Shown here piece after piece: positions 1-64,000 of a stretch of DNA of 64,000 nt. A program made the translations under genes and the position numbers. Numbering within the stretch: the stretch's first letter is position 1; the number at the start of each line of letters is the position of its first letter. The notes below the pieces were generated by a model. The model was not told the DNA's origin. It worked only from the letters and a program-made list of their open reading frames with translations, and ran no database searches. The DNA comes from Coriobacteriaceae bacterium AM100-PB1-1D-6A (lineage in GTDB: Bacteria > Actinomycetota > Coriobacteriia > Coriobacteriales > Coriobacteriaceae): contig JAQDNC010000003.1 in the NCBI GenBank assembly GCA_027660625.1, positions 110,886-174,885 on the forward strand, given 5' to 3'.

Positions 1-306
1 CCCAGCACGCCGAGCGAGGTCGCGGTCGTCGTCGCGCTCGCACTCATCTGCTCTGCCTACGGCTTTATCACCCAGACGCTCGTGCAGCCCCACGTGCCCG
101 CCGAGACCACCGGCTTTGCCTTCTCGCTCGAGCCGGTCTGCTCCGCCGTCTTCTCGTTCTTCCTGGTCGGCGAGGTCCTGAGCCCCATCGCCTTCTTTGG
201 CGCCGCCCTCATCCTCACCGGCGTCATGGTGGCAACCGTCGAGCTTCCGCGCCTACGCGCGCATGAACAGGCTCGTATGGCAGGAACGCCCGAGCGCGTC
301 TCGTAG
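1..306 (+). CDS. EamA/DMT-family transporter, C-terminal part (cut by window edge)
   Basis: The frame is open from base 1 to the stop at 304-306, so only about 101 C-terminal residues are present and the start lies outside the window. Three hydrophobic stretches are visible, and the segment with FSLEPVCSAVFSFFLVGE matches the end of the second EamA repeat of drug/metabolite transporters, where a conserved E-P precedes a membrane helix and a Gly-Glu turn. The tail is short and basic (RLRAHEQARMAGTPERVS), as expected on the cytoplasmic side. It is an inner-membrane carrier of unknown substrate. The family call rests on a fragment. Confidence 0.7.
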   Translation, partial: PSTPSEVAVVVALALICSAYGFITQTLVQPHVPAETTGFAFSLEPVCSAVFSFFLVGEVLSPIAFFGAALILTGVMVATVELPRLRAHEQARMAGTPERVS

Positions 307-394
307 ACCCCACTCTTCATACAGCCGCGGCATAAAGGCAACCGGTGCGCCTTTACAATAGATACCAACAGAGTATCTGCCATAAAGGAGCCCC

Positions 395-1120
395 ATGGAC
401 ACCGCAACTCGCGACCGCAACATAGCAACCTGGTTGGGCGATGCGCCGCAGCCGGTACGTGACACTACGAACCAGCTGCTCGAGCGCATCGCCCTTTTGC
501 GTGCCGAGCAGACCATCTACCCGGCACAAGACGACATCCTCAATGCCCTCGCCTACACGCCGGCCGACCAGGTCAAGGTTGTCATCTTGGGTCAAGATCC
601 CTATCACGGACCCAACCAGGCCATGGGGTTATCGTTCTCGGTCCCCGCGACGCAAACCAAGTTGCCGCCGAGCCTGCGCAACATCTATAAGGAACTCAAA
701 GCCGATCTGGACTGCCCCTTTCCTGCCACGGGAGACCTAACCCCATGGGCACAACAGGGCGTCCTGCTCCTCAACACTACGCTCACCGTGCGCGAGCATG
801 CCGCCAATTCGCACGCCAAGCTGGGCTGGAGCACGCTCACCGACTATATTATCGAACGCTGCTGTCAGCTGCCCCAGCCGGTCGTCTTTTTGGCATGGGG
901 CCGCTTTGCCCAGCAAATGGTTGAGGGCAAGCTCGACGCGATCGGCGCGGGCAAGGCAACCGGCAAGTTCTGCCTAGCTTCTACGCACCCCTCGCCGCTT
1001 TCGGCCAACCGCGCCACGGCAGAACTCCCCGCCTTTATAGGGTCGCGCCCCTTCTCGGCAGCCAATCGGCTACTCGAACAGCACGGCTCGACCCCCGTCA
1101 ACTGGACTTGCCTCGGCTAA
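395..1120 (+). CDS. ung: Uracil-DNA glycosylase
   Basis: This 241-residue protein removes uracil from DNA in base excision repair. The water-activating motif GQDPYHG lies at residues 66-72 with the catalytic Asp at 68, and the uracil-recognition stretch GLSFSVP follows. The C-terminal THPSPLS loop, whose His stabilises the flipped base, is present. Length is typical for family 1 UDG. An AAGGAG ribosome site sits a few bases before the ATG at 395. It is monocistronic: a strong hairpin follows the stop and the next gene is convergent. A small inverted repeat, AGATAC/GTATCT, at 360-378 precedes the gene and may act in its leader. Confidence 0.97.
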   Translation: MDTATRDRNIATWLGDAPQPVRDTTNQLLERIALLRAEQTIYPAQDDILNALAYTPADQVKVVILGQDPYHGPNQAMGLSFSVPATQTKLPPSLRNIYKELKADLDCPFPATGDLTPWAQQGVLLLNTTLTVREHAANSHAKLGWSTLTDYIIERCCQLPQPVVFLAWGRFAQQMVEGKLDAIGAGKATGKFCLASTHPSPLSANRATAELPAFIGSRPFSAANRLLEQHGSTPVNWTCLG

Positions 1121-1135
1121 AAATCAATACATCAA

Positions 1136-1169
1136 AAACGCGCCCGACGGATTTCCATCGGGCGCGTTT
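1136..1169. terminator. Bidirectional terminator between ung and the SDR gene
   Basis: A 12-bp perfect stem, AAACGCGCCCGA / TCGGGCGCGTTT, with a short loop lies between two convergent genes. The A-run on the left and T-run on the right let it work in both directions. Confidence 0.9.
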
Positions 1170-1170
1170 C

Positions 1171-1851
1171 CTATTCGGGCCAAATAAATTGTGTGCGGCC
1201 GGCCTCGCCGCCATCGATCAGCAGGCTCTGCCCGGTCATAAACCGGTTGGTCACGCCCGCAAAGTAGATCCACTCGGCGATCTCTTGGGCGGTGGCCCAG
1301 CGTTTAAGCGGCGTGAGCTCCATAATCTGGTTCCACAGGCGCTCGTCTTCCATCACGCAACGGTTGAGCGGCGTGATAACGCCGCCCGGGTCCACACTGT
1401 TGGCGATGGCCTGCGGTGCCAGGCGGTTTGCAAGGTTCTTGGTGTAGGCGATAACGCCGCCCTTGCTGGCGGCATAGGCGGGAAACTCCGATCCCGTATG
1501 TCCGCTCGCGGACCCCACATTGACCACGGATTTGATAGTCGGCGCCGGCTTGGCGGCAAGCCCCTCTCCCACAAAGGCGTAGCGCTCGGTCACGTTGATG
1601 GTGCCACACAGGTTGGCGGCGATATCGTCGGCCGAATCCTGCGCACCGGCAACGTTTACGATTACCTGGGGTTCAAGCTCGCCTGGAAACGAGTCCGGCT
1701 CGCGGACATCGACGATCAGATGGCGATAGCGCTCGTGCTCGATCGCTGCCGGCAGCAAATCAAAGCCCACGACCTCGTGGCCCTCGTCCAAAAAGCGCTG
1801 CACGCACGCGGCTCCGATACCGCCCGAAGCGCCCGTGATCAAAACCCGCAT
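1171..1851 (-). CDS. Short-chain dehydrogenase/reductase (SDR)
   Basis: The 226-residue protein has a classical SDR layout. The N-terminal Rossmann motif TGASGGIG (residues about 6-13) binds NAD(P), the mid-chain NVAG motif is present, and the catalytic pair appears as YAASKGG with the preceding Ser (NVGSASG). The C-terminal GQSLLIDGG is the usual SDR end. The substrate cannot be read from sequence. Its start is 9 bp downstream of the stop of the upstream queuosine-precursor transporter gene, so the two probably share a transcript. The bidirectional hairpin after its stop ends that transcript. Confidence 0.9.
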   Translation of the reverse strand: MRVLITGASGGIGAACVQRFLDEGHEVVGFDLLPAAIEHERYRHLIVDVREPDSFPGELEPQVIVNVAGAQDSADDIAANLCGTINVTERYAFVGEGLAAKPAPTIKSVVNVGSASGHTGSEFPAYAASKGGVIAYTKNLANRLAPQAIANSVDPGGVITPLNRCVMEDERLWNQIMELTPLKRWATAQEIAEWIYFAGVTNRFMTGQSLLIDGGEAGRTQFIWPE

Positions 1852-1860
1852 ATTTGCTCC

Positions 1861-2583
1861 TTAGGCGGTTGCGTGGCGCTCGAGATACTCGGCGCCCACA
1901 TTCTCGCGCTCCCAGCCGCGCACGACCTTGTAGCCCACAGGGCTCAGGAAGACCTCGCACAGCAGCTCGGCAACAGCGCCGGTCAGCGAGCACATAAGGA
2001 CCTGCACCCAGGTCCAACCAAAGAACGTGTGGCTCACCACAATGGCAAAGACCAGGTTGTCGATAAACTGGCCAACGCCTGTAGACACATAGGAGCGGAA
2101 GGCAAAGCTCGCAAAGTTATTCTTTTTGAGCATACGGCCGAGCGACTGGTTGAGCGTGGAGTTAACGACGGCAGAGACGAGCATGGCGAGCGAAGATCCA
2201 AACACCACGTACCAGGTGCCGCCGATGGTGGCGTTAAGGGCGGTGTTGACCTCGATCATACCCGTGTCGTAGTAGGCGCCCCACATGCCGGGCGTGAGCG
2301 AGCATGCCCAAAAGCACAGGCTCACAGCCAGGTTGACCAGCAGTGCGAGGATAGAGATTTTGATGGATGCCTTGGCGCCAAAGCGCTTGCAGATCATGTC
2401 CTGGCACAAAAACGAAACCCAGCTCACCACAAAGCCGCAATCGAGTGCCAGATACGGCAGGCTGATGAGCTCTTTGTTGGCCAGCAGGTTCATCATGATA
2501 ACGCTCACGATAAACAGCGAAACCGTTGCCGCGGGAATGCTCCGCAACAGGACCTTGTAGTCCTCCATGACCTTCTTGATCAT
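1861..2583 (-). CDS. Queuosine-precursor transporter, VUT/YhhQ family
   Basis: A 240-residue integral membrane protein with about six hydrophobic segments and the family pattern LANKELISLPYLALDCG ... SFLCQDMICKRFGAK. Members import queuine, preQ0 or preQ1 for synthesis of the modified tRNA base queuosine. Start choice is firm: AAAGGAG at 2590-2596 lies six bases before the ATG. A compact hairpin with an A/C-rich tail immediately upstream (2590-2640) looks like a preQ1-type control element, which would fit the proposed substrate. An SDR gene follows 9 bp downstream. Confidence 0.85.
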   Translation of the reverse strand: MIKKVMEDYKVLLRSIPAATVSLFIVSVIMMNLLANKELISLPYLALDCGFVVSWVSFLCQDMICKRFGAKASIKISILALLVNLAVSLCFWACSLTPGMWGAYYDTGMIEVNTALNATIGGTWYVVFGSSLAMLVSAVVNSTLNQSLGRMLKKNNFASFAFRSYVSTGVGQFIDNLVFAIVVSHTFFGWTWVQVLMCSLTGAVAELLCEVFLSPVGYKVVRGWERENVGAEYLERHATA

Positions 2584-2589
2584 TATGTA

Positions 2590-2640
2590 CTCCTTTGGTT
2601 TTAGGTTTAACGAGCAGGATATCGGACCCGAACTGCTCGG
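2590..2640 (-). promoter_or_regulatory. Candidate preQ1-I-like riboswitch in the leader of the queuosine transporter gene
   Basis: On the minus strand a perfect 7-bp stem CGAGCAG / CTGCTCG (2633-2639 with 2611-2617) encloses a 15-base loop beginning UUCGGG. It is followed by an A-rich tail (UUAAACCUAAAACC) that runs into the ribosome site. The known preQ1-I aptamer is a small H-type pseudoknot with a short stem, a UUC-starting or C-rich loop and an A-rich tail overlapping the Shine-Dalgarno. The loop UCC could pair with the GGA of the ribosome site. Several conserved positions cannot be verified by eye, so this is a candidate supported mainly by layout and by the gene it precedes. Confidence 0.4.
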
Positions 2641-2739
2641 CCGCCACGGTCTTGAGGCGACGGTGGGTATGATAGCCGCTCACGCGGCGGCAGGCAAGCA
2701 AACGGCGCGGCGGCCCCACAGGATCACCGCGCCGGTGCG

Positions 2740-4353
<1,614 letters not shown>

Positions 4354-4498
4354 GCGGATCCTTTCTTGCATTGAGTGCATTACATCGATGTAACCGCACC
4401 ATTGTAGCCGCGAAACCCCGCCATAGGGCACCTATCAGGACAAATTCATCAGTTGGGGCCTAGGGTAGCAGTCGATGGCGGCACTCCGCAGCAGTTTG

Positions 4499-4794
4499 TC
4501 TCGATCTGTAACATCTAGACGGTTTTTGAACCTCTACCTGTTACAGATTTAGACAAACAGGTGGGCGTCCCAGAAAGATCTCGATCTGTAACATCTAGCC
4601 ACTCAAAACGGGTCTATCTGTTACAGATTGAGATATAAGGATAGACGGGTGGCCAATGTCTCGATCTGTAACATCTAGCAGCCAAAAACTTCTCCAGTTG
4701 TTACAGATTGAGACAACCAGGTGGGGCCCGCCAGCAAAATCTCAATCTGTAACAGGTAGCCGTCCAAATCGGTTCCAGATGTTACAGATTGAGA
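4499..4794. repeat. Array of four 55-bp hairpin units with 80-bp period
   Basis: Four units start at 4499, 4579, 4659 and 4740, each 55 bp, separated by 25-26 bp of unrelated sequence. Each unit is TCTCGATCTGTAACA, a 25-base loop, and TGTTACAGATTGAGA, giving a 15-bp stem. Unit 1 has one mismatch and unit 4 is fully complementary with A in place of G. In units 1-3 the fifth base pair is G-U if the plus strand is transcribed but A-C on the minus strand. Loops differ, but the first two retain short internal pairing (TAGA/TCTA, TAGCC/GGTCTA). The array lies between divergent prfC and the GntR-ABC operon. No cas genes are present. Confidence 0.9.
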
Positions 4795-4827
4795 TGAATG
4801 AACGGGCGGACAATCCGTATTTACCTC

Positions 4828-4878
4828 TTGCATAACTGTGCATAGTGTATATATACTGTGCTTACCGGTTATATACAC
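4828..4878 (+). promoter_or_regulatory. Promoter and GntR operator of the GntR-ABC operon
   Basis: TTGCAT (4828-4833), an 18-bp spacer and TATACT (4852-4857) form a sigma-A-type promoter. The inverted repeat GTGTATATA (4845-4853) / TATATACAC (4870-4878) covers the -10 box. This spacing and composition suit a dimeric GntR/YtrA-type repressor, so autoregulation of the downstream operon is inferred. Confidence 0.7.
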
Positions 4879-4905
4879 GTGTAGCCCAACAGCTAAGGAG
4901 CCGCT

Positions 4906-5325
4906 GTGGACATCATCCTATCCAATTCGAGCGATATGCCCATCTACGAACAAATATCCTCGCAGGTCAAAGCTCAGATCCTTTCGGGCGTACTCACTGC
5001 GGGAGCCAAACTCCCCAGCATCCGTGCGCTCGCGAGTGATCTTGGCGTGAGCGTCATCACCACCAAGCGCGCCTACGCCGACCTGGAGCAGCTCGGGTTT
5101 ATCTGCACCGTGCAGGGCAAGGGCTGCTTTGTCGCCGAGGGCAACCAGGAGCTCTTGCGCGAAAACCAGCTCTGCCATATCGAAGAGCTGCTTACGCAGG
5201 CGGCAGAACAAGCCGAAGCCCTGGGCGTCACGCGCGACAAACTGCACGAGATGCTCGACCTGGTAGCCCCCGAAACCATGCAGCAGCCATCTGCAAGAAA
5301 GGCTATACCATGCAAAACTTGTTAG
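4906..5325 (+). CDS. GntR-family transcriptional regulator, YtrA type
   Basis: A 139-residue regulator with an N-terminal winged helix (YEQISSQVKAQILSGVL ... LPSIRALASDLGVS) and only a short C-terminal dimerisation helix, the size of the YtrA subgroup that controls ABC transporter operons. Translation starts at a GTG with AAGGAG five bases upstream. The gene overlaps the following ATPase gene by 16 bp, and an inverted repeat covers its promoter, so it probably represses its own operon. The ligand is unknown; YtrA-type proteins often respond to cell-envelope stress or antibiotics. Confidence 0.9.
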   Translation: MDIILSNSSDMPIYEQISSQVKAQILSGVLTAGAKLPSIRALASDLGVSVITTKRAYADLEQLGFICTVQGKGCFVAEGNQELLRENQLCHIEELLTQAAEQAEALGVTRDKLHEMLDLVAPETMQQPSARKAIPCKTC

Positions 5326-6191
5326 AACTCAAAGGTGTCTCACGCCGCGTGAGCGACCGTTTTTCGCTGAGCGATGTCACGCTCGCTGTGGAGCCCGGCC
5401 AGATCGCTGGCTTTGTGGGCGCAAATGGCGCCGGCAAGACGACGACCATTCGCGCCGCGCTTGGGCTTATCAAACTCGATGCCGGCGAGGTGCGCCTGTT
5501 TGGGCAGCGCTGTGGCGCCGACGCGCCCGATGAGACACAGCGCTGCCTGCGCTCCCGCGTCGGTCTCGTCCTGGACACATGCCCCTTCCCTTCAACGCTC
5601 AAGGTGGGCCAGATCGAGGCACTCGTAGGCCAGGCGTACCCCACGTGGGACCGCAAAACGTTCGCCGGATTCATCGACCGATTTGGCCTCGATCCCAAGA
5701 CAAAGGTCAAGGACCTCTCCCGCGGCATGGGCATGAAACTGCAGCTTGCCTGTGCACTCAGCCACAATGCCAAACTGCTCGTTTTGGACGAAGCCACCGC
5801 GGGCCTCGATCCCATGGCACGCGAGGAACTGCTCGATGAGTTGCTTGCTTTTGTCGCCGACGGCCAGCACAGCGTGCTGCTCTCGAGCCACATTACGTCC
5901 GACCTCGATCGCGCCGCCGACCGCGTCATCTGCATCGATAACGGCTCGATTGTGTTTGACCTGCCGCGCGAGGACATTACCGACCGAGCCGGCATCGCCC
6001 ACTGCACCCAAGCGCAGGCCGCCGAGCTTATGGCTTGCGTCGAAGGTGCCCATGCCGCCCGCCACGCCTACAGCGTGGACGTGCTCGTGCCCAACCGTCG
6101 CGAAACGCTCGAGGCCTTTCCCGAGATTCCCTGCGATCGGGCAACCATTGACGACTATCTTCGCCTCACGCTGAAAGGGGCTTCGAAATGA
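5310..6191 (+). CDS. ABC transporter ATP-binding protein
   Basis: The 293-residue ATPase carries Walker A GANGAGKTT (about residues 38-46), the signature LSRGMGMKLQLA and Walker B LLVLDEATAGLD, followed by the switch His in LLSSHIT. It energises export or lipid/drug handling with the membrane partner encoded immediately after, whose ATG overlaps this stop (ATGA). It overlaps the GntR gene upstream, so all three proteins should be made from one transcript. The substrate is not readable. Confidence 0.93.
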   Translation: MQNLLELKGVSRRVSDRFSLSDVTLAVEPGQIAGFVGANGAGKTTTIRAALGLIKLDAGEVRLFGQRCGADAPDETQRCLRSRVGLVLDTCPFPSTLKVGQIEALVGQAYPTWDRKTFAGFIDRFGLDPKTKVKDLSRGMGMKLQLACALSHNAKLLVLDEATAGLDPMAREELLDELLAFVADGQHSVLLSSHITSDLDRAADRVICIDNGSIVFDLPREDITDRAGIAHCTQAQAAELMACVEGAHAARHAYSVDVLVPNRRETLEAFPEIPCDRATIDDYLRLTLKGASK

Positions 6192-6886
6192 AACGCGCCT
6201 TTATGTCCGAGCTCGCCATCGCTCGCACGCTCATCCCGAGCATTGCGGGCGTCGGCCTGTTCATCTTCGTCGTGCTGACCCTTGCCAACGCATCGGACGG
6301 CGATTCCGGCATGAGCGCTGGCGCCTGCGCGGTCAGTGCCATGTCACCCATCATGGTCATGAGCTCGCTGGCCGGCTTCGACAATCAAAACGGTTGGGAG
6401 CGCTACCGGGCAACGCTGCCCTTCTCGCGCAAAGACATCATCCGCGCACGCTACCTGAGCGTTATTGTCTTCTCCGCCGTCATGGCGTGCGCCGCCGCGC
6501 TTCTGAGCATCGTCTCCTTCCCGCTCTTCAACAGCGCGGGTATCCCGTTGACGGGACAGATCGTCTTTGAGATTGCAATAGCCTCAGCAGCATCAATGCT
6601 CATCTCCCTCATGATGGTGTTTTTGGCGCAACCGCTGTTCTTTCGATTTGGTCACATGGAGGCGCTGCGCCTATCCGTTGGCCTGTTTGCCCTGCTTGGT
6701 TGCGGCACCATGGCCACGCTGAGCTCCTCCAACCCCATCAGCAACTGGCTCATGTCGATTGCCGGAGCGAATCCCGATCCTGCCGTTCTGAGCTGTCTGT
6801 GTGCAGGCATCGCCGCACTTGCCCTCGCGCTATGTGCAATCAGCTGCGCCGTCAGCACCAAGGTCTATCGGGCACGCGACCTGTAA
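6188..6886 (+). CDS. ABC-2 type transporter permease
   Basis: A 232-residue membrane protein with about six hydrophobic segments. The cytoplasmic stretch NGWERYRATLPFSRKDIIRARYLS is the coupling-helix region common in ABC-2 permeases paired with GntR/YtrA-controlled ATPases. Its ATG overlaps the ATPase stop by four bases, showing translational coupling. No clear terminator was found in the 273 bp downstream; only a small AGCGAC/GTCGCT hairpin lies at 6943-6957. Confidence 0.88.
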   Translation: MKRAFMSELAIARTLIPSIAGVGLFIFVVLTLANASDGDSGMSAGACAVSAMSPIMVMSSLAGFDNQNGWERYRATLPFSRKDIIRARYLSVIVFSAVMACAAALLSIVSFPLFNSAGIPLTGQIVFEIAIASAASMLISLMMVFLAQPLFFRFGHMEALRLSVGLFALLGCGTMATLSSSNPISNWLMSIAGANPDPAVLSCLCAGIAALALALCAISCAVSTKVYRARDL

Positions 6887-7159
6887 TCGACAGCCAAAGG
6901 GCTTGGGCTGCACGCCACCTCATTTACTAGATAAGACGAAGCAGCGACAACGTCGCTACCGCCCTTCACGGCATGCCGTTTAAATCTTGGCAACCAAAGA
7001 GAAGCCGACAGCATATCGACAATTCGAGCCTCAACCAAATGGTTCCCCGGAACATGGCCCCGTCTCGCCGCGGCCATATCAAACCTTCATGGTGGGGCGG
7101 TATCCTCATGTCCATAAAACTCGCAGGATAAACCCATTATCCAAGGAGGCACCGCACCC

Positions 7160-8035
7160 GTGTCGTGGGTTGTCGCAGCATTTGCGTCAGCATTCTTTGC
7201 CGGCATCACATCCATCTTGGCCAAATGCGGCATCAAGCAGACCGACTCCGATGTCGCGACGGCCATTCGCACCTGCGTGGTGCTCGTTTTCGCCTGGGCA
7301 ATGGCGGGCATTTCTGGATCCATTGGAACCATTGGCAGCATCGAACCCAGATCCTGGCTCTTTCTCGTCCTCTCGGGACTCGCTACCGGTGCTTCGTGGA
7401 TCTGTTACTTTAAGGCGTTGAGCATCGGAAATGTCAATAAGGTCGTACCGGTCGACAAGATGAGCACCGTGCTCGCCGCGCTGGTCGCCATCGCGCTTTT
7501 TGACGAGACGAGCAACCTTGCGGTTAAGCTCGTGGGAACCGCTGTCATCACCCTCGGCACGTTTTTAATGATCGAGAAGAAGCAGTCCGCCGAACCCGAG
7601 CAGCAGCAAGACCGAACCTGGCTCGCTTACGCCCTCGGCGCCGCCGTGTTCGCGGCACTCACCTCCGTCCTCGCCAAGATCGGCATCGAAGGCGTCGAGT
7701 CAAACCTGGCCACGGCAATCCGCACCTGCGTGGTACTGGTTATGGCATGGGCAATCGTGGCAGCCAAGGGAAAACTGGAGCAGGTCGCGCACGTTGACCG
7801 GCGCGAACTCACATTTCTCGCAACATCGGGCATCGCGACTGGAGCATCGTGGCTGCTCTATTACTATGCCATCGCTGCAGGCCAGGTGAGTGTCGTGGTG
7901 CAGATCGACAAACTATCGATTGTCGTATCGGTGCTATTTGCGCGCCTGGCATTCAACGAAAAACTCTCCCGCCGCAGCGCCATCGGTCTCGTCCTCATCG
8001 TACTGGGCACCGCCGCGCTTGCAATTTGGAAGTAG
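7160..8035 (+). CDS. EamA/DMT-family transporter with two EamA repeats
   Basis: The 291-residue protein shows ten hydrophobic segments in two homologous halves. The halves are plainly duplicated: SILAKCGIKQTDSDVATAIRT near residue 20 corresponds to SVLAKIGIEGVESNLATAIRT near residue 170, each followed by CVVLVxAWA. Such proteins export or import small metabolites; the substrate is unknown. It starts at GTG with AAGGAGG at 7143-7149. A short hairpin GGATAA/TTATCC (7126-7142) sits just before the ribosome site and could affect translation. Confidence 0.9.
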   Translation: MSWVVAAFASAFFAGITSILAKCGIKQTDSDVATAIRTCVVLVFAWAMAGISGSIGTIGSIEPRSWLFLVLSGLATGASWICYFKALSIGNVNKVVPVDKMSTVLAALVAIALFDETSNLAVKLVGTAVITLGTFLMIEKKQSAEPEQQQDRTWLAYALGAAVFAALTSVLAKIGIEGVESNLATAIRTCVVLVMAWAIVAAKGKLEQVAHVDRRELTFLATSGIATGASWLLYYYAIAAGQVSVVVQIDKLSIVVSVLFARLAFNEKLSRRSAIGLVLIVLGTAALAIWK

Positions 8036-8129
8036 CGCCAATACCGAACGAAATCCAGTCCACCCGCAAATCCGTGACACAGCGCCCGCACCGGACTTGA
8101 GATGTTTGTACTGACCGCGCGCTGCCGCG

Positions 8130-9434
8130 CTACTTGCGCAGCGGCTTGGGCAGTGGAATGCCGGCGGCGATAACGGCGGCGATGATCATGCAGACGATAC
8201 CCTTGAGCGGGAAGCACATGAGCAGCAGGCCCACAACCATGACGGGCTGGCGCATGACGGCACCCATCGTCGAAGCGGTACAGACGGCGACGCAAAAGAC
8301 CGGATCGGCGCCCGTCAGGATGGCAAGACCGTAGCCCAGGCTCACGCCCGAGAAGATGACGGGGAAGAAGTGACCGCCGCGCCAGCCCATGTTGATAAGC
8401 GCAGGCGTCAGCATGGCCTTGACAAGACCGGTCGCGATAAGCACGCCGGCGGGGATGGTCAGATAGGTCTCCATGAGCACGTCGGCTTGGGTCTCGCCGG
8501 CAAACATGGTGTAGGGCAAAACCGTGCCGCAGATGGCGAGCGCCAGACCAGCCAGCATTGCCTTAACGACAGGACGCTCTCCTATGGCCCGGGCAAACGC
8601 TTCGCTTGCATGCTCAGAGACAAAGTACAGCCAGCCGCATACGGTGCCGACCAACGCCAGCGGAATGAGCCAGACAAGTTCCAGGTTGCCCACCTGAGCG
8701 GACTCGAACCTGGGCATGCCCATGCCGCCGCCCATAAGCTGGCCGAGCAGCAGGTAGGTACCCAGACCGCCGGCAATCGCAATGCCGTAGACCACGGTCT
8801 TTTGCGCCTTGGGCAGCTTGATGGTGATCTTGTCGGACGCGGAATCCCCATCGTCGCCGGCGCCCTGGCCGTCGGCACTACCGGCGAGCGGCGCCACAAA
8901 GCCAAAGACGGGCGCGGTAAAGAGCGCCGTCAGCGCGGCCTGGGTGCCCAACAGTGTGAGCTCCCTAAACTCGGCGCCAAAGCGGCGCATGCGGTCGCCG
9001 ACCCAGCTGCACAGACCCGCGATAACGCCGGTCAGGCCGGCCTCCGGTCCAATACTTCCGCCAAACAGCAGCGGCAGCAATGCCGCGAGCGAAAGCTTGC
9101 CCAGGTTGTCGTACGGGTAGCGCCCGTCTTGTTTAACCTTGGCCATCACCTGGTTGAGGTCGTCGGTCTTGGTGCCCGTAATCTTTTCGTACAGACCGAT
9201 TAACAGGCCGCCCAGCAGGCAGACGAAAAACGGGTACGGCAGAAAGCCAAACGGGCCGCTGGCAAGCTCGGGCGAGGCGACGCCCAGCATATGCGGAATC
9301 TCGGTCCATAAATAGTCGATACCGTGCTCCATCGCAAAGAAGAACAGCCAGACCGCGGCGCCCGCAAACGCACCGGTCACAGCCACGCTCACTAAAAACA
9401 GTGCTCGGTTTTTGGGTTTTGCAAGGTTATCCAT
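8130..9434 (-). CDS. ClC-family chloride channel/antiporter-like protein
   Basis: The 434-residue membrane protein has the ClC hallmarks GGSIGPEAGLTG (GxxGPE-type filter motif, about residues 130-140) and the late motif GWRGGHFFPVIFSG. About ten hydrophobic helices are visible. ClC proteins move chloride, fluoride or other anions, as channels or H+ antiporters. I did not identify the gating Glu with certainty beyond the GPE motif. There is no fluoride-riboswitch-like leader in the 125 bp upstream. The gene stands alone and is convergent with the EamA gene. Confidence 0.88.
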   Translation of the reverse strand: MDNLAKPKNRALFLVSVAVTGAFAGAAVWLFFFAMEHGIDYLWTEIPHMLGVASPELASGPFGFLPYPFFVCLLGGLLIGLYEKITGTKTDDLNQVMAKVKQDGRYPYDNLGKLSLAALLPLLFGGSIGPEAGLTGVIAGLCSWVGDRMRRFGAEFRELTLLGTQAALTALFTAPVFGFVAPLAGSADGQGAGDDGDSASDKITIKLPKAQKTVVYGIAIAGGLGTYLLLGQLMGGGMGMPRFESAQVGNLELVWLIPLALVGTVCGWLYFVSEHASEAFARAIGERPVVKAMLAGLALAICGTVLPYTMFAGETQADVLMETYLTIPAGVLIATGLVKAMLTPALINMGWRGGHFFPVIFSGVSLGYGLAILTGADPVFCVAVCTASTMGAVMRQPVMVVGLLLMCFPLKGIVCMIIAAVIAAGIPLPKPLRK

Positions 9435-9559
9435 CGGGGCCTCCCGTGGTCAAAGTCGGCATAGATGCGTTTTATTGTAGAGCGAGCGTTGCCCGAACGA
9501 GCCAACCGTCTGCGCTGCAAACGGCACCATTGGGAGTCATAGTGGGGCAGGCTCAAGAC

Positions 9560-10093
9560 TTATCCATTAATAATCGAGGCAATCTCGCGCAAATCGTCGG
9601 CAAAGTAGATGCCGTGCTGGCGCTGCGGGCTCGAAAGTCCTTTATCAATCATGTGTCCGAGCAGCGCCTTGAGATCGTTGTAGTAACCGTCCAGGTTATA
9701 CAGGATGCACGGCGCGCTCAGATGCCCCAGCGACACGGCCGACATGACCTCGGCAATCTCCTCGAGCGTACCCGTCCCGCCGGGAAAGGCAACGAAGGCA
9801 TCACCAAGCTCGATCATCTTGGCCTTGCGCTCGGCCATGTCGCTCGTCACGATGAGGTCGTCGATACCGTCATGTTGAAACTCGGCCTCGATAAAAAAGC
9901 TTGGCTCCACGCCGGTCACGTGTCCGCCGGCATCGAGCACGCTATCGGCGAGCGCGCCCATCAGCCCCGACTTGGACCCGCCGTATACCAGCGCGTGGCC
10001 GTTGGAGCCAATCCATGCGCCGAGCTGCTGCACTGCAGGCAGAAACGCTGGGTCGTTACCGACGCTGGCGCCCAGATATACCGTGATATCCAT
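9560..10093 (-). CDS. LOG-family (TIGR00730) nucleotide phosphoribohydrolase
   Basis: A 177-residue Rossmann-fold protein with the two LOG-family motifs: GGSKSGLMG (residues about 39-47) and PGGTGTLEE (about 104-112). Characterised members cleave the N-glycosidic bond of nucleoside 5'-monophosphates, including cytokinin precursors. The natural bacterial substrate is often a purine nucleotide. The protein is soluble and cytoplasmic. A K+ channel gene lies 36 bp upstream on the same strand. Confidence 0.92.
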   Translation of the reverse strand: MDITVYLGASVGNDPAFLPAVQQLGAWIGSNGHALVYGGSKSGLMGALADSVLDAGGHVTGVEPSFFIEAEFQHDGIDDLIVTSDMAERKAKMIELGDAFVAFPGGTGTLEEIAEVMSAVSLGHLSAPCILYNLDGYYNDLKALLGHMIDKGLSSPQRQHGIYFADDLREIASIING

Positions 10094-10129
10094 ATTCAGT
10101 CCCCCTCGTCATGACGCGCGGCGCCCGTT

Positions 10130-10555
10130 CTAGCGTTGGCGTCGGCGATATTCGCGCACACGGCGCGATAGGTCGGCAAGCTCGTCACGATCGAGCTCTT
10201 CCAAATGCTCAAGATCGTCCATAAAGCGCGCCATGGTGTCCTTTTGGCGCATCTTGATGAGCGTATTGCAGTAGTTCACCGCCACGCCCGTGAGCATGGC
10301 GATGTAGAAGATGCTGATGACGCTCAGGACGACGGTGATAGCGCGGGCAACCGGCGTCTCGGCCGGGATATCACCAAAGCCGATCGTCGAGACCGTCTCA
10401 AAGCTAAACCACAGGCCATCGCCAAACGTAAGGGTCGTGGGCTCGGACAGCCAGACGGCCGTCGAGCACAGCAGATAGAAGACGAGAAACAGGCCCGTGA
10501 TGCGCGCAAAGCCAGCCTGGCGCAACACGTCAGCAAGCGTCCTCAACTTGTTCAT
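10130..10555 (-). CDS. Two-helix potassium channel protein (Ion_trans_2)
   Basis: The 141-residue protein has two hydrophobic helices flanking a pore loop with the selectivity filter TIGFGD (SFETVSTIGFGDIP), as in KcsA-type channels, and a charged C-terminal helix (MARFMDDLEHLEELDRDEL). The start at 10555 is chosen because AAAGGGG lies five bases before the ATG; the frame extends further but the extra residues are not channel-like. No RCK or cyclic-nucleotide domain is present. Confidence 0.9.
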   Translation of the reverse strand: MNKLRTLADVLRQAGFARITGLFLVFYLLCSTAVWLSEPTTLTFGDGLWFSFETVSTIGFGDIPAETPVARAITVVLSVISIFYIAMLTGVAVNYCNTLIKMRQKDTMARFMDDLEHLEELDRDELADLSRRVREYRRRQR

Positions 10556-10611
10556 CGCGACCCCTTTTCCCAGACGCCCAATCACATTCGCTCGGTATTG
10601 TCCCACATCCG

Positions 10612-10663
10612 GCACTTGAGGACGTTCCTTTTGTGCCGGCAGAAAGGGACTGTCCCCAAGTGC
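10612..10663. repeat. Dispersed palindromic element (GGGAC-core family)
   Basis: GCACTTGAGGAC (10612-10623) and GTCCCCAAGTGC (10652-10663) form an imperfect stem enclosing GTTCCTTT ... AAAGGGAC. The inner AAAGGGACnGTCCC core recurs at 22582 and 26023, with relatives at 19708 and 20734, while the outer arms differ. Confidence 0.7.
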
Positions 10664-10783
10664 TGGGAGGAACCGTTTAGCGGCGCAACTGCCGGCTAGG
10701 CAGGCTGAGCTGGTATCCTTGTGCGGTAACGTCTCGATTCGTTAGGATTGCATGTGAGAGCTTCCGCTGTCCTTCGTTCAGTT

Positions 10784-10829
10784 ATATATCGCACCCTGGC
10801 CGTCGCATATATCGCACCCTGGCCGTCGC
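10784..10829 (+). repeat. 23-bp perfect tandem duplication disrupting a signal peptide frame
   Basis: Bases 10784-10806 are repeated exactly at 10807-10829 (ATATATCGCACCCTGG followed by CCGTCGC). Because 23 is not a multiple of three, the frame from GTG 10754 (AGGA seven bases upstream) now stops at TGA 10850. With one copy removed, that GTG runs in frame into the kinase gene and encodes a textbook signal peptide. Confidence 0.95.
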
Positions 10830-10860
10830 GCTTGCCGCGCTCGCCGTACTGAGCACCATC

Positions 10861-13581
10861 ATGCCCGCCCCCGCCTTTGCCGCCGGCTCCGATCAACAGG
10901 TCAAAACGGTCCGCGTTGGTTGGCTCGTCAACAACGAGGGCTTCCAGGACGGCACCCCCGGCGAGCGTCTATCGGGATGGGGTTACGAGTACCTCCAGAC
11001 CCTGTCGTACTACACGCCCGGCTGGCGGTACGAATACGTCTCCGGCACCTTCACCGAGCTTATGGACATGCTCGAGGCAGGCGAAATCGACCTCATGCCC
11101 AACATCTCCTACTCCGAGGAACGCACCCAAAAGCTGCTCTTTTCCTCGAACCCCGAGGGCACCGAGCGCTACTACATCTACGCCAAGCCCGATCGCGACG
11201 ACCTGGCCAAGGGTGACCCCCAAGCGCTCCAGGGCCTTACCATCGGTTGCAACTCCGGTGTTATGCAAACCTTCGTTGGCCAGCAGTGGCTCGCCAACGA
11301 AGGAATCACCTGCACATACAGGGAGTATGACGGAGGCTCCATGCTCTTTGACGCACTCGCAAACGACGAAGTCGACGCCGTCATCATGAACGACACCATC
11401 TCGTCGCCCGATGCGTCGCCCATGTTCTACGTTGGCTCGAGTGACTACTATTTTGCCGTCCCCAAAAGCCGCCCCGACCTGATGAACGATATCAATGCCG
11501 CCATGACGGCAATCGCCCGCGTCAACCCACGTTATAACGACGAGGTCAAGGCGAATTACTCGGCCCAAAACAGCGGCTCATCATCGCTCACCGGCCCCGA
11601 GCGCTCCTGGCTCAAAGCAAACGACAACACCATCACGATCGGCTATCTTAAAAACAAACTCCCCTACTGCACGCAAAATGACGACGGCGAAATGGAAGGG
11701 TCGCTCGCCTCGCTTGCAACGACGTTGCACGACAAGTTTGGCATTACGGTTGCAACAGTAGCGTTCTCGAACAACGAGCAAATGACCAAAGCCCTTTCCA
11801 CAGGGACCATCGATGTCGCCCTACCGTTGTTTCGCGACTACTGGCTTGCCGAGCAGGCAGGGGTCATCCTGTCAAACCCGATGGGAACGGTTTCCCTAGC
11901 CGCCATTCACAGCAGCAGCAACCTGAACAGTGACCTTAAGAACATCGCTTGCACAGCAGACGCGATCGTCAACCGTTTTGAGCTCGAAAACCTATTCCCC
12001 GACGCAAAGGTAACCGAGTATCCGAATGACAACGAGGCACGCGAAGCCCTCAATAAGGGGGAGGCAAGTTGCATCATTGTCCCCAGCACGCGCTTGAAAA
12101 CCATCCGCGACACCTACGATATCGAGGATTTCCAAACACAGGAGCTCACCGACACGGCACAGCTATCGTGTTTGATTTCGCGCGGCAAGCCCGTGCTGTT
12201 GGGAATCATTAATAAGGGCATCGTCAATGCTGGCGAATCGCTCTCTGCAAGCAGTTATTCCCCCACATCGTACTCGGCGCAAGAATCGGATGCGTTTCGA
12301 CTTCTCTACCGCAACCGCATCGTCATTGCGGCAGTCATCATCTGCATTTTGCTCACCGGCATCGTCATCCTTGTCTGGTCGCTTCACCGCGCGCAGAAAG
12401 AACAGCAGAAAGCCGATGCCGCCAACGCCGCTAAGACGGCATTCCTCACGCGCATGAGCCACGACATCCGTACGCCACTCAACGGCATCCTGGGTCTTAT
12501 CGAAATTGAGGAATTGAAAGACGGCGACATGCAGGCCGCCCGCGAAAGCCGCGCCAAGGCGCGTGTTGCCGCCAATCACCTACTCTCGCTGATCAACGAC
12601 ATCCTCGAGATGGGCAAAATCGAAGACCGCAAGCTAACTCTGGAACATGCGCCTTTTAACCTCAAAGAGCTCTGTGACGATACGCTGGTGCTGTGCAAGC
12701 TCCGCGCATCCGATAACGGCATCACAATGCAGGACAATAGTCTGCCGTACGCCACGGGGCCATACATGATCGGCAGTCCCACCCATATCCGACAGATCAT
12801 AATCAACCTGTTAGACAACAGCATTAAGTACAACAAGCACGGCGGCTCCGTCACCTTTAGTTCAAAGACCAAGCCACTCGATGATGGGCGCGCGCTCTTT
12901 TGCTTTAGTGTTTCGGATACTGGCATTGGCATGGCTCCCGAGTTTTTAAAGCATATCTATGAACCGTTTGCCCAAGAAGGTGACGATGCGCGCAGCAAGT
13001 TCCAAGGAACCGGCATGGGCATGCCAATCGTCAAGTCGCTTATTGAACTGATGGGCGGTACGATTGAGATTTCGAGTGAGGTTGGCGTGGGGAGTACGTT
13101 CAACGTCCAGATTCCGCTCGATATCGACAAGAACCCTCAGGCGCGGGCAGATACGGTCGAGGGGGTGCTCGACTGCTCGCTCGCCGACATGAACGTGTTG
13201 CTCGCCGAAGACAACGAATTGAATGCCGAGATTGCCCAGACGCTGCTCGAAAGCGAAGGCATTGTCGTAACTCGCGCCGCCGATGGCAACGAAGCGGTCG
13301 ACCTATACGTTGGCCGTCCCGCCGGCAGCTTCGATGCGATTCTGATGGACATCATGATGCCGGGCATGGACGGCTATGAGGCAACCCGCGCGATTCGTCT
13401 GAGCGAGAAGGTCGATGCAGCCGATATCCCCATCATCGCGCTCACCGCCAACGCCTTTGCCGAGGACGCCAAGGCGGCACACGATGCCGGCATGAACGCC
13501 CATCTGTCCAAACCGCTCGACTTTAACAAGCTCAAAAACATACTCGCCCGCATCAAGAAAAACGGATCCGTTTCGCTATAG
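10861..13581 (+). CDS. Hybrid sensor histidine kinase/response regulator with two solute-binding sensor domains
   Basis: From the first in-frame ATG the product is 906 residues. Residues about 14-235 and 255-465 are two SBP_bac_3-type periplasmic binding domains (VRVGWLVNNEGF..., ITIGYLKNKLPY...). A transmembrane helix lies near 487-508, then HisKA with phospho-acceptor RMSHDIRTPLNG, a HATPase domain (N box DNSIKYNKHGG, DTGIGM, GTGMGM) and a C-terminal receiver (phospho-Asp in ILMDIMMPGMDG). The layout is BvgS-like. The true N-terminus is probably GTG 10754, with signal peptide MRASAVLRSVIYRTLAVALA then ALAVLSTIMPAPAFA, but a 23-bp duplication puts it out of frame. As sequenced, the sensor half would lack an export signal. 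Confidence 0.92.
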   Translation: MPAPAFAAGSDQQVKTVRVGWLVNNEGFQDGTPGERLSGWGYEYLQTLSYYTPGWRYEYVSGTFTELMDMLEAGEIDLMPNISYSEERTQKLLFSSNPEGTERYYIYAKPDRDDLAKGDPQALQGLTIGCNSGVMQTFVGQQWLANEGITCTYREYDGGSMLFDALANDEVDAVIMNDTISSPDASPMFYVGSSDYYFAVPKSRPDLMNDINAAMTAIARVNPRYNDEVKANYSAQNSGSSSLTGPERSWLKANDNTITIGYLKNKLPYCTQNDDGEMEGSLASLATTLHDKFGITVATVAFSNNEQMTKALSTGTIDVALPLFRDYWLAEQAGVILSNPMGTVSLAAIHSSSNLNSDLKNIACTADAIVNRFELENLFPDAKVTEYPNDNEAREALNKGEASCIIVPSTRLKTIRDTYDIEDFQTQELTDTAQLSCLISRGKPVLLGIINKGIVNAGESLSASSYSPTSYSAQESDAFRLLYRNRIVIAAVIICILLTGIVILVWSLHRAQKEQQKADAANAAKTAFLTRMSHDIRTPLNGILGLIEIEELKDGDMQAARESRAKARVAANHLLSLINDILEMGKIEDRKLTLEHAPFNLKELCDDTLVLCKLRASDNGITMQDNSLPYATGPYMIGSPTHIRQIIINLLDNSIKYNKHGGSVTFSSKTKPLDDGRALFCFSVSDTGIGMAPEFLKHIYEPFAQEGDDARSKFQGTGMGMPIVKSLIELMGGTIEISSEVGVGSTFNVQIPLDIDKNPQARADTVEGVLDCSLADMNVLLAEDNELNAEIAQTLLESEGIVVTRAADGNEAVDLYVGRPAGSFDAILMDIMMPGMDGYEATRAIRLSEKVDAADIPIIALTANAFAEDAKAAHDAGMNAHLSKPLDFNKLKNILARIKKNGSVSL

Positions 13582-13623
13582 TTTGTGCTCAACCACCACG
13601 CACGACCAGAAAGGAAACCAACG

Positions 13624-14103
13624 ATGTTTAGGCCCTTACGTCGAAAGAAACGCGCCATCACTGACGAGGAAGCGCGCGAACTGCTCGCTACCTGCAAGCG
13701 CGGCGTCTTTGCCGTCAACGGCGACGATGGCTACCCGTACGCCATTCCCGTCAACTACTTCTTTGACGACGAGCACGACAAGATTTATTTCCATGGCGCC
13801 AAGGCTGGCCACAAGGTCGACGCACTCAAGCGCGATGACAAGGTCTGCTTTACCGTTTACGGCAACGAGTGGTACCAGGACGGTGACTGGGCTCCCTACG
13901 TTATGAGTACCGTGGTCTTTGGCCGTTGTCGCCTGGCGAATGACACCCCCGCGTTTATCGAGGACAAAGTCCGCCAGCTCGCGCTTAAGTACTACCCTTC
14001 TGCCGAGGAAGTCGAAGAGGAAATCGCCAAAGACATCAAGGGCGTCCAGCTCTACGAGATTACGATTGAGCATCTTTGCGGCAAGCAGATCCATGAAAAG
14101 TAA
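13624..14103 (+). CDS. Pyridoxamine 5'-phosphate oxidase-family flavin-binding protein
   Basis: A 159-residue split-barrel protein with the pattern GVFAVNGDDGYPYAIPVNYFF ... IYFHGAKAGHKVDALKRDDKVCFTV, where the His/Lys near residue 60 typically contacts FMN phosphate. In anaerobes these proteins act as small flavin reductases or nitroimidazole-resistance (NimA-like) enzymes. The substrate is not determinable. GAAAGGA upstream of ATG 13624 sets the start. It lies just after the fused-sensor kinase and ends at a strong bidirectional hairpin. Confidence 0.88.
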   Translation: MFRPLRRKKRAITDEEARELLATCKRGVFAVNGDDGYPYAIPVNYFFDDEHDKIYFHGAKAGHKVDALKRDDKVCFTVYGNEWYQDGDWAPYVMSTVVFGRCRLANDTPAFIEDKVRQLALKYYPSAEEVEEEIAKDIKGVQLYEITIEHLCGKQIHEK

Positions 14104-14130
14104 GCCTAAAAGCAGGTCTTGCAAATAGCG

Positions 14131-14170
14131 ATATGGCCCAGTTCCAACCCACCTTGGAACCGGGCCATAT
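14131..14170. terminator. Bidirectional terminator between convergent genes
   Basis: ATATGGCCCaGTTCCAA and TTGGAACcGGGCCATAT form a ~17-bp stem with a 6-base loop between the flavin-protein gene and the convergent hybrid kinase gene. Confidence 0.85.
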
Positions 14171-14172
14171 GT

Positions 14173-16362
14173 TTACGAAGCGGCGGCTATGTGCGCAAGC
14201 GCCTCAACGAGATCCTGAGAACTCACGGGTTTGCTCAGATGCGCGTTCATGCCCGCCTCGCGCGAAAGCCTACGGTCGTCGGCAAAGGCATTGGCGCTCA
14301 CGGCGATAATCGGCGTGGTCGCGGCGTCCTCGCGATCGAGCGCTCGAATCTGACGCGTGGCCTCAAGGCCATCGATGCCGGGCATCATGATGTCCATCAA
14401 TACCACGTCGTACTCGTGCGGCGCACTCGCGGCAAACGTCTCGACGGCAGACTCGCCATCTTTGACATGTGTCACGACGGCACCGGCGCGGTCGAGCGTA
14501 AACTGTGCGATCTCGGCATTCAGGTCGTTATCCTCTACGAGCAAAACGCGCAGGCCCTGGAGCACGTCGCTGTCGCCTGCATCCACGCGAACTGCCTGGG
14601 GAATCTCGGAACTCTTGCACTTCTCAAACGGCAGGCAAATGGTAAACGTCGTTCCCTGCCCCAAGGCGCTTGTAAAGCTCATGGTTCCGCCCATAAGCTC
14701 GACCAACTGCTTGGCAATAGACGCGCCCAGGCCAGTTCCCGATGAAGCGCCTTCCACTTGTTGTTCCTCGCGGCTAAACGGCTCGTAGAGGTGCTGTTGA
14801 AACTCCTCGCTCATGCCAATGCCGTTATCGGCGATCGTGTATTCATAGACGGGGACACCGTCCACCGGCTCCACCTCGCGGCATGTCAGGCGAACATAGC
14901 CGCCCTGGCGGTTGTACTTGACGGCATTACCGGCAATATTGAGCAACAGGCGCTTGAGGTGCGTCACGCTCACCCGGGCATAGGGATGATCAAGAGTCCG
15001 TTGGTCGCAGATAATTGTCACCAGGCGCTCCTCGGCTTGGCGCTCCAGAATATCGCACACCTCACGGTTGAGGGCCACCATATCTGTAGGCACGAGATTC
15101 AGGTCGACCTGCCCGCTCTCCAAGCGGCTCATATCGAGTGCCTCGTTCGCAAGGTCGAGCAGCAGTCCCGATGCCGTCCAGATCTTTGAGCGGCACTCCG
15201 TCTGCTTTTGCAAGTCGTCTGCGTTGGCATTGCCCACCTCGACCATACCGCGAATGCCGTTGATGGGCGTGCGCAGGTCGTGACTCATACGACGCAAAAA
15301 CTCCGTCTTTGCAGAGTTGGCAGACGAAGCTTCGCGCGCCGCTTTTGCCAGCTTGTCGCCATAGTCGCGCTCCTGCAGCAACAGGTCGGCAAAGCGTTGG
15401 CTCTCGGCGCGGCGGCGCACCAACACAACAGTGGCTATAACACCGCCGTAGAGTGCCAACACACTGGCAACAACAGCGGCGACAACCTCAAAGTAACGCT
15501 GCGCGGGAGCATAGGTGTACACGTAAAAATCGCGCGCTTTACCAAATGTGCCCAGATACCACTCGCCGTTGGCGTTGACCAATCTGACCCTACCAACCAG
15601 GCAACGCTCCTTGATACCGTCGACAATGACGGCATCCGTCGCAGGCAAATCGAACACGCCCGACATGGTGGGCTCGACAGCATTGGTCGCAACGACCTTA
15701 CCGTCGTTTTCAATCACGATGTTACCGCTATCGATGGTCTCATAACCATCGAGCAAGCTCTGCAGCTTGAGCGTATTGCTCGCGACCGCCTTGGCGCTCT
15801 GGTGCCTCACCGCGACAACGATGCCCTCACCGTCCCGCCGGGCCACGCAGCCAATGTCTGCGACCGAGTCGTCCGCAAGCGCAATGCGAGCGGTATAGGA
15901 CTTAAGCGGATGGGCTGCCACCTCCAGCACAGGTGCCTCTTTGAGATTCGCAGCGAGCGACTCGTAGCCCACGTCATCCTTCGAGGACTCGGACACCAAG
16001 TTGCCCGATGCATCCGTTACGATCAGCGCTGTCACATTAAACTGGTCAGCATATTGCTCCAACGTAGCGTTATCCACCGAGCCGTCGCGCTCCATATCGC
16101 GCGCCGCCTCTCCGGCGATCTCCATAACGCGAATCAGGTTTTTGGTCGCATAGGCGCTGTTGAACGCATCGCAGGAAAGGCTCTGTGTCGCCACGTAATC
16201 GACAACGTCGGCAAAGCGCTGCTCGGCCTGAGCTGTCGTGTAGGCGTAGCTCGTCACGCCGGCAACAATCGAGAGCGCTATCCCCAACAGGACGACGATG
16301 AGCCATTCCCGTGCCGAACGATCGCCCCGCTCCTGAGCGGTGTGGTCGGACGCATCAATCAT
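14173..16362 (-). CDS. Hybrid sensor histidine kinase/response regulator
   Basis: A 729-residue membrane kinase. Residues about 22-43 and 290-312 are transmembrane and bracket an extracellular sensor domain of ~245 residues. HisKA follows with RRMSHDLRTPINGIRG, then the HATPase domain (GNAVKYNRQGG, DNGIGM, GTGLGASIAKQLVELMGG) and a receiver with LVEDNDLNAE and VLMDIMMPGIDG. Unlike the kinase at 10861 it has no SBP domain. Instead its ATG overlaps the stop of an upstream SBP lipoprotein gene by four bases (16359-16362), so that lipoprotein is probably its ligand sensor. The output target is unknown because no HTH partner is adjacent. Confidence 0.93.
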   Translation of the reverse strand: MIDASDHTAQERGDRSAREWLIVVLLGIALSIVAGVTSYAYTTAQAEQRFADVVDYVATQSLSCDAFNSAYATKNLIRVMEIAGEAARDMERDGSVDNATLEQYADQFNVTALIVTDASGNLVSESSKDDVGYESLAANLKEAPVLEVAAHPLKSYTARIALADDSVADIGCVARRDGEGIVVAVRHQSAKAVASNTLKLQSLLDGYETIDSGNIVIENDGKVVATNAVEPTMSGVFDLPATDAVIVDGIKERCLVGRVRLVNANGEWYLGTFGKARDFYVYTYAPAQRYFEVVAAVVASVLALYGGVIATVVLVRRRAESQRFADLLLQERDYGDKLAKAAREASSANSAKTEFLRRMSHDLRTPINGIRGMVEVGNANADDLQKQTECRSKIWTASGLLLDLANEALDMSRLESGQVDLNLVPTDMVALNREVCDILERQAEERLVTIICDQRTLDHPYARVSVTHLKRLLLNIAGNAVKYNRQGGYVRLTCREVEPVDGVPVYEYTIADNGIGMSEEFQQHLYEPFSREEQQVEGASSGTGLGASIAKQLVELMGGTMSFTSALGQGTTFTICLPFEKCKSSEIPQAVRVDAGDSDVLQGLRVLLVEDNDLNAEIAQFTLDRAGAVVTHVKDGESAVETFAASAPHEYDVVLMDIMMPGIDGLEATRQIRALDREDAATTPIIAVSANAFADDRRLSREAGMNAHLSKPVSSQDLVEALAHIAAAS

Positions 16363-17228
16363 GACAGGCCCTCCACATTCAAAAACGGCGAAGGGTCATC
16401 AAAGTACTTTGACACCAGGCGTTCCATGGTGCCATCGGCAAGCATTTCTTGGTAGGCGTGGGTGAGCTTAACGTCAATGCCGCGTGTGTCGTTGAGATCG
16501 AAAGCGGTGCCCAAACCAACCTCTAGCAGCGGCTCAGACAGAATGCGATACGTCACGCCATAGTCTTTTTCGTAAGTAAGCAGCGAGGACTCATGCGCGG
16601 CGATGGCGTCGACTAGGCCCTCGACAAGCGCCGGGTTCAGGTACGAGCGGTCCGAAAAGCTGTAGAGCTCCTTAATCTGCGGAACGTTTTGGTTGGTGTG
16701 ATTGAGCAGAATCGATTCGGGCTTGGTGGTGGACTGGACCGCCACGACCCTACCCTCAAGATCGGCAAGCGCGTAGATATCGCTTTCGGGATCGACAGCA
16801 ACCACCTGTCGGCTCGCAAGGTACGGCCCCGCCCAGCGATACTCGCCTTCGCGGCCCGTCATACTAAAGCTGCCCATGACGCAATCGAGCTCGCCGCTCG
16901 CCAGCAGCTCTTTCTTCTTTTCCCAGTCGATCAGCTGGTACTTTGGCTTGTAACCAATGCGGCCCAAAGCCTCGGTCAAAATATCGACATCCAGGCCAAC
17001 AATATCGCCGTACTCGTTGCTATACACAAACGGTGGATAGAGGTCGCTGCCAACGTTGAGCGTCTTAAGGTTGTCGTCTTTGACCTGCGAGGCGGCTGCG
17101 CCTTCTGATGCAGACGCCGCGGCCCCATCATTCGACCCGGAACAGCCAGCTATCGCCACGACAAAGGCGCCCACCACTGCAAGCGCAACAAACAACGATA
17201 TGGCGGCCGAGCGACGAGGTCTTTTCAT
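16359..17228 (-). CDS. Solute-binding (SBP_bac_3) lipoprotein paired with a hybrid kinase
   Basis: The 289-residue protein begins MKRPRRSA, then a hydrophobic stretch ending in the lipobox VAIAGC, followed by an Ala/Ser-rich linker and a type 3 amino-acid-binding fold (VGSDLYPPFVYSNEYGDIVGLDVDI, DWEKKKELLASGELDCVMG, FGTAFD-like end). Such proteins bind amino acids or small organic ligands outside the membrane. No ABC permease is adjacent; the only partner is the kinase gene that overlaps it by 4 bp, so sensing rather than transport is inferred. Start 17228 was chosen for CTGGAG upstream and the signal peptide; longer frames add non-signal residues. Confidence 0.88.
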   Translation of the reverse strand: MKRPRRSAAISLFVALAVVGAFVVAIAGCSGSNDGAAASASEGAAASQVKDDNLKTLNVGSDLYPPFVYSNEYGDIVGLDVDILTEALGRIGYKPKYQLIDWEKKKELLASGELDCVMGSFSMTGREGEYRWAGPYLASRQVVAVDPESDIYALADLEGRVVAVQSTTKPESILLNHTNQNVPQIKELYSFSDRSYLNPALVEGLVDAIAAHESSLLTYEKDYGVTYRILSEPLLEVGLGTAFDLNDTRGIDVKLTHAYQEMLADGTMERLVSKYFDDPSPFLNVEGLS

Positions 17229-17370
17229 CGAGCTCCAGACGATCCTGTTTACAGACTCAAGAGCAAAGATATTAGCAGACAAAACCGCGCTTGCGCTCAA
17301 TGGTTACAGATGCTTTACCATACGGGGCCTTCCAGCCAATCTGGCAGACAGCCCCGCATGCAGCGCTCAC

Positions 17371-17556
17371 TTACCGTGCATTAAAAACGTAGCGGTCCAG
17401 GCGCTCGCACGCCTCCCTTACACGCGAAAGCGGCAGCGCCAGATTCACGCGAATGTGGCGAGGTCCATGGAATGGACGGCCGTCCTGATAGCCCACGCCC
17501 ACACGTGTGCCCTCGTCGAGCAGCCACTGAATATCGCGGCCACGCTCGCGGCACCA
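17371..17556 (-). pseudogene. C-terminal remnant of a MalY/PatB-type aminotransferase
   Basis: Reading the minus strand gives about 61 residues ending at TAA 17371-17373: RGRDIQWLLDEGTRVGVG, then PFHGPRHIRVNLALPLSRVREA. This is the C-terminal end of class I/II PLP enzymes of the PatB/MalY (cystathionine beta-lyase) group. An in-frame TAG lies just upstream (17557-17559), and neither the PLP-lysine region nor any upstream domain is present, so the rest has been deleted. The remnant lies between the SBP lipoprotein gene and trmO. Confidence 0.65.
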
Positions 17557-17582
17557 CTATGGGAATGCGGACAAATGGCCGG

Positions 17583-18320
17583 TTAGTCTTGCGCGTCGTT
17601 GATAGCGGTTATTGTCAACCTGGCGCCGTCGACCGTAAACGATATGTCGAGCCCGGCGTAAGCCAAATGGTAAATGCGGCTTGGCTCGTGCTTGCTGCCC
17701 GCGCGGCGCGGATCCTGGCGAAGGACCTCGACCAAGCCGGGGAGCTTTGCAGGCGGGACCGTATCTTTCAGCGCTTGCGGAAACTCGATGTCGAGCTCTT
17801 GCCACGGCGCGTCCTCAATCCAGCCGCCGGTCGCGTCCGGGTGACAGTCTGCAAACGGAATGTAGGGCTTGATATCGTAGATGGGCGTGCCGTCGCGCAG
17901 GTCGGCCCCCAACACATGGATGATAGGGCCGTCGTCGGTAAGCTCGACACGATCGAGTTTGACGCAGGTAAGACCGATGGGATTGGGGCGAAACGGACTG
18001 CGCGTGGCAAACACGCCCACGCGCTCTGCTCCACCCAGGCGCGGCGGACGCACGGTCTTCGACCACTTGGCGTTGGCGCCGGACCTGTCCTGCGTCTTGG
18101 CATCGGCGGCGATATCCTCCGCCGTGCCGCCGGGCGTTCCGTTTTCAAAGCGCCAGAGCAGCCATAGATGAGAGAAGGAGTCCAGGCCCTCAACCGCTGC
18201 GTTGGAGGCAAATTCCGGCTCAAAGACGATGCGTCCCTGCAGATGGGGCGCCAAAAAGCTGTTGCGCGGGATGCCGAACTTCTGCGGCAGGTCGGTATGT
18301 ATGTGTGCAATAGGTTCCAT
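17583..18320 (-). CDS. trmO: tRNA (N6-threonylcarbamoyladenosine-37-N6)-methyltransferase TrmO
   Basis: The 245-residue protein has the beta-barrel TrmO (UPF0066/TsaA) signature: FGIPRNSFLAPHLQGRI near the N-terminus, the SAM-site stretch RSPFRPNPIGLTCVKLDRV and the late DGTPIYDIKPYIPFADCHPDA. It N6-methylates t6A37 in certain tRNAs. A C-terminal extension after residue ~150 is shared with longer TrmO members. The ATG at 18320 or one three codons earlier at 18329 could be the start; neither has a strong ribosome site. A much longer antisense-like extension upstream belongs to no family and was ignored. Confidence 0.92.
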   Translation of the reverse strand: MEPIAHIHTDLPQKFGIPRNSFLAPHLQGRIVFEPEFASNAAVEGLDSFSHLWLLWRFENGTPGGTAEDIAADAKTQDRSGANAKWSKTVRPPRLGGAERVGVFATRSPFRPNPIGLTCVKLDRVELTDDGPIIHVLGADLRDGTPIYDIKPYIPFADCHPDATGGWIEDAPWQELDIEFPQALKDTVPPAKLPGLVEVLRQDPRRAGSKHEPSRIYHLAYAGLDISFTVDGARLTITAINDAQD

Positions 18321-18461
18321 GCCGGTCATTGTACGGCACAGACGCGCGGGCAACAGGCCGCGATTGCCCGTCATCGCCATCTGCATGCAACCAACGGTTG
18401 CTTGGAAGGGCACCTGCCGCCGCGTATGCTTAAAGCCAACAACCAGCAGAAAGGAGCCGTT

Positions 18462-19289
18462 ATGGCCTTCGCAGAAAAGCTCATTGCTGTCCGTCGCGCC
18501 CATCATCTTACCCAAGAGCAACTCGCCGCCAAGCTCTTCGTCACACGCCAAGCCGTCAGCCGTTGGGAACGCGGCGAAGTCACACCGGGCATCGACATGA
18601 TGAAGCTCATTGCCGCCATAACCGGAGAACCGCTGTCCCACCTGCTCGAAATGCCCGAGCACTATTGTCAGAGCTGCGGCATGATACTCACGCCCAACGA
18701 CTGCGGCACCGACGCCACGGGCGCCACGACCGACCATTACTGCAAGTGGTGCTACGAGCACGGCAAGTACACCTACGACACCACGATGGAGGCAATGATC
18801 GAGGATTGTGCCCCGCGCCTGGCACAAAACACCGGCATGTCGCTCGACGAAGCCGTCTCGCTCATGGGCGCCGTCCTGCCGCAACTGGAGCGCTGGCGCG
18901 CCGTGCAAGAAAATGAAGAGCGCTACGGTGCCGAGGCGCGGGCGCGCCATGGCGATGAGGCTATCGATGCAGCAAACGAAGCGCTGCTGGACATGGACCC
19001 CGAGACATGGAACGACATGAAGGAACTTGAACGCGCTGTTCTGGGCCAGCTTTCGATTGCCATGGGCATTGGCGACCCAGAGAGCAACGAGGCTCGTAAG
19101 CTTGTGGCGATGCATCGTCGCTGGATTGCTCTCAACTGGGGATGCGAGCCCCAAGACGAGGCGTACCTGGGCCTCGCCCACGGCTATCTTGCCGACCAGC
19201 GCTTTGTTGACTACTACGACAAGCCCTGCGGCACCGGAGCCACGGCGTTTCTGGTCCAGGCGATCGAGTCGTCGTTGACGCGCGCATAG
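18462..19289 (+). CDS. XRE-type HTH protein with zinc ribbon and TipAS-like domain
   Basis: A 275-residue protein in three parts. Residues 1-62 are an XRE/HTH_3 DNA-binding domain (LTQEQLAAKLFVTRQAVSRWERG). Residues about 68-115 are a zinc ribbon with C-x2-C pairs (YCQSCGMIL, YCKWCYEHGKYTYD). Residues about 150-270 resemble the TipAS ligand-binding domain: ARARHGDEAIDAANEALL, then DMKELERAVLGQL and FVDYYDKPCG. TipAS in TipA binds thiopeptide and other cyclic antibiotics but is normally fused to a MerR HTH. AAGGAG at 18451-18456 fixes the start. It may sense a small hydrophobic compound; that role is inference. Confidence 0.8.
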   Translation: MAFAEKLIAVRRAHHLTQEQLAAKLFVTRQAVSRWERGEVTPGIDMMKLIAAITGEPLSHLLEMPEHYCQSCGMILTPNDCGTDATGATTDHYCKWCYEHGKYTYDTTMEAMIEDCAPRLAQNTGMSLDEAVSLMGAVLPQLERWRAVQENEERYGAEARARHGDEAIDAANEALLDMDPETWNDMKELERAVLGQLSIAMGIGDPESNEARKLVAMHRRWIALNWGCEPQDEAYLGLAHGYLADQRFVDYYDKPCGTGATAFLVQAIESSLTRA

Positions 19290-19340
19290 ACCGCGGTGGC
19301 TTTGGGTATTTCAATCAAAACCGCAACCGATTGGAGACCT

Positions 19341-19721
19341 ATGGCTACTAATCATGAGCTCGCGCTGTACGTTATGACCGGCTGCCCGTATTGCATAAAG
19401 GTCAAGCGTTTCCTTGCCGATAACGGCGTGACCATTCCCGAGCGCAATATCTCGACCGATACCGATGCCGAGCAGACACTCATCGCCGTCGGCGGAAAAC
19501 GCCAGGTTCCCTGCCTGTTCATCGACGGCAAACCGCTTTATGAGTCGAGCGACATCATCACGTGGTGCAGGAAAACCTACTCTAGCACGCGCATCCCGTC
19601 CGTCCAAGACCCCAACCCATACGGCCCAAACATGTACACCAGCATCCAAAGTCGACATTTTTCGACATCTTTGGATGCTGGCCTACAGCTTTTTGTGGGT
19701 AGTCATCGGGGACGTTCTTAA
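19341..19721 (+). CDS. Glutaredoxin-family protein with palindrome-derived C-terminus
   Basis: Residues 1-80 form a glutaredoxin: YVMTGCPYCIKVKRFL carries the CPYC redox motif (residues about 14-17), followed by RQVPCLFIDGKPLYES with the cis-Pro and GSH-binding region. It would reduce disulfides or glutathione adducts in the cytoplasm. Family members end near residue 80-85. Here the last ~35 residues (after GPNMYTSIQS) are read through a 43-bp inverted repeat and into a second palindrome, so the tail is probably not functional and reflects insertion of repeat DNA at the gene end. Start is ATG 19341 after TTGGAG. Confidence 0.85.
   Translation: MATNHELALYVMTGCPYCIKVKRFLADNGVTIPERNISTDTDAEQTLIAVGGKRQVPCLFIDGKPLYESSDIITWCRKTYSSTRIPSVQDPNPYGPNMYTSIQSRHFSTSLDAGLQLFVGSHRGRS
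19639..19681. repeat. Inverted repeat inside the 3' end of the glutaredoxin gene
   Basis: CCAGCATCCAAAG (19639-19651) and CTTTGGATGCTGG (19669-19681) are exact complements. Between them lies TCGACATTTTTCGACAT with its own short direct repeat. It probably ends transcription but is translated here. Confidence 0.85.
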
Positions 19722-19747
19722 ATGACTAGTCGTTAAAAAACGTCCCC
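19708..19747. repeat. Palindromic element with GGGGACGTT arms
   Basis: GGGGACGTT (19708-19716) and AACGTCCCC (19739-19747) flank an inner near-palindrome TTAAATGACTAGTCGTTAA. ATGACTAG recurs directly after the element (19749-19756), hinting at duplication or insertion. It lies between the convergent glutaredoxin and dus genes. Confidence 0.75.
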
Positions 19748-19756
19748 AATGACTAG

Positions 19757-20710
19757 CTAGCTGTGGAAGCGGGCTATGGGCGCAAGTGGCTGCTCGCGAA
19801 AGACGCGATCGACGGCGGCGCGGTATTCGTCGACCTTTTTAGTCTTGCGCACGAGCTTGTGGACGGTAGCGGGGTCGGCGAAGGCGCATTTGGCGTAGAA
19901 CCACCACTCCTTCATGCGAAAGACCGCATTACCGCCAATCTCTTCTGCATATGCCGCAAACAGCGTGTCGTGGAAGCGCTGCAGCTCAGCAGCCGTTGCA
20001 GCAGGGCCGCCCTTGACCATGCGAGCCAGCGCGGGGTTCGCAAGCAAGCCACGCCCCAGCATCACATGGCGTGTACCGGGATAGGCCTCAACCAGCGCGT
20101 CCATATCCTCAAGATCAAAAATGTCACCGTTATAGGCGACCGGAAACGGCGCGCGCTCCAGCGTCTCGCCATAAAACTCCTTGCGCGGCGTGCCCGTATA
20201 GCGGTCCTTTTGTACGCGCGGGTGCACGATCAGCTCTGCCAACGGTATGCGGCAATACAGATCGAGCACGCGCTCGTATTCGTCGTCACTCTCCAGCCCC
20301 AGCCTGGTCTTGACCGATACCGGCAACGGCGAGCGTTCGCACACGTCGCTCAAGAACACCTCAAGTTCGTCGAGATTACACAAGAAACCCGAGCCCTTGC
20401 CCTTGGCGACAACCGTCCCCGAGGGGCAACCCAAGTTGAGATTGACCTCGCGATAGCCCATGTCGGCGAGCACCTGTGCCGCCCACACAAACTCGTCCGC
20501 GTTCTTGGACATCAGCTGAGGCACTACGTTAAGCCCCTGGTTATTGGCAGGATCGATCTCCTTAAACGCCTTGCCGCCAAAGCGGTTGCCCACCCGCGGC
20601 GGCGGCAAAAACGGCGTGTAATAGCAATCGAGTGCGCCGAAGCACTCCGCATGCACGCGACGGAACACATGCCCGGTAATCCCCTCCATAGGGGCAAGCG
20701 AAAGAATCAT
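19757..20710 (-). CDS. tRNA-dihydrouridine synthase
   Basis: A 317-residue flavoprotein that reduces uridine to dihydrouridine in tRNA. It has the N-terminal APMEGITGHVFRR motif, the QLMSKNADEF and NLNLGCPSGTV stretches with the catalytic Cys in GCPS, PVSVKTRLGLE for FMN contact, VHPRVQKDRYTG and the late GDIFD ... VMLGRGLLANPAL. This is the DusA/B/C superfamily; the short C-terminal helical domain (FRMKEWWFYAKCAF) does not identify the subfamily. It is monocistronic and bounded by palindromic elements on both sides. Confidence 0.92.
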   Translation of the reverse strand: MILSLAPMEGITGHVFRRVHAECFGALDCYYTPFLPPPRVGNRFGGKAFKEIDPANNQGLNVVPQLMSKNADEFVWAAQVLADMGYREVNLNLGCPSGTVVAKGKGSGFLCNLDELEVFLSDVCERSPLPVSVKTRLGLESDDEYERVLDLYCRIPLAELIVHPRVQKDRYTGTPRKEFYGETLERAPFPVAYNGDIFDLEDMDALVEAYPGTRHVMLGRGLLANPALARMVKGGPAATAAELQRFHDTLFAAYAEEIGGNAVFRMKEWWFYAKCAFADPATVHKLVRKTKKVDEYRAAVDRVFREQPLAPIARFHS

Positions 20711-20733
20711 CTACTCTTCTCTCATGTCAACGG

Positions 20734-20764
20734 ATGTGACAAAGGAACCGCCCCCTTGTTACAT
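20734..20764. repeat. Dispersed palindromic element (TGTGACAAAGG family)
   Basis: ATGTGACAAAGG and CCCCTTGTTACAT form an imperfect stem just upstream of dus. The same arm sequence recurs at 22582 and 26023. Confidence 0.75.
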
Positions 20765-20850
20765 GCATTATGCCTTGTGCTCCAGATGATTCACAAGGCA
20801 GAGGCAGCAGCTTGACGATAATCACCCTTCCATCCGGCGCCTCATGCAAC

Positions 20851-21030
20851 GAAGGTGAATGGTTTTCCGCGAAGTGAACGAGTGAAATCGGACCCTCGAT
20901 GCATCGACACTTTTGGAAGGCCAATTCCTGCGGTTTTATCACTCAAATCCTGCGGTTTTAGCGTCGAAAAATGTGGGTGCTTCAGGGGTCCAAATTAGGT
21001 CGTTCACTTCTCGGGAAACCATTCACCTTC
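20851..21030. repeat. 180-bp long imperfect palindrome, copy 1
   Basis: The ends are complementary: GAAGGTGAATGGTTT followed by GAAGTGAACGA on the left, and TCGTTCACTTC followed by AAACCATTCACCTTC on the right. Inside, TCGACACTTTT / AAATGTGGGTGCTTC arms pair weakly around two direct copies of TCCTGCGGTTTT. A second copy in the opposite orientation lies at 22387-22562. The outer arms differ between copies while each copy keeps self-complementarity. No frame through it encodes a recognisable protein. Confidence 0.85.
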
Positions 21031-21206
21031 GATTTGCTGTTTGTGGGCATCGGCAGCGGCTTCATGCTCCAAAAGACGACGTTCGCGATCAAACGATCAC
21101 CAACAGCATGCTGTTGACCGCTATGTCTGAACAACAGACACCCTCCACTCATCTATACTCAAGAGCGTGTGCGCATCGCCCAAAAACGATGAGAGTCGAG
21201 GCCCCC

Positions 21207-22340
21207 ATGCAGCAGCTCACCGAACAAGAAAAGAGACGCATCCAGCGGTACTGCACATACCCCAAGATCGCAGCGACCGCACTCGTCATGTCGTTCGCAG
21301 CATGCCTGTTGATGTTGCCGCTCCAAATGATCAACGATATCGCGTTCCACCAAAAGGAATTCCAACCCGCGGGCATATATACCGCCATCGCACTCACCGT
21401 AATCGAACTCGCCATCTTTTGCTATTGCGCTCTTGCGCCGCGCTTTGGAATGCAGGGCAAACAGTGGAAGGAGCTGCAGAGCAAGCTTGCGGTAGCCCAA
21501 ACCAACAAAGACCGCTCCGCGGAGGTCGCCGGCGTACTTGCCACGCAAGCTGCCGGCCGCCTGCTCAAGAACAGCGACAACGATCTCGCGCGCAATCTGG
21601 GCGGTGCCGCCGAGGTCGCCAGCGCCGTGGGGGCAGTCACCACGGCGGCAGACGTGCTGGCCGAGACCTCGAGCAATGCCGAGGCCATGGCAAACGCATA
21701 CGGTGTGACGATTCCAAGCGTCAAGAAGCAGATCATAGCTCTCGCGGTGTTGCCCGCCATTGTGCTGCTTGGCGTCTACATCCCTCAGTTTGTCCAGGGA
21801 AATAACGAGCTTCAGGTAAGAAAGGCTGCAGCCGCCGAGCAGCTCGCCATCGCGCAGGATGCCTTGGAGCCCGTGTGCGAACGCGTCGCCGCAGACGACC
21901 CGTACGAGTCGTATCACGACTACGGCTACCGCATTATCGGCTATCTGCGCGATAATGACCTCGGCGCTCAAGCAGTCTATGTCTACCTTTCTTTTGATGC
22001 AGACGGCATGCTCACGGACGTCGATTACACCAGTCAGATCGACCCCGAGGCAAGCCCTGCAGACAACCTCGCCCGCGCCGAGCAGGATATCGCGACGCTC
22101 TGCGCCCCGCTCAACGGGTTGGACATTTCCGTTGCCGCACCGGACCTCCTCACGCCATGCAGCCTGTCGGATGATTTTAAACAGGCATTTTTAGCCGGAT
22201 CCCTATATGAAGAAATCAGCATCAAGACGGAGGACGAATCTATCAAGTCGTACTACACCTTTGACACCGAGCCCAAGGAAGAGTTCGACGAATACACCCA
22301 TCCGGAAATTAGGCTCATGCTCTCTGCAAAGAAGAACTAA
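21207..22340 (+). CDS. Hypothetical membrane protein with two helices and an exported C-terminal domain
   Basis: A 377-residue protein of no family I recognise. Residues about 20-40 and 58-78 are hydrophobic helices, 95-170 is an Ala-rich helical segment (AAEVASAVGAVTTAADVLAE), 183-203 is a third hydrophobic stretch (IALAVLPAIVLLGVYIP), and the last ~170 residues are acidic and mixed, probably extracytoplasmic (DDPYESYHDYGYRIIGYL). ATG 21207 with GAGG upstream was chosen over longer frames. It sits alone between two inverted copies of a ~180-bp palindromic repeat, which is unusual and suggests a discrete transferred unit. Confidence 0.6.
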   Translation: MQQLTEQEKRRIQRYCTYPKIAATALVMSFAACLLMLPLQMINDIAFHQKEFQPAGIYTAIALTVIELAIFCYCALAPRFGMQGKQWKELQSKLAVAQTNKDRSAEVAGVLATQAAGRLLKNSDNDLARNLGGAAEVASAVGAVTTAADVLAETSSNAEAMANAYGVTIPSVKKQIIALAVLPAIVLLGVYIPQFVQGNNELQVRKAAAAEQLAIAQDALEPVCERVAADDPYESYHDYGYRIIGYLRDNDLGAQAVYVYLSFDADGMLTDVDYTSQIDPEASPADNLARAEQDIATLCAPLNGLDISVAAPDLLTPCSLSDDFKQAFLAGSLYEEISIKTEDESIKSYYTFDTEPKEEFDEYTHPEIRLMLSAKKN

Positions 22341-22386
22341 AGGCTTACGCTCTAATTGCCGCTCGCAAACATCGTCTATATCTCGA

Positions 22387-22562
22387 GGTCTAATACTTTT
22401 CCAAGAAGTGAACGACCGTTTTTGGACCCCCGAAGCATCGACATTTTTAGACGTCAAACCCGCAGGATTTGGCTGGCAAAACCGCAGGAAATTGCATCTC
22501 AAAAGTGTCGACGCTTCGGGGGTCCATTTTGACTCGTTCACTTCTCGAAAAAGTATTAGACC
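22387..22562. repeat. ~176-bp long imperfect palindrome, copy 2 (inverted)
   Basis: The ends GGTCTAATACTTTT + GAAGTGAACGA and TCGTTCACTTC + AAAAAGTATTAGACC pair. Inner arms TGGACCCCCGAAGC and GCTTCGGGGGTCCA pair perfectly. The centre holds two copies of CCGCAGGA, the reverse complement of the TCCTGCGG repeats of copy 1, so the copies lie in opposite orientation around the gene at 21207-22340. Confidence 0.88.
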
Positions 22563-22581
22563 CCGATTCCGCAAGGCCCTC

Positions 22582-22613
22582 AATGTGACAAAGGGACCGT
22601 CCCTTGTCACATT
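22582..22613. repeat. Dispersed palindromic element / terminator
   Basis: AATGTGACAAAGGGAC and GTCCCTTGTCACATT form a nearly perfect stem with almost no loop. It overlaps the stop codon of the following minus-strand ABC gene and probably ends its transcript. Confidence 0.85.
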
Positions 22614-25600
22614 ATTCAGAGCGCAGGGCCTCCACGGGATCCTTCCTGGACGCGCTGCGGGCGGGCAGCAGACCGGCAACGACCGTCAGTAACACCGAAA
22701 TCGCAATGAGCACCAGCGCATCCTGCACGGGCAGGCTCATCAGATTGGGTACCTGTTTGGCAGCAAGCGCCCAGGCATTAACCGGAAAGCTCACGAGCAC
22801 CACGACGACAATGGCAAAGACGCCGGCGATAAGGCCCTCGATAAAGGTCTCGGCATTGAATACGTTGGCCACGTTGCGCTTCGACGCGCCGATCGCGCGC
22901 AGGATGCCAATCTCCTTCTTGCGCTCCAGCACGCTGATGTACGTGATGATGCCGATCATGATGGAGCTCACCACCAGGCTGATGCTCACAAATGCGATGA
23001 GCACCAAGCTGATGGTGTTCACGATGTCGGTTACCGAACCCATGATAATGCCCATGTAGTCGGTGTACGAGATTGCCTGCTCGTCGTGGCCGGCGGCTTT
23101 GACCTGCTTGTTATACGCATCGATGTGATCGAGTACGCGCTCCTTGGCCTCAAAGTCGCGCGGGAAAATCTTAACCGAGATGGGATCTGCCTCATCCGCA
23201 TAGCCCAACGTGGTCAGATTGTTATCGTAGGTGAGCTGCGACGCCTTGGCATAGCTCATCATGAGCGAACTCAGGTCCTCGGCGTCCATGTTGAAATGGA
23301 TGGCACGAGCAAAGGCGCTCGCATCCACACGCATAGCGCTCGCCAGGTTGGTAAAACTCGAAGACATCTGCGTCGCCATCTGATCCATAAGCCCTGCTGC
23401 GCCCGCCTTGAGCTGGGACGATACCGTCGTCGCAATCTGCTCGCTGATCGTCTTCATGACCTGATCCATAGCCTGCTGCAGATACGGAGCCAGCTGCTTT
23501 TGCACATAGTCGGTCATCGCCTGCTGCAGGCGCTCGGCCAGGGCATCGCCGCCCAGCGCCCTGAGCTGAGCCAGGCATTGCTGGGCTGCGGCATCATTCT
23601 CAAGATACGACGAGAACGCGGCGGCGAGCTTCGACGCGTCCTTAAGATCTTCGGGCGACAGCGCCTTAAACTGATCAGACTGCAAAAAGCCCTCAAACAG
23701 TTGGTTGGCAAGCGTTCCCACCTGCTGCATTTGCTCGGGCGTGAGCTCCAGACCGTCAAAGATGCCCGAGAAATCTGGGGCCGGTGCTTTTGCCATGATG
23801 CTGCTGAAGTCGATGTCCTTGCCAACGCCCGAAAGGTCAATATCCAGGCCCGACAAATCGATGCCCGAAAGATCCATGCCACCGGCAGCACCCGAGAGTG
23901 CAGATGCATCGAACGAGAACGCGCTCTTCAACGCCGCCTCGTCCACACTGAACATGCTGCCCAGATCCACGCCCTGCTTGGCCTCGCCCTGCAGTTCATC
24001 GAAAGACTTGCCCGTAAAGACATCCGTCTCGGAATGCGTAAGCTGCTCTTTTACGATCTGCGAATTGGCGGCGCGCTCCATAAGCTGGCGAGTCAGCGCA
24101 TGCGTATAGGCAATGCCCGGAGACAACGCGCTCGCATTGGCCGTCTCGTTCGGTCGCACCACGCCCACAATGCGCACGTCAATACCGTCAGTAACCTTGG
24201 CGGCCATAAAGTCGGCATCGCCAGACATGTCGGTCCACATGCCGGTCTCTTCGTTTTTGCGATAGGCATCGGCCGGCGACAACACTTTAAACGCCGTGGA
24301 CAGCGCGTCGTCGTAGGTAAAGTCGCTGCCGGTCTTGGGCGTCTCGACCTTGCCGTCGGCCGTCATGGCGCTGTTAACCAGGCCGTTGAGCTCATCGATT
24401 TCCAGCGCACCGATGCTGTAGAGCGTGTAATCGCCCACCGTGCCACGGCTCGAAAGCACCATCACGGCTTCGTTAGCAGACGTAGGCCAATGCCCCGCCA
24501 CGACATCGTACTGGCTGTCGAGCAAGCTCTGGTCGTCAATCATCTCGTTAAAGACCGAGGTTCCCATGGACTCCATGCTCACCGTTGCTGCCGAGCTCGC
24601 GCCTCCGCTCATGGCCTCGGTCATGGCGTTGGGCACCAGACGCACGGGTTTCTCGTCCCCCTTGCCCGCTCGATAGACAACCGGCGTCACGCCATAGCCG
24701 TACTGAATGGCGTTGACCTCTTTATCGATGCCGTCGCCACCGGCATCGAGCCATGCCTTAAAGCTCGTCATGTCGTTGGACTTAACGCTCGCAAACATAT
24801 CCTTTACGGCCGTGACCACGGGGATTTTATCGGTTCCCTGAGCCTTGCCGTCGGTGCCGTCGTCGGACGAATCCTCGCCGTTGGACGTATTGTCATCCGT
24901 GGCCCCCTGTCCGCCCATCATGGCCGACAGGTCGTAATCCTGTTTGGAAATCGTGAGCGGGTAGCTCGAGAGCGTATCCTCCTCGACCTTTTTGATGTAG
25001 CCGTTTACGCCGTTGGACAGCGCCAGAATCGCCGCGATACCGATAATGCCAATCGAGCCCGCAAAGGCCGTCATGGCCGTACGTCTCTTCTTGGTCATAA
25101 GGTTTCGGGCAGAAAGCCCCAGCGCCGTCACAAAGCCCATCGAGGTTTTGCGCGTAGGCTTAGCCTCGCGACGCGCAGCATTAGCAGCATCGAAGGGGTC
25201 GGAATCGTCGGTGATCTTGCCGTCCGCCAGATTGACGATGCGCGTGGCGTACTTGTACGCCAGCTCGGGATTGTGCGTGACCATGATGACCAGACGGTCG
25301 CGCGCAACGTCCTTGAGCAAATCCATAACCTGCACGGATGTCGTTGAGTCCAAGGCGCCGGTCGGCTCGTCAGCCAGCACAATCTCGGGATCGTTAATCA
25401 GGGCGCGGGCAATGGCCACGCGCTGCATCTGTCCGCCCGAAAGCTGGCTCGGACGCTTGTTAATGTGCTCGTCCAGGCCGACTTTCTCCAACGCCTTGCG
25501 CGCACGTTGGCGGCGCTCGGCATGCCCCACGCCCGTGAGCGTAAGCGCCAACTCCACGTTTTCCAAAATGCTCTGATGCGGAATGAGGTTATAGCTCTGG

Positions 25601-25866
25601 AACACAAAGCCGATGCGATTATTGCGATAGGCATCCCAATCGCGGTCGTTGAAGTCCTTGGTCGAGATGCCGTCGATCAGCAGATCGCCCGAATCGAAAT
25701 GATCGAGTCCACCGATGACGTTGAGCATCGTAGTTTTACCCGAACCCGAGGGACCCAGAATGGCTACGAACTCGTTATCGCGAAAAGACAGGCTTACGCT
25801 GTCGAGCGCTACCTGCGTAAACGACTGCGTAACGTACCTTTTGCAAATAACTCTGAGATCCAGCAT
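22612..25866 (-). CDS. Fused ABC transporter: MacB-like ATPase plus FtsX-type permease
   Basis: The 1,084-residue protein joins an N-terminal ATPase (Walker [10 protein letters not shown] near residue 41, signature LSGGQMQR, Walker [12 protein letters not shown], about residues 1-230) to an FtsX/MacB-type permease. The first membrane helix is near residue 280 ([15 protein letters not shown]). A very large extracellular domain of about 550 residues follows, rich in Ser/Asp/Gly and Ala/Gln helices, then three C-terminal helices ([49 protein letters not shown]). Such Gram-positive fusions export lipids, peptides or lipoproteins. GAGAGG upstream sets ATG 25866. A palindromic element ends the gene. 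Confidence 0.9.
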
Positions 25867-26022
25867 GGACGGCAACCTCTCCCCCGCCGTTCGCATCCAA
25901 CGCGTTTGACCTACTCTATCAGCTTTTTTGCCGGTACCAGCAAGGAATGTAACGAACAAAAATGTAACGAACAAAAAACGGGACGGCACGCCGCATGGCG
26001 CACCATCCCGCACATAACATCG

Positions 26023-26059
26023 AAGGTGTGACAAAGGGACTGCCCCTTTGTCACACCTT
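26023..26059. repeat. Dispersed palindromic element / terminator
   Basis: AAGGTGTGACAAAGGG and CCCTTTGTCACACCTT pair around a short centre. The element lies between the stop of the TlpA-like gene and the start of the ABC gene and likely ends the redox operon. A second GC-rich hairpin (CGGGACGG ... CCATCCCG) lies just beyond it at 25979-26010. Confidence 0.85.
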
Positions 26060-26073
26060 TGTCGCATTCGAAC

Positions 26074-27036
26074 CTACTGTTCGCTCTTCGCGAGTGCCTG
26101 ATCGATCAGTTTGTTGAGCGCCTCACGCTGCTCAGCAGAGTTGATACCGCCCATGATCGGCTCTCCCACGATGTTGCCGTTCTGGTCGATCACATAGGTG
26201 GTCGGGAACGAGTACAGGTTGGAGGTGAACTTTCCGGCCTCGCTGTCCGACTTAAACCAGATGTTTTTATACGTCACGCCCTTCTTGGAAAGCACGTCCT
26301 TGGCATCGGCCACCTCGTCTTTTTTGCCGTCGAGCGTAAAGGAATTAACGCCCACGACCTGGCCGCCCTTCTCGGCAAGCTCCTTGTTGAGCTTCTCCAG
26401 ATCGCCCAGCTCTCCCACGCACGGCTTGCAGGTGGTAAACCAGAAGTTCATGACGGTGACCTTGTTCTTGGAGAACAGCTCGTCGCTGTTTACATCGTTG
26501 CCGTCCAAGTCCTTGCCCTTAAAGCTGGGGAACTTCGTCTCCCCGCTCTCGCCGTTGGTCATGCCTGCGGTCGAGGCATCGACGCTCTCCCCCTCGCCGG
26601 GCGTGCTGCCGCATCCGGGGAACTCCTTCTCCAGCGCCATGAGCTTGTCCTCGATCTCCTTGATCTGCTGCGCACCGGCCTTGAGCGTCTTAAGCTCATC
26701 CGCCGTGAACTCATCCTTGGCGCCGTCGATGGTCTTGAGCAGGAAATCGCCGTAATTGCTGCCGTCCTCAATCATTGCCGAGTCTTTATTTGCCGCATTG
26801 AATACCTTTTCCCACAGCGCGTTATCACTCGAAAAGATCTCGTTCTCCTTCTGCATGAGCTTCGCATACAGTTCGGCGGCCTCGTCGGCATTGGTCGGCT
26901 TCTGCGCAGTGAGTTCTGCGATCTTAGGATCGGAGCTCGTAGATTCGCCCGCATTGCCACCGGGCGCCGAACATGCCACAAGGCACAAGGCCAATACCGG
27001 CACCATAAACAGGGCCGCAATCTTAGAAAGCTTCAT
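26074..27036 (-). CDS. TlpA/thioredoxin-like lipoprotein
   Basis: A 320-residue lipoprotein: MKLSKIAALF start, lipobox LVAC, then a helical segment and a C-terminal redoxin domain with FWFTTCKPCVGEL (CxxC as CKPC, near residue 190) and the cis-Pro strand FPTTYVIDQNGNIVGE. It works outside the membrane as a thiol-disulfide oxidoreductase. ATG 27036 is preferred over the one two codons earlier because GGAGG is seven bases upstream. It is the last gene of an operon with a membrane 4Fe-4S protein and a CxxC small protein, consistent with electrons crossing the membrane to it. Confidence 0.9.
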   Translation of the reverse strand: MKLSKIAALFMVPVLALCLVACSAPGGNAGESTSSDPKIAELTAQKPTNADEAAELYAKLMQKENEIFSSDNALWEKVFNAANKDSAMIEDGSNYGDFLLKTIDGAKDEFTADELKTLKAGAQQIKEIEDKLMALEKEFPGCGSTPGEGESVDASTAGMTNGESGETKFPSFKGKDLDGNDVNSDELFSKNKVTVMNFWFTTCKPCVGELGDLEKLNKELAEKGGQVVGVNSFTLDGKKDEVADAKDVLSKKGVTYKNIWFKSDSEAGKFTSNLYSFPTTYVIDQNGNIVGEPIMGGINSAEQREALNKLIDQALAKSEQ

Positions 27037-27065
27037 GGTCATTCCTCCGTTTTGTCGAAGCTTGT

Positions 27066-27968
27066 TTACTTTTTATCGGCGGTCAAGGGGAGCTTTTCCG
27101 CCGACACATCCAGGCCATAGCGATAGCTGATGGCATCGACAGGACAGGCCCCGATGCACTTTCCGCACCGGATACATTCGGCATGATTGGGCGCGCGGAC
27201 CACATCAACGTCCATCTGACAAACCTTTGAGCACTTGCCGCACGAGACACATTTGCATGCATCGACCCGGATCCCCAGTAGGGATACCTTATTCATGAGC
27301 GCATAGAATGCGCCGAGTGGACAAATCCATTTGCAGAAGGGGCGGTAGAACAAAACGCTCAGCACTACCACGGCAATGAGAACGGCAAGTTTCCAAGTAA
27401 AGAGATGTCCCAACGCAGATCGAATGCCGGCATTGGCAATGGCCAGCGGAATGGCGCCCTCGAGCACGCCCTGCGGACAGATGTACTTACAAAAGAACGG
27501 GTCGCCCATGCCCACGTCGTTAACCACCAAGACGGGCAGCAGCACCACGGCAAACAGCAGCACGACGTACTTGATGTACGTGAGCGGCTTGAGCTTTTTC
27601 GTGGAGAACTTTTTGCCGGGAATCTTATGAAGCAGCTCCTGCAGCCAGCCAAACGGGCACAGAAAGCCGCATACAAAGCGTCCCAGCAGCACGCCGAGCA
27701 AAATGAGCGTACCGGTGACGTAGTAAGAAAAGTTGAACTTGGATGAACCTACCACCGACTGGAACGACCCGATGGGGCACGCACCCGATGCCGCGGGGCA
27801 CGAATAGCAATTAAGTCCAGGTACGCAGACTGTTTTTCCCGCGCCTTGATAGATGCTTCCTTTGGCAAAGTTTGGCAGGTGAATATTGGTGACCAGCGTC
27901 GCCGCCGCCTGAATGAATCCGCGAAATCGGGCCAAAACATGCGACGCAGTGTTTTCTCTTTTATCCAA
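27066..27968 (-). CDS. Membrane 4Fe-4S protein (NapH/CcdA-substitute type)
   Basis: About 300 residues with five hydrophobic helices and many cysteines. The N-terminal part has CVPGLNCYSCPAASGACPIG, the helices carry paired CxxxC motifs facing the cytoplasm (FVCGFLCPFGW, FFCKYICPQG, PFCKWICPLG), and the C-terminus holds two 4Fe-4S ferredoxin motifs (CKCVSCGKCSKVC, CIRCGKCIGACP). This matches NapH-like quinol or ferredoxin electron carriers. The likely start is TTG 27968, which overlaps the stop of the small upstream gene by 8 bp; no ATG or GTG fits. Confidence 0.87.
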   Translation of the reverse strand: MDKRENTASHVLARFRGFIQAAATLVTNIHLPNFAKGSIYQGAGKTVCVPGLNCYSCPAASGACPIGSFQSVVGSSKFNFSYYVTGTLILLGVLLGRFVCGFLCPFGWLQELLHKIPGKKFSTKKLKPLTYIKYVVLLFAVVLLPVLVVNDVGMGDPFFCKYICPQGVLEGAIPLAIANAGIRSALGHLFTWKLAVLIAVVVLSVLFYRPFCKWICPLGAFYALMNKVSLLGIRVDACKCVSCGKCSKVCQMDVDVVRAPNHAECIRCGKCIGACPVDAISYRYGLDVSAEKLPLTADKK

Positions 27969-28107
27969 TTCCGATACACTCCAAGCACAGCCTAATCGCT
28001 TTGGCCAGCACGGCATCCGCCTCGCCACGCATAACACCAAAGCACACCATGGCAATTCCGACGATCAACAAAGCGACCTGTACCATGGGTTTTACCGCTT
28101 TGAACAA
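27961..28107 (-). CDS. CD1871A-like small CxxC membrane protein
   Basis: A 48-residue protein, MFKAVKPMVQVALLIVGIAM then VCFGVMRGEADAVLAKAIRL and CLECIGIG. One hydrophobic helix (residues 8-25) is followed by a conserved RGE segment and ends in CLECIGIG, the pattern of the short CD1871A family. A TTG start eight bases after AAAGGAG is used; a GTG three codons earlier is too close to the ribosome site. The stop overlaps the next gene, so translation is coupled. Function is unknown, but its constant company with NapH-like and TlpA-like genes suggests a part in membrane redox transfer. Confidence 0.75.
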   Translation of the reverse strand: MFKAVKPMVQVALLIVGIAMVCFGVMRGEADAVLAKAIRLCLECIGIG

Positions 28108-28197
28108 CTCGACCACTCCTTTCGTTACGCGACCATTGGACCATATCGACTATAAAATCCGTGTTAAGCGCGATTTGGAATGTGCAAGGAGACTGTT

Positions 28198-28872
28198 ATG
28201 CGTATTTTGATCGTCGAGGACGAGCAGGCGCTGTGTGACGCAATCGCGCGCAGCTTGCAAAACTTGGCGTACAGCGTCGATTGCTGTCACGACGGACAGG
28301 AGGCGCTCGACCTACTGGACGTTGAGGCCTTCGACCTCGTGATACTCGACCTCAACCTTCCCCATGTCGACGGCATGACCGTACTCAGGGAACTTAGGAA
28401 AACTGACTGCGAGACCAAAGTGCTGATTCTGTCCGCACGTGGCGAAGTATCCGATAAAGTCGCCGGACTCGATGCCGGCGCCAACGATTACCTCACCAAG
28501 CCGTTTCATCTGGACGAGCTTGCGGCAAGGATCCGCAGCCTCACCCTCAGACGCTTCGCACAAAGCGACATAGTATTAACCTGCGGAAAGCTCAGCTTTG
28601 ACACCAAGGCGCGCATCGCTTCCGTGGACAGCGAGGCTTTATCTCTTACGCGCAAGGAAACGGGAATCTTGGAATACCTGATGCTTAATCAGGGGCGTCC
28701 GGTAAGTCAAGAGGAGCTTATCGAGCACGTTTGGGATAGCAGCGTGAACAGCTTTAGCAACGCAACCCGCGTTCACATCTCGTCACTCCGCAAAAAGCTA
28801 CGCAGCGCTTTGGGATACGACCCGATTCGCAATCGGATTGGAGAGGGCTACGTTATGGAGGATGGCGAATGA
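28198..28872 (+). CDS. OmpR-family response regulator
   Basis: 224 residues: receiver domain with acidic pair (VEDEQ), phospho-Asp in LVILDLNLP (about residue 51), Thr/Ser switch in LSARGE and Lys in LTKPFHLDEL, then a winged-helix DNA-binding domain (SLTRKETGILEYLMLNQG ... VHISSLRKKLRS). ATG 28198 follows AAGGAG by six bases. Its stop overlaps the start of the kinase gene (ATGA). It is divergent from the CD1871A/4Fe-4S/TlpA operon with only ~90 bp between, so it may control that operon. Confidence 0.95.
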   Translation: MRILIVEDEQALCDAIARSLQNLAYSVDCCHDGQEALDLLDVEAFDLVILDLNLPHVDGMTVLRELRKTDCETKVLILSARGEVSDKVAGLDAGANDYLTKPFHLDELAARIRSLTLRRFAQSDIVLTCGKLSFDTKARIASVDSEALSLTRKETGILEYLMLNQGRPVSQEELIEHVWDSSVNSFSNATRVHISSLRKKLRSALGYDPIRNRIGEGYVMEDGE

Positions 28873-30020
28873 AAAGGCTTTCGCTGCAATGGCGCATAAC
28901 GATTATGACGGCACTGCTGACGTGTGCGGCGTGCGTGCTGACGAACTGCCTGGTCGGCTATACGGGCATGCGCTACATGGATGCCATCGGCAGTGACATC
29001 TCGGCCTTTAACGCAACCGGCGAAGATTCGCCCCAGGCGTTCGACCCAACGAAAGCGGGCCTCTATGACAAGGTCACGATCGTCGTAAACGACGCACAGG
29101 AGTCTTTTGGCACGACAGCCTGGTACATCACGGCTGGAGTCACACTCCTTGGCGGCGCGCTGGCATACTTTGTGAGCGGCCGTGCACTCAAACCGCTACG
29201 GGCTTTTGCAGCCCAGGTTGAGCGTGTGCAGCCTGACAACCTAAGCGAAATCAGACTCAATGAAGATGTGCCCACCGAGCTACAACGATGCAGCGCTTCT
29301 TTCAACGACATGATCGCTCGTCTTGGCGAAGGGTTCTCTGCACAGCGTCAGTTTACCGGCAACGCCGCACACGAGCTGCGCACCCCGCTCGCCCTTATGC
29401 AGGCACAGATTGAACTATTCATCTCCGAGCACTCCGGCTTGCAACCCGAAACAGCCGAGCTGCTCGGCCTGCTACAAGAACAAACCGAGCGGATGTCGCG
29501 GATGACCAAGGTATTGCTCGAGATGAGCGAGCTCCGCAGCGTTCCTTGCGAGGACGATGTTGAACTTGGCCCCTTGTCCGAAGAGGTCCTCACCGACCTT
29601 GCACCACTTGCCGAAAATAAAGGCATAGCCCTCAATTGTGCTGGAGACGCTTTAGTAATCGGGAGCGACACGCTCCTCTATCGGCTGGTGTTTAATCTGG
29701 TCGAAAACGCCATCCGTTACGGCCGCTCCGGCTCGACTGCCAGCGTCTCCATCAGCGACAGCGACAGCCACGTGCTCCTACGAGTCAAAGATGAGGGCCC
29801 GGGAATACCCAAGAAGTACCGAGAGAGCATCTTCCAGCCGTTCTTTCGTCTAGACAAATCCCGCAGCAGGGCATACGGCGGCGCAGGACTCGGACTAGCG
29901 CTCGTTTGGGAGATTGTGGCGCTTCACGGTGGCACGGTAGAGGTCGAAGCAAGTTCCGAGAACGGAACCACCATGCTCGTAAGCCTTCCAAAACGATCTG
30001 CAGCGTTAACCGAACAGTAA
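28869..30020 (+). CDS. Sensor histidine kinase (EnvZ/QseC-like)
   Basis: A 383-residue kinase with two transmembrane helices (about 10-30 and 92-110), a short extracellular loop of ~60 residues, a HAMP-like linker, HisKA with FTGNAAHELRTPLALMQ, and a HATPase domain (NLVENAIRYG, KDEGPGIP, GGAGLGLALVWEIVALHGG). It should phosphorylate the regulator encoded just upstream, with which it overlaps by four bases. The loop is too short for a solute-binding domain, so the signal is probably membrane-linked or carried by a partner protein. Confidence 0.95.
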   Translation: MKRLSLQWRITIMTALLTCAACVLTNCLVGYTGMRYMDAIGSDISAFNATGEDSPQAFDPTKAGLYDKVTIVVNDAQESFGTTAWYITAGVTLLGGALAYFVSGRALKPLRAFAAQVERVQPDNLSEIRLNEDVPTELQRCSASFNDMIARLGEGFSAQRQFTGNAAHELRTPLALMQAQIELFISEHSGLQPETAELLGLLQEQTERMSRMTKVLLEMSELRSVPCEDDVELGPLSEEVLTDLAPLAENKGIALNCAGDALVIGSDTLLYRLVFNLVENAIRYGRSGSTASVSISDSDSHVLLRVKDEGPGIPKKYRESIFQPFFRLDKSRSRAYGGAGLGLALVWEIVALHGGTVEVEASSENGTTMLVSLPKRSAALTEQ

Positions 30021-30188
30021 AACTAGAACGAGGCCCAGTGGGTCCCGCCCTTACAAAACCCGAAGGCTTTCCATGTGTCTGTACTATGAGCCGTTGGGGA
30101 ACCAGATGTCAACCAGCATGCCGAGCTCAGTCACCTCATCCTAGGGAAAGGAGCAAAGGGGCGTCACTGCTTTTGACGGTGCTCTTAG

Positions 30189-30953
30189 CTACAGTAGACC
30201 TTCCACGAAAGGTTTGAGCTTGTCGAGCATCGCGTCGCTTCTGATGACTGTACCTAAATCGAGGTGCTCACTCTTCTCCTTCGTAATCGTCTGAGTGATT
30301 ACGCCCATGAACAGCAGCCTGGAGCCGATGGCAATTCCGTCGGTCGTGGGATAGCTGCCCTGGTTGAGGATGAAGGCGGGACTGCCGCTGGAGCCCTCGA
30401 ATACAGATGCGTCAACGAGGAACTCGCGCTTACCCTTGTAGTCGTTCCAAGCGGGCGTGGAAGTCCAGCCTTGCCTGATGAGGGGGGTCTTGTTGTAGTC
30501 GTCATAGAGCCCGCTGGGGTATCCGATAAAGGTGATTTGCTCGAGCGCCGCCAAATTGTCCAGCACACTCTTCTTCGGGATGAGTCCAGAGTCGATGGAT
30601 CGGTAGAAGGGCCTCTTCCCGTTTTCTTCAAGCATGCTGAGAACAGGGGCCACCGGCATCGCAACCAAGTCGAGCTCTCCGAGCTTCTTCCCCTCGATGA
30701 ATGACTTGTCGAAGTTCACGCTGATGGTCTCGCGTGACGGGGCGTCACCTTCGGCTAGATTGATGACGAAGCGACCCTGAATCACATCCTTGAGGACATG
30801 GTGGTTGGTAATGAGCAGGGGCACTTTTCGCCCGTCTTCAAGGTCATAGGAAAAGAAGAATCCTGTACCCGAGACGCCCGTGCCTTCGGTAGTAATGCCC
30901 ACGATGGGGACCGTGGTAAAGAGCAGCTGCGTGCTCGTATCATTAATGTTCAT
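30189..30953 (-). CDS. Trypsin-like serine protease domain protein
   Basis: A 254-residue chymotrypsin-fold protein with no signal peptide. The catalytic His is in LLITNHHVL, the Asp in GELDLVAM, and the Ser in FEGSSGSPAF. The domain fills the whole chain, with no PDZ domain, unlike HtrA. It appears cytoplasmic. The gene overlaps the preceding membrane-protein gene by 11 bp, and AAGGAG inside that gene precedes ATG 30953. A cytoplasmic trypsin-like domain coupled to a membrane protein is a layout seen in bacterial conflict systems; that role is inference. Confidence 0.82.
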   Translation of the reverse strand: MNINDTSTQLLFTTVPIVGITTEGTGVSGTGFFFSYDLEDGRKVPLLITNHHVLKDVIQGRFVINLAEGDAPSRETISVNFDKSFIEGKKLGELDLVAMPVAPVLSMLEENGKRPFYRSIDSGLIPKKSVLDNLAALEQITFIGYPSGLYDDYNKTPLIRQGWTSTPAWNDYKGKREFLVDASVFEGSSGSPAFILNQGSYPTTDGIAIGSRLLFMGVITQTITKEKSEHLDLGTVIRSDAMLDKLKPFVEGLL

Positions 30954-31485
30954 CGGTCTTGGTCTCCTTGTCATCGGGATCCGCCAGGTGTTCTAGGACG
31001 CGCTCGGCCAGATCAGATTTGCCCTGCTTCTCTTCTTTTCGGATAAAGATAAAAGCGACAAAGAGTCCTACTGCGCCACACGGTGCTACGCAGAGCATCA
31101 AGATACCGGGCAAAGATGCGAGATTGACAGATGACGACAAACCCCCGAGAAACCAGCCCAGGAACGTTGTCGCAAGACCTAAAAGGATGTCAGGTTTGTA
31201 GGAAGGGCGCTCCTGCTTGGCCTGAAGGAGCATCTCCCTTGCTTTTCTCAGGTCGCTGTCGCGCTGTCCGACGTATGATTCCTGCAGGTATTCATTGGGG
31301 ATGCGAACCTCGTGGTCCTGGCGCACGGCGACGTGCTCCCGGTCATTTATGAGGTGGATGCCGTTACTTGCCTCTCCAACGCTAGCATTGTCGCCCATGT
31401 GCTCGAATACGCTGTCGAGGTCAGCCCACCTGACTCTATGGGCAAGCGCCTGGTCTTGTGGTGGGTTCTCTTGACCTTTCTCCAC
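30943..31485 (-). CDS. Hypothetical membrane protein coupled to a trypsin-like protease
   Basis: A 180-residue protein I cannot assign. The first ~95 residues are hydrophilic and probably cytoplasmic (ADLDSVFEHMGDNASVGE ... EYLQESYVGQRDSDLRKAREM). Two helices follow (about 103-120, 128-150; ILLGLATTFLGWFLGG, GILMLCVAPCGAVGLFVAFIF), then a charged tail. It starts at GTG 31485 with AAGGAG five bases upstream and overlaps the protease gene by 11 bp. It could anchor, sense for or be cleaved by the protease. Nothing in the N-terminal part matches a domain I know. Confidence 0.65.
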   Translation of the reverse strand: MEKGQENPPQDQALAHRVRWADLDSVFEHMGDNASVGEASNGIHLINDREHVAVRQDHEVRIPNEYLQESYVGQRDSDLRKAREMLLQAKQERPSYKPDILLGLATTFLGWFLGGLSSSVNLASLPGILMLCVAPCGAVGLFVAFIFIRKEEKQGKSDLAERVLEHLADPDDKETKTDEH

Positions 31486-31780
31486 CAGATCTCCTTAGAA
31501 CAAGGTCCTAGCGTCTTGCGGAAGTTTATGGTCACAGCAGAGACACCATGGTTCAACCAATATATCGATGGATAGATTATACCGTGCGGCTGATATGGCG
31601 ACCAAGGGATGCTGCCGGCACGGCTGTGGGGTGCTAGTGACTTGCAGATTGCTGGCGACAGGCTACTAATAGCGGCATGGCTTTGCTGTTGGCTCACTCC
31701 GCCGCCCGCCTCACGGCGCCGGGGGTTTCTCGGCGCAGTGAGGCGGCATCGGTTGTTCTAGCTGTTCTGTGCCAATAGGT
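31486..31780. other. Intergenic stretch with one long hairpin
   Basis: No gene is seen here. CCGCCTCAC (31706-31714) and GTGAGGCGG (31738-31746), with inner GGCGCCG/CGGCGC, form a strong hairpin just outside the end of the IS481 remnant. The rest has no repeat or promoter I can support. Confidence 0.6.
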
Positions 31781-32104
31781 TGTTTACACCCGGGTAGTGA
31801 CAAATAGGGAGGGCTCCCACATGCTGTGAGTTGTCTAGACGAACAGCAGAGGAGCCCTCCCATGGAGCAACATCCTAACGCAAGGCTCACCCCGAGGGGG
31901 CGCGAGACGCTCGTCTCGCGCATAGAGTCCGGCCTCGGCGTCGCCGAGACCGCGCGTCAGATGGGCGTCAGCCGCCAGACGGCGAGCAAGTGGCTGCGCC
32001 GCAGCAGGTCCGGAGAGCCCATGTCCGACCGCAGTAGCCGCCCGCGCAGGCTCGCGAGGTCCACGCCGCGCGAGATCGAGAACCGGGTCCGCGAGGCGCG
32101 CTCG
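31781..32104 (+). mobile_element. IS481-family insertion sequence, left-end remnant
   Basis: The left terminal repeat begins TGTTTACACCCGGGTAGTGA at 31781, close to the TGTTGACACCC-type ends of IS481 elements, followed 80 bp later by the transposase start. Homology stops near 32104, so the catalytic part and right end are missing. The break abuts the terminator of the convergent PadR operon. Confidence 0.75.
31862..32104 (+). pseudogene. Truncated IS481-family transposase (N-terminal HTH only)
   Basis: About 81 residues remain: PRGRETLVSRIESGLG then VAETARQMGVSRQTASKWLRR is the N-terminal helix-turn-helix of IS481 transposases, continuing to STPREIENRVREAR. After that the frame runs into unrelated GC-rich sequence. 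No DDE residues are present. GAGGAG precedes ATG 31862. Confidence 0.8.
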
Positions 32105-32149
32105 TCACTGCCGCTCGCCCCGCCCGGGCTGGCGCCGGGCGCGCTATGC

Positions 32150-32431
32150 TTAGGGAGCGGTGGGCGCCTCCGGAGCAGCAGGGGACTCGGACGCGGTGAT
32201 GCCGGAGGTGTCGATCTCGCCCAGATTGGCGAGCTGCTCGATGAGGGGGAGGCCCATCGGGTCGTCCACCTCGACGCCGCCGAGCACGATGGTGCTGTCG
32301 CGCGTGTCGATTTGGGTTGTGAACACGGCCGGGTCGAAGCCCGAAGCGATAAAGCCAATGCCCGCGAGGACAACACCCGCGGCAACGAGCCCGCCCGCCA
32401 CGGCGAGGTAGATCTTCTTCGCGCTGGTCAT
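32150..32431 (-). CDS. Small exported or membrane protein in the PadR-DUF1700 operon
   Basis: A 93-residue protein with an N-terminal hydrophobic helix (IYLAVAGGLVAAGVVLAGIG) and a mostly acidic remainder ending SESPAAPEAPTAP. In comparable operons the third gene encodes a DUF4097 adhesin-like beta-repeat protein. The segment STIVLGGVEVDDP could be the start of such a domain, so this may be a C-terminally shortened form next to the IS remnant. AAAGGAG eight bases upstream sets ATG 32431. A GC-rich hairpin follows its stop. Confidence 0.6.
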   Translation of the reverse strand: MTSAKKIYLAVAGGLVAAGVVLAGIGFIASGFDPAVFTTQIDTRDSTIVLGGVEVDDPMGLPLIEQLANLGEIDTSGITASESPAAPEAPTAP

Positions 32432-32446
32432 GGTACTCACTCCTTT

Positions 32447-33070
32447 CTACGCCGCGAGATGCGCGGCAGCGCCGCCCTTCTCGCCCTTGCCCTTCCAGAA
32501 GGGCGAGGCGGCCTTCCTCGCCCAGAGCGCCGAAAGGCGCGCAATTTGTTTTGCGGCGGCCCAAGCGCCAGCACCAACGAAGAGCGCCACGCCGACGAGG
32601 CCGAGCCCCACGCCCGCCGAGGCGAGGGCGTACGGGAAGTGGCCGATGGTGACGCCGCTTACGGCAAGCAGGAGCTCAACTACGCCCACGCCCCCGAGTG
32701 CCGCCGCGACGATCCACACGCAGAGTGCCAGCAGCCAGATGCAGATATAGACCGTGACGGCCACGGCGGCGAAGGCGGCGAGCAGTGGCACCCACACCGG
32801 GGAGCCCACGATGGTCAGCACCCACAGCAGCGTGGTGCTGCGCCGGCGCGTCCTCGCGATCGCGCGCGGCACGGCGGGCAGGTCGTCGAGCGTGGCCTCC
32901 GCCACCTCGCCGGGTGTGCCCATGGCGGCCACGGCCTCCTCCTCGCTCATACCGTCCTCCATGCGGTCGGCGATGGCCTCCGCATAGAACGCCTTGGTCT
33001 CCTCCACCTGCTCGGCCGGCAGGCAGGCGAGCAGCTCGCCCAACCGGCCCAGAAACTCATCGCGCGTCAT
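32447..33070 (-). CDS. DUF1700 (HAAS-domain) membrane protein
   Basis: 207 residues. The first ~60 (MTRDEFLGRLGELLACLP ... GMSEEEAVAAMGTP) form the alpha-helical HAAS domain typical of DUF1700 proteins. Four hydrophobic helices follow between about 88 and 185. Such proteins are co-encoded with PadR regulators and are thought to take part in envelope signalling. Its start overlaps the PadR gene stop by 14 bp, with GAGGGGG upstream. The tail is basic and Gly-rich. Confidence 0.85.
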   Translation of the reverse strand: MTRDEFLGRLGELLACLPAEQVEETKAFYAEAIADRMEDGMSEEEAVAAMGTPGEVAEATLDDLPAVPRAIARTRRRSTTLLWVLTIVGSPVWVPLLAAFAAVAVTVYICIWLLALCVWIVAAALGGVGVVELLLAVSGVTIGHFPYALASAGVGLGLVGVALFVGAGAWAAAKQIARLSALWARKAASPFWKGKGEKGGAAAHLAA

Positions 33071-33377
33071 GGTGCGCCCCCTCAACGTATGCGTAAATCT
33101 CCCGTACGGACGGCCACTCGGCCAGGAACTCCTCGATGCGTGCTCGCCCGTCGTCCGTGATGCGGTAGTACCGGCGCAGCCGCCCGTTGTGCTCGGCGGA
33201 GCGCGCCGTGATGCACCCGGCTTTCTCCAGGCGCTTGAGCAGCGGGTAGAGCGTCGACTCCGTGAGCCCCATGCTCGCCGGTACGTCCTTCACGATCTGG
33301 TAGCCGTAGGACTCCTCGCCGGAGACGGCCGCGAGCACGCAGGCCTCCAGGAAGCCGCGCTTCATCTGTGCCTCCAT
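33057..33377 (-). CDS. PadR-family transcriptional regulator
   Basis: A 106-residue winged-helix regulator (MKRGFLEACVLAAVSGEESYGYQI, LTESTLYPLLKRLEKAGCI, LRRYYRITDDG). This is the short PadR-s2 type without a long C-terminal domain. Start 33377 is set by GAGGAGG seven bases upstream. It leads a three-gene operon with a DUF1700 protein and a small membrane protein; PadR proteins of this context usually repress their own operon. Confidence 0.93.
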   Translation of the reverse strand: MEAQMKRGFLEACVLAAVSGEESYGYQIVKDVPASMGLTESTLYPLLKRLEKAGCITARSAEHNGRLRRYYRITDDGRARIEEFLAEWPSVREIYAYVEGAHHDAR

Positions 33378-33398
33378 CCGCACACCTCCTCTCGTCAT

Positions 33399-33428
33399 AT
33401 ACTATGCTATACACACTATACGATGCAA
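33399..33428 (-). promoter_or_regulatory. Promoter of the PadR operon with repeated GTATAG sites
   Basis: On the minus strand TTGCAT (33423-33428), an 18-bp spacer and TAGTAT (33399-33404) make a sigma-A-type promoter. The spacer holds two direct copies of GTATAG followed by ATAGTATATG, a plausible PadR binding region. Confidence 0.6.
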
Positions 33429-34034
33429 GGTATTAGACGTCAACTCTCATCGCGAAGATTCTCCGGCCCCTGCGCGCTGCGAACGTGATGTCGCGGGGCG
33501 GTTGGCATTATGCATGAAACGTCAAGTAACGCTCTTTTGATCCACTTCCACTCGGCCCCATTCGCCTTGTACAACGCCCCCTTTCAACCTTGGGTTCAAG
33601 AGAGCCGCTAGGCTGGACGTGCCGGACGGTAAAGTCCTGGACGCCATGGTGAACTTCTCCGATGCCATGGGGGTCATGGGTCTACGCCGATGGAGTCCCA
33701 CGTACGCGGCAGGGCTCGCCCGTCACCGCTGGTCGCCGGACGGTCCCCACGCCCCGCTCGCCAACGCGCAGGCGACAGCAGCAGTCCAGCGCTGGCTGGA
33801 GACGCCGGAATGCCCAGAAGATGCGTTTCCCATCGCTGCGGCAGAGCTTTTTGCAGGGGTGGCAGTTTTTCTATATCCCAAGGCCAGATAGGCTTCGGTA
33901 GCCACCTTGGAAGCATCGCCAATAGACTCTTCCTTTATACGTTCGGCATAATCGTAGGCGATACCCACAAATTCCAGTCCCGAGCAACAGGAGTACAATT
34001 GCTGCAATTGTTGCCAGCTGTTGGGAGATGGAAG
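33429..34034. other. Gene-poor stretch with possible decayed coding sequence
   Basis: No gene can be supported. A plus-strand frame at 33619-33891 (GTG start, no ribosome site) and minus-strand frames between 33723 and 34030 have coding-like codon use in parts. One minus-strand frame reads LATIAAIVLLLLGTGI, and another, shifted, reads YAERIKEESIGDASKVATEA. They might be pieces of one frameshifted small membrane gene, but I recognise no family. Confidence 0.4.
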
Positions 34035-35039
34035 ATGGACTGCGATGGCTACCCGCGCATTCCCATGCCGTTGATGTGCACCGCCTTTGTGCCGGGGCAG
34101 ATTGACGCTGCGGTTGCAGGCATTTCCGACCCCGATTCACGCACCATCGCCACGGCAGAAGCGCTGTACTTTCGCGGACAGGCCACGCTCGCTGCCAAGA
34201 CGGCGCGCCCCTATCTTGACGCCACCGATCCCGCACTGCGCTATTCCGCATGCCTTATCTGCGGATATGCCAGTCTGTCGCTCAACCGTATCGCCGACGC
34301 CCGCCGGTGCCTTGCTGGCATCCTCGATACGCCGGCCGACGAGGAATCGCCCGCCGTCCACGCCACGCATATCCTGTTCGCCTCGGCCGCGAGTGTCCTG
34401 CTGCACTTGCCTTCCCCGTATTCTGCTGAAGAGTTTTATCCACTTGCGGCGCATCTGCCCGAAGGCCTGCGCCTATTCGCCAGCTACGTGATGGCGCACG
34501 CCTTGTACCTGCGCGGCGATTACGGCCGCAGCCTGGGCATGGCGGAAAACGCCCTGATTATGAAACAGGGAAGCTATCCCATCTCGGAGCTGTTCCTGCA
34601 CCTGGCAGCTTCCATGGCATGCATGAGCCTCAAGGACATCGACGCCGCAAAAACGCACTGCGGAGCTGCTTGGAACGTTGCGCGCCCCGACGGCCTTGTC
34701 GAACTTATCGGCGAGCACCACGGCCTTTTGCAGGGGCTTATCGAGGCGTGTCTAAAAACGCAATACCCTGACGACTTCGCACGCATCATCGAGATTACGT
34801 ATCGATTCAGCTACGGCTGGCGGCGCATCCACAACCCCGATTCGGGCGAGGACGTGGCCGACGATCTAACGACCACGGAATTCACCATGGCCATGCTCGC
34901 CTGTCGCGGGTGGACCAACGCCGAAATCGCACGCCATATGGGAGTATCGCCGGGCACCGTCAAAAACCGCCTATCAGGAGTGTATGCCAAGCTTGGTATC
35001 GGAACTCGCGCCGAGCTGGTTGCCCACATGTTGCGCTAG
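34035..35039 (+). CDS. LuxR-family regulator with helical N-terminal domain
   Basis: A 334-residue regulator. The first ~260 residues are Ala-rich helical repeats (TPR-like), and the last 60 are a LuxR-type HTH (LTTTEFTMAMLACRGWTNAEIA then RHMGVSPGTVKNRLSGVYAKL). No receiver domain or membrane segment is present. GGGAG seven bases before ATG 34035 sets the start; longer frames upstream are low in quality. It is followed, 157 bp on, by the giant surface-protein gene on the same strand, which it may regulate, as is common for LuxR-type genes in Coriobacteriia. Confidence 0.88.
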   Translation: MDCDGYPRIPMPLMCTAFVPGQIDAAVAGISDPDSRTIATAEALYFRGQATLAAKTARPYLDATDPALRYSACLICGYASLSLNRIADARRCLAGILDTPADEESPAVHATHILFASAASVLLHLPSPYSAEEFYPLAAHLPEGLRLFASYVMAHALYLRGDYGRSLGMAENALIMKQGSYPISELFLHLAASMACMSLKDIDAAKTHCGAAWNVARPDGLVELIGEHHGLLQGLIEACLKTQYPDDFARIIEITYRFSYGWRRIHNPDSGEDVADDLTTTEFTMAMLACRGWTNAEIARHMGVSPGTVKNRLSGVYAKLGIGTRAELVAHMLR

Positions 35040-35196
35040 CGGCCAGACTGCCCGGCGTATCGAAAGCACTCCGGGGGCCTAGCGCTTTCGCGCGCTCAAA
35101 TTGGACATTTTGACCCTCGAACGGCACTACCGCCACGGGGCACCTTCTCGCAAAATTGGATTATTTCCACCGATACCTGCGGGATGGGAGCCAAAG

Positions 35197-38100
35197 ATGC
35201 TTGATCGCCGTTCGTTACTTGTCGCCGGAGCGTCCTCGCTGGCGAGCATTATGTTGCCTCGCGTGCCGGGAAGCGAAAATGCCTTCCTGCTGCCGTTCGC
35301 GCCCACCGCGGCCCATGCCGACGAAGAAGACCCCTTCAAGGTCCTGGTGCTCTCGCGCACCATGTTTGGTGTGGTTGTGATCGACGTCGCCAACAAGAAT
35401 ATGCCCATCAAGGGAGCCCAGGTCACGCTCGCGTCGCGTTATGCCGCGGGCAAGCAGCTCTCCGCCACTACCGACGACGAGGGCACGGCCATCTTTGAGG
35501 TCGCGCCTCTTTCGGAAGGCTACGTGGACGAGGCAACGCTTCTCGACGCGTACGACTTTAACGGCGGCATCTCCATTAGCATGGCGGGCTACCGTGATGT
35601 CGAGATTCCCCTTGCGCGTATCCAGGGCGGCACCGCCATAACCGCGCCCACGCGTCCGCTTTCCGACGGCGAGCCGTACTTCCGCCAGCTCACATTCGAC
35701 GAATGGGACATCCAGTACGCTGAAGCCACGTTCATGACATTGCCGAAGGACGACACGGCAAACGAGCAGCCCGATACGCACGCCTTTACCGTGCAGGCAC
35801 ATCTGCCACAGGGTGGACAGGCAACGCTGCGCATCAACAAAGTGACGCCTGCCGCGGGCAGCTCACCCGAAACCTTCACGCAGATTGGCCAAGTCAAGGC
35901 CAGCGCATCGGGTGCGGATAATCTGGCAACGTTCACGCTTGAAGACACGTTCCTCGATGCAGCTTCGGGCCTTCTGGAAGAAGGGTGCAAGCTGCGCTTT
36001 GTCCTCGACTACCAGGGCAAAACCTACACGCTCTCATCCCCTATGGCCGTTGTTACCGCGCCGGCGGCAAAGGCGGAATCCGGATCGACCACTATCGTCC
36101 CCACTACCATGGACCAAGAGATCACTCCGTTTGATTTCCCAGCGGCGTTTCCCGGCATCGGCGGCAATAAGTTCACGTGCTGGATGCCCTCGTTCCCCGT
36201 TTTGTTCGATTTCTCGTTTGCTGGGTACGTGCTGTTTGGCGGAGGATACAAACCGGTCGGCTACATGAACGATTCGGGCAATCCGGATCCGGAGTACTGG
36301 AAGAAGTCACCGCGCGAGTCGGGTGCCAAGCAGGCAAACCGCTACCTCGACGAGATGGAGGGGAAGTGGAATCAGTACAAGAGTATGAGTGCCGGTTCGG
36401 GAACCGATCCAAGAAACACTAAGCTCCTTCGCCACCATTGCACGCTGCTGTTCACGATGGATATCGCCACACAGCTGTACGGCTCGCTCGCCTACGATTG
36501 GGTGGGCAAAACCTGGGGTAACAACAACGACCCCGCATACGGCAATATTAAGGCACTCTTTCAAGTAAGAACCGACCTCAATTGGACCGAGCAGTTTACC
36601 CTAGGACCGGTGCCGTTTTTCCTAAACGTCAACCCCTGGGTGCTGGCGAAGCTGGCGCTCGCCGTGGGTGCCCACACGCACGGCAGCGGCGCGGCGTTTT
36701 TTAAAAACATTTCGCTCGACTATTCAAACACCTCGGGCTCGTTCACCATCCAGATCGGGCTTGCCGTCACCTTTGGCGCCGGCGTTGCAGGCGTCGCTTC
36801 GTCTGCCGTGCGCGGCGCCGCATCCCTCACGCTGTTCATTGGGTACGAGAAGGCAGATGGACACCAGCTTCCGCGACTGCGCGTAGGTGCAGACGTCGAT
36901 GTCGATGTGATACTCCAGTTCGTAATGTTCAAGTGGACCACCAAGGCTTGGTCGGGGTCGTGGCCCACACTCCTCGATTCGTGGAATATGTCGGTGAACA
37001 ATGGCAACCAGTATGTGCTCCAGCGCTCTGAGCTCGCATTGGGTGGAGATACGCCTTACACGTTGGATGCCCGCTTCGGCACGCCCAGCAACATCGAGGC
37101 GGGCGGCGTGCCGCAATTTATCGCATCGGCCACCATCGTCACCAACGCCGAGCTGCTCGCACGCGCCGAGGTTAAGGCCGCTGTCGTAAACGTCGCGCCC
37201 GTCGTACGCGATTGGGATCAAGCGGTCACGCGCATTGAGCTCGAGGCGGATGCAGAAAGCGACGACACGGGACAGATCGAGCATTTCGTCCATGCACTGA
37301 TAGAGAACGACGAAAACGCCGCGACGATGTATAAGTACACCTATATCGGGCAGGCGAAGGACGCCGCTGCGGACCCCAACGCCAATTCTGCTGGTGTATC
37401 GGAGGACGAGCGTGGCGGCATCAAGCCCTCGAGTGACAACGTGCTGTTTGCTGGCGTGCTCAGCGAAGCCCACATGAAGCTGGCAATGATTGCCGGCGTA
37501 GAATGTCTGTTCCGTATCGCCTCGGTGCGCTACGGCGACAATGGCCGCTCGCGCCTAGTGGTGCACACAAAGGCAAACGGCACGTGGTCCGCTCCCACGC
37601 CCGTGGACTTCCCCCTTGGGTTTGGCGAGGGCGACGTGGAGCGCAGCGGCATATTCGATTACGACTTCGACGTGGTGGAATATACAGACGGGAGGGGAAA
37701 CCAAGACGCCTACGTGCTGCTGGTCTCGGGCGAGCGCCCCGCCGGCGACAACACCCATTTCGATACGGCGAGCACATCCGGCATGCTGTCCGTTGTGCGC
37801 CTGCGCATCAGCAACGACGGAGTTCGCGTGGTATCGCACACGTCGTGGCGCAGCATCTCGCGCGGCCGCCTTCAGGAGGATGGCCACCATTGTCTGCAGT
37901 GCCCACGCATCACGGTGGGCAAGGCGCTGGTCGACGGACGTCTGTCGGGCGCTTACCTCCACCGCCGCGGGACCACCGCAGAAAAGGCGCTCGGCAGCGA
38001 GGCTGAGGTTGCGCTGGAGTGCTTTACCCTATGGTCGGACGTTTCGGGCGACAGCCTGACGTTCCGCCAAGTTCTCCGCTTTCCGCAAGCACCGTCGAGT

Positions 38101-39567
38101 ATCGAGCTGGGTGAGCCCGAGAATATCAACGGCAAAATGGTGGTGCCCGTTGCATACGAGACCGCAGACGGTTGCGGCTGCGCATCGTACGCCGTGATCG
38201 GCCAGTCCATCGCGGGCTGGGGCGTTATATCGCCAGATGCCACAGTACCCCACGCGGTGCCGTGGCCGCAGCACACGGGCTTTTTGGCAACTGTCAACGA
38301 GCAGCTGCAGCATGTTACGTGGACGCGAGGCGCATCGGCATTTGCAACGCAGCCCGTGGGTGCCGCAGGCTGTGGCCCGGCATCGTTTAGCGTAAGCAAC
38401 AACGGCAGGTGCGTGCTCTATGTAGAGAACACCGACGGCAAGGTGGAACAAACCTACGACGAAGAAGGCAACCCGGTTGCAGTGATGGGCAAGCACTTCC
38501 GCATCTTCGCCAGCACCTTGGCGGGCGATCTGTTCACGGAGCCGTTTGTGATGTGCGAGCTGGACCATCCCGTCGATCAGATAACGACATTTTTGACGTC
38601 GGGAGGCATGCTCTCCGCGCTCGCCACGCACATTGTGAGCGCGGAGAAGAGCGAGGCAGAGCTGCACGACATCGAAGTGCCCTTGGTGGCGTGTGCCACT
38701 CCGACGGGCGCCGTTGCTACCTCGGGCGCGGTGGTGCCCGGAGCAGCAGGCGAATCCTTCATGGTCACGGTGCGAAACGACGGCAACACCTTACTGACCG
38801 CCGGCACGATCGATCTGTACCGAGAGGGCTCCAGCCAGCCGTTCTCCAGCGCATCCATCGGATTTGGAGTAAACGCACGCATGGCTTCGATCTACGATCC
38901 AGAGCTTGCCGAGGACGCTTCGGCCAACGATATGGCACACGTGAAGTACGCGCTCGAGACGCTGGGCGCACGTTTTGCAACGCACCCGCTGGTAGCCGAC
39001 AACGGCAACGCCGTGCTGGCACCGGGTTGCACGGCACAGTTCCGTATGAGCTTCGCCATCCCCGAGAGTTGGAACGACGAAGTGGGCAAACGCGTAACGC
39101 TGTATGCGAAGGCGCGTAATCTGGTGGCGCTCGATCCCGTAACGCTCGAAGAAATTCGACCGGGCGCAAACTCCGCGCTGGGCGCTGTGCTGCACGAGCT
39201 CCACATTCCCGACGCGGCATGCGAGCGTGCAGAGGTGCTGGTGGGCGTAAGCGGCAACGCGAATACGACGGGACTCCACGACGCACCGATGACCGTGGAC
39301 GGCGATGGCGGCTCGAGCGGCGGCGGTTCCGGCACGGGAGGCAGCTCCGGTGGCGGCAGCGGCTCTGGCAGCGGCAAGGACCGCGGTAACAGCAAGCGTT
39401 CTGGAAAAGCAGGCGCGCTTGCTGGAACGGGTGACAGCAACATCCCCCTGACGGCAGCCGCAGCAGCACTCGCCGCAGCCGGAGCCGGCCTCGTCGCCTA
39501 CAGCGCCCGCCGCACGGCGCTCGAAAACGACACCGCCGATGAGGTCAATTCTGATAAGCCTCGCTAG
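35197..39567 (+). CDS. Large Tat-exported surface protein with LAGTG anchor
   Basis: 1,456 residues. The N-terminus MLDRRSLLVAGASSLASIML has a twin-arginine and hydrophobic core, ending near AHADEED, as in Tat signals. An Ig/carboxypeptidase-regulatory-like segment follows (KNMPIKGAQVTLASRYAAG), then large domains of no family I recognise. The C-terminus has a Gly/Ser linker (about 1365-1400), LAGTGD at 1408-1413, a hydrophobic helix and a basic tail, the layout of a sortase substrate with a non-standard LPxTG. Start 35197 is set by GGGAG six bases upstream. No sortase gene is near. It is likely displayed on the cell wall. Confidence 0.8.
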   Translation: MLDRRSLLVAGASSLASIMLPRVPGSENAFLLPFAPTAAHADEEDPFKVLVLSRTMFGVVVIDVANKNMPIKGAQVTLASRYAAGKQLSATTDDEGTAIFEVAPLSEGYVDEATLLDAYDFNGGISISMAGYRDVEIPLARIQGGTAITAPTRPLSDGEPYFRQLTFDEWDIQYAEATFMTLPKDDTANEQPDTHAFTVQAHLPQGGQATLRINKVTPAAGSSPETFTQIGQVKASASGADNLATFTLEDTFLDAASGLLEEGCKLRFVLDYQGKTYTLSSPMAVVTAPAAKAESGSTTIVPTTMDQEITPFDFPAAFPGIGGNKFTCWMPSFPVLFDFSFAGYVLFGGGYKPVGYMNDSGNPDPEYWKKSPRESGAKQANRYLDEMEGKWNQYKSMSAGSGTDPRNTKLLRHHCTLLFTMDIATQLYGSLAYDWVGKTWGNNNDPAYGNIKALFQVRTDLNWTEQFTLGPVPFFLNVNPWVLAKLALAVGAHTHGSGAAFFKNISLDYSNTSGSFTIQIGLAVTFGAGVAGVASSAVRGAASLTLFIGYEKADGHQLPRLRVGADVDVDVILQFVMFKWTTKAWSGSWPTLLDSWNMSVNNGNQYVLQRSELALGGDTPYTLDARFGTPSNIEAGGVPQFIASATIVTNAELLARAEVKAAVVNVAPVVRDWDQAVTRIELEADAESDDTGQIEHFVHALIENDENAATMYKYTYIGQAKDAAADPNANSAGVSEDERGGIKPSSDNVLFAGVLSEAHMKLAMIAGVECLFRIASVRYGDNGRSRLVVHTKANGTWSAPTPVDFPLGFGEGDVERSGIFDYDFDVVEYTDGRGNQDAYVLLVSGERPAGDNTHFDTASTSGMLSVVRLRISNDGVRVVSHTSWRSISRGRLQEDGHHCLQCPRITVGKALVDGRLSGAYLHRRGTTAEKALGSEAEVALECFTLWSDVSGDSLTFRQVLRFPQAPSSIELGEPENINGKMVVPVAYETADGCGCASYAVIGQSIAGWGVISPDATVPHAVPWPQHTGFLATVNEQLQHVTWTRGASAFATQPVGAAGCGPASFSVSNNGRCVLYVENTDGKVEQTYDEEGNPVAVMGKHFRIFASTLAGDLFTEPFVMCELDHPVDQITTFLTSGGMLSALATHIVSAEKSEAELHDIEVPLVACATPTGAVATSGAVVPGAAGESFMVTVRNDGNTLLTAGTIDLYREGSSQPFSSASIGFGVNARMASIYDPELAEDASANDMAHVKYALETLGARFATHPLVADNGNAVLAPGCTAQFRMSFAIPESWNDEVGKRVTLYAKARNLVALDPVTLEEIRPGANSALGAVLHELHIPDAACERAEVLVGVSGNANTTGLHDAPMTVDGDGGSSGGGSGTGGSSGGGSGSGSGKDRGNSKRSGKAGALAGTGDSNIPLTAAAAALAAAGAGLVAYSARRTALENDTADEVNSDKPR

Positions 39568-39616
39568 CTCCTAGTTACTTTTGTGAGAGACGCCGGCTCG
39601 GCTCATCGAACATCAA

Positions 39617-39650
39617 ATGGGCTGGTTCTGGATACCCAGAGCCAGCCCAT
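39617..39650. terminator. Bidirectional terminator after the surface-protein gene
   Basis: ATGGGCTGGtTCTGG and CCAGAgCCAGCCCAT form a 14-bp stem around GATAC between convergent genes. Confidence 0.85.
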
Positions 39651-39656
39651 TACGCA

Positions 39657-40241
39657 TTAGATGTCGTCAGAGGAGTCGAGTTCTGCCTCGAGCTTGGCAC
39701 GGCGTCTTTTCGCCGTGAAAAACGTTGCGCACAGGCCAGCAAACGTGGCCGCGAAAATCGTCGCACCGCAGAACACGCCCGTGGCCAGGTTCGCCAACCA
39801 AAAGACGCTTTCGAGTGGTACGATCTGCGCCTCAGCAATACAGCGCATTGCGGCAATAACAAGCGCGAACGCGGCGCCGCTAAGACCGCTGACAAGCAGT
39901 AAATATCCAGCAGGAAGATGCTCGGTTTGCCCAAAACGATTGGTATCGACATAGCCCTTCCGCGTTTGCAGTCCTGCGCAAATCAACATTACGAGAACGA
40001 GCCACAAATACATGGCTGCCTCGAACGGCGTTGCAAAGCCATGCGGCATTTCACTGGCGTCGCTGTGAACCCACGCAACCTGTCGAGCTATAAACTGGTA
40101 GAAAAAGATCATCAACATGCCAAACGAAAGTAGCACGAAACCAATCTTGTAGATCTTCGCGCTCTCAGCCTCCAGGCGCTCATCCTTTGGGCCGGCATAT
40201 TCACGCCACTTTTGCACGAGTTTTAAATCTTCAAATTTCAT
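39657..40241 (-). CDS. Four-helix membrane protein (DUF6773-like)
   Basis: A 194-residue protein with four hydrophobic helices (about 33-52, 75-95, 108-130, 145-170), a cytoplasmic N-terminus (MKFEDLKLVQKWREYAGPKDERLE) and a basic-acidic tail. The N-terminal stretch resembles the DUF6773 family, which is regularly found beside small XRE regulators, as here: the regulator gene ends 10 bp upstream. Function unknown. The DUF assignment is from memory of the pattern and is tentative. Confidence 0.65.
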   Translation of the reverse strand: MKFEDLKLVQKWREYAGPKDERLEAESAKIYKIGFVLLSFGMLMIFFYQFIARQVAWVHSDASEMPHGFATPFEAAMYLWLVLVMLICAGLQTRKGYVDTNRFGQTEHLPAGYLLLVSGLSGAAFALVIAAMRCIAEAQIVPLESVFWLANLATGVFCGATIFAATFAGLCATFFTAKRRRAKLEAELDSSDDI

Positions 40242-40250
40242 AGCGAACTC

Positions 40251-40481
40251 CTAAAGAGCGTCAGGGTCGACGTCGTTTTCATCTTCCCAAAACAAGTCGT
40301 TCAACGTAACGCGTAGCGCTTTACAGATTGCCACGCACAAATTGAGCGTGGGGTTGTAGCCGCCCGCCTCGATCAGGCCGATGGTCTGGCGCGTAACGCC
40401 CACGGCCTCGGCCAAGTCAGCTTGCGAAAGGCCAACCGCCGCGCGCGCCGCCTTCATGCGTAGGTTTTTTTTGCCCGGCAT
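40251..40481 (-). CDS. Small XRE-family transcriptional regulator
   Basis: A 76-residue protein that is almost entirely an HTH_3 domain: ARAAVGLSQADLAEAVGVTR then QTIGLIEAGGYNPTLNLCVA, as in YozG/Xre-type regulators that pair with membrane proteins. AAAGGA five bases upstream sets ATG 40481. A near-consensus promoter with ACAGATAT sites lies directly upstream, so it probably regulates its own two-gene operon. Confidence 0.92.
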   Translation of the reverse strand: MPGKKNLRMKAARAAVGLSQADLAEAVGVTRQTIGLIEAGGYNPTLNLCVAICKALRVTLNDLFWEDENDVDPDAL

Positions 40482-40503
40482 GGAGTTCCTTTCGTAGTAA
40501 TGG

Positions 40504-40568
40504 ACAGATATTCGTTGCAGCATGACAGAAATATATTGCATCCTTCACAAGATGTCAACTATATCTGT
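40504..40568 (-). promoter_or_regulatory. Promoter and ACAGATAT operators of the XRE operon
   Basis: On the minus strand TTGACA (40553-40558), a 17-bp spacer and TATATT (40530-40535) form a near-perfect promoter. ACAGATAT at 40504-40511, ACAGAAATAT at 40525-40534 and the inverted ATATCTGT at 40561-40568 flank both boxes, a likely binding site for the small XRE protein. Confidence 0.75.
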
Positions 40569-40626
40569 CATTATGGAAACCATGTTCGCCATCGCCATGT
40601 GGACATAACAATCTCGATTCGCTATT

Positions 40627-40673
40627 CAAACTTACTCGGACAGAACCGACTCGGTTTTGTCCGAGTAAGTTTG
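40627..40673. repeat. Long hairpin in an AT-rich intergenic region
   Basis: CAAACTTACTCGGACA (40627-40642) and TGTCCGAGTAAGTTTG (40658-40673) are exact complements. Between them AACCG/CGGTT pairs again, giving ~21 paired bases. The surrounding 40569-40870 is far more AT-rich than the rest of the window and holds no gene. It may be a terminator, an imported fragment or a structured leader. Confidence 0.8.
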
Positions 40674-40937
40674 GGCATCCGCGAACTCATCGAATTTCTG
40701 AATCGTGTCACCCATAATCGTTCGATTTTGTTTAGTAAAACTAGGTCCCTATTAAATAAAATTCGTTTGTATCCAAATTTGTTTAACAATGCCGCGCTAC
40801 CACTAAGCACTATACCCGTTAATTCGAACGATTGTTCGATGGAATTCGTGTTAGGTGGAATTGCCTAGGGGCTGGGCTATGCTACCTTGACTATCTATAT
40901 GACTAAAACGCAACAAAGGAGCATCGAGAGAGCGAGC

Positions 40938-42935
40938 ATGGCAAAAAACACCGCAAACTATGGTAACGACAGTATTCGTCAGCTCAAGGACGAGGAGCGC
41001 GTACGCCTGCGCCCTGCCGTCATCTTTGGCTCGGACGGGCTCGACGGCTGCGCGCATGCCGCCTTCGAGATCCTGTCCAACGCCGTTGACGAGGCGCGCC
41101 AGGGCTACGGCAAGCTCATCACCCTCACCGCCTTTCGCGATGGCTCTATCCAGGTAGAGGACAATGGCCGTGGCTGCCCGCTCGACTGGAACCCTTCCGA
41201 GAAGCGCTTTAACTGGGAGCTCGTCTTTTGCGAGCTCTACGCCGGCGGCAAGTATAACAACAACCAGGGCGGCGACTACGACTTCTCGCTCGGCACCAAC
41301 GGCCTGGGCTCCTGCGCGACTCAGTACGCTTCCGAATACATGGACGTCACGGTTTGGCGTGACGGCAACAAGTACTCCCTGCACTTTAAGAAGGGCAAGG
41401 TCGTCGGCGCCAAGAAGAAGGCACTCGAGATTGAGCCCAGCGACGAGAACCGTACCGGCACCACCATCAAGTGGCGCCCCGACCTTGAGGTCTTTACCTC
41501 CATCAGCATTCCCCACGACTGGTATCGCGAGACCATGCGCCGCCAGGCCGTGGTCAACGCCAACGTGACCTTCCGCCTGCGCATCGAGGGCGACGATGGC
41601 GAGTTTTCCGAAGAGGATTTTTGCTACCCCAAGGGCATCGAGGACTACGTACTCGAGAAGGTGGGCGCCGATTACCTCACCGAGCCCTTCTTTATCGAGG
41701 CCGACCGACGCGGTCGCGATCGCGAGGACCTGCCCGACTACAACGTAAAAATCACCGCGTGCATGTGCTTCTCGCGCACCTTCATGATGCAGGAGTACTA
41801 CCACAACTCATCGTGGCTCGAGAACGGCGGCTCACCCGAGAAGGCGGCCCGTAGCGCTCTGACCAGCGCCATCGATGCCTACATTAAGCAACAGGGCAAA
41901 TACAACAAAAACGAGAGCAGCATCAAATGGCAGGACGTCCAGGACTGCCTGGTACTGGTGACCAACTGCTTCTCCACCCAGACGTCCTACGAAAACCAGA
42001 CTAAGAAAGCCATCAATAACCGCTTTATCCAGCAGGCCATGACGGCATTCTTTAAGGAGCGCCTCTCGACCTACTTGATCGAGAACAAAGACGCCGCCAA
42101 CAAGATTCTGGAGCAGGTGCTCATCAACAAGCGCTCGCGCGAGAATGCCGAGAAGACGCGCCAGAGTATCAAGACCAACCTGCAGCAGAAGACCGACATG
42201 GCCAACCGCGTGCAAAAGTTCATCGATTGCCGCTCCAAAGACAAGAGCCGCCGCGAGATCTACATCGTAGAGGGCGACTCGGCAGCAGGCGCCATTCGCA
42301 CCTCGCGCGATGCCGAGTTCCAGGGTGTTATGCCCGTCCGCGGCAAGATCCTCAACTGCCTGAAGGAGGACTATCCGCGCATCTTTAAGTCCGACATCAT
42401 CATGGACCTTATGCGCGTGCTGGGCTGCGGCGTGGAGATCAAGGACAAGCGCATCAAGAACCTTGGTGCCTTTGACCTGGACAACCTCAACTGGAACAAG
42501 GTCATCATCTGTACGGACGCCGACGTCGACGGCTACCACATCCGCACGCTCGTGCTCACCATGCTCTACCGCCTGGTGCCCACACTTATCGACGAGGGCT
42601 ACGTGTATATCGCCGAGTCGCCGCTCTACGAGATCAACTGCAAAGAGAAGACCTACTTTGCCTACACCGAGCTCGAGAAGAACGGCATCCTCAAGGAGAT
42701 CGGCGACCAGAAGTGCTCCATCAACCGCTCCAAGGGTCTTGGTGAGAACGACCCGGACATGATGTGGCTCACCACCATGAACCCCGAGACGCGCCGTCTG
42801 ATCAAGGTGGAGCCCGAGGACGTCACCAAGATGGAAACCATGTTCAACCTGTTGCTGGGCAACGACGAGGCGGGCCGCAAGCGCCATATCTCCGCGCACG
42901 GCAAGGAATACCTGGACCAGCTGGACCTGCAATAG
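40938..42935 (+). CDS. Type IIA DNA topoisomerase subunit B (ParE/GyrB-like)
   Basis: 665 residues. The GHKL ATPase part has EILSNAVDEARQG (Mg-binding Asn) and DNGRGCPLDW, LGTNGLGSCATQY. The transducer follows, then the TOPRIM part with EGDSAAGAIRTSRD, PVRGKILN and CTDADVDGYHIRTL. It is divergent from canonical GyrB and ParE, with an unusual insertion-free N-terminus, and is paired with the subunit A gene 45 bp downstream. The pair should decatenate or relax DNA with ATP. ATG 40938 was chosen by similarity; an earlier in-frame ATG exists and AAAGGAG lies between them. Confidence 0.92.
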   Translation: MAKNTANYGNDSIRQLKDEERVRLRPAVIFGSDGLDGCAHAAFEILSNAVDEARQGYGKLITLTAFRDGSIQVEDNGRGCPLDWNPSEKRFNWELVFCELYAGGKYNNNQGGDYDFSLGTNGLGSCATQYASEYMDVTVWRDGNKYSLHFKKGKVVGAKKKALEIEPSDENRTGTTIKWRPDLEVFTSISIPHDWYRETMRRQAVVNANVTFRLRIEGDDGEFSEEDFCYPKGIEDYVLEKVGADYLTEPFFIEADRRGRDREDLPDYNVKITACMCFSRTFMMQEYYHNSSWLENGGSPEKAARSALTSAIDAYIKQQGKYNKNESSIKWQDVQDCLVLVTNCFSTQTSYENQTKKAINNRFIQQAMTAFFKERLSTYLIENKDAANKILEQVLINKRSRENAEKTRQSIKTNLQQKTDMANRVQKFIDCRSKDKSRREIYIVEGDSAAGAIRTSRDAEFQGVMPVRGKILNCLKEDYPRIFKSDIIMDLMRVLGCGVEIKDKRIKNLGAFDLDNLNWNKVIICTDADVDGYHIRTLVLTMLYRLVPTLIDEGYVYIAESPLYEINCKEKTYFAYTELEKNGILKEIGDQKCSINRSKGLGENDPDMMWLTTMNPETRRLIKVEPEDVTKMETMFNLLLGNDEAGRKRHISAHGKEYLDQLDLQ

Positions 42936-42980
42936 CAGCAAATCGATAACGACGGCCCATAAGAAGTTCAAGAGGAAATC

Positions 42981-45221
42981 GTGGCAAAGAAGAAGACGAA
43001 GAACCAGCCAAAGAAAAAGCAGGTCAACGCCGAGAACGTCATCGGCCTGCACTCCGAGGTCACCGACCAGCCGATTACGCAGACGCTCGAGGTCAACTAC
43101 ATGCCCTACGCCATGAGCGTCAACGTCTCGCGTGCATTCCCCGAGATCGACGGCTTTAAGCCCTCGCACCGCAAGCTGCTCTACACTATGTACAAGATGG
43201 GCCTGCTCAAGGGCGAGCGCCAAAAGAGCGCCAACATCGTGGGCCAGACCATGAAGCTCAACCCACACGGCGACGCCGCCATCTACGAGACGATGGTGCG
43301 CCTGGCCACGGGCAACGAGGCGCTGCTTGCTCCTTTCGTGGAGTCGAAGGGCAACTTTGGCAAGTACTATTCGGGCGACCTGAGCTACGCCGCCTCGCGT
43401 TACACCGAGGCCAAGCTCTCCCCCATCAGCGCCGAGATCTTCAAGGACATCGACAAGGACCCGGTCGACTTCGTCGACAGCTACGACGGTGCCATGAAGG
43501 AGCCGCGTCTGCTGCCCACCACGTTCCCCAACATCCTCGTCTCGGCCAACAAGGGCATCGGCGTCGCTATGGCGTCCGATATCTGCGGCTTCAACCTCAA
43601 CGAGGTCTGCACCGCCACGATGCACTACCTCAAGGATCCCGACTGCGACCTGCTCGAGTACATGCCCATGCCCGATTTCTCGACCGGCGGCGAGATTATC
43701 TACCGCCGCGAGGAAATGGAAAAAATCGTCGAGACCGGCCTTGGCAGCTTCCAGATTCGCTCCCGCTGGCGTTGGATTCCCGAAGAGCGCATCATCGAGG
43801 TCTACGAGATCCCTTACACCACCAAGACCGATGTCATCATCGAGCGCATCGTCAAGCTCTCCAAGGAGGGCAAGGTCAAGGAGATCGCAGACATCCGCGA
43901 TGAAACCGACCTTTCGGGTCTGCGTATCGCCATCGACCTTAAGCGCGGTGTCGACCCCGACAAGCTCATGGCCAAGCTCTATCGCTCGACCACGCTGCAG
44001 GATTCGTTCTCGTGCAACTTCAACGTGCTCGTCGACGGCTATCCCCGTGTTATGGGCGTGCGCCAGATTCTGCACGAGTGGGTCAAGTGGCGTATTGAGT
44101 CCACGCGTCGCCGCATTAACTTTGACCTGGGAAAAAAGTCCGAGCGCCTGCACCTGCTGCACGGCCTCGAGGCGATTCTGCTCGACATCGACAAGGCCAT
44201 CGCCATCATCCGCGGCACTAAGCTCGAGGCAGAGGTTGTACCCAACCTTATGAAGGGTTTCGACATCGACGAGACCCAGGCCGAGTTTGTCGCCGAGCTC
44301 AAGCTCCGCAACATCAACGAGGAATACATCCTCAACCGCACCAAGGACATTGCCAAGCTCGAGGGCGAGATCGCCGAGCTCGAGGAGATCCTCTCCAGCG
44401 AAGAGAACATCAAGAAGGTCATCAGCGACGAGCTGGCCGCGGTTAACAAGAAGTACGTGATGCCGCGCCGCACGGGCAGGATTGAACCCCATGAGGTCGT
44501 CGAGGTAAGCCTAGAGCCCGAGGTCGAGGAGTACCCGGTGACCATCATGCTCTCGCGCGATGGCTACCTCAAAAAGATGACCGACCGCGTGCTTAAGAAG
44601 GCCGCCACGCTCAAGTACAAGGACGGCGACAAACCCTTTATCGAGCTCCCGTCCTCCAACACCCACGAGCTGCTGGTCTTTACCAACAAGAGCCAGGTGT
44701 ACAAGTGCAAGGTTGCGGCGTTTGAGGACACCAAGTCGGCCCAGCTGGGCTCGTACCTGCCGACCGATCTTGAGATGGAACCCGACGAGAGCGTGATTTG
44801 GGTCATCGACCCCGAGGATTACAAGGCCGACGCTCTGTTTGTCTTTGAGAACGGCCGCGTGGTGCGCGTCGCGCTTGCCGGATACGTCACCAAGACCAAC
44901 CGCAAGCGCCTGAAGAACGCCATCTACGGCGGCAGCAAGCTGCTGTATGCCCAGGTGCTCAAGGAAGATCGCGACATCGCGCTGGTCTCGAGCGACTATC
45001 GTTTGATGAACTTCAACACGTCGCTGCTTAAGACCAAGACGACCACCAACACGCAGGGTGTCCAGGCCTTTACGGCCAAGAAGGGCCGCTCGGTCACCAC
45101 CGTCGGCACGACCGAGGAGATCCTTGGCGCCGGCGTCTCGGCCGAAAAGTTCACCGCGCAGAGCCTACCTTCCGCCGGTGCCCTCATGAAGGAAAACGAC
45201 ATGCCGAGCCTGTTTGACTAA
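42981..45221 (+). CDS. Type IIA DNA topoisomerase subunit A (ParC/GyrA-like)
   Basis: 746 residues with the breakage-reunion domain: MPYAMSVNVSRAFPEIDGFK, HRKLLYTMYKMG, the catalytic Tyr in SYAASRYTEAKLS (about residue 140), and the coiled-coil gate (LRNINEEYILNRTKDIAKLE). The C-terminal ~230 residues are a shortened beta-pinwheel. I see no GyrA box, so it is closer to a topoisomerase IV-like enzyme than gyrase. It starts at GTG with AGAGGA upstream, in an operon with subunit B. A GC-rich hairpin follows. Confidence 0.92.
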   Translation: MAKKKTKNQPKKKQVNAENVIGLHSEVTDQPITQTLEVNYMPYAMSVNVSRAFPEIDGFKPSHRKLLYTMYKMGLLKGERQKSANIVGQTMKLNPHGDAAIYETMVRLATGNEALLAPFVESKGNFGKYYSGDLSYAASRYTEAKLSPISAEIFKDIDKDPVDFVDSYDGAMKEPRLLPTTFPNILVSANKGIGVAMASDICGFNLNEVCTATMHYLKDPDCDLLEYMPMPDFSTGGEIIYRREEMEKIVETGLGSFQIRSRWRWIPEERIIEVYEIPYTTKTDVIIERIVKLSKEGKVKEIADIRDETDLSGLRIAIDLKRGVDPDKLMAKLYRSTTLQDSFSCNFNVLVDGYPRVMGVRQILHEWVKWRIESTRRRINFDLGKKSERLHLLHGLEAILLDIDKAIAIIRGTKLEAEVVPNLMKGFDIDETQAEFVAELKLRNINEEYILNRTKDIAKLEGEIAELEEILSSEENIKKVISDELAAVNKKYVMPRRTGRIEPHEVVEVSLEPEVEEYPVTIMLSRDGYLKKMTDRVLKKAATLKYKDGDKPFIELPSSNTHELLVFTNKSQVYKCKVAAFEDTKSAQLGSYLPTDLEMEPDESVIWVIDPEDYKADALFVFENGRVVRVALAGYVTKTNRKRLKNAIYGGSKLLYAQVLKEDRDIALVSSDYRLMNFNTSLLKTKTTTNTQGVQAFTAKKGRSVTTVGTTEEILGAGVSAEKFTAQSLPSAGALMKENDMPSLFD

Positions 45222-45260
45222 AACAACGGCGACCAAACCGTCATGGTTGTACAAAGCAGC

Positions 45261-45298
45261 GGGGCCCGGAGCGCAGTAAACGCTGCGCCCCGGGCCCC
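45261..45298. terminator. Bidirectional terminator after the topoisomerase genes
   Basis: GGGGCCCGGaGCGCAG and CGCTGCGCcCCGGGCCCC pair around TAAA in a very stable GC-rich stem between convergent genes. No long T-run follows on either side. Confidence 0.75.
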
Positions 45299-45320
45299 AT
45301 GCATTACACCAGCATCATCC

Positions 45321-46610
45321 CTATAGACAAAATGCCGCATAAAGCGGAACAGACATAAGCCCATCATTCATTCCAAAGGGCTTAGTCGATAGCCTGATAA
45401 GGCGCACGCCCGGATGGGTCTTTTTAAGTGAGGACAGACTTCGAGATCTTGTGTTCTCCCCCGCCTTGACTTCAATCGCAGACAAGCATCCCTGCTTCTC
45501 TACTACAAAGTCGATTTCCGCACGATTATCTCGCGCCCAATAATGCAGTGGATAACCCATGGCTGAAAGCTGTTGGGCAACGTAGTTTTCGGTAAGTGCA
45601 CCCATGAATGTGCCGCCGATACCGGCAAGAATATCGGCGCGTTGAGCACCGGCCTTGGAGACCAGCAGCCCTGTATCCGCCTGATAGATTTTAAAAGCAG
45701 AAGGGTTAACGAAGGCCTCTAAAGGGCTTTCGATCTGCCCGACTAGGCTGCAGCGCGCCACCGTACCCGACAATACAAGCCAATCGAGAGCATCTCCAAA
45801 GAGAGACGCATTGCCCCCCGCTCGCACTACCTTGTATTGAAATTTACGATTCTCTTTGGCAAGCTGCTGTGGAATGGAATCGAAGCACGCACGCGTCTTT
45901 GCGCTCAAGCGTTCATCAGCATATTTATTGGTGTCGGCGGAATATCCGTCGAGAATAATCCGATGCTTTTCGGCCACATCAATGATTGACTGATCATCGA
46001 TGTACGTTTGGACCGCCTCGGGCATTCCGCCAACAACAAGATACTGTCGATAGAGCCCAAGCGCCTTTTCATGAAGGCTTGGCGCAAGAGGACCCATTAT
46101 CTCGAATGATGAGCGTATCTCGTCGACCAGCTGATCGTGCCCCATCGCCCAGAGAAACTCCTCGAAATCGAGTGGAGTCATCTCAATCAAGTCGGTCTTT
46201 CCGACGGGGAACGAATACGACTGATGGTTAATGGCAACCCCAAGAAGCGACCCGGCAGCCGCAACGTAATACTCGGGAGCATCTTCGCAAAAGTATTTAA
46301 GGGAAGTGAGCGCTTCCTCGCATGCCTGGATCTCGTCAATGAACAGTAAGGTTTTGCCAGGCACGATACGCTGTCCCGTACGAGCCTCGATCGCACGTAC
46401 GATCGAATGAGGATCAAGACCGCCCGAAAAATCCGCTCGCGCCGACCGGTCGTTCTCAAGATTAACGTAGACAACCGATTCGAAAAGATCCTGGGCGTGC
46501 GTTCTGAGCAAATAGGTCTTGCCACACTGGCGCACGCCTTTGACCAGCAAAGGTTTTCTATCAGCTCTGTCTCGCCATTCCCTAAGGAGCTCGTCTGCCT
46601 TGCGACGCAT
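45321..46610 (-). CDS. AAA_14/DUF4143 ATP-binding protein
   Basis: 429 residues: Walker A GVRQCGKTYLL near residue 25, Walker B TLLFIDEIQACEEAL near 88, an arginine-containing sensor region, and a C-terminal DUF4143 domain with a nuclease-like end (HYWARDNRAEIDFVVEKQGCLSAIEVKAG, where D-x-E-V-K resembles a PD-(D/E)XK core). This common but uncharacterised family may be linked to conflict or regulation. GAGGGAAGG lies before ATG 46610. It stands alone. An N-terminal relic of the same family lies at 55050-55175. Confidence 0.93.
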   Translation of the reverse strand: MRRKADELLREWRDRADRKPLLVKGVRQCGKTYLLRTHAQDLFESVVYVNLENDRSARADFSGGLDPHSIVRAIEARTGQRIVPGKTLLFIDEIQACEEALTSLKYFCEDAPEYYVAAAGSLLGVAINHQSYSFPVGKTDLIEMTPLDFEEFLWAMGHDQLVDEIRSSFEIMGPLAPSLHEKALGLYRQYLVVGGMPEAVQTYIDDQSIIDVAEKHRIILDGYSADTNKYADERLSAKTRACFDSIPQQLAKENRKFQYKVVRAGGNASLFGDALDWLVLSGTVARCSLVGQIESPLEAFVNPSAFKIYQADTGLLVSKAGAQRADILAGIGGTFMGALTENYVAQQLSAMGYPLHYWARDNRAEIDFVVEKQGCLSAIEVKAGENTRSRSLSSLKKTHPGVRLIRLSTKPFGMNDGLMSVPLYAAFCL

Positions 46611-46790
46611 ACGTAACCTTCCCTCATGAACTTCTATTTGACAATATTTTAACGCGGATTAATTTGTTTTCAGTTATTTTTCTGCGTTTAAAAATTGTTC
46701 TATACGGCACTTGAGGGAATTCGCCCCTATCTCTCGGTAAGGACAGCAAGCATTTCCACCAACGCTGATTGCCATGCGTTCTTCTTGTCC

Positions 46791-47321
46791 TTAGGCGAGC
46801 TTGCGAGCGAGCTCTCGCACCTCTTTCAACTTGGGCGACGATGCCATGCTGTCGCGCTCGGTCATGCCACCAATCGTGACAATGCCCTGGTCCTCCCACT
46901 TGCAGTACGCGCAGGTTGACTTGTACATAGCGATCGCCGCATCATAGACACCCTCGCTGTGGCTATCGAGCAAAAGGGCCGTCTTGGTGAACGGGAAACC
47001 CGTGGCACCGAAGGCGTACAGGCGGTCGATGGCGGTCTTTTCCTGCGCAGTGATGTCAAACCAGTAGATAGGCGAAGCGAAGACAACCATGTCGGTGTCT
47101 TTCAGCGACTCAATCACGTTGGCCATGTCATCCTTCTGCACGCAGACGCCCTCATGGGCGAAGCAGTACTGGCATCCCAAGCAGCCGGCGATCTTCTTGC
47201 TGGCAACGCGGATGACCTCGACCGTATGGCCGCCCTCACGCGCGGTCTCGGCAAACGCCTCGACCATGGTATCGGTATTGGCGCCCTTACGCGGGCTGCC
47301 GCTCAATACAACGATATTCAT
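46791..47321 (-). CDS. Flavodoxin-family NAD(P)H-dependent oxidoreductase
   Basis: A 176-residue FMN reductase-like protein with SGSPRKGANTD at the phosphate-binding loop, CLGCQYCFAHEGVC (a four-Cys segment typical of this iron-sulfur flavoprotein-like group) and FASPIYWFDITAQ. Its substrate is unknown; such proteins often reduce quinones or nitro compounds. GGAGAGGG upstream fixes ATG 47321. It is a single gene in a stretch rich in redox enzymes and regulators. Confidence 0.9.
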   Translation of the reverse strand: MNIVVLSGSPRKGANTDTMVEAFAETAREGGHTVEVIRVASKKIAGCLGCQYCFAHEGVCVQKDDMANVIESLKDTDMVVFASPIYWFDITAQEKTAIDRLYAFGATGFPFTKTALLLDSHSEGVYDAAIAMYKSTCAYCKWEDQGIVTIGGMTERDSMASSPKLKEVRELARKLA

Positions 47322-47525
47322 AGGATTCCCTCTCCTTCATGCTGCAGGCGCGCAGCATTTTTTCTTGTAACCAAAACAAATGGGGTTAATCAATCGCCAG
47401 CAGGCCATATCTCTTGCTCAAGTTCCCTAAAGAAGCTCAAGGCGATTGCGATTGCCTTATACAACATCGAAAACCAAAGAGGGGCCATAGCAACGTCGCC
47501 TGCCTGAAATGGCACGCTGTCAAGA

Positions 47526-48080
47526 TCAACTACGGGGATCGTGGCGAGCCGATACCGCCCGCATGCCTCCTTCGGAATAGGCACTGAGCAGCTCCTGGGC
47601 GTGAGCGAACTCGGGTCCCCGCCTCCAACCAAGTAGGCGGTTGACCGCGAGATTTCCCTGGACGTTGTGGACGAAGAGCAGATAGGCGTCCTCGCGCGAA
47701 AGCCCAGTCTCCTCCATGATCGAGGGAACCATCTGCTCGGCGCCGCGCTCGACGACGCGCTGTGCCACCCGGGCGTACGCGTCGTCATCCGAGTAGAGCA
47801 GATAATAGTCATCGTTTGCCGGCGGACGCTGGCAGAGGGCACCCGCCTCCGTTCCCTCGAGCGGCGGCACCGCCGCCAAGGCCTCGTCGATAAGCGCGTC
47901 GAGCAGGGCGAACTTGTCCTCGTAGTGCAGATAGAACGTGCCACGGTTGATATCGGCACGGCGGCAGATATCCGCTACCGTCATCTTCGCGAAGCCGACC
48001 TCGGCCAGCAGCGCGAAGAACGCCTCCCGTATGACCGAGAGTGTATAACGTCGGCGACGATCGATCTTCCCCGCTTCCAT
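47526..48080 (-). CDS. TetR-family regulator divergent from sirtuin genes
   Basis: A 184-residue protein with an N-terminal TetR HTH (VIREAFFALLAEVGFAKMTVADI then CRRADINRGTFYLHYEDKFALLD). The C-terminal ligand domain is of the TetR_C_7/33 kind often seen in Gram-positives (SREDAYLLFVHNVQGNLAVNRLL). GGAGGGG before ATG 48080 sets the start. It is divergently transcribed from three Sir2-like genes, with an 18-bp imperfect palindrome over their probable promoter, so it likely controls them. Confidence 0.93.
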   Translation of the reverse strand: MEAGKIDRRRRYTLSVIREAFFALLAEVGFAKMTVADICRRADINRGTFYLHYEDKFALLDALIDEALAAVPPLEGTEAGALCQRPPANDDYYLLYSDDDAYARVAQRVVERGAEQMVPSIMEETGLSREDAYLLFVHNVQGNLAVNRLLGWRRGPEFAHAQELLSAYSEGGMRAVSARHDPRS

Positions 48081-48184
48081 TACCCCTCCAATTGCAACGC
48101 TCGACAATGCCCGGCAAACGCTCGTTTATCGACAACAGGCCGAAGCTGTTCATTGCTCTTAAGCAAATCGACATGGATACTTTT

Positions 48185-48202
48185 TATAGACACCTGTTTA
48201 TA
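48185..48202 (+). promoter_or_regulatory. Candidate TetR operator over the sirtuin operon promoter
   Basis: TATAGACACCTGTTTATA is an imperfect 18-bp palindrome (7 of 9 positions match between half-sites). It overlaps TATAAT at 48199-48204, a probable -10 box 20 bp before the GTG start of the first sirtuin gene. No convincing -35 box was found. Confidence 0.5.
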
Positions 48203-48223
48203 ATAGCTGAAAGAAGGTATCCA

Positions 48224-49189
48224 GTGACCCTGTACGAGCAGCTCGTTATCGAGCTCACCAACCGATCGTTTTCCCTTCATGCCGCCTACCGCAGCGGCAG
48301 CACGCCCTATGAGCTGAGTGACCGCGAGCCCGAGCCCTACGACCAGCAAATCGAGGACTTCGCCCGTATGATCGAAGAAGCCGATTGCGTGCTGGTGGGC
48401 GGGGCCTCCGGGCTCTCCGCGGCGGGCGGCGGCGACTTCTACTACGAGGACAACGCGACCTATCGCAAGCATTTCGGCAAATTCGCCGAGCGCTACGGTT
48501 TCAAGGGCGCTTTCGAGGGGTCGTTCTACCGCTGGCCCACCGCCGAGGCGCGCTGGGGATACCTCGCCACCTTCCTCGACACCACGCTCAACGCCCCGCT
48601 GCGCAAGCCCTACAGGGACCTCGACGCCATTCTCGCCGAGAAGGATTTCTTCGTGCTCACCACCAACCAGGACACGCAGTTTGTGAAGCTCTATCCCTGG
48701 GAGAAAGTGGCAGAGATCCAAGGCGACCACCGCTTCTTTCAGTGCTCCCGCTGTTGCACCGACGCGGTGTGGGATGCGGTCGAGCCGGTCTCCAACATGG
48801 TAGAGGCCATGGGAGACGGCCTTGAGGTTCCGACAGAGCTCGTGCCGCGCTGCCCGCACTGCGGGGCAGAGGCGTTCCCCTGGGTTCGCGGCTACGGCAA
48901 CTTCCTGCAGGGCGAACTCTACGAGGAGCAGTACCGCAAGGTGTCCGAATGGCTCGACGCGCACGCACGGCAGAGGATCCTCTTCCTCGAGCTGGGTGTG
49001 GGCCGCATGACGCCCGCGTTTATCCAGGAGCCGTTCTGGGCCCTCACGGCGCAGTTACCGCAGGCCAGCTACATCGCCGTAAACAACAAGACGCAGTTTC
49101 TCCCCCGCGCGATCGAGGATCGGGGGCTCGCCGTTCGCGCCGACATCGCCGACGTGCTTGCCGACGTGCGCAAGACGCTGGGGAGGTAG
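48224..49189 (+). CDS. Sir2-superfamily protein resembling class M sirtuin (SirTM), copy 1
   Basis: 321 residues. The NAD-binding loop VLVGGASGLSAAGG is at 56-69, the second Rossmann motif VLTTNQD at 144-150, and the zinc ribbon uses C174, C177 or C178, C210 and C213. ELGVG (256-260) is the late NAD-site motif. Canonical sirtuins have a catalytic His after TQN-D; here the aligned residue is Gln166 (EIQGDH). SirTM proteins, which ADP-ribosylate lipoylated GcvH-L, share this Gln and the surrounding pattern. GTG 48224 follows AGAAGG by six bases. First of three tandem sirtuin-like genes; no lipoylation partner genes are nearby. Confidence 0.8.
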   Translation: MTLYEQLVIELTNRSFSLHAAYRSGSTPYELSDREPEPYDQQIEDFARMIEEADCVLVGGASGLSAAGGGDFYYEDNATYRKHFGKFAERYGFKGAFEGSFYRWPTAEARWGYLATFLDTTLNAPLRKPYRDLDAILAEKDFFVLTTNQDTQFVKLYPWEKVAEIQGDHRFFQCSRCCTDAVWDAVEPVSNMVEAMGDGLEVPTELVPRCPHCGAEAFPWVRGYGNFLQGELYEEQYRKVSEWLDAHARQRILFLELGVGRMTPAFIQEPFWALTAQLPQASYIAVNNKTQFLPRAIEDRGLAVRADIADVLADVRKTLGR

Positions 49190-49192
49190 CGC

Positions 49193-49891
49193 ATGGAGAC
49201 GGCGAAAGCAGTTCGCATAGGCAGGGCGCTAGCCGAAGCGGATCTTGTCATCATCGGCGCTAGCAACGGACTCGACATGGCGGAGGGGCTCAACCTTTTC
49301 TGCGCCGATGCTCATTTCCAAGAGGCGTACGGGGACCTCGCCCAGGCAGACGGCATCGGCTGCATACTGCAGGGGCTCGCTTCCCCGGATGCCAGCGTGC
49401 GACGCCGATGGGCCGAGCGGTTCCATCAAAAGGAGTATCTCGAATATGAGCCCGGCTCGCTCATGAACGGGCTGCGGCGTCTTACGGAGCACGCCGACAC
49501 CTTCGTGGTCACATGCAACATCGACGGGCACTTCGCGCGCGCCGGGTTCGACGAGAACCGCGTGCTCGAGACGGAGGGGGGCATACGCACGTCGATCGAC
49601 GAGCGGCGTCTCGCCCATCCAGACGCCCTCGCCACGGCCCAGCTCGAGGAGCTCGAGCGCCTTGTGCAAGCCCATCGCAACGGCAGGGTCGCCATCCTCG
49701 AACTTGGCGTGGGACTGCGCAACGGCATCATAAAGCACATGCTCGCCCAGATCGCGAACGTCTGCGAGCACGCCACCTACATCGTGTTCAACTACAGCCA
49801 GGCTATGGCGCCCGATGCATCGTGCGAGACGATTCTCGTTGACGGCGATATGGCCCCGGCTTTCGAGGAGATTGCCCAATGCCGTCTCTAG
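49193..49891 (+). CDS. Degenerate Sir2-like protein without zinc ribbon
   Basis: 232 residues related to its neighbours but shorter. The Rossmann parts are kept: IIGASNGLDMAEG (20-32), VVTCNIDGHF (105-114) and AILELGVGLRNG (about 164-175). The position of the catalytic His/Gln is Glu128 (LETEGG). The whole cysteine zinc module is absent; only scattered single Cys remain. It may bind NAD or a relative without the usual acyl or ADP-ribosyl transfer, or act as a partner subunit. GGGAGG lies seven bases before ATG 49193, 3 bp after the first sirtuin stop, and it overlaps the third gene by 13 bp. Confidence 0.7.
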   Translation: METAKAVRIGRALAEADLVIIGASNGLDMAEGLNLFCADAHFQEAYGDLAQADGIGCILQGLASPDASVRRRWAERFHQKEYLEYEPGSLMNGLRRLTEHADTFVVTCNIDGHFARAGFDENRVLETEGGIRTSIDERRLAHPDALATAQLEELERLVQAHRNGRVAILELGVGLRNGIIKHMLAQIANVCEHATYIVFNYSQAMAPDASCETILVDGDMAPAFEEIAQCRL

Positions 49892-50742
49892 AGAGGGAAG
49901 CGTATAGGCTTCGAAGCCTTATCGACGATGCCGACGCCATCATCGTCGGCATCGGCTCGGGCATGTCAAGCGCCGCCGGGTTCAACCATTACAACCGCGC
50001 AGGCATGGCGCGCGCCGGAATGACGGACTGGCAGCAAGCCTTTGGCTTCAAGAGCCTTTTCGACGGCTTCTACCACCTCTACCCCAGCCTCGAGCAGCGA
50101 TGGGCATACTATGCGCGATACATCGACTTCATGCTGCGCGAGCCGACCTCGCAGCCCTATCTCGACCTACGGTCCCTCATCGGCCATAAGGACTACTTCA
50201 TCCTGAGCACCAATGTGGACACCCAAGTCGAGAAGACGTTTCCCACCGAGAGGATCTGCAACTATCAGGGAAGCTTCGCGCACCTTCAGTGCAAGCAGCC
50301 ATGCTGCGACGAGCTCTTCGACGCGAGCCCCTACGTCGAGCGCATGCTCGCGGGCATGGCGGGGTTCGAGGTCCTCAGCGAGGATGTCCCCCGATGCCCG
50401 CACTGCGGCTGGCAGCTTGTGCCGTGGGTGCGCGACGACACGTTTCTGCAGGGTGCGGCCTGGCGCGAGAGCCTCGGACGATACGAGCGCTTCGTGCGCG
50501 AGCGCAGCGATCGCCGCGTGCTGTTGCTGGAGCTCGGCGTGGGCGAGATGACCCCCGGCATCATCACGCTCCCGTTCTGGAGCATGACCGCGAAGCTGCC
50601 GGATGCGCACCTTTTGAGCGTAAACATCTCGGGCGGCTCGGCTCCGTTGCAGCTCGGAAGCAAGGCAGGGGCGATCCAGGCCGATTTGGGCGCCCTGCTC
50701 TCGGTGGCGCGGACGGCGAAGGTATTTAAGCCTCCTTGTTAG
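49879..50742 (+). CDS. Sir2-superfamily protein resembling class M sirtuin (SirTM), copy 2
   Basis: 287 residues. NAD loop IIVGIGSGMSSAAG (21-34), LSTNVD (109-114), Gln130 in NYQGSF at the catalytic His position, zinc ribbon C138 with C142 or C143 and C173/C176 (RCPHCG), and LELGVGEMTPGII near 218-230. It matches the SirTM pattern, including the WQ/AFGFKSLFDGFYHLYPSLEQRW region, more closely than copy 1. GAGGAG eight bases before ATG 49879 lies inside the preceding gene. Its 3' end overlaps the convergent CMD-cupin gene by 17 bp. Confidence 0.82.
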   Translation: MPSLEREAYRLRSLIDDADAIIVGIGSGMSSAAGFNHYNRAGMARAGMTDWQQAFGFKSLFDGFYHLYPSLEQRWAYYARYIDFMLREPTSQPYLDLRSLIGHKDYFILSTNVDTQVEKTFPTERICNYQGSFAHLQCKQPCCDELFDASPYVERMLAGMAGFEVLSEDVPRCPHCGWQLVPWVRDDTFLQGAAWRESLGRYERFVRERSDRRVLLLELGVGEMTPGIITLPFWSMTAKLPDAHLLSVNISGGSAPLQLGSKAGAIQADLGALLSVARTAKVFKPPC

Positions 50743-51490
50743 TCTCTTTGAGATATTCCCCGTTGTCCACAGACTCCAACCACTCGTTGGAGGCTTCCTC
50801 GCCCGGAACCTCCAACGCGAGATGTGAGAACCAGCTGTCGGGTGCGGCTCCGTGCCAGTGCTTCACCCCTGGGGCAATGTTGACCACGTCGCCAGGGTGC
50901 AGTTTCTGCGCCGGCTTACCCCATTCCTGGTAAAACCCTCGACCAGCCACGCAGATGAGAATCTGTCCGCCGCCGTTTTTGGCGTGGTGCACGTGCCAGT
51001 TGTTGCGGCAGCCGGGCTCGAACGTCACGTTGTAGACGCCAACCTGCTCGGTTGATAGAGGCGCGAGGTAGCTTTGCCCGATAAAGTACTTCGCGAATGC
51101 GTCGTTGGGGGCACCGATGGGAAAGGCCATCTCGTTTTGGTGCTCGGCTTTTGCATCAGCGGCATCGTCATCCGCCCAGACCTCCTTTGCCATGCGGAAG
51201 GCCGCCCACGCCTTGGGCCATCCCGCATAAAACGCCGCGTGCGTAAGGATTTCCGCTATCTCCGCCCTGGTCACCCCGTTGTTCTTTGCGGACATCAGAT
51301 GATATTTAAACGAAGAGTCCGTCAGTCCCTGCGCCATCAGGGCCACAACCGTCACCACGCTGCGGTCTCGAAGGGAAAGCCCGTCTTCTCGACTCCACAC
51401 CTCGCCAAACAGCACATCGTCATTGAGCTGTGCGAACTTGGGGGCGAACTCCCCCAGGGCATCCCTGCCTGCCGTCTGTTTAATTGCCAT
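50726..51490 (-). CDS. Carboxymuconolactone decarboxylase-cupin fusion protein
   Basis: 254 residues in two domains. Residues about 20-105 are a CMD/AhpD-like helical domain (LSLRDRSVVTVVALMAQGLTD ... AEILTHAAFYAGWPKAW). It has no CxxC pair, so it is not a peroxidase of the AhpD type. Residues about 150-235 are a cupin barrel with metal His residues (NNWHVHHAKNGGGQ, GDVVNIAPGVKHWHG). Such fusions are linked to oxidoreductase clusters and may act on small carboxylates. ATG 51490 follows GGGGGAG. It is divergent from a MerR gene with a TTTAGGT palindrome between them. Confidence 0.88.
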   Translation of the reverse strand: MAIKQTAGRDALGEFAPKFAQLNDDVLFGEVWSREDGLSLRDRSVVTVVALMAQGLTDSSFKYHLMSAKNNGVTRAEIAEILTHAAFYAGWPKAWAAFRMAKEVWADDDAADAKAEHQNEMAFPIGAPNDAFAKYFIGQSYLAPLSTEQVGVYNVTFEPGCRNNWHVHHAKNGGGQILICVAGRGFYQEWGKPAQKLHPGDVVNIAPGVKHWHGAAPDSWFSHLALEVPGEEASNEWLESVDNGEYLKETNKEA

Positions 51491-51588
51491 GATCGATCTC
51501 CCCCTGTCGATGGTTTAGGTGCAAATCTGTTTCCGCATTACGGAACACCCTTTGCAATCCCTGTTCTAATGACGAGAATGAAGGTAAT

Positions 51589-51608
51589 ACCTAAACCTGA
51601 CTTTAGGT
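51589..51608. promoter_or_regulatory. MerR-type operator ACCTAAA-N6-TTTAGGT
   Basis: ACCTAAA (51589-51595) and TTTAGGT (51602-51608) form a perfect 7+7 palindrome between the divergent CMD-cupin and MerR genes. A further TTTAGGT half-site at 51514-51520 lies just upstream of the cupin start. Confidence 0.65.
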
Positions 51609-51642
51609 CAAGGAATGAATTCGAGATTGATTCGGAGGAGCC

Positions 51643-52083
51643 ATGTACACAATCGGACAGGTTTCGGAGATGTTCGGTTTGCCCGCCTCAACGCTGCGCT
51701 ATTACGACAAGCAGGGATTGTTCCCGGCATTGGAGCGGACGTCCGGCATTCGGCAATTCGGCGATACGGAACTCGAGGCGCTTCGGGTCATCGAATGCCT
51801 CAAGAAAGCGGGGATGGAGATCAAGGACATCCGGCTGTTCATGGAATGGTGCGCGGAGGGTCCATCGACATACCCCAAACGCAAGGCCATGTTCGAGGAG
51901 CGGAAGGCCCACATGGAGCTAGAGATCGCGAACATGAACCGCGCGCTGGACATGCTGAAGTACAAATGCTGGTTCTACGGGCAGCTGAATCAGGGCGAGA
52001 ATGAGACTGAGCTGAGGGCCATGATTCCCGACGGTTTGCCAGAAGATATCAAAGAGGCCTACGAGAACGCTCACGCTTGGTAG
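51643..52083 (+). CDS. MerR-family transcriptional regulator
   Basis: A 146-residue regulator with the MerR HTH (MYTIGQVSEMFGLPASTLRYYDKQGL) followed by a helix typical of the group (LEALRVIECLKKAGMEIKDIRLFM) and a coiled dimer helix. The few Cys (W-C-A-E, K-C-W-F) do not form a metal site I recognise, so it is more likely a small-molecule or redox sensor. GGAG precedes ATG 51643. It likely controls the divergent CMD-cupin gene through the TTTAGGT palindrome. Confidence 0.93.
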   Translation: MYTIGQVSEMFGLPASTLRYYDKQGLFPALERTSGIRQFGDTELEALRVIECLKKAGMEIKDIRLFMEWCAEGPSTYPKRKAMFEERKAHMELEIANMNRALDMLKYKCWFYGQLNQGENETELRAMIPDGLPEDIKEAYENAHAW

Positions 52084-52167
52084 TACCAAAAACGCCCCTT
52101 CTGAAACTCAACCATTGTTTAAGATGTCACAACTTAGGCAACAAGACTGGTTGCCCCGGTACGCAAC

Positions 52168-52200
52168 GGGAGGGTCGACGCGGCTGGCATCGACCCTCCC
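52168..52200. terminator. Bidirectional terminator between MerR and NAD(P)-reductase genes
   Basis: GGGAGGGTCGA (52168-52178) and TCGACCCTCCC (52190-52200) pair perfectly around an 11-base loop between convergent genes. Confidence 0.88.
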
Positions 52201-52220
52201 ATTTCCCAAACGGCATAAAG

Positions 52221-52859
52221 CTACTTGCTCACAACCGAGATGCGCTGGGCGACGTGGTTACCGGACTCGATCTCATCGACCATGGCAATCGCATAGTCAG
52301 CGTACGAGAGCGTTGACTCGCCGCGGCTGTTGAGTGTGAACTCCTCGCCCGCCAAGATATACTCACCGGTGCGCTCGCCGTCGGCCTGGAAGTCAGCAGC
52401 AGGGGAAACGAAGGTCCATTTGAGGCCGTCCGTTTCGCGAAGGTGAGCAAGGACTTTGCCGGCCGCGGCGGACAGCGGCTTCCAGTCATCGGGGAAGTCC
52501 GGGCCCATATCGACGGTGACCGTATGCTCGGGGTTGACGAACAGCGAGCCCGCGCCACCCACTATGAGCAGGCGCACATCGGTGCCGACCAGCACATTAG
52601 CCAAGTGGATGCCCGCGTCGGTGATACCGGGGATGGTCTCGGGCGTCCAGCCGCCCACGGCGTCCACCACGGCGTCGAATCCTTCGAGGTCTTCCGTCGT
52701 GAGCTCGAGTGCGTCTTTGATGACGGAGTTCTGAGCGGCGGTCCTATTCTCGCCGCGTACGATGGCGGTCACGTCGAATCCGCGACGCACGGCCTCCTCA
52801 ACGATGAGGCTGCCGGCCCTGCCGTTCGCTGCTACAACTGCGATTTTCTTGGTCATCAT
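52221..52859 (-). CDS. NAD(P)-binding oxidoreductase (atypical SDR/NmrA-like)
   Basis: A 212-residue Rossmann protein with IAVVAANGRAGSLIVEEAVRRG at the nucleotide site, VVDAVGGW in mid-chain and KWTFVSPAADF near residue 145, as in the YwnB/atypical-5 SDR group. There is no Tyr-x3-Lys active site, as usual in this group. It could be a redox sensor or a small reductase. Two adjacent ATGs follow AAAGGA; the first is used. It is divergent from an HxlR regulator, a pairing commonly seen for this family. Confidence 0.9.
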   Translation of the reverse strand: MMTKKIAVVAANGRAGSLIVEEAVRRGFDVTAIVRGENRTAAQNSVIKDALELTTEDLEGFDAVVDAVGGWTPETIPGITDAGIHLANVLVGTDVRLLIVGGAGSLFVNPEHTVTVDMGPDFPDDWKPLSAAAGKVLAHLRETDGLKWTFVSPAADFQADGERTGEYILAGEEFTLNSRGESTLSYADYAIAMVDEIESGNHVAQRISVVSK

Positions 52860-52927
52860 GCTTTCCTTTCGACCTGCGGCACTCGCCGCCGCTTTCCTTG
52901 CAGCTCATACGATACGCGTCAAAGGTA

Positions 52928-52965
52928 TATAATGGAAAGTAGGCACATAAAAGTGCTGTAAGCAC
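52928..52965 (+). promoter_or_regulatory. Promoter box and palindrome before the HxlR gene
   Basis: TATAAT at 52928-52933 is a probable -10 box. GTGCTGTAAGCAC (52953-52965) is a perfect palindrome around GTA, next to GCAC-N6-GTGC (52943-52956), suited to a dimeric HxlR regulator. I found no good -35 box. Confidence 0.45.
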
Positions 52966-52984
52966 CAAAAGGAAACTAATGTAA

Positions 52985-53371
52985 ATGACGCGCATGATTG
53001 CAGACGGAGGTTTCGCGAACATGACAGCACCGACTTTGGAGGACCTGCCTGCCTGCCCAGTGGAGACAACGCTTTTGCTCATCGGCAACAAGTGGCAGGT
53101 GCTCATCCTGCGCGAACTCTCGCTCAGAGGCACGATGCGCTTTAAGGAGCTGCAACGCTCGATCGGCAAGATTTCGCAGAAAGTTCTGACCAGCAACCTA
53201 CGAACCATGGAGGAAACGGGGCTCGTTCATCGTGAAGCGTTCGCAGAGGTGCCCCCACGGGTGGAGTACTCGCTCACCGACCTGGGACAGACACTCAGGC
53301 CCGTTCTTGACGCAATGAGAGCTTGGGGCGAGAACTACAAGGAGCAGCTCCGCGGCGGCGGGCTTCGATAA
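52985..53371 (+). CDS. HxlR-family transcriptional regulator
   Basis: A 128-residue winged-helix protein: CPVETTLLLIGNKWQVLILREL, FKELQRSIGKISQKVLTSNL and EEVPPRVEYSLTDLG-type wing. The Cys in PACPVETT sits where several HxlR regulators sense reactive electrophiles or oxidants. The start at 52985 has AAGGA 11 bases upstream. ATG 53021 with GGAGG 10 bases upstream is equally possible and would give 116 residues. It probably regulates the divergent NAD(P)-reductase gene. Confidence 0.92.
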   Translation: MTRMIADGGFANMTAPTLEDLPACPVETTLLLIGNKWQVLILRELSLRGTMRFKELQRSIGKISQKVLTSNLRTMEETGLVHREAFAEVPPRVEYSLTDLGQTLRPVLDAMRAWGENYKEQLRGGGLR

Positions 53372-53642
53372 GTAGCTCCTACTGGTTACACGCCTACAGA
53401 AACCCCTCCGTCCTATCGCCATCACGGGAAACCCTCCTCCTTGGTTCTCGCCGCAAACGGCTTCGAGGCCGCGCTGGAGATCCCGGCACGGCTGGAGCCG
53501 CCCCGCGCGAGCAGCGGAAAGGGATACATGCCCTTTACCAAGGTAGATTCCCTCTTTCATTTTCCGTTCCTTCCGCAGTATTCTCAAGGCGGATGCGCGG
53601 CCCGCGCTCTTGGCGCCTAGGGGGCGTCGCCGTCACATCGTT

Positions 53643-54266
53643 TCATTCGCGCCTCTCTTTAGCGTTGGCAAGACGTCGGTTCGTGCCGTTCGGGTGCACG
53701 CAGGTTTTGATAATGCGCACCGTCTCATCGATAGGCGTTTCGCAGCCGCTCCGAATCCAGTCCTGTACCACGGCAGAGAGCCCATGCACATAAAAACTGA
53801 TGACGAAGGCCCGCTGCTCGCTGGGATAGCCAAAGCGCTCCAACACTGGGTCGATGATGTGCTTCGCTAGGGCCTCGAATCGCTCCTGAGCTTGCAGCGT
53901 ATGCCCGTTTGCGAGCATCGCGCGATAGATGGGGCAGTTGTCTTGGACGAACTCGAGGTAGGGCCTCAGATACTCGTCGGTTACGAAAACGAGCTCGTCG
54001 AGGGGAGCCGTACGGATAGCCCCGATCGTGTCTGCGGCGCTTTGTTCAAAGCGCTCGAAGAACTTGGTGTTCACATGCTCCGAACACTCCTTCACGAGGT
54101 CAGGGACACCCTGGTAGTGAAGGTAGAACGTAGAGCGCCCCACCCCGGCCTTCTTGCAAATCTCCTTAACGGTTATGAACTCCGCGCCCTTGTTCTGCAG
54201 CAAGTCGAGCAAAGCCTCGTCCATAAGCTGCGCCGTCGTAAAGTATCTGCTCTGCTGCCTGTTCAC
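53643..54266 (-). CDS. TetR-family transcriptional regulator
   Basis: 207 residues with a TetR HTH (TAQLMDEALLDLLQNKGAEFITV then KEICKKAGVGRSTFYLHYQGVPDLV) and a helical ligand domain with YLRPYLEFVQDNCPIYRAML, the TetR_C_33-like group. It starts at GTG without a clear ribosome site, 29 bp after the stop of a small membrane-protein gene on the same strand, so the two form an operon in which the regulator is second. Confidence 0.92.
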   Translation of the reverse strand: MNRQQSRYFTTAQLMDEALLDLLQNKGAEFITVKEICKKAGVGRSTFYLHYQGVPDLVKECSEHVNTKFFERFEQSAADTIGAIRTAPLDELVFVTDEYLRPYLEFVQDNCPIYRAMLANGHTLQAQERFEALAKHIIDPVLERFGYPSEQRAFVISFYVHGLSAVVQDWIRSGCETPIDETVRIIKTCVHPNGTNRRLANAKERRE

Positions 54267-54295
54267 CCAAGCCTGCCTCTGCCTGATGCCAAAAG

Positions 54296-54649
54296 CTATT
54301 CGCCGGCAATTCCCTTGGCAAGCTCCATTATCTCAAAGGCGTATTTCTTCTTAGAGGTTTCCAGAATCCAGCGATACAGGACAAGGTTCACGCTTGCGCC
54401 TGCGATACCCAAGATACCAAGGACGATTCCGAGCACAAACAACGTGCCCTCGCCAGGTCCCAGCACACCCATGGTCAGGCACATGCCCACACCCAACAAC
54501 AGCGAGGAAGCGATGCCAAAGCTGTAGGCGAAGACGTTCGCGGGGCGCTTGGCTTTGGCATCGAGCTTCTTGAGCGCGGCGAGCTTGGAGGCGCTTTTGG
54601 GCGCGTATTGCTTGGCGATCGATTCCGCGCAGATCTTGTCGGTGTCCAT
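54296..54649 (-). CDS. Small two-helix membrane protein upstream of a TetR gene
   Basis: 117 residues: a lysine-rich N-terminal helix (YAPKSASKLAALKKLDAKAK), two hydrophobic helices (about 42-62 and 68-90; FAYSFGIASSLLLGVGMCL, TLFVLGIVLGILGIAGASV) and a charged tail (RWILETSKKKYAFEIMELA). I know this pattern only from uncharacterised gut Gram-positive proteins. AGGAAG five bases before ATG 54649 sets the start. The downstream TetR gene probably regulates it. Confidence 0.7.
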   Translation of the reverse strand: MDTDKICAESIAKQYAPKSASKLAALKKLDAKAKRPANVFAYSFGIASSLLLGVGMCLTMGVLGPGEGTLFVLGIVLGILGIAGASVNLVLYRWILETSKKKYAFEIMELAKGIAGE

Positions 54650-54783
54650 GTTTTCTTCCTTTTCTCTATGGCTTGTTCGACAACCCAAGAATAGGAAGAA
54701 CGTGCAGGCGATTGAAGAACACAAACGGGACGTTGTGTCCATGTTATATCGGCGAATGTCGACACTCACCGCAACTGCTCGGA

Positions 54784-54933
54784 ATGATGATTGCGCTGTA
54801 TTTCGTTATCAAATGGGCAGTGAAAAACGGCATAAAAGAAGCCTACGGTGCTATCACTGGCAAGAATACCGCTGAAGATATCCAAAACGAAAAAGAGTTG
54901 AAAGAACTTGGATTGGATCAAGAGGATCGATAA
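54784..54933 (+). CDS. Small single-helix membrane protein
   Basis: A 49-residue protein: MMIALYFVIKWAVKNGIKEA then YGAITGKNTAEDIQNEKELK. One N-terminal hydrophobic helix followed by a charged amphipathic segment resembles short DUF6019-like proteins (YFVIKxAVKxGIxEAY). A weak CGGA precedes the start. It is divergent from the membrane-protein/TetR operon. Confidence 0.5.
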   Translation: MMIALYFVIKWAVKNGIKEAYGAITGKNTAEDIQNEKELKELGLDQEDR

Positions 54934-55049
54934 ATCCAGTTTCACTGCCCCTAAAACGGCCTCGCTTTGTCCTCGGGGACAATGATGCTCACTCATTCAT
55001 TTGAATTCGTCTTGAGGAGCGCCTTGCCGCGCAGGGCGTAGCGTGTGGC

Positions 55050-55175
55050 CTAGAGAGGTCGTCCCCTGCGCTTTGTCCTTCGCGCGCCCGTGCTTACCTT
55101 GATAAGGTCGGCATCACGAAAGAGCATCGCTTCCTCGAGGTATCTATTACGGCGTTTCAGTCTATCGCCTTTCAA
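55050..55175 (-). pseudogene. N-terminal relic of an AAA_14/DUF4143 ATPase gene
   Basis: On the minus strand a TTG preceded by AGGAG opens MKGDRLKRRNRYLEEAMLFR then DADLIKVSTGARRTKRRGRPL and stops at 55050. Intact AAA_14 proteins start with RRxRYLExLIxFRDxDLIKVVTGxRRCGKS, so this is the N-terminus up to a broken Walker A (GARRTKRR for GxRRCGKS). The rest of the gene is gone. The remainder of 54934-55375 holds no other gene. Confidence 0.6.
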
Positions 55176-55375
55176 GAGCTGCTCCTAAAACTCGAATCTG
55201 ATTACACTTTTGGGAGTTTCATAACTCTGCGCCACAAGATGAGCAAAGAACGCACCTCGAGATGAATCGACTAAAGGAATTACGCACCTGCCGGGAGGCA
55301 GGCAGCCTGCTCGATCATCGCGGACTGCCAATTGATAAACCCCAAAAGCCGGACCGCACGGCGGCGCTCGTTTCG

Positions 55376-55993
55376 CTAAATCGGCTTGATGGAATGGCGG
55401 ATCACGGTCTTGAGCTTCTCCGGCACACACTTGCGCGGATCGGAAAGGTAGATTTCGTGATGCAGGCGGAATTCGGAGAAGTCGGGGGCGTAGCCCCGTT
55501 CCGCTGCAAATGTGCGCATGGCGTCTATGGTCGTCGGCTCGTCGTCGTAAGGCCCAGTGTGCATGCACTGAACGCAAAGGCCCTCGTCGACCCTCAGCAG
55601 CTCGACCGCCGAGAAGTCCAGCTTCTTCTTGGTGGCAGCTTCCGAAACGGCCCAGTCGAAGTCCTCGCGAGTGACGAAATCGGGCAGGCGGATGCACGAG
55701 ATAAAGTTGAAGTCGTCCTTCCTCGTGTAATCGATCTCGCCATCGGCGCGGTCTTGCCACCAGAAGCCCTCGAGTGGCGGCACGACGAAGTCGAAATAGC
55801 CTTCGATTTCACGCGGCCCCTTCTTCGACATCTTGATGGTATAGGCAACGCCGTAGGGCATCGGCAGCGCGTTCTGCTACGCGCCGCCTTCGGCATTGGG
55901 ATCGCCCTTGCCCCGCACGGCAACGTAGCTCATAGACGGAACGATCAGAATGCTCGGCTTGTCAGGCGGTTTGCCCGCGATGTTGTAGCGCAC
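55376..55993 (-). pseudogene. GyrI-like domain protein interrupted by an amber codon
   Basis: The frame from GTG 55993 to the stop at 55376 is 206 codons with a single in-frame TAG at 55877-55879 (codon 39), where relatives read GGAYQNAL. Before it the frame gives KPSILIVPSMSYVAVRGKGD; after it come YGVAYTIKMSKKGPREIEGY, WWQDRADGEIDYTRKDDF and the GyrI-type end. GyrI-like (SbmC/DUF2174-type) proteins bind small molecules. Restart at ATG 55861 could give a 161-residue product lacking the first strand. A single nonsense change or a sequencing error explains the break. Confidence 0.75.
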
Positions 55994-56136
55994 CGTAGAC
56001 GCTGATGGTGACGGCTATGCACGGCCACGGGCGCGCCACCGCACTTCACAGCTTGTTTCTCAAGTATTTGGGACGCACACGCGGCGTTCAAAAATGCGGA
56101 GCGACTCTGCATGGCTCGAGACTGAGCCGAGGTGCC

Positions 56137-56585
56137 CTACTTCTCGCCCTCCAGCAGCCCCACGATGCGGTCGATGTCGACGGCAAAGCCAGGCCTTCCC
56201 TCGCGCTCGTAGCGGTCGAGGTATGCCTGGCACTCGGAGACAATGCGCTTGGTGTTGCCGTCGATGATGCACTGGAGCGTCTCGAGTAGGCCGAGCCCGC
56301 GGTCCTGAAGCGGCGCTGGTAGGCCTTGGTTATGGGGAACATCTTGATGTAGTGGATGCCGTGGCGACAGCCGGGGCGCGTCGTGGGGCGGGGTGGCAAC
56401 GCAAAGTACTGGTCTTTGGGCACGTTGGGGGCGATGTTGGAATGCAGCGGTACGGCGAAGTCCCTGCGCTTCCCGCGGAAACGCAGCCTCACCACCACGA
56501 TGCAGGGGAGATTGTGCTTAAGCATGAGCTCGCGGTCGCCCTCGACGAGGTCGAAGAAGTCCTGGGAGATGGATACGACCTTCAC
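56137..56585 (-). pseudogene. Type III toxin-like (ToxN/TenpN superfamily) gene with a frameshift
   Basis: From GTG 56585 the minus strand reads MKVVSISQDFFDLVEGDREL, then DFAVPLHSNIAPNVPKDQYF, PPRPTTRPGCRHGIHYIKMF and PITKAYQRRF. The frame then fails near 56310, and the missing end continues one frame over as QDRGLGLLETLQCIIDGNTK, then RIVSECQAYLDRYERE and GFAVDIDRIVGLLEGEK to TAG 56137. Total length is 449 bases, one short of 149 codons plus stop. The short beta-rich chain with PLxSNIAPN and xKMFPITK resembles ToxN/AbiQ-type endoribonucleases. A GC hairpin 25 bp upstream is where type III systems keep their terminator. Confidence 0.6.
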
Positions 56586-56609
56586 CGGTTGCGCCTCTTC
56601 ATACGAAGT

Positions 56610-56678
56610 GGGGCCCGCATCGCTGCAGGCCCCTACAGGTGGGCGATATTCTACGCCTTGCGGCACCCCGTCGCCCAC
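56610..56678 (-). ncRNA. Candidate structured RNA/terminator upstream of the ToxN-like gene
   Basis: On the minus strand two hairpins lie in order: GTGGGCGA / TCGCCCAC (56671-56678 with 56639-56646, loop of 24), then GGGGCC-TGCA-GCGA-TGC-GGGCCCC (56610-56633). In type III toxin-antitoxin loci a short repeated RNA antitoxin and a leaky terminator precede the toxin. The terminator-like stem fits, but I do not see clear tandem repeats, so the antitoxin is unproven. Bases 56679-57113 upstream hold no gene. Confidence 0.35.
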
Positions 56679-56849
56679 GGAGGTTAAACGTACACGTAAG
56701 CCGTACTCTGAAAGCCGCGGCTTCCGGCAAGTAGTTTATGCCACGAAAGGTCGCTTTCAACGCGCATAGCTCGCAAAATAACACTCGCTGGGCCGTCACC
56801 CCTGGCAGTTGCCCTCCAATCTTCATTGGAGTCAGCAGGTCAATTCATA

Positions 56850-56900
56850 TAGTTATGGGGGGGTATCCTAAAGGAAATCAAATTTATACCCCCATAACTA
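56850..56900. repeat. Inverted repeat TAGTTATGGGGG ... CCCCCATAACTA
   Basis: TAGTTATGGGGGGGTAT (56850-56866) and ATACCCCCATAACTA (56886-56900) pair with two extra G on the left, around a 19-base AT-rich loop. It lies between the decayed toxin locus and the methyltransferase genes and may mark a junction or a terminator. Confidence 0.75.
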
Positions 56901-57113
56901 AGGAATTTTCTATTCCCACTCAATGACTAGGGCCCTGGTGTAATTGGCTGGATCACCGTTCCGGGAACCGGTATCGACCTACCTGTCCGCCGAGCTCTTT
57001 CTTCAGCTCCAGCCTAGTATCTGATTCGCGCCGTTATAAGCGAAAACCGAAGAGATGCGTCTTAGCCAAGAAAAGAAGGTTAGCCTCATCTTACTGCATG
57101 ATTCGTGTGTTAT

Positions 57114-57131
57114 AGTTAGATGGCTCTAACT
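57114..57131 (+). promoter_or_regulatory. 18-bp palindrome before the methyltransferase genes
   Basis: AGTTAGATGGCTCTAACT is a perfect 7-4-7 palindrome 18 bp before the first methyltransferase ATG. Its TTAG/CTAA form resembles DtxR/MntR-type metal-regulator sites, though no such regulator gene is nearby. Confidence 0.5.
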
Positions 57132-57148
57132 GTTTGGGGGCGATGGCC

Positions 57149-57778
57149 ATGCACGAACGCAAGGACTTCTGGGACAGGAATGCTGGTCGGTACGACCGTT
57201 TCATGCGAAACGACCGGGCGGCGTATGAGAAGATGTATGGGCTGATCCGGCCGGTGGTGAAAGCAAAGACCGTGCTGGAGGTTGCCACCGGCACGGGGCT
57301 CATCGCAAAGAGCGTCGTGGATGCGGCGGCGCGCATCGAGGCTACGGACGCCTCTGCAAAGATGATCCTTGAAGCAAAGCGGGACAATCAATCCGCAAAG
57401 CTGCACTTTTCCGTACAAGATATGTTCCGCCTGCCCTATGCACAGAAGTCCTTCGAAGTGGTGATCGTGTCCAACGCACTTCACATAGTGCCGCATCCGG
57501 AAAAGGCCCTGCAAGAAATCAGACGGGTGCTGAAGGACGACGGCGTGCTCATCGCGCCAACCTTCACCCACGCGGGGAACTCGGTTTCCGGCAAGGCAAA
57601 AGCCTTTTTCATGAGTATGGCGGGATTCCCCCTCCACAGCGGGTGGACAAGCGAGGAATACCTACGTTTCCTGCGTCAAAACGGCTGGGCGGTGCAGAAA
57701 AGCGCGGTGCTGAAGGCCTCGTTCCCGTTGACCTATGCGGAATGCACGAAATCGGAGGGGCCAGATGTCGTTCTTTGA
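57149..57778 (+). CDS. Class I SAM-dependent methyltransferase (1 of 3)
   Basis: 209 residues with MHERKDFWDRNAGRYDRFM, motif I VLEVATGTGLIAKSV (about residue 43), acidic IEATDAS, and VIVSNALHIVPHPEKALQEI, a UbiE/Methyltransf_11 pattern close to gut Firmicutes proteins of the phospholipid or arsenite-type groups. The substrate is unknown. ATG 57149 follows GGGGG by eight bases; ATG 57143 is possible. It overlaps the next methyltransferase gene by 14 bp. Codon use is less GC-rich than the core genes around it, suggesting transfer. Confidence 0.9.
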   Translation: MHERKDFWDRNAGRYDRFMRNDRAAYEKMYGLIRPVVKAKTVLEVATGTGLIAKSVVDAAARIEATDASAKMILEAKRDNQSAKLHFSVQDMFRLPYAQKSFEVVIVSNALHIVPHPEKALQEIRRVLKDDGVLIAPTFTHAGNSVSGKAKAFFMSMAGFPLHSGWTSEEYLRFLRQNGWAVQKSAVLKASFPLTYAECTKSEGPDVVL

Positions 57779-58370
57779 AAACACCCGCAAGCCCGTGGGC
57801 CTCGGCGGAAAACTTATGGTTGCCATGATGAACCTGGGCCACAGCCCTGTGGCGCGGTGGGGACTTCGATTTCTACGACTTGCGCCAAACGCCAAGGTGC
57901 TAGATTGCGGCTGCGGCGGCGGGGCAAACATAAAACGGCTGCTGAAAAAATGCCCGTATGGCGTCGTCAAGGGCATCGACTATTCGCCCGTCAGCGTGGA
58001 GAAGGCTAGAAAGCTCAACCGAACTGCAATTCAGGAGGGGCGTTGCGCCGTCTTGCAAGGCAGTGTGGCGGATATGGCGTTTGATGATAGCTACTTCGAT
58101 GCTGCCACGGCCTTTGAGACCGTCTATTTTTGGCCTGATTTGCCCCGATGCTTCCGCGAGGTCTGGCGGACGCTGAAGCCAGGCGGGACAATTCTTATCT
58201 GCAACGAGAGCAATGGCGATACGGACAAGGACGAGAGGTGGACGCAGATCATCGGCGGCATGACCATCTACAAGGACATTGAATTAAAGGCATGTCTGGA
58301 GCGGGCGGGTTTTCACGAGGTGCAGATACACAAAAAGAAAAAGTGGCTCTGCGTCACGGCGCGGAAGTAG
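57765..58370 (+). CDS. Class I SAM-dependent methyltransferase (2 of 3)
   Basis: 201 residues: VLDCGCGGGANIKRLL (motif I, about residue 44), GIDYSPVSVEKAR, ATAFETVYFWPDLPRCFREV and LKPGGTILICNE, a UbiE/Methyltransf_11 family protein. GGAGGGG lies six bases before ATG 57765 and inside the previous gene, so the two are translationally coupled. The substrate is unknown. The 115-bp gap to the third gene holds a short open stretch (MAIGMTVIAAMLAAIMTVFIH) that may be a fragment. Confidence 0.9.
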   Translation: MSFFENTRKPVGLGGKLMVAMMNLGHSPVARWGLRFLRLAPNAKVLDCGCGGGANIKRLLKKCPYGVVKGIDYSPVSVEKARKLNRTAIQEGRCAVLQGSVADMAFDDSYFDAATAFETVYFWPDLPRCFREVWRTLKPGGTILICNESNGDTDKDERWTQIIGGMTIYKDIELKACLERAGFHEVQIHKKKKWLCVTARK

Positions 58371-58485
58371 GGGCATCAAGCACGGGTATTTTTGCATCCA
58401 TCCTGCACATGGCGATAGGCATGACGGTCATAGCGGCTATGCTGGCGGCAATTATGACAGTTTTTATTCACTGAGGAAGAAACCT

Positions 58486-59316
58486 ATGAAATGTAAAATT
58501 GAGAAAAACACCGTGCAGGAGACGCTGATCCTCCCGCTGTATTCCCGGAAGCTGTGTACGGAGTTGTACCCGAACCTTTACAGGGATGAAACAGCGGTTC
58601 GTCTGCTCGACCAGATCGACTACGACTTTTCAGAGGCAGAGAAAAACTCCCGCAGCCTGATGCAGCGCTTTGGTGCGCTGGAGGTGGCCACACGGCAGAG
58701 TGATCTTGCTTTCGAGGTGCGGGATTACCTGAAAGACCACCCCAATGCGGCGGTGGTCAATCTGGGCTGCGGGCTGGACAACACCGGCAGAACCTGCGAC
58801 AACGGTAGATGCAAGATCTACAATCTGGACTTCCCGGATGTGATTGCCTTGCGGCAGCAGCTGCTGCCCGCCGGGGATCGAGAACAAAATATCCCCTGCG
58901 ACCTGAAAGACACCGCATGGTTTGGCAAAATCGATGCCTCCGGCGGGGCGGTGTTCTTTGCCTCCGGAGTGTTCTATTACTTTCTGACCCAGCAGGTCCG
59001 GGAACTGGTGCGGGGGATGGCGGACGCTTTCCCCGGCGGTGTGCTGGTCTTTGATGCTGCCAATCGGACGGCAGTAAAGATGATCGCAAAAACATGGCTT
59101 AAGACTGCAAAAATCAAGGATGTGGGGGCATATTTTGCGGTTTCGGATGCCGCCAAGGAAATCGGCACGTGGGGCAGCCGTCTGCAGGTCACAAGTCGCG
59201 GCTATATGCTGGGCTACAACGATTTGAGAGACCCTTCTGTCAGCGGCTTTTTCCGGTTTCTCGCAAGGGTCGGTGACAACGGGATGAAAATGCAAATCGT
59301 GAAAATAAGATTTTGA
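58486..59316 (+). CDS. Leucine carboxyl methyltransferase-like protein (3 of 3)
   Basis: A 276-residue protein of the PPM1/TcmP-like class: ETLILPLYSRKLCTELYPNLY at the N-terminus, AAVVNLGCGLDNTGRTCDNG for SAM binding, YNLDFPDVIALRQQLLP, and GGAVFFASGVFYYFL. Polyketide-type and anaerobic Firmicutes homologues are O-methyltransferases acting on small acids or metabolites. It follows two other methyltransferase genes behind one palindrome; all three may modify one product. GAGGAAG precedes the start. Confidence 0.88.
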   Translation: MKCKIEKNTVQETLILPLYSRKLCTELYPNLYRDETAVRLLDQIDYDFSEAEKNSRSLMQRFGALEVATRQSDLAFEVRDYLKDHPNAAVVNLGCGLDNTGRTCDNGRCKIYNLDFPDVIALRQQLLPAGDREQNIPCDLKDTAWFGKIDASGGAVFFASGVFYYFLTQQVRELVRGMADAFPGGVLVFDAANRTAVKMIAKTWLKTAKIKDVGAYFAVSDAAKEIGTWGSRLQVTSRGYMLGYNDLRDPSVSGFFRFLARVGDNGMKMQIVKIRF

Positions 59317-59442
59317 GAGGCAAAAACGAAGCGTATTCACTTTGACGTCGAAGAAGACGGCTTTTACGGCGCATATTGGGCGTGCAAGGACACGCATACA
59401 GCAGCGGGCACGGATTCAATTGAAACCGTGCCCGCTATCTGA

Positions 59443-59727
59443 TACTATATTATTTTATCGAACGTCTGTTCTATTATCGCCTATTACAACAGCATTGCGT
59501 TCGCATTCACGGAGCTTTACGGCAGAAGCTATGGGGGCGGCGTGCTTGAGATTCTGCCCAAGGAAGTTGGCAATATCCATGTTCTCAATACCGGCCTATT
59601 GAACATTAATGCCGAGCTAAAAAGAAACGTTATCAGCGTAATTGACGGAGTAGTAAGAAATGGGCGCAATATCGACGAAGCGTTGGATTACATTGATGCA
59701 AAGATACTCGTTGGTATACTTAGTTAG
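59443..59727 (+). pseudogene. C-terminal remnant of an N6-adenine DNA methyltransferase
   Basis: An open stretch of 94 codons after TGA 59440-59442 reads SIIAYYNSIAFAFTELYGRS then YGGGVLEILPKEVGNIHVLN and ends at 59727. The LNSxxxxxxxELxGRxYGGGVLEL-type segment is the C-terminal end of Eco57I/TaqI-class restriction-modification methyltransferases. No motif I or DPPY is left and there is no start, so it is a relic, directly upstream of the intact McrBC operon. The rest of 59317-59822 holds no other gene. Confidence 0.6.
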
Positions 59728-59822
59728 ATTCGATGAAGATACCTGTTGCGCATGTAGACGCATATGGAGAGACATTGCAAGCAAGGCGCCTCGGCAGAGG
59801 CACAAGATAGGCAGTGACCATA

Positions 59823-62003
59823 ATGACCAGCACAAAATTTACTTGGATTAGCTTTTATAAAGAGTTATCTGACAAGCTGCTGACCTATCGAGACAGGCGC
59901 GACGATCTGATAAACAAGCTAGCAACTGTCTATGAATCGATCGGGATGAGTCTCCCTAAGCTTGAGGCAGATGAGCTGCAAGACATCGATCCGTTCACCG
60001 TCTTCGGCCTCTTCAACAAGGGCATCACAGACGCAAACCGGCAAAAGATCATCGCCGGCATCGCCGAGGTGTTCGACATTGGGGCAGATCAGCCCACGGA
60101 CTTCGAGGGCATCCCCGTGCTCAACAACCTCAACGCGACCTTCTATGCCTTCGCCAACGACGAACGTCGCGGCGAGCACGACATCGATAACCTCTGGCAC
60201 GTGTTCGAGGCCGAACTTGCACTGGCCGCCGACGACAACGAGGAAACCCGGAAGGCCTTCGTCGAGGCATTCGATACCACCGTCATCCAGTTCACACTTG
60301 GCTGGAAGCTCACCATGGGCCTCTACTGGGCGAGGCCCTACAACTTCATCAGCCTGGATTCGCGCAACCGCTGGTTCATGGCCGACGTCGCAAAGGCTGG
60401 CACCGCCATCGCCGACATAATGCCGAAGGAAAAGGACTCGCCAGTTCATGACGGAGATCGCTACCTCGCCATTTGCGACACCATCAAGTCGAAGCTCGGA
60501 AGCGAAGAGTGCTCGTATGCAGACTTCCCCTCGTTGACGGCTGCCGCCTTCGTGGAGTCTGAGCGCGTCAACCGCGAGAGGAAGGTCGCCGAGAAGGCTG
60601 CAGCCGAGAAGGCGGAAGAAAATTCCCTTGGAGACGAGGGGGTCAAGACCACACATTACTGGACCTACTCCCCGGGAGACGGTGCCGCGAGGTGGGATGA
60701 CTTCTACGCACGTGGCGTAATGGGCGTCGGCTGGAGCAAGCTCGGCGACGTCGAGAAATACGCCAGCAAGGAAGACATCCGCAAGAACCTGCGCACCCTG
60801 TACAGTAGCAAGTACTCGCAGAAGAACTCCGCGCTCGCGCTCTGGCAGTTCTCGCGCGAAATCAAGCCGGGCGACGTTGTCTTTGCTAAGCGGGGCCGCA
60901 GCGTAATTATTGGTCGCGGCATCGTTGAGGGGGATTACCAATTCGACGAAAATGGCGACTCCTATCCGAACATCCGCAGGGTACGCTGGACGAACAGAGG
61001 AGAGTGGCACACGGAAGACTTCCTCGCCGTGAAGACCTTGACGGACATCACCGCCTATCCCGACCTCGTTGAGAAGCTCAACTCGTTCTTCGAGAACGAG
61101 GGCGGCGAAGTCGAGGAAGACACGGAGGAGGTTGAATACCCAACGTACACGTCCGAGGACTTCCTCTCGGAGGTCTACATGGACGGCGAGCACTACAGGA
61201 CCCTCGTCAATGTCCTGCGCGCGAAGAAGAACATCATCCTGCAGGGTGCCCCAGGCGTAGGCAAGACCTTCGCCGCAAAGCGCCTGGCCTACTCCATGAT
61301 GGGCGTGAAGGACGCCGAGCGTGTGATGATGGTGCAGTTCCACCAGAGCTACAGCTACGAAGACTTCATAGAGGGGTTCCGCCCGAACGCGCAGGGCTTC
61401 GACCTCGAGAAGGGCGCGTTCTACAACTTCTGCAAGAATGCGAAGGACGATTCTGACAACGACTACTTCTTCATCATCGACGAAATCAACCGTGGCAACC
61501 TCTCGAAGATCTTCGGCGAGCTTTTCATGCTCATCGAGAACGACAAGCGCGGGCCCAGGAACACGCTGCAGCTCCTCTACTCGCACGAGCTGTTCTACGT
61601 CCCGAGCAACGTATACCTCATTGGCATGATGAACACAGCGGACCGCTCGCTCGCCATGCTCGACTACGCCCTGCGCCGCCGCTTCGCGTTCTTCGACCTC
61701 CGTCCCGCCTTCGACGCGGAGAGCTTCATCACCTATCAGGAGGGACTTGCCAGTGAGAAGTTCGATAGGCTCATCTCTTGCGTCGTGAAGCTGAACGAGG
61801 CGATCGCGTCCGACGAGTCGCTGGGAGACGGCTTCTGCATCGGCCATAGCTACTTCTGCCGCATGTCCCCGGACGACGTGACGGACGATAAGCTCTCAGC
61901 AATCGTCAACTACGAGCTCGTGCCGATGTTGCGCGAGTACTGGTTCGACGAGCCCACCAAGGTCGACGAGTGGGCCGGCAAGTTGCGCAGGTCAATCCGG
62001 TGA
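59823..62003 (+). CDS. mcrB: McrB-like GTPase with EVE-type DNA-reader domain
   Basis: 726 residues from ATG 59823 (GTG 59814 is possible). Residues about 1-255 are a helical region. Residues about 280-400 have THYWTYSPGDGAARWDDF, GVMGVGWSKLGDV and LWQFSREIKPGDVVFAKRGR, an EVE/PUA-like fold thought to read modified bases. Residues about 450-720 are the McrB AAA+ motor: GAPGVGKTFAAKRLA, FFIIDEINRGNLSKIFGELF and the family signature MNTADRSLAMLD. It drives McrC to cut DNA carrying modified bases, defending against phage. It overlaps mcrC by four bases (GTGA). Confidence 0.92.
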   Translation: MTSTKFTWISFYKELSDKLLTYRDRRDDLINKLATVYESIGMSLPKLEADELQDIDPFTVFGLFNKGITDANRQKIIAGIAEVFDIGADQPTDFEGIPVLNNLNATFYAFANDERRGEHDIDNLWHVFEAELALAADDNEETRKAFVEAFDTTVIQFTLGWKLTMGLYWARPYNFISLDSRNRWFMADVAKAGTAIADIMPKEKDSPVHDGDRYLAICDTIKSKLGSEECSYADFPSLTAAAFVESERVNRERKVAEKAAAEKAEENSLGDEGVKTTHYWTYSPGDGAARWDDFYARGVMGVGWSKLGDVEKYASKEDIRKNLRTLYSSKYSQKNSALALWQFSREIKPGDVVFAKRGRSVIIGRGIVEGDYQFDENGDSYPNIRRVRWTNRGEWHTEDFLAVKTLTDITAYPDLVEKLNSFFENEGGEVEEDTEEVEYPTYTSEDFLSEVYMDGEHYRTLVNVLRAKKNIILQGAPGVGKTFAAKRLAYSMMGVKDAERVMMVQFHQSYSYEDFIEGFRPNAQGFDLEKGAFYNFCKNAKDDSDNDYFFIIDEINRGNLSKIFGELFMLIENDKRGPRNTLQLLYSHELFYVPSNVYLIGMMNTADRSLAMLDYALRRRFAFFDLRPAFDAESFITYQEGLASEKFDRLISCVVKLNEAIASDESLGDGFCIGHSYFCRMSPDDVTDDKLSAIVNYELVPMLREYWFDEPTKVDEWAGKLRRSIR

Positions 62004-63055
62004 TCCGGATACAGAACATCTACCACATGCTCGCCTATGCGTTCCAGACGCTGCAAGGGCAGGGCTACCGCGACATCGCAGCCGAGGAGTTCGACAACAC
62101 CGCCGACCTCCTCGCCGAGATACTGTCACGGGGCGTGAGCCTGCAGCTCAAGCGCGGTCTTGGCCGAGAGTACGTCGACCGCAAGGATATGCTCTCCTCA
62201 CCGAGGGGCAAGATTGAGCTGTCCGAGTCCTTGAAGACGCGCTCAATTCTGCGCAGGCAGCTGATTTGCAGCTACGACGAGTTCAGCACGGACACGCGCA
62301 TGAACCGCATCCTCAAGGCGACGATCATGCTCTTGATTCGCTCGGACATCGACAAGGCGCGCAAGAAGGCACTTAGACGGCTGCTTCCGTACTTCGTGGA
62401 CGTGGAAGACGTGAACCTTTCGGGCGAAGACTGGCACATGCGCTTCGACCGGAACAACCAGGCCTATCGCATGCTCATGAACGTGTGCTGGCTGGTCGCG
62501 AAGGGCCTTCTCCAGACGCGGGAGAGCGGGAGTCTCCGCATGATGGACTTCCTCGACGAGCAGCGAATGAGCCACCTGTACGAGAAGTTCATCCTCGAGT
62601 ACTACAGACGTGAGCACCCAGAGCTTTCCGCAGGGGCGCCGTACATCAGCTGGGCACTCGACGACGGCTTCGGCGATATGCTCCCCGCCATGCACACCGA
62701 CATAACGCTCACACGGGGCAGGACCGTCCTCATCATCGACGCAAAGTACTACAGTCACACGACGCAACAGCAGTTCGACAAGCGAAGCGTCCACTCCGGA
62801 AACCTGTACCAGATCTTCACCTACGTGAAGAACAAGGAAGCGGAACTCGCCAGCACTCACGACCAGCAAAGCGTGTCGGGCATGCTGCTCTACGCCAAGA
62901 CCGACGAAGACGTGCAGCCTGATGGTGTGTATCAGATGAGCGGTAACCAGATAAGCGTGAGGACATTGGATCTGAACCAGCCCTTCGAGACAATACGTTC
63001 GCAGCTCGACGGTATTGCTGAAGCTCATTTCTCAACAGAGGCGGCTTATGTTTGA
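62000..63055 (+). CDS. mcrC: McrC-like restriction endonuclease subunit
   Basis: 351 residues from GTG 62000, which overlaps the McrB stop. N-terminal IQNIYHMLAYAFQTL, central RGKIELSESLKTRSI and ICSYDEFSTDTRMNRILKA are the usual McrC/LlaJI-like patterns. The PD-(D/E)XK nuclease lies near residue 235-260: MHTDITLTRGRTVLIIDAKYY, with Asp, Asp and Lys in order, followed by YQIFTYVKNKEA. It forms the complex with the McrB motor. The next gene starts inside its last codons, so all three are one operon. Confidence 0.92.
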   Translation: MIRIQNIYHMLAYAFQTLQGQGYRDIAAEEFDNTADLLAEILSRGVSLQLKRGLGREYVDRKDMLSSPRGKIELSESLKTRSILRRQLICSYDEFSTDTRMNRILKATIMLLIRSDIDKARKKALRRLLPYFVDVEDVNLSGEDWHMRFDRNNQAYRMLMNVCWLVAKGLLQTRESGSLRMMDFLDEQRMSHLYEKFILEYYRREHPELSAGAPYISWALDDGFGDMLPAMHTDITLTRGRTVLIIDAKYYSHTTQQQFDKRSVHSGNLYQIFTYVKNKEAELASTHDQQSVSGMLLYAKTDEDVQPDGVYQMSGNQISVRTLDLNQPFETIRSQLDGIAEAHFSTEAAYV

Positions 63056-63473
63056 GAGCCTGACAAAACATCCGCCTACGGTTGAGAATGCCGAGGGATT
63101 TGGCAACTGGGTTGTAGACCGAGAGAGCAAGGGCACCATGAACGACCCAATCAAGATGCCCTACGTGAATTACGGAACGACGGTTGCTGACGTTGAACAG
63201 GCAATCTACGACTTCGTCGACGAGCATTCAGAGTACGAGCTCACGCATTACCACGACATACTTGAACGCAACGGACTCGAGTGGAGCAGCCAAGCAATGT
63301 CTGGGGCAGATGTATCGGAACTTGACGGCCAGGCGGTGATGGCGCTTCTGCTCGGAGCCGTGAGAGCAGAACGCTTCTGCGATGGGGCACTGCTCGGCTT
63401 CTTTGGGGACGGGAGCATGAGACGCTGGCTTTTGCGTCTGCGCGAGATTGATGACAAAGGCAGCGATGAGTAA
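63048..63473 (+). CDS. DUF6508-like protein in the mcrBC operon
   Basis: A 141-residue cytoplasmic protein starting 8 bp inside mcrC. The C-terminal stretch DGQAVMALLLGAVRAERFCD then GALLGFFGDGSMRRWLLRLR matches the DUF6508 pattern (xLLTxxxRxERFCEGxLxxxxxxGxxxxILxRL) seen beside restriction and other defence genes. The first part (MPYVNYGTTVADVEQAIYDF) also fits. Function is unknown. Coupling to mcrC suggests an accessory role in this restriction system. Confidence 0.7.
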   Translation: MFESLTKHPPTVENAEGFGNWVVDRESKGTMNDPIKMPYVNYGTTVADVEQAIYDFVDEHSEYELTHYHDILERNGLEWSSQAMSGADVSELDGQAVMALLLGAVRAERFCDGALLGFFGDGSMRRWLLRLREIDDKGSDE

Positions 63474-63655
63474 CAACTTGAGCCTCACCATTGAGATACA
63501 CAGCGATGAAGACGGACGATAGAGTTGCGACCATCTTTCCCAATGAGGGACTTGTCGTCGGATATGGCACGGTGTGGGCCAACAGCAAGACGGAACACGC
63601 GCACTTCCGCATAGATGCTGCAAGCACGTTGGAATGCAACATCTCGGCATGAAAA

Positions 63656-63695
63656 CATGTATGAGGGACAATGGATTAATCACCCCTCATACATG
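63656..63695. terminator. Bidirectional terminator at the end of the McrBC operon
   Basis: CATGTATGAGGG (63656-63667) and CCCTCATACATG (63684-63695) pair perfectly around an AT-rich 16-base loop, just before the stop of the convergent gene at 63700. Confidence 0.85.
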
Positions 63696-63699
63696 CCGG

Positions 63700-64000
63700 C
63701 TAAGCGGCGCGAAGCGTAAAAAACAGACCGCCAAAGAACAGCACGGCACAGGTGCTCACAACCAACTCGAAGTTCGACTTATGCAGCTTTGTCGTGGTAT
63801 CGGACATTGCCTGTCGAATCTTCTCAGACTCCTGCATGACCTTATCGAACTGTTCGTCGGTCAGATTGCCGCTCTGGAGCAGGGCCTGCGTCTCGTCGGC
63901 CTGCATGCTCAGGACTTTCATCTGGCGCATGGCAACAGAGTGGGTGACGCATAATTTCTTTCGCAAATTGACAACCGCATAGCGGAACACGGCCCGCGCC
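63700..64000 (-). CDS. C-terminally anchored coiled-coil protein (partial, cut by window edge)
   Basis: The minus-strand frame is open to the window edge (about 99 residues visible) and stops at 63700. It shows an amphipathic helical segment (VAMRQMKVLSMQADETQALL, LTDEQFDKVMQESEKIRQAM) and a C-terminal hydrophobic helix (ELVVSTCAVLFFGGLFFTL), as in tail-anchored proteins. A GTG at 63990 could be an internal start. The family and role are not known. Confidence 0.55.
   Translation of the reverse strand, partial: ARAVFRYAVVNLRKKLCVTHSVAMRQMKVLSMQADETQALLQSGNLTDEQFDKVMQESEKIRQAMSDTTTKLHKSNFELVVSTCAVLFFGGLFFTLRAA

Follow-up and report, generated by a model that had tools for sequence, protein, structure and literature searches.

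A TetR-linked cassette of SirTM-like sirtuin genes, one of them degenerate, in Actinomycetota and Bacillota

The window, the 64,000-nucleotide stretch of DNA analysed here, carries three adjacent genes of the Sir2 superfamily, designated A, B, and C, divergent from a gene for a TetR-family regulator. They belong to a sister system to SirTM that extends across the Actinomycetota and Bacillota, in genomes without a confirmed GcvH. We tentatively favor the reading that the cassette encodes a stress-inducible, NAD-consuming ADP-ribosyl transferase with two active members (A and C), a non-catalytic partner (B), and a non-lipoyl target.

Organization and putative control of the cassette

The sequence-only reading had claimed three adjacent Sir2-superfamily genes, and all three are present, all on the plus strand and with the TetR gene on the minus strand:
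46791..47321, minus strand: NADPH-dependent FMN reductase-like flavoprotein (PF03358, 3.8e-23), adjoining the TetR gene
47526..48080, minus strand: TetR-family regulator, 184 aa from its likely start, the ATG at 48080 (PF00440, 1.3e-11)
48174..48223, no strand: putative operator/promoter region, with a conserved block and outer inverted arms
48224..49189, plus strand: gene A, SirTM-like sirtuin with Gln166, the complete active-site set, and a zinc ribbon
49193..49891, plus strand: gene B, degenerate sirtuin paralogue of 232 aa, predicted non-catalytic partner
49879..50742, plus strand: gene C, SirTM-like sirtuin with Gln130, the complete active-site set, and a zinc ribbon
50726..51490, minus strand: carboxymuconolactone decarboxylase (CMD)-cupin protein (PF02627, 2.9e-23; PF07883, 7.3e-7)

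The genes of the cassette abut or overlap: GGGGAGG precedes the start of gene B, 3 bases past the stop codon of A; B and C share 13 bases (49879–49891); and the convergent CMD-cupin gene runs 17 bases into the 3' end of C. The most likely start of gene A, which has a 37-residue extension at its N-terminus, is the GTG at 48224, preceded by GAAAGAAGG and giving 321 aa; among the matches listed, 89 of 120 A homologues are 318–330 aa long, and 360 aa are called for six of the closest.

The TetR gene is real by its Pfam match. The palindrome proposed over the cassette promoter was found, with arms TGGATACTTT and AAGGTATCCA at 48174–48183 and 48214–48223, but its arms are only partly preserved in Hugonella and are not preserved in Slackia. 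In an alignment of 11 intergenic loci, several of them near-identical, the outer arms show coordinated changes in the G008 type and differ by one letter in Hugonella; the block between them at 48176–48201, with the core ACACCTGT (48190–48197), is kept in all 11, including Slackia, and is a stronger feature than the palindrome arms. A sigma-70 consensus scan of the promoter region found none. A TetR homologue also adjoins A in Hugonella and Slackia, and on a Lactiplantibacillus plantarum plasmid a TetR homologue (4.7e-34) lies 1.2 kb upstream, past an IS30 transposase. A TetR-based drug or stress switch for the cassette is plausible: TetR would repress the operon, and a small molecule or a redox signal would free it from the conserved block upstream of A. 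Often the regulator belongs to the TetR or the Rrf2 family, Rrf2 replacing TetR in many Bacillota loci; two genomes (G644 and G255) have neither directly beside the cassette.

The flanking genes recur in relatives. The FMN reductase-like flavoprotein, a possible but unproven associate of the cassette, is also encoded beside TetR in three genomes (G001, G007, and G175), with a distant one in Slackia; a close homologue of the CMD-cupin protein, a possible associate, follows the cassette in G008, G010, and G027, and lies one gene further in Hugonella. A profile scan also found a MerR gene in this neighborhood. Such redox- and xenobiotic-type neighbors, together with TetR control, the lack of a linked eraser, and a fusion of B to a cupin on a Lactobacillaceae plasmid, could point to a detoxification: TetR would sense a small molecule, such as a xenobiotic, which A and C would ADP-ribosylate permanently, with no need for an eraser. 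We regard this as distinctly unlikely: of 13 Bacillota loci inspected, 7 (L103–L108 and G527) have Rrf2, not TetR, as the nearby regulator, and the one tested substrate of the SirTM fold is a protein (PMC4518038).

Active sites of A and C and degeneration of B

SirTM of Streptococcus pyogenes (PDB 5a3a) is matched by A at 4e-38, by C at 6e-37, and by B at 2e-9, so the relationship is not due to chance; 5a3a is also the best fold match of the predicted structure of A (pLDDT 93.2). The known activity of SirTM in S. pyogenes and S. aureus is ADP-ribosyl transfer (PMC4518038). As first read from the letters, Gln occupies the catalytic His position in A (Gln166) and C (Gln130), and both proteins have the four cysteines of a zinc ribbon. 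The SirTM active-site Asn, Asp, Gln, and Arg are all kept in A and C. Across an alignment of 76 rows that contains near-copies (75 different rows), QG replaces the catalytic HG, with Gln in 24/24 A and 13/13 C rows; Asn118 and Arg192 are both found in 24/24 A rows, and C has the Asn in 13/13 and the Arg in 12/13, the lone exception being the C of G644. A and C share with SirTM the fold, the NAD-binding motifs, Gln for His, Arg192, and the zinc ribbon, and differ from its GVGx[NT]TP class motif in reading GVGx(M/L)TP, with M in 34 of 37 rows and L in 3. By these residues A and C look active, with predicted NAD cleavage: they would cleave NAD+, release nicotinamide, and pass the ADP-ribose to an acceptor other than lipoylated GcvH-L.

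Some such proteins are named NAD-dependent deacetylases in databases. That they are classical sirtuin deacylases is a reading to which we give practically no weight, as the catalytic His, kept in 8/8 classical rows, is replaced by Gln in A and C and by Glu in B, and NCBIfam deacylase models score 16–21 bits against cut-offs near 250. Pfam PF02146 gave no match to A, B, or C up to E = 1.

Gene B carries Glu128 in place of the Gln (Glu in 17/17 rows), has an Arg192 equivalent in 0/17, and lacks the GVGxxTP motif, the TP being lost; in Collinsella the zinc lobe is also gone, and the B of the window has no zinc ribbon. The counts of 17 for B and 13 for C exclude the rows omitted from the later two trees described below; in a smaller alignment, the omitted B_G255 and B_G151 both have Glu. 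B looks non-catalytic on these substitutions. With Asn118 retained in 17/17 rows and position 120 being Asp or Glu in 16/17, NAD binding or even cleavage by B is conceivable. The three members are not equivalent, which corrects the earlier suggestion of three subunits or three targets. B is under purifying selection, and a decaying pseudogene in this lineage is rejected; pairs with dS < 0.1, which gave ratios of 0.4–0.7, are too close to be used.

Under the favored transferase reading, B would be a non-catalytic assembly or gating subunit in a complex with A and C. It also occurs as a fusion with A. In the fusion survey, Collinsella-type B proteins listed as split in two reflect the missing zinc lobe and are not fusions, some other small pieces look like frameshifts, and P0002, an A joined to a near-identical A piece, was excluded as probably an artefact of assembly. 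A parallel for paired sirtuin paralogues is offered by vertebrate FAM118A and FAM118B, whose NAD processing rises markedly when the two meet (PMC12700824); antiphage sirtuins are named there as close to the FAM118 proteins. That pair may not be homologous to the cassette pair, and both FAM118 partners differ in having an active-site His that matters. The cassette bears on whether bacterial sirtuin pseudo-subunits gate NAD use, as in this mutual boost of the human paralogues.

Phylogeny and distribution

A tree check with SirTM and classical sirtuins, proposed with the original reading, showed that the three genes are not recent copies of one lipoylation-linked SirTM. A, B, and C form separate old clades in three trees, each spanning Actinomycetota and Bacillota, and the separate clade of each rules out recent duplication. 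They group with the SirTMs against the eight classical rows with support of 100/100. The macrodomain-paired SirTM rows form their own group (93/95, 47/95, and 88/92 in the three trees) with A, B, and C outside; a single clade of A+B+C was obtained in one tree (93/88) and lost in another (65/19). The first tree omitted B_G255 and C_G151, and the later two omitted B_G255, C_G151, X_G046a, X_G046b, B_G151, and B_P0051N.

A second proposed check, a scan for conservation of the TetR-plus-three arrangement, found the homologues not scattered: among 246 genomes of the class, 12 have a full or nearly full A, and B is in the cassette of A in 12/12. A and B are the cassette core. The three genes stay together although their order varies (A-C-B in locus L104), and C did not turn up in the loci of Slackia, Bacillales, or Lactobacillaceae. 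Outside the 12 A-bearing genomes, G154 has short A pieces only. The set decays in places, as is evident from a B without intact A in G151, a B in two frames in G005, and an A in two frames in G180. ParC was unusable as a transfer yardstick for Hugonella, its best match being 35% and probably no orthologue.

The cassette is patchy and is also found on plasmids. Other SIR2-type proteins deplete NAD on phage infection, and these features together could suggest a defence system that drains NAD when a phage infects. We consider this very improbable: PADLOC models gave no match to A, B, or C up to E = 1, regulators of the TetR or Rrf2 type and salvage genes take the place of toxin-like partners, and relatives of A, the only member searched, are almost absent from phage and viral collections (two partial records and one locus). 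A distant relation to known defence SIR2 systems is nonetheless conceivable. A phage or virus origin is rejected on the same search of A.

Lipoylation partners and NAD recycling

The missing partner genes noted in the first reading are indeed absent locally: a scan of ten window genes around the cassette found no GcvH-L, LplA2, or macrodomain, and a macrodomain query against the compared loci found none beside the cassette. Genome-wide absence concerns the genomes of relatives. In the closest genome examined (G001; 99% complete, A 100% identical), no Macro domain and no GcvH was found, and its sole PF03099 protein is a biotin ligase. GcvH was confirmed in none of 20 cassette genomes; of four partial matches, the three examined are biotin carriers and the other is in G027. 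PF03099 matches in six of the genomes are biotin ligases, and in 9/20 no Macro domain was found anywhere. An ordinary SirTM set with GcvH-L, LplA2, and macrodomain encoded elsewhere in the genome, suggested by the shared Gln and fold, is thereby rejected as a candidate and retains hardly any probability, A, B, and C also forming clades apart from the macrodomain-paired SirTMs. The original proposal of a separate NAD-using cassette, apart from the lipoylation system, gains support from these absences in G001 and from the separate old clades. A Macro domain occurs somewhere in 11/20 cassette genomes and an ADP-ribosylglycohydrolase in 12/20, making an eraser in trans possible. Without an adjacent macrodomain, the product of the proposed transferase would persist for long, be set free as ADP-ribose, or be cleared by some other hydrolase.

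The cassette thus differs from SirTM in its three paralogues, one degenerate, in separate clades, and in lacking the linked macrodomain, GcvH-L, and LplA2. Mfs1, a macrodomain-fused SirTM (PDB 8rsn) that ranks second among the solved relatives of A and C, differs in carrying its own macrodomain. Minimal macrodomain/SirTM pairs (PMC11490716), exemplified in the genomes and loci examined here by G019, G105, and L248, belong to the same superfamily and have redox-type neighbors, with an Rrf2 gene in L248; they combine one SirTM with an eraser, whereas the cassette comprises two or three SirTM-like genes without an adjacent eraser. SirTM has one known target, a lipoylated carrier, and the targets of other SirTMs are described as open (PMC11490716).

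Neighbors in other loci are an HD hydrolase and a nicotinamidase-like enzyme, or a cupin; the HD protein of Paenibacillus sp. 37 has an isochorismatase-family neighbor. A nicotinate phosphoribosyltransferase stands beside the cassette in Bacillales, A-B has salvage-type genes next to it on two plasmids of this order, and in L104 a nicotinamidase-like gene comes after A-C-B; the nicotinamidase-like proteins score 37–41 bits against an NCBIfam nicotinamidase cut-off of 174. The profile scan of the cassette neighborhood in the window found no NAD salvage genes. We read the salvage-type neighbors as probable NAD recycling genes: elsewhere, the nicotinamidase-like enzyme, nicotinate phosphoribosyltransferase, and HD hydrolase may recycle both halves of the spent NAD.

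The salvage-type genes of the two plasmids and L104, and the lack of an acceptor gene or macrodomain as a fixed neighbor in the loci read, would also suit an enzyme that is mainly a NAD glycohydrolase, with water as acceptor, in an operon that would adjust the pool of NAD, or turn it over, during stress while salvage closes the cycle. This seems unlikely to us. Gln137 and Arg192, which serve transfer in SirTM, are kept in A and C, and as ADP-ribosyl transferases release nicotinamide too, salvage genes cannot separate the two activities. A wider version of the transferase reading, possible but doubtful, is that A and B, with or without C, form an unrecognized cross-phylum heteromeric NAD-cycling machine: a pseudo-active B, with Glu for Gln, would switch the active subunit on, NAD would be spent on a dedicated modification, and the linked nicotinamidase, nicotinate phosphoribosyltransferase, and HD hydrolase would rebuild it. 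Control would lie with TetR or with Rrf2 as a thiol/redox regulator, and a macrodomain eraser would play no part. The system has a conserved degenerate partner and, in some lineages, apparent NAD recycling genes of its own, and the small two-gene loci on Lactobacillaceae plasmids from foods are places for a target search.

Cassette layout and distribution

The sequence-only reading had described three adjacent Sir2-type genes beside a TetR gene, and this was borne out: A, B and C, which resemble class M sirtuins (SirTM), were read at the following positions of the window.

Features of the cassette (coordinates, strand, feature)
47526-48080, minus: TetR gene, on one flank of A-B-C
48224-49189, plus: gene A, GTG start, GAAAGAAGG ahead of the start
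49193-49891, plus: gene B, 3 bases from A
49879-50742, plus: gene C, overlapping B by 13 bases
50726-51490, minus: CMD-cupin gene, on the other flank of A-B-C

The nearest genome compared (G001) shows 97% identity to the window across 9.9 kb. The window neighbors of the cassette (FMN reductase, CMD-cupin, MerR, NmrA-like, and HxlR genes) are of redox or xenobiotic types. The NmrA-like and HxlR genes lie at 52221-53371, approximately 1.5 kb past the cassette; because their homologues are found near pairs of SirTM and macrodomain genes at four other loci (L089, L091, L092, and L157), such a pair may once have stood at the window site and since been lost.

Some class M match is encoded by 90 of the 246 genomes of the class Coriobacteriia, and an A-type match of complete or almost complete length (at least 62% identity; split over two frames in G180) by 12, with short A pieces only in G154. 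B occurs in the same cassette as A in 12/12 of these (in two frames in G005), and one further genome (G151) encodes B and a C remnant without an intact A. One of the 12, a Slackia (G246), lacks C, which is broken in G082 and G010 and cut by the contig end in G175. In the class of Clostridiaceae bacterium 1XD21-29, 81 of 393 genomes have a class M match and three an A-type match (62%, 47%, and 44% identity), with B in the cassette in 3/3. The cassette genes of related genomes thus keep company and are not scattered singly; of the proposed conservation of a TetR-plus-three arrangement, the grouping held, whereas C, gene order, and regulator vary between loci.

The order is A-B-C in Collinsella, Hugonella, and locus L103, A-C-B in L104-L108 and G644, B-C-A in G255, G014, and G209, and C-B-x-A in G527, where C is an 83-residue piece only. 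Fusions are of the type B-A (proteins P0038 and P0051) and C-B (P0330). This changing order with constant company, together with the fusions, suggests that A, B, and C form a physical unit.

In Hugonella massiliensis, which belongs to another family by group codes, TetR-A-B is accompanied by CMD-cupin and MerR genes (L102:4316-10285). The nucleotide identity of TetR-A-B is 91.5%, for which no fair housekeeping yardstick was found; taken with the accompanying genes, it suggests that the cassette moved as a block with CMD-cupin and MerR. At the same chromosomal site in other Collinsella, G012 (L088/L109) and G019 (L085/L111), only remnants are found, a 124-aa C piece and a 467-aa frame with a B piece, between ParC and MerR genes. 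A second, decayed cassette copy (L077:11080-14048, L076:7577-8237, and L159) is present in G001, G005, and G175, with a diverged TetR and an A piece of 61 to 62 residues; that of G005 also has a C piece.

Clades and active-site residues

Trees of A, B, and C with SirTM and classical sirtuins, as the sequence-only reading had proposed, revealed three old separate clades. A, B, and C each form a single clade in the trees of 63 rows (support 100/99, 97/89, and 98/94, respectively), 67 rows (100/100, 100/100, and 98/94), and 76 rows (100/98, 100/100, and 100/96), and each clade contains Actinomycetota and Bacillota. In the two larger trees, A, B, C, the Streptococcus pyogenes SirTM (SpySirTM), and the macrodomain-paired SirTMs are separated from the classical sirtuins at 100/100. 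A and C are sisters in all three trees (98/93 to 99/97); the common grouping of A, B, and C has support of 93/88 in the 67-row tree and is broken up at 65/19 in the 76-row tree. SirTM is linked to a macrodomain, whereas the cassette shows no such linkage and lacks the exact form of the GVGx[NT]TP motif; we therefore class the cassette sirtuins as a sister group of SirTM that lacks the macrodomain, rather than as SirTM itself.

Rack et al. (2015, PMC4518038) found that transfer by SpySirTM drops dramatically when Asn118, Gln137, or Arg192 is mutated. We counted residues in an alignment of 76 rows (including A 24, B 17, C 13, macrodomain-paired SirTMs 13, and classical sirtuins 8). Asn, Asp, Gln, Arg, and TP are all kept in 24/24 A rows; C keeps Asn, Asp, Gln, and TP in 13/13 and Arg in 12/13 (the exception being G644). 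Among the macrodomain-paired SirTMs, Asn, Gln, Arg, and NTP are present in 13/13 and Asp in 12/13. The earlier claim that two of the three proteins have Gln at the catalytic His position (His in 8/8 classical sirtuins) is correct, these being A and C; in B the Gln is replaced by Glu in 17/17, with Asn in 17/17, Arg in 0/17, and TP in 0/17. We rejected B as a decaying gene in this lineage, because these changes are uniform throughout the clade and the gene is under selection (dN/dS 0.19-0.27 in five comparisons with dS > 0.2); dN/dS is 0.08-0.16 for A (five comparisons) and 0.25 for C (two comparisons).

A and C are predicted to be active transferases and B a noncatalytic partner, in an operon that would be inducible and would act on a target other than GcvH-L. 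The nearest precedent for paralogues working together is FAM118A/B (PMC12700824), in which both partners' active sites matter, whereas B of the cassette is read as noncatalytic. No description of a macrodomain-free multi-SirTM cassette was found by title or abstract opening in the largely open-access literature searched. Beyond the sequence-only reading, the analysis adds the degeneracy of B, the division into three old clades, and the links to NAD salvage and HD genes.

Lipoylation partners and erasers

Known SirTM partners were searched for in 20 cassette genomes (G001, G005, G007, G008, G010, G014, G027, G082, G175, G180, G209, G246, G255, G269-G273, G527, and G644). Macro (PF01661) is absent from nine (G001, G005, G007, G008, G010, G180, G209, G271, and G527) and found somewhere in 11, one being a weak 36-bit match in G027 (72% complete). 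As a positive control, the same search found the macrodomain beside SirTM in G019, G021, G038, G039, G043, G046, G050, and G055. GCV_H gave partial matches only, in 4/20 genomes, and the three examined (the other is in G027) are biotin carrier proteins. PF03099, searched in seven of the 20, gave one match each in six, all biotin ligases, and no match in G027. With these results, the proposal of a separate cassette rather than a lipoylation set stands.

ADP_ribosyl_GH (PF03747) occurs in 12/20 cassette genomes, which counts against a full absence of erasers. An ADP-ribosylglycohydrolase gene of G644 (L191:5553-6644; PF03747, 1e-39), approximately 2 kb from B, is a possible eraser for the cassette. 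Two Macro domains and one ADP_ribosyl_GH domain lie within 3 kb in G269 (C80:7447-10270).

Regulators and neighboring genes

A block, GATACTnTTTATrrACACnTGTTnAT, precedes A in 11/11 aligned TetR loci. An Rrf2 gene is found near the cassette in L103-L108, G014, G209, G151, and G527 (assigned by Pfam for L103, L104, G014, and G527, by similarity for the remainder), and the one cysteine common to the four Rrf2 proteins compared, in NPxCGVG, may sense redox. Neither TetR nor Rrf2 was found directly beside the cassette in G644 and G255, and the two Bacillales loci described next have an uncharacterized helix-turn-helix gene upstream.

In Paenibacillus sp. 37 and Mesobacillus foraminis, the cassette is on plasmids of >500 kb, in the order A, B, HD protein, nicotinate phosphoribosyltransferase (above the NCBIfam cut-off), and isochorismatase-family hydrolase (best NCBIfam match nicotinamidase, below cut-off; in M. 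foraminis 152 aa and one small gene further on). An HD gene also follows A-C-B in L104, L105, L107, and L108. In L104 it forms one protein with a nicotinamidase-like half, which matches two entries named nicotinamidase, 1ilw (1.5e-12) and 3o90 (1.1e-7); further cysteine hydrolases rank between these two. The corresponding frame is split in L107, and only the HD part was found in L105 and L108. The same HD domain is also fused ahead of C (P0306 and P0309; 46-47% identical to the L104 domain) and behind it (P0321; 53%). The HD and nicotinamide genes would serve NAD recycling, which fits an NAD-consuming enzyme.

Levilactobacillus and Lactiplantibacillus plasmids encode A and then a B with an additional fused segment, which Pfam identifies as a cupin in Lactiplantibacillus; a TetR gene is near; Pediococcus has A followed by such a B fusion by annotation only. 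L086 (G046:C76) shows yet another variant, distinct from A, B, and C, in which two divergent SirTM-like genes on long branches are close to a 439-aa HD-nicotinamidase homologue. In G527, a gene between B and A (L190:5710-6105) encodes a putative redox-active protein of the C_GCAxxG_C_C type (PF09719). By annotation, the row on an Enterococcus casseliflavus plasmid (L248) reads Rrf2, SDR oxidoreductase, protein-ADP-ribose hydrolase, and SirTM, and ends after SirTM with a pyridoxamine oxidase-like and then a NUDIX gene. In L104, the region upstream of the Rrf2 gene encodes a FeoA-FeoB ferrous iron transporter (1865-4246), and its homologues occupy the corresponding position in L105, L107, and L108.
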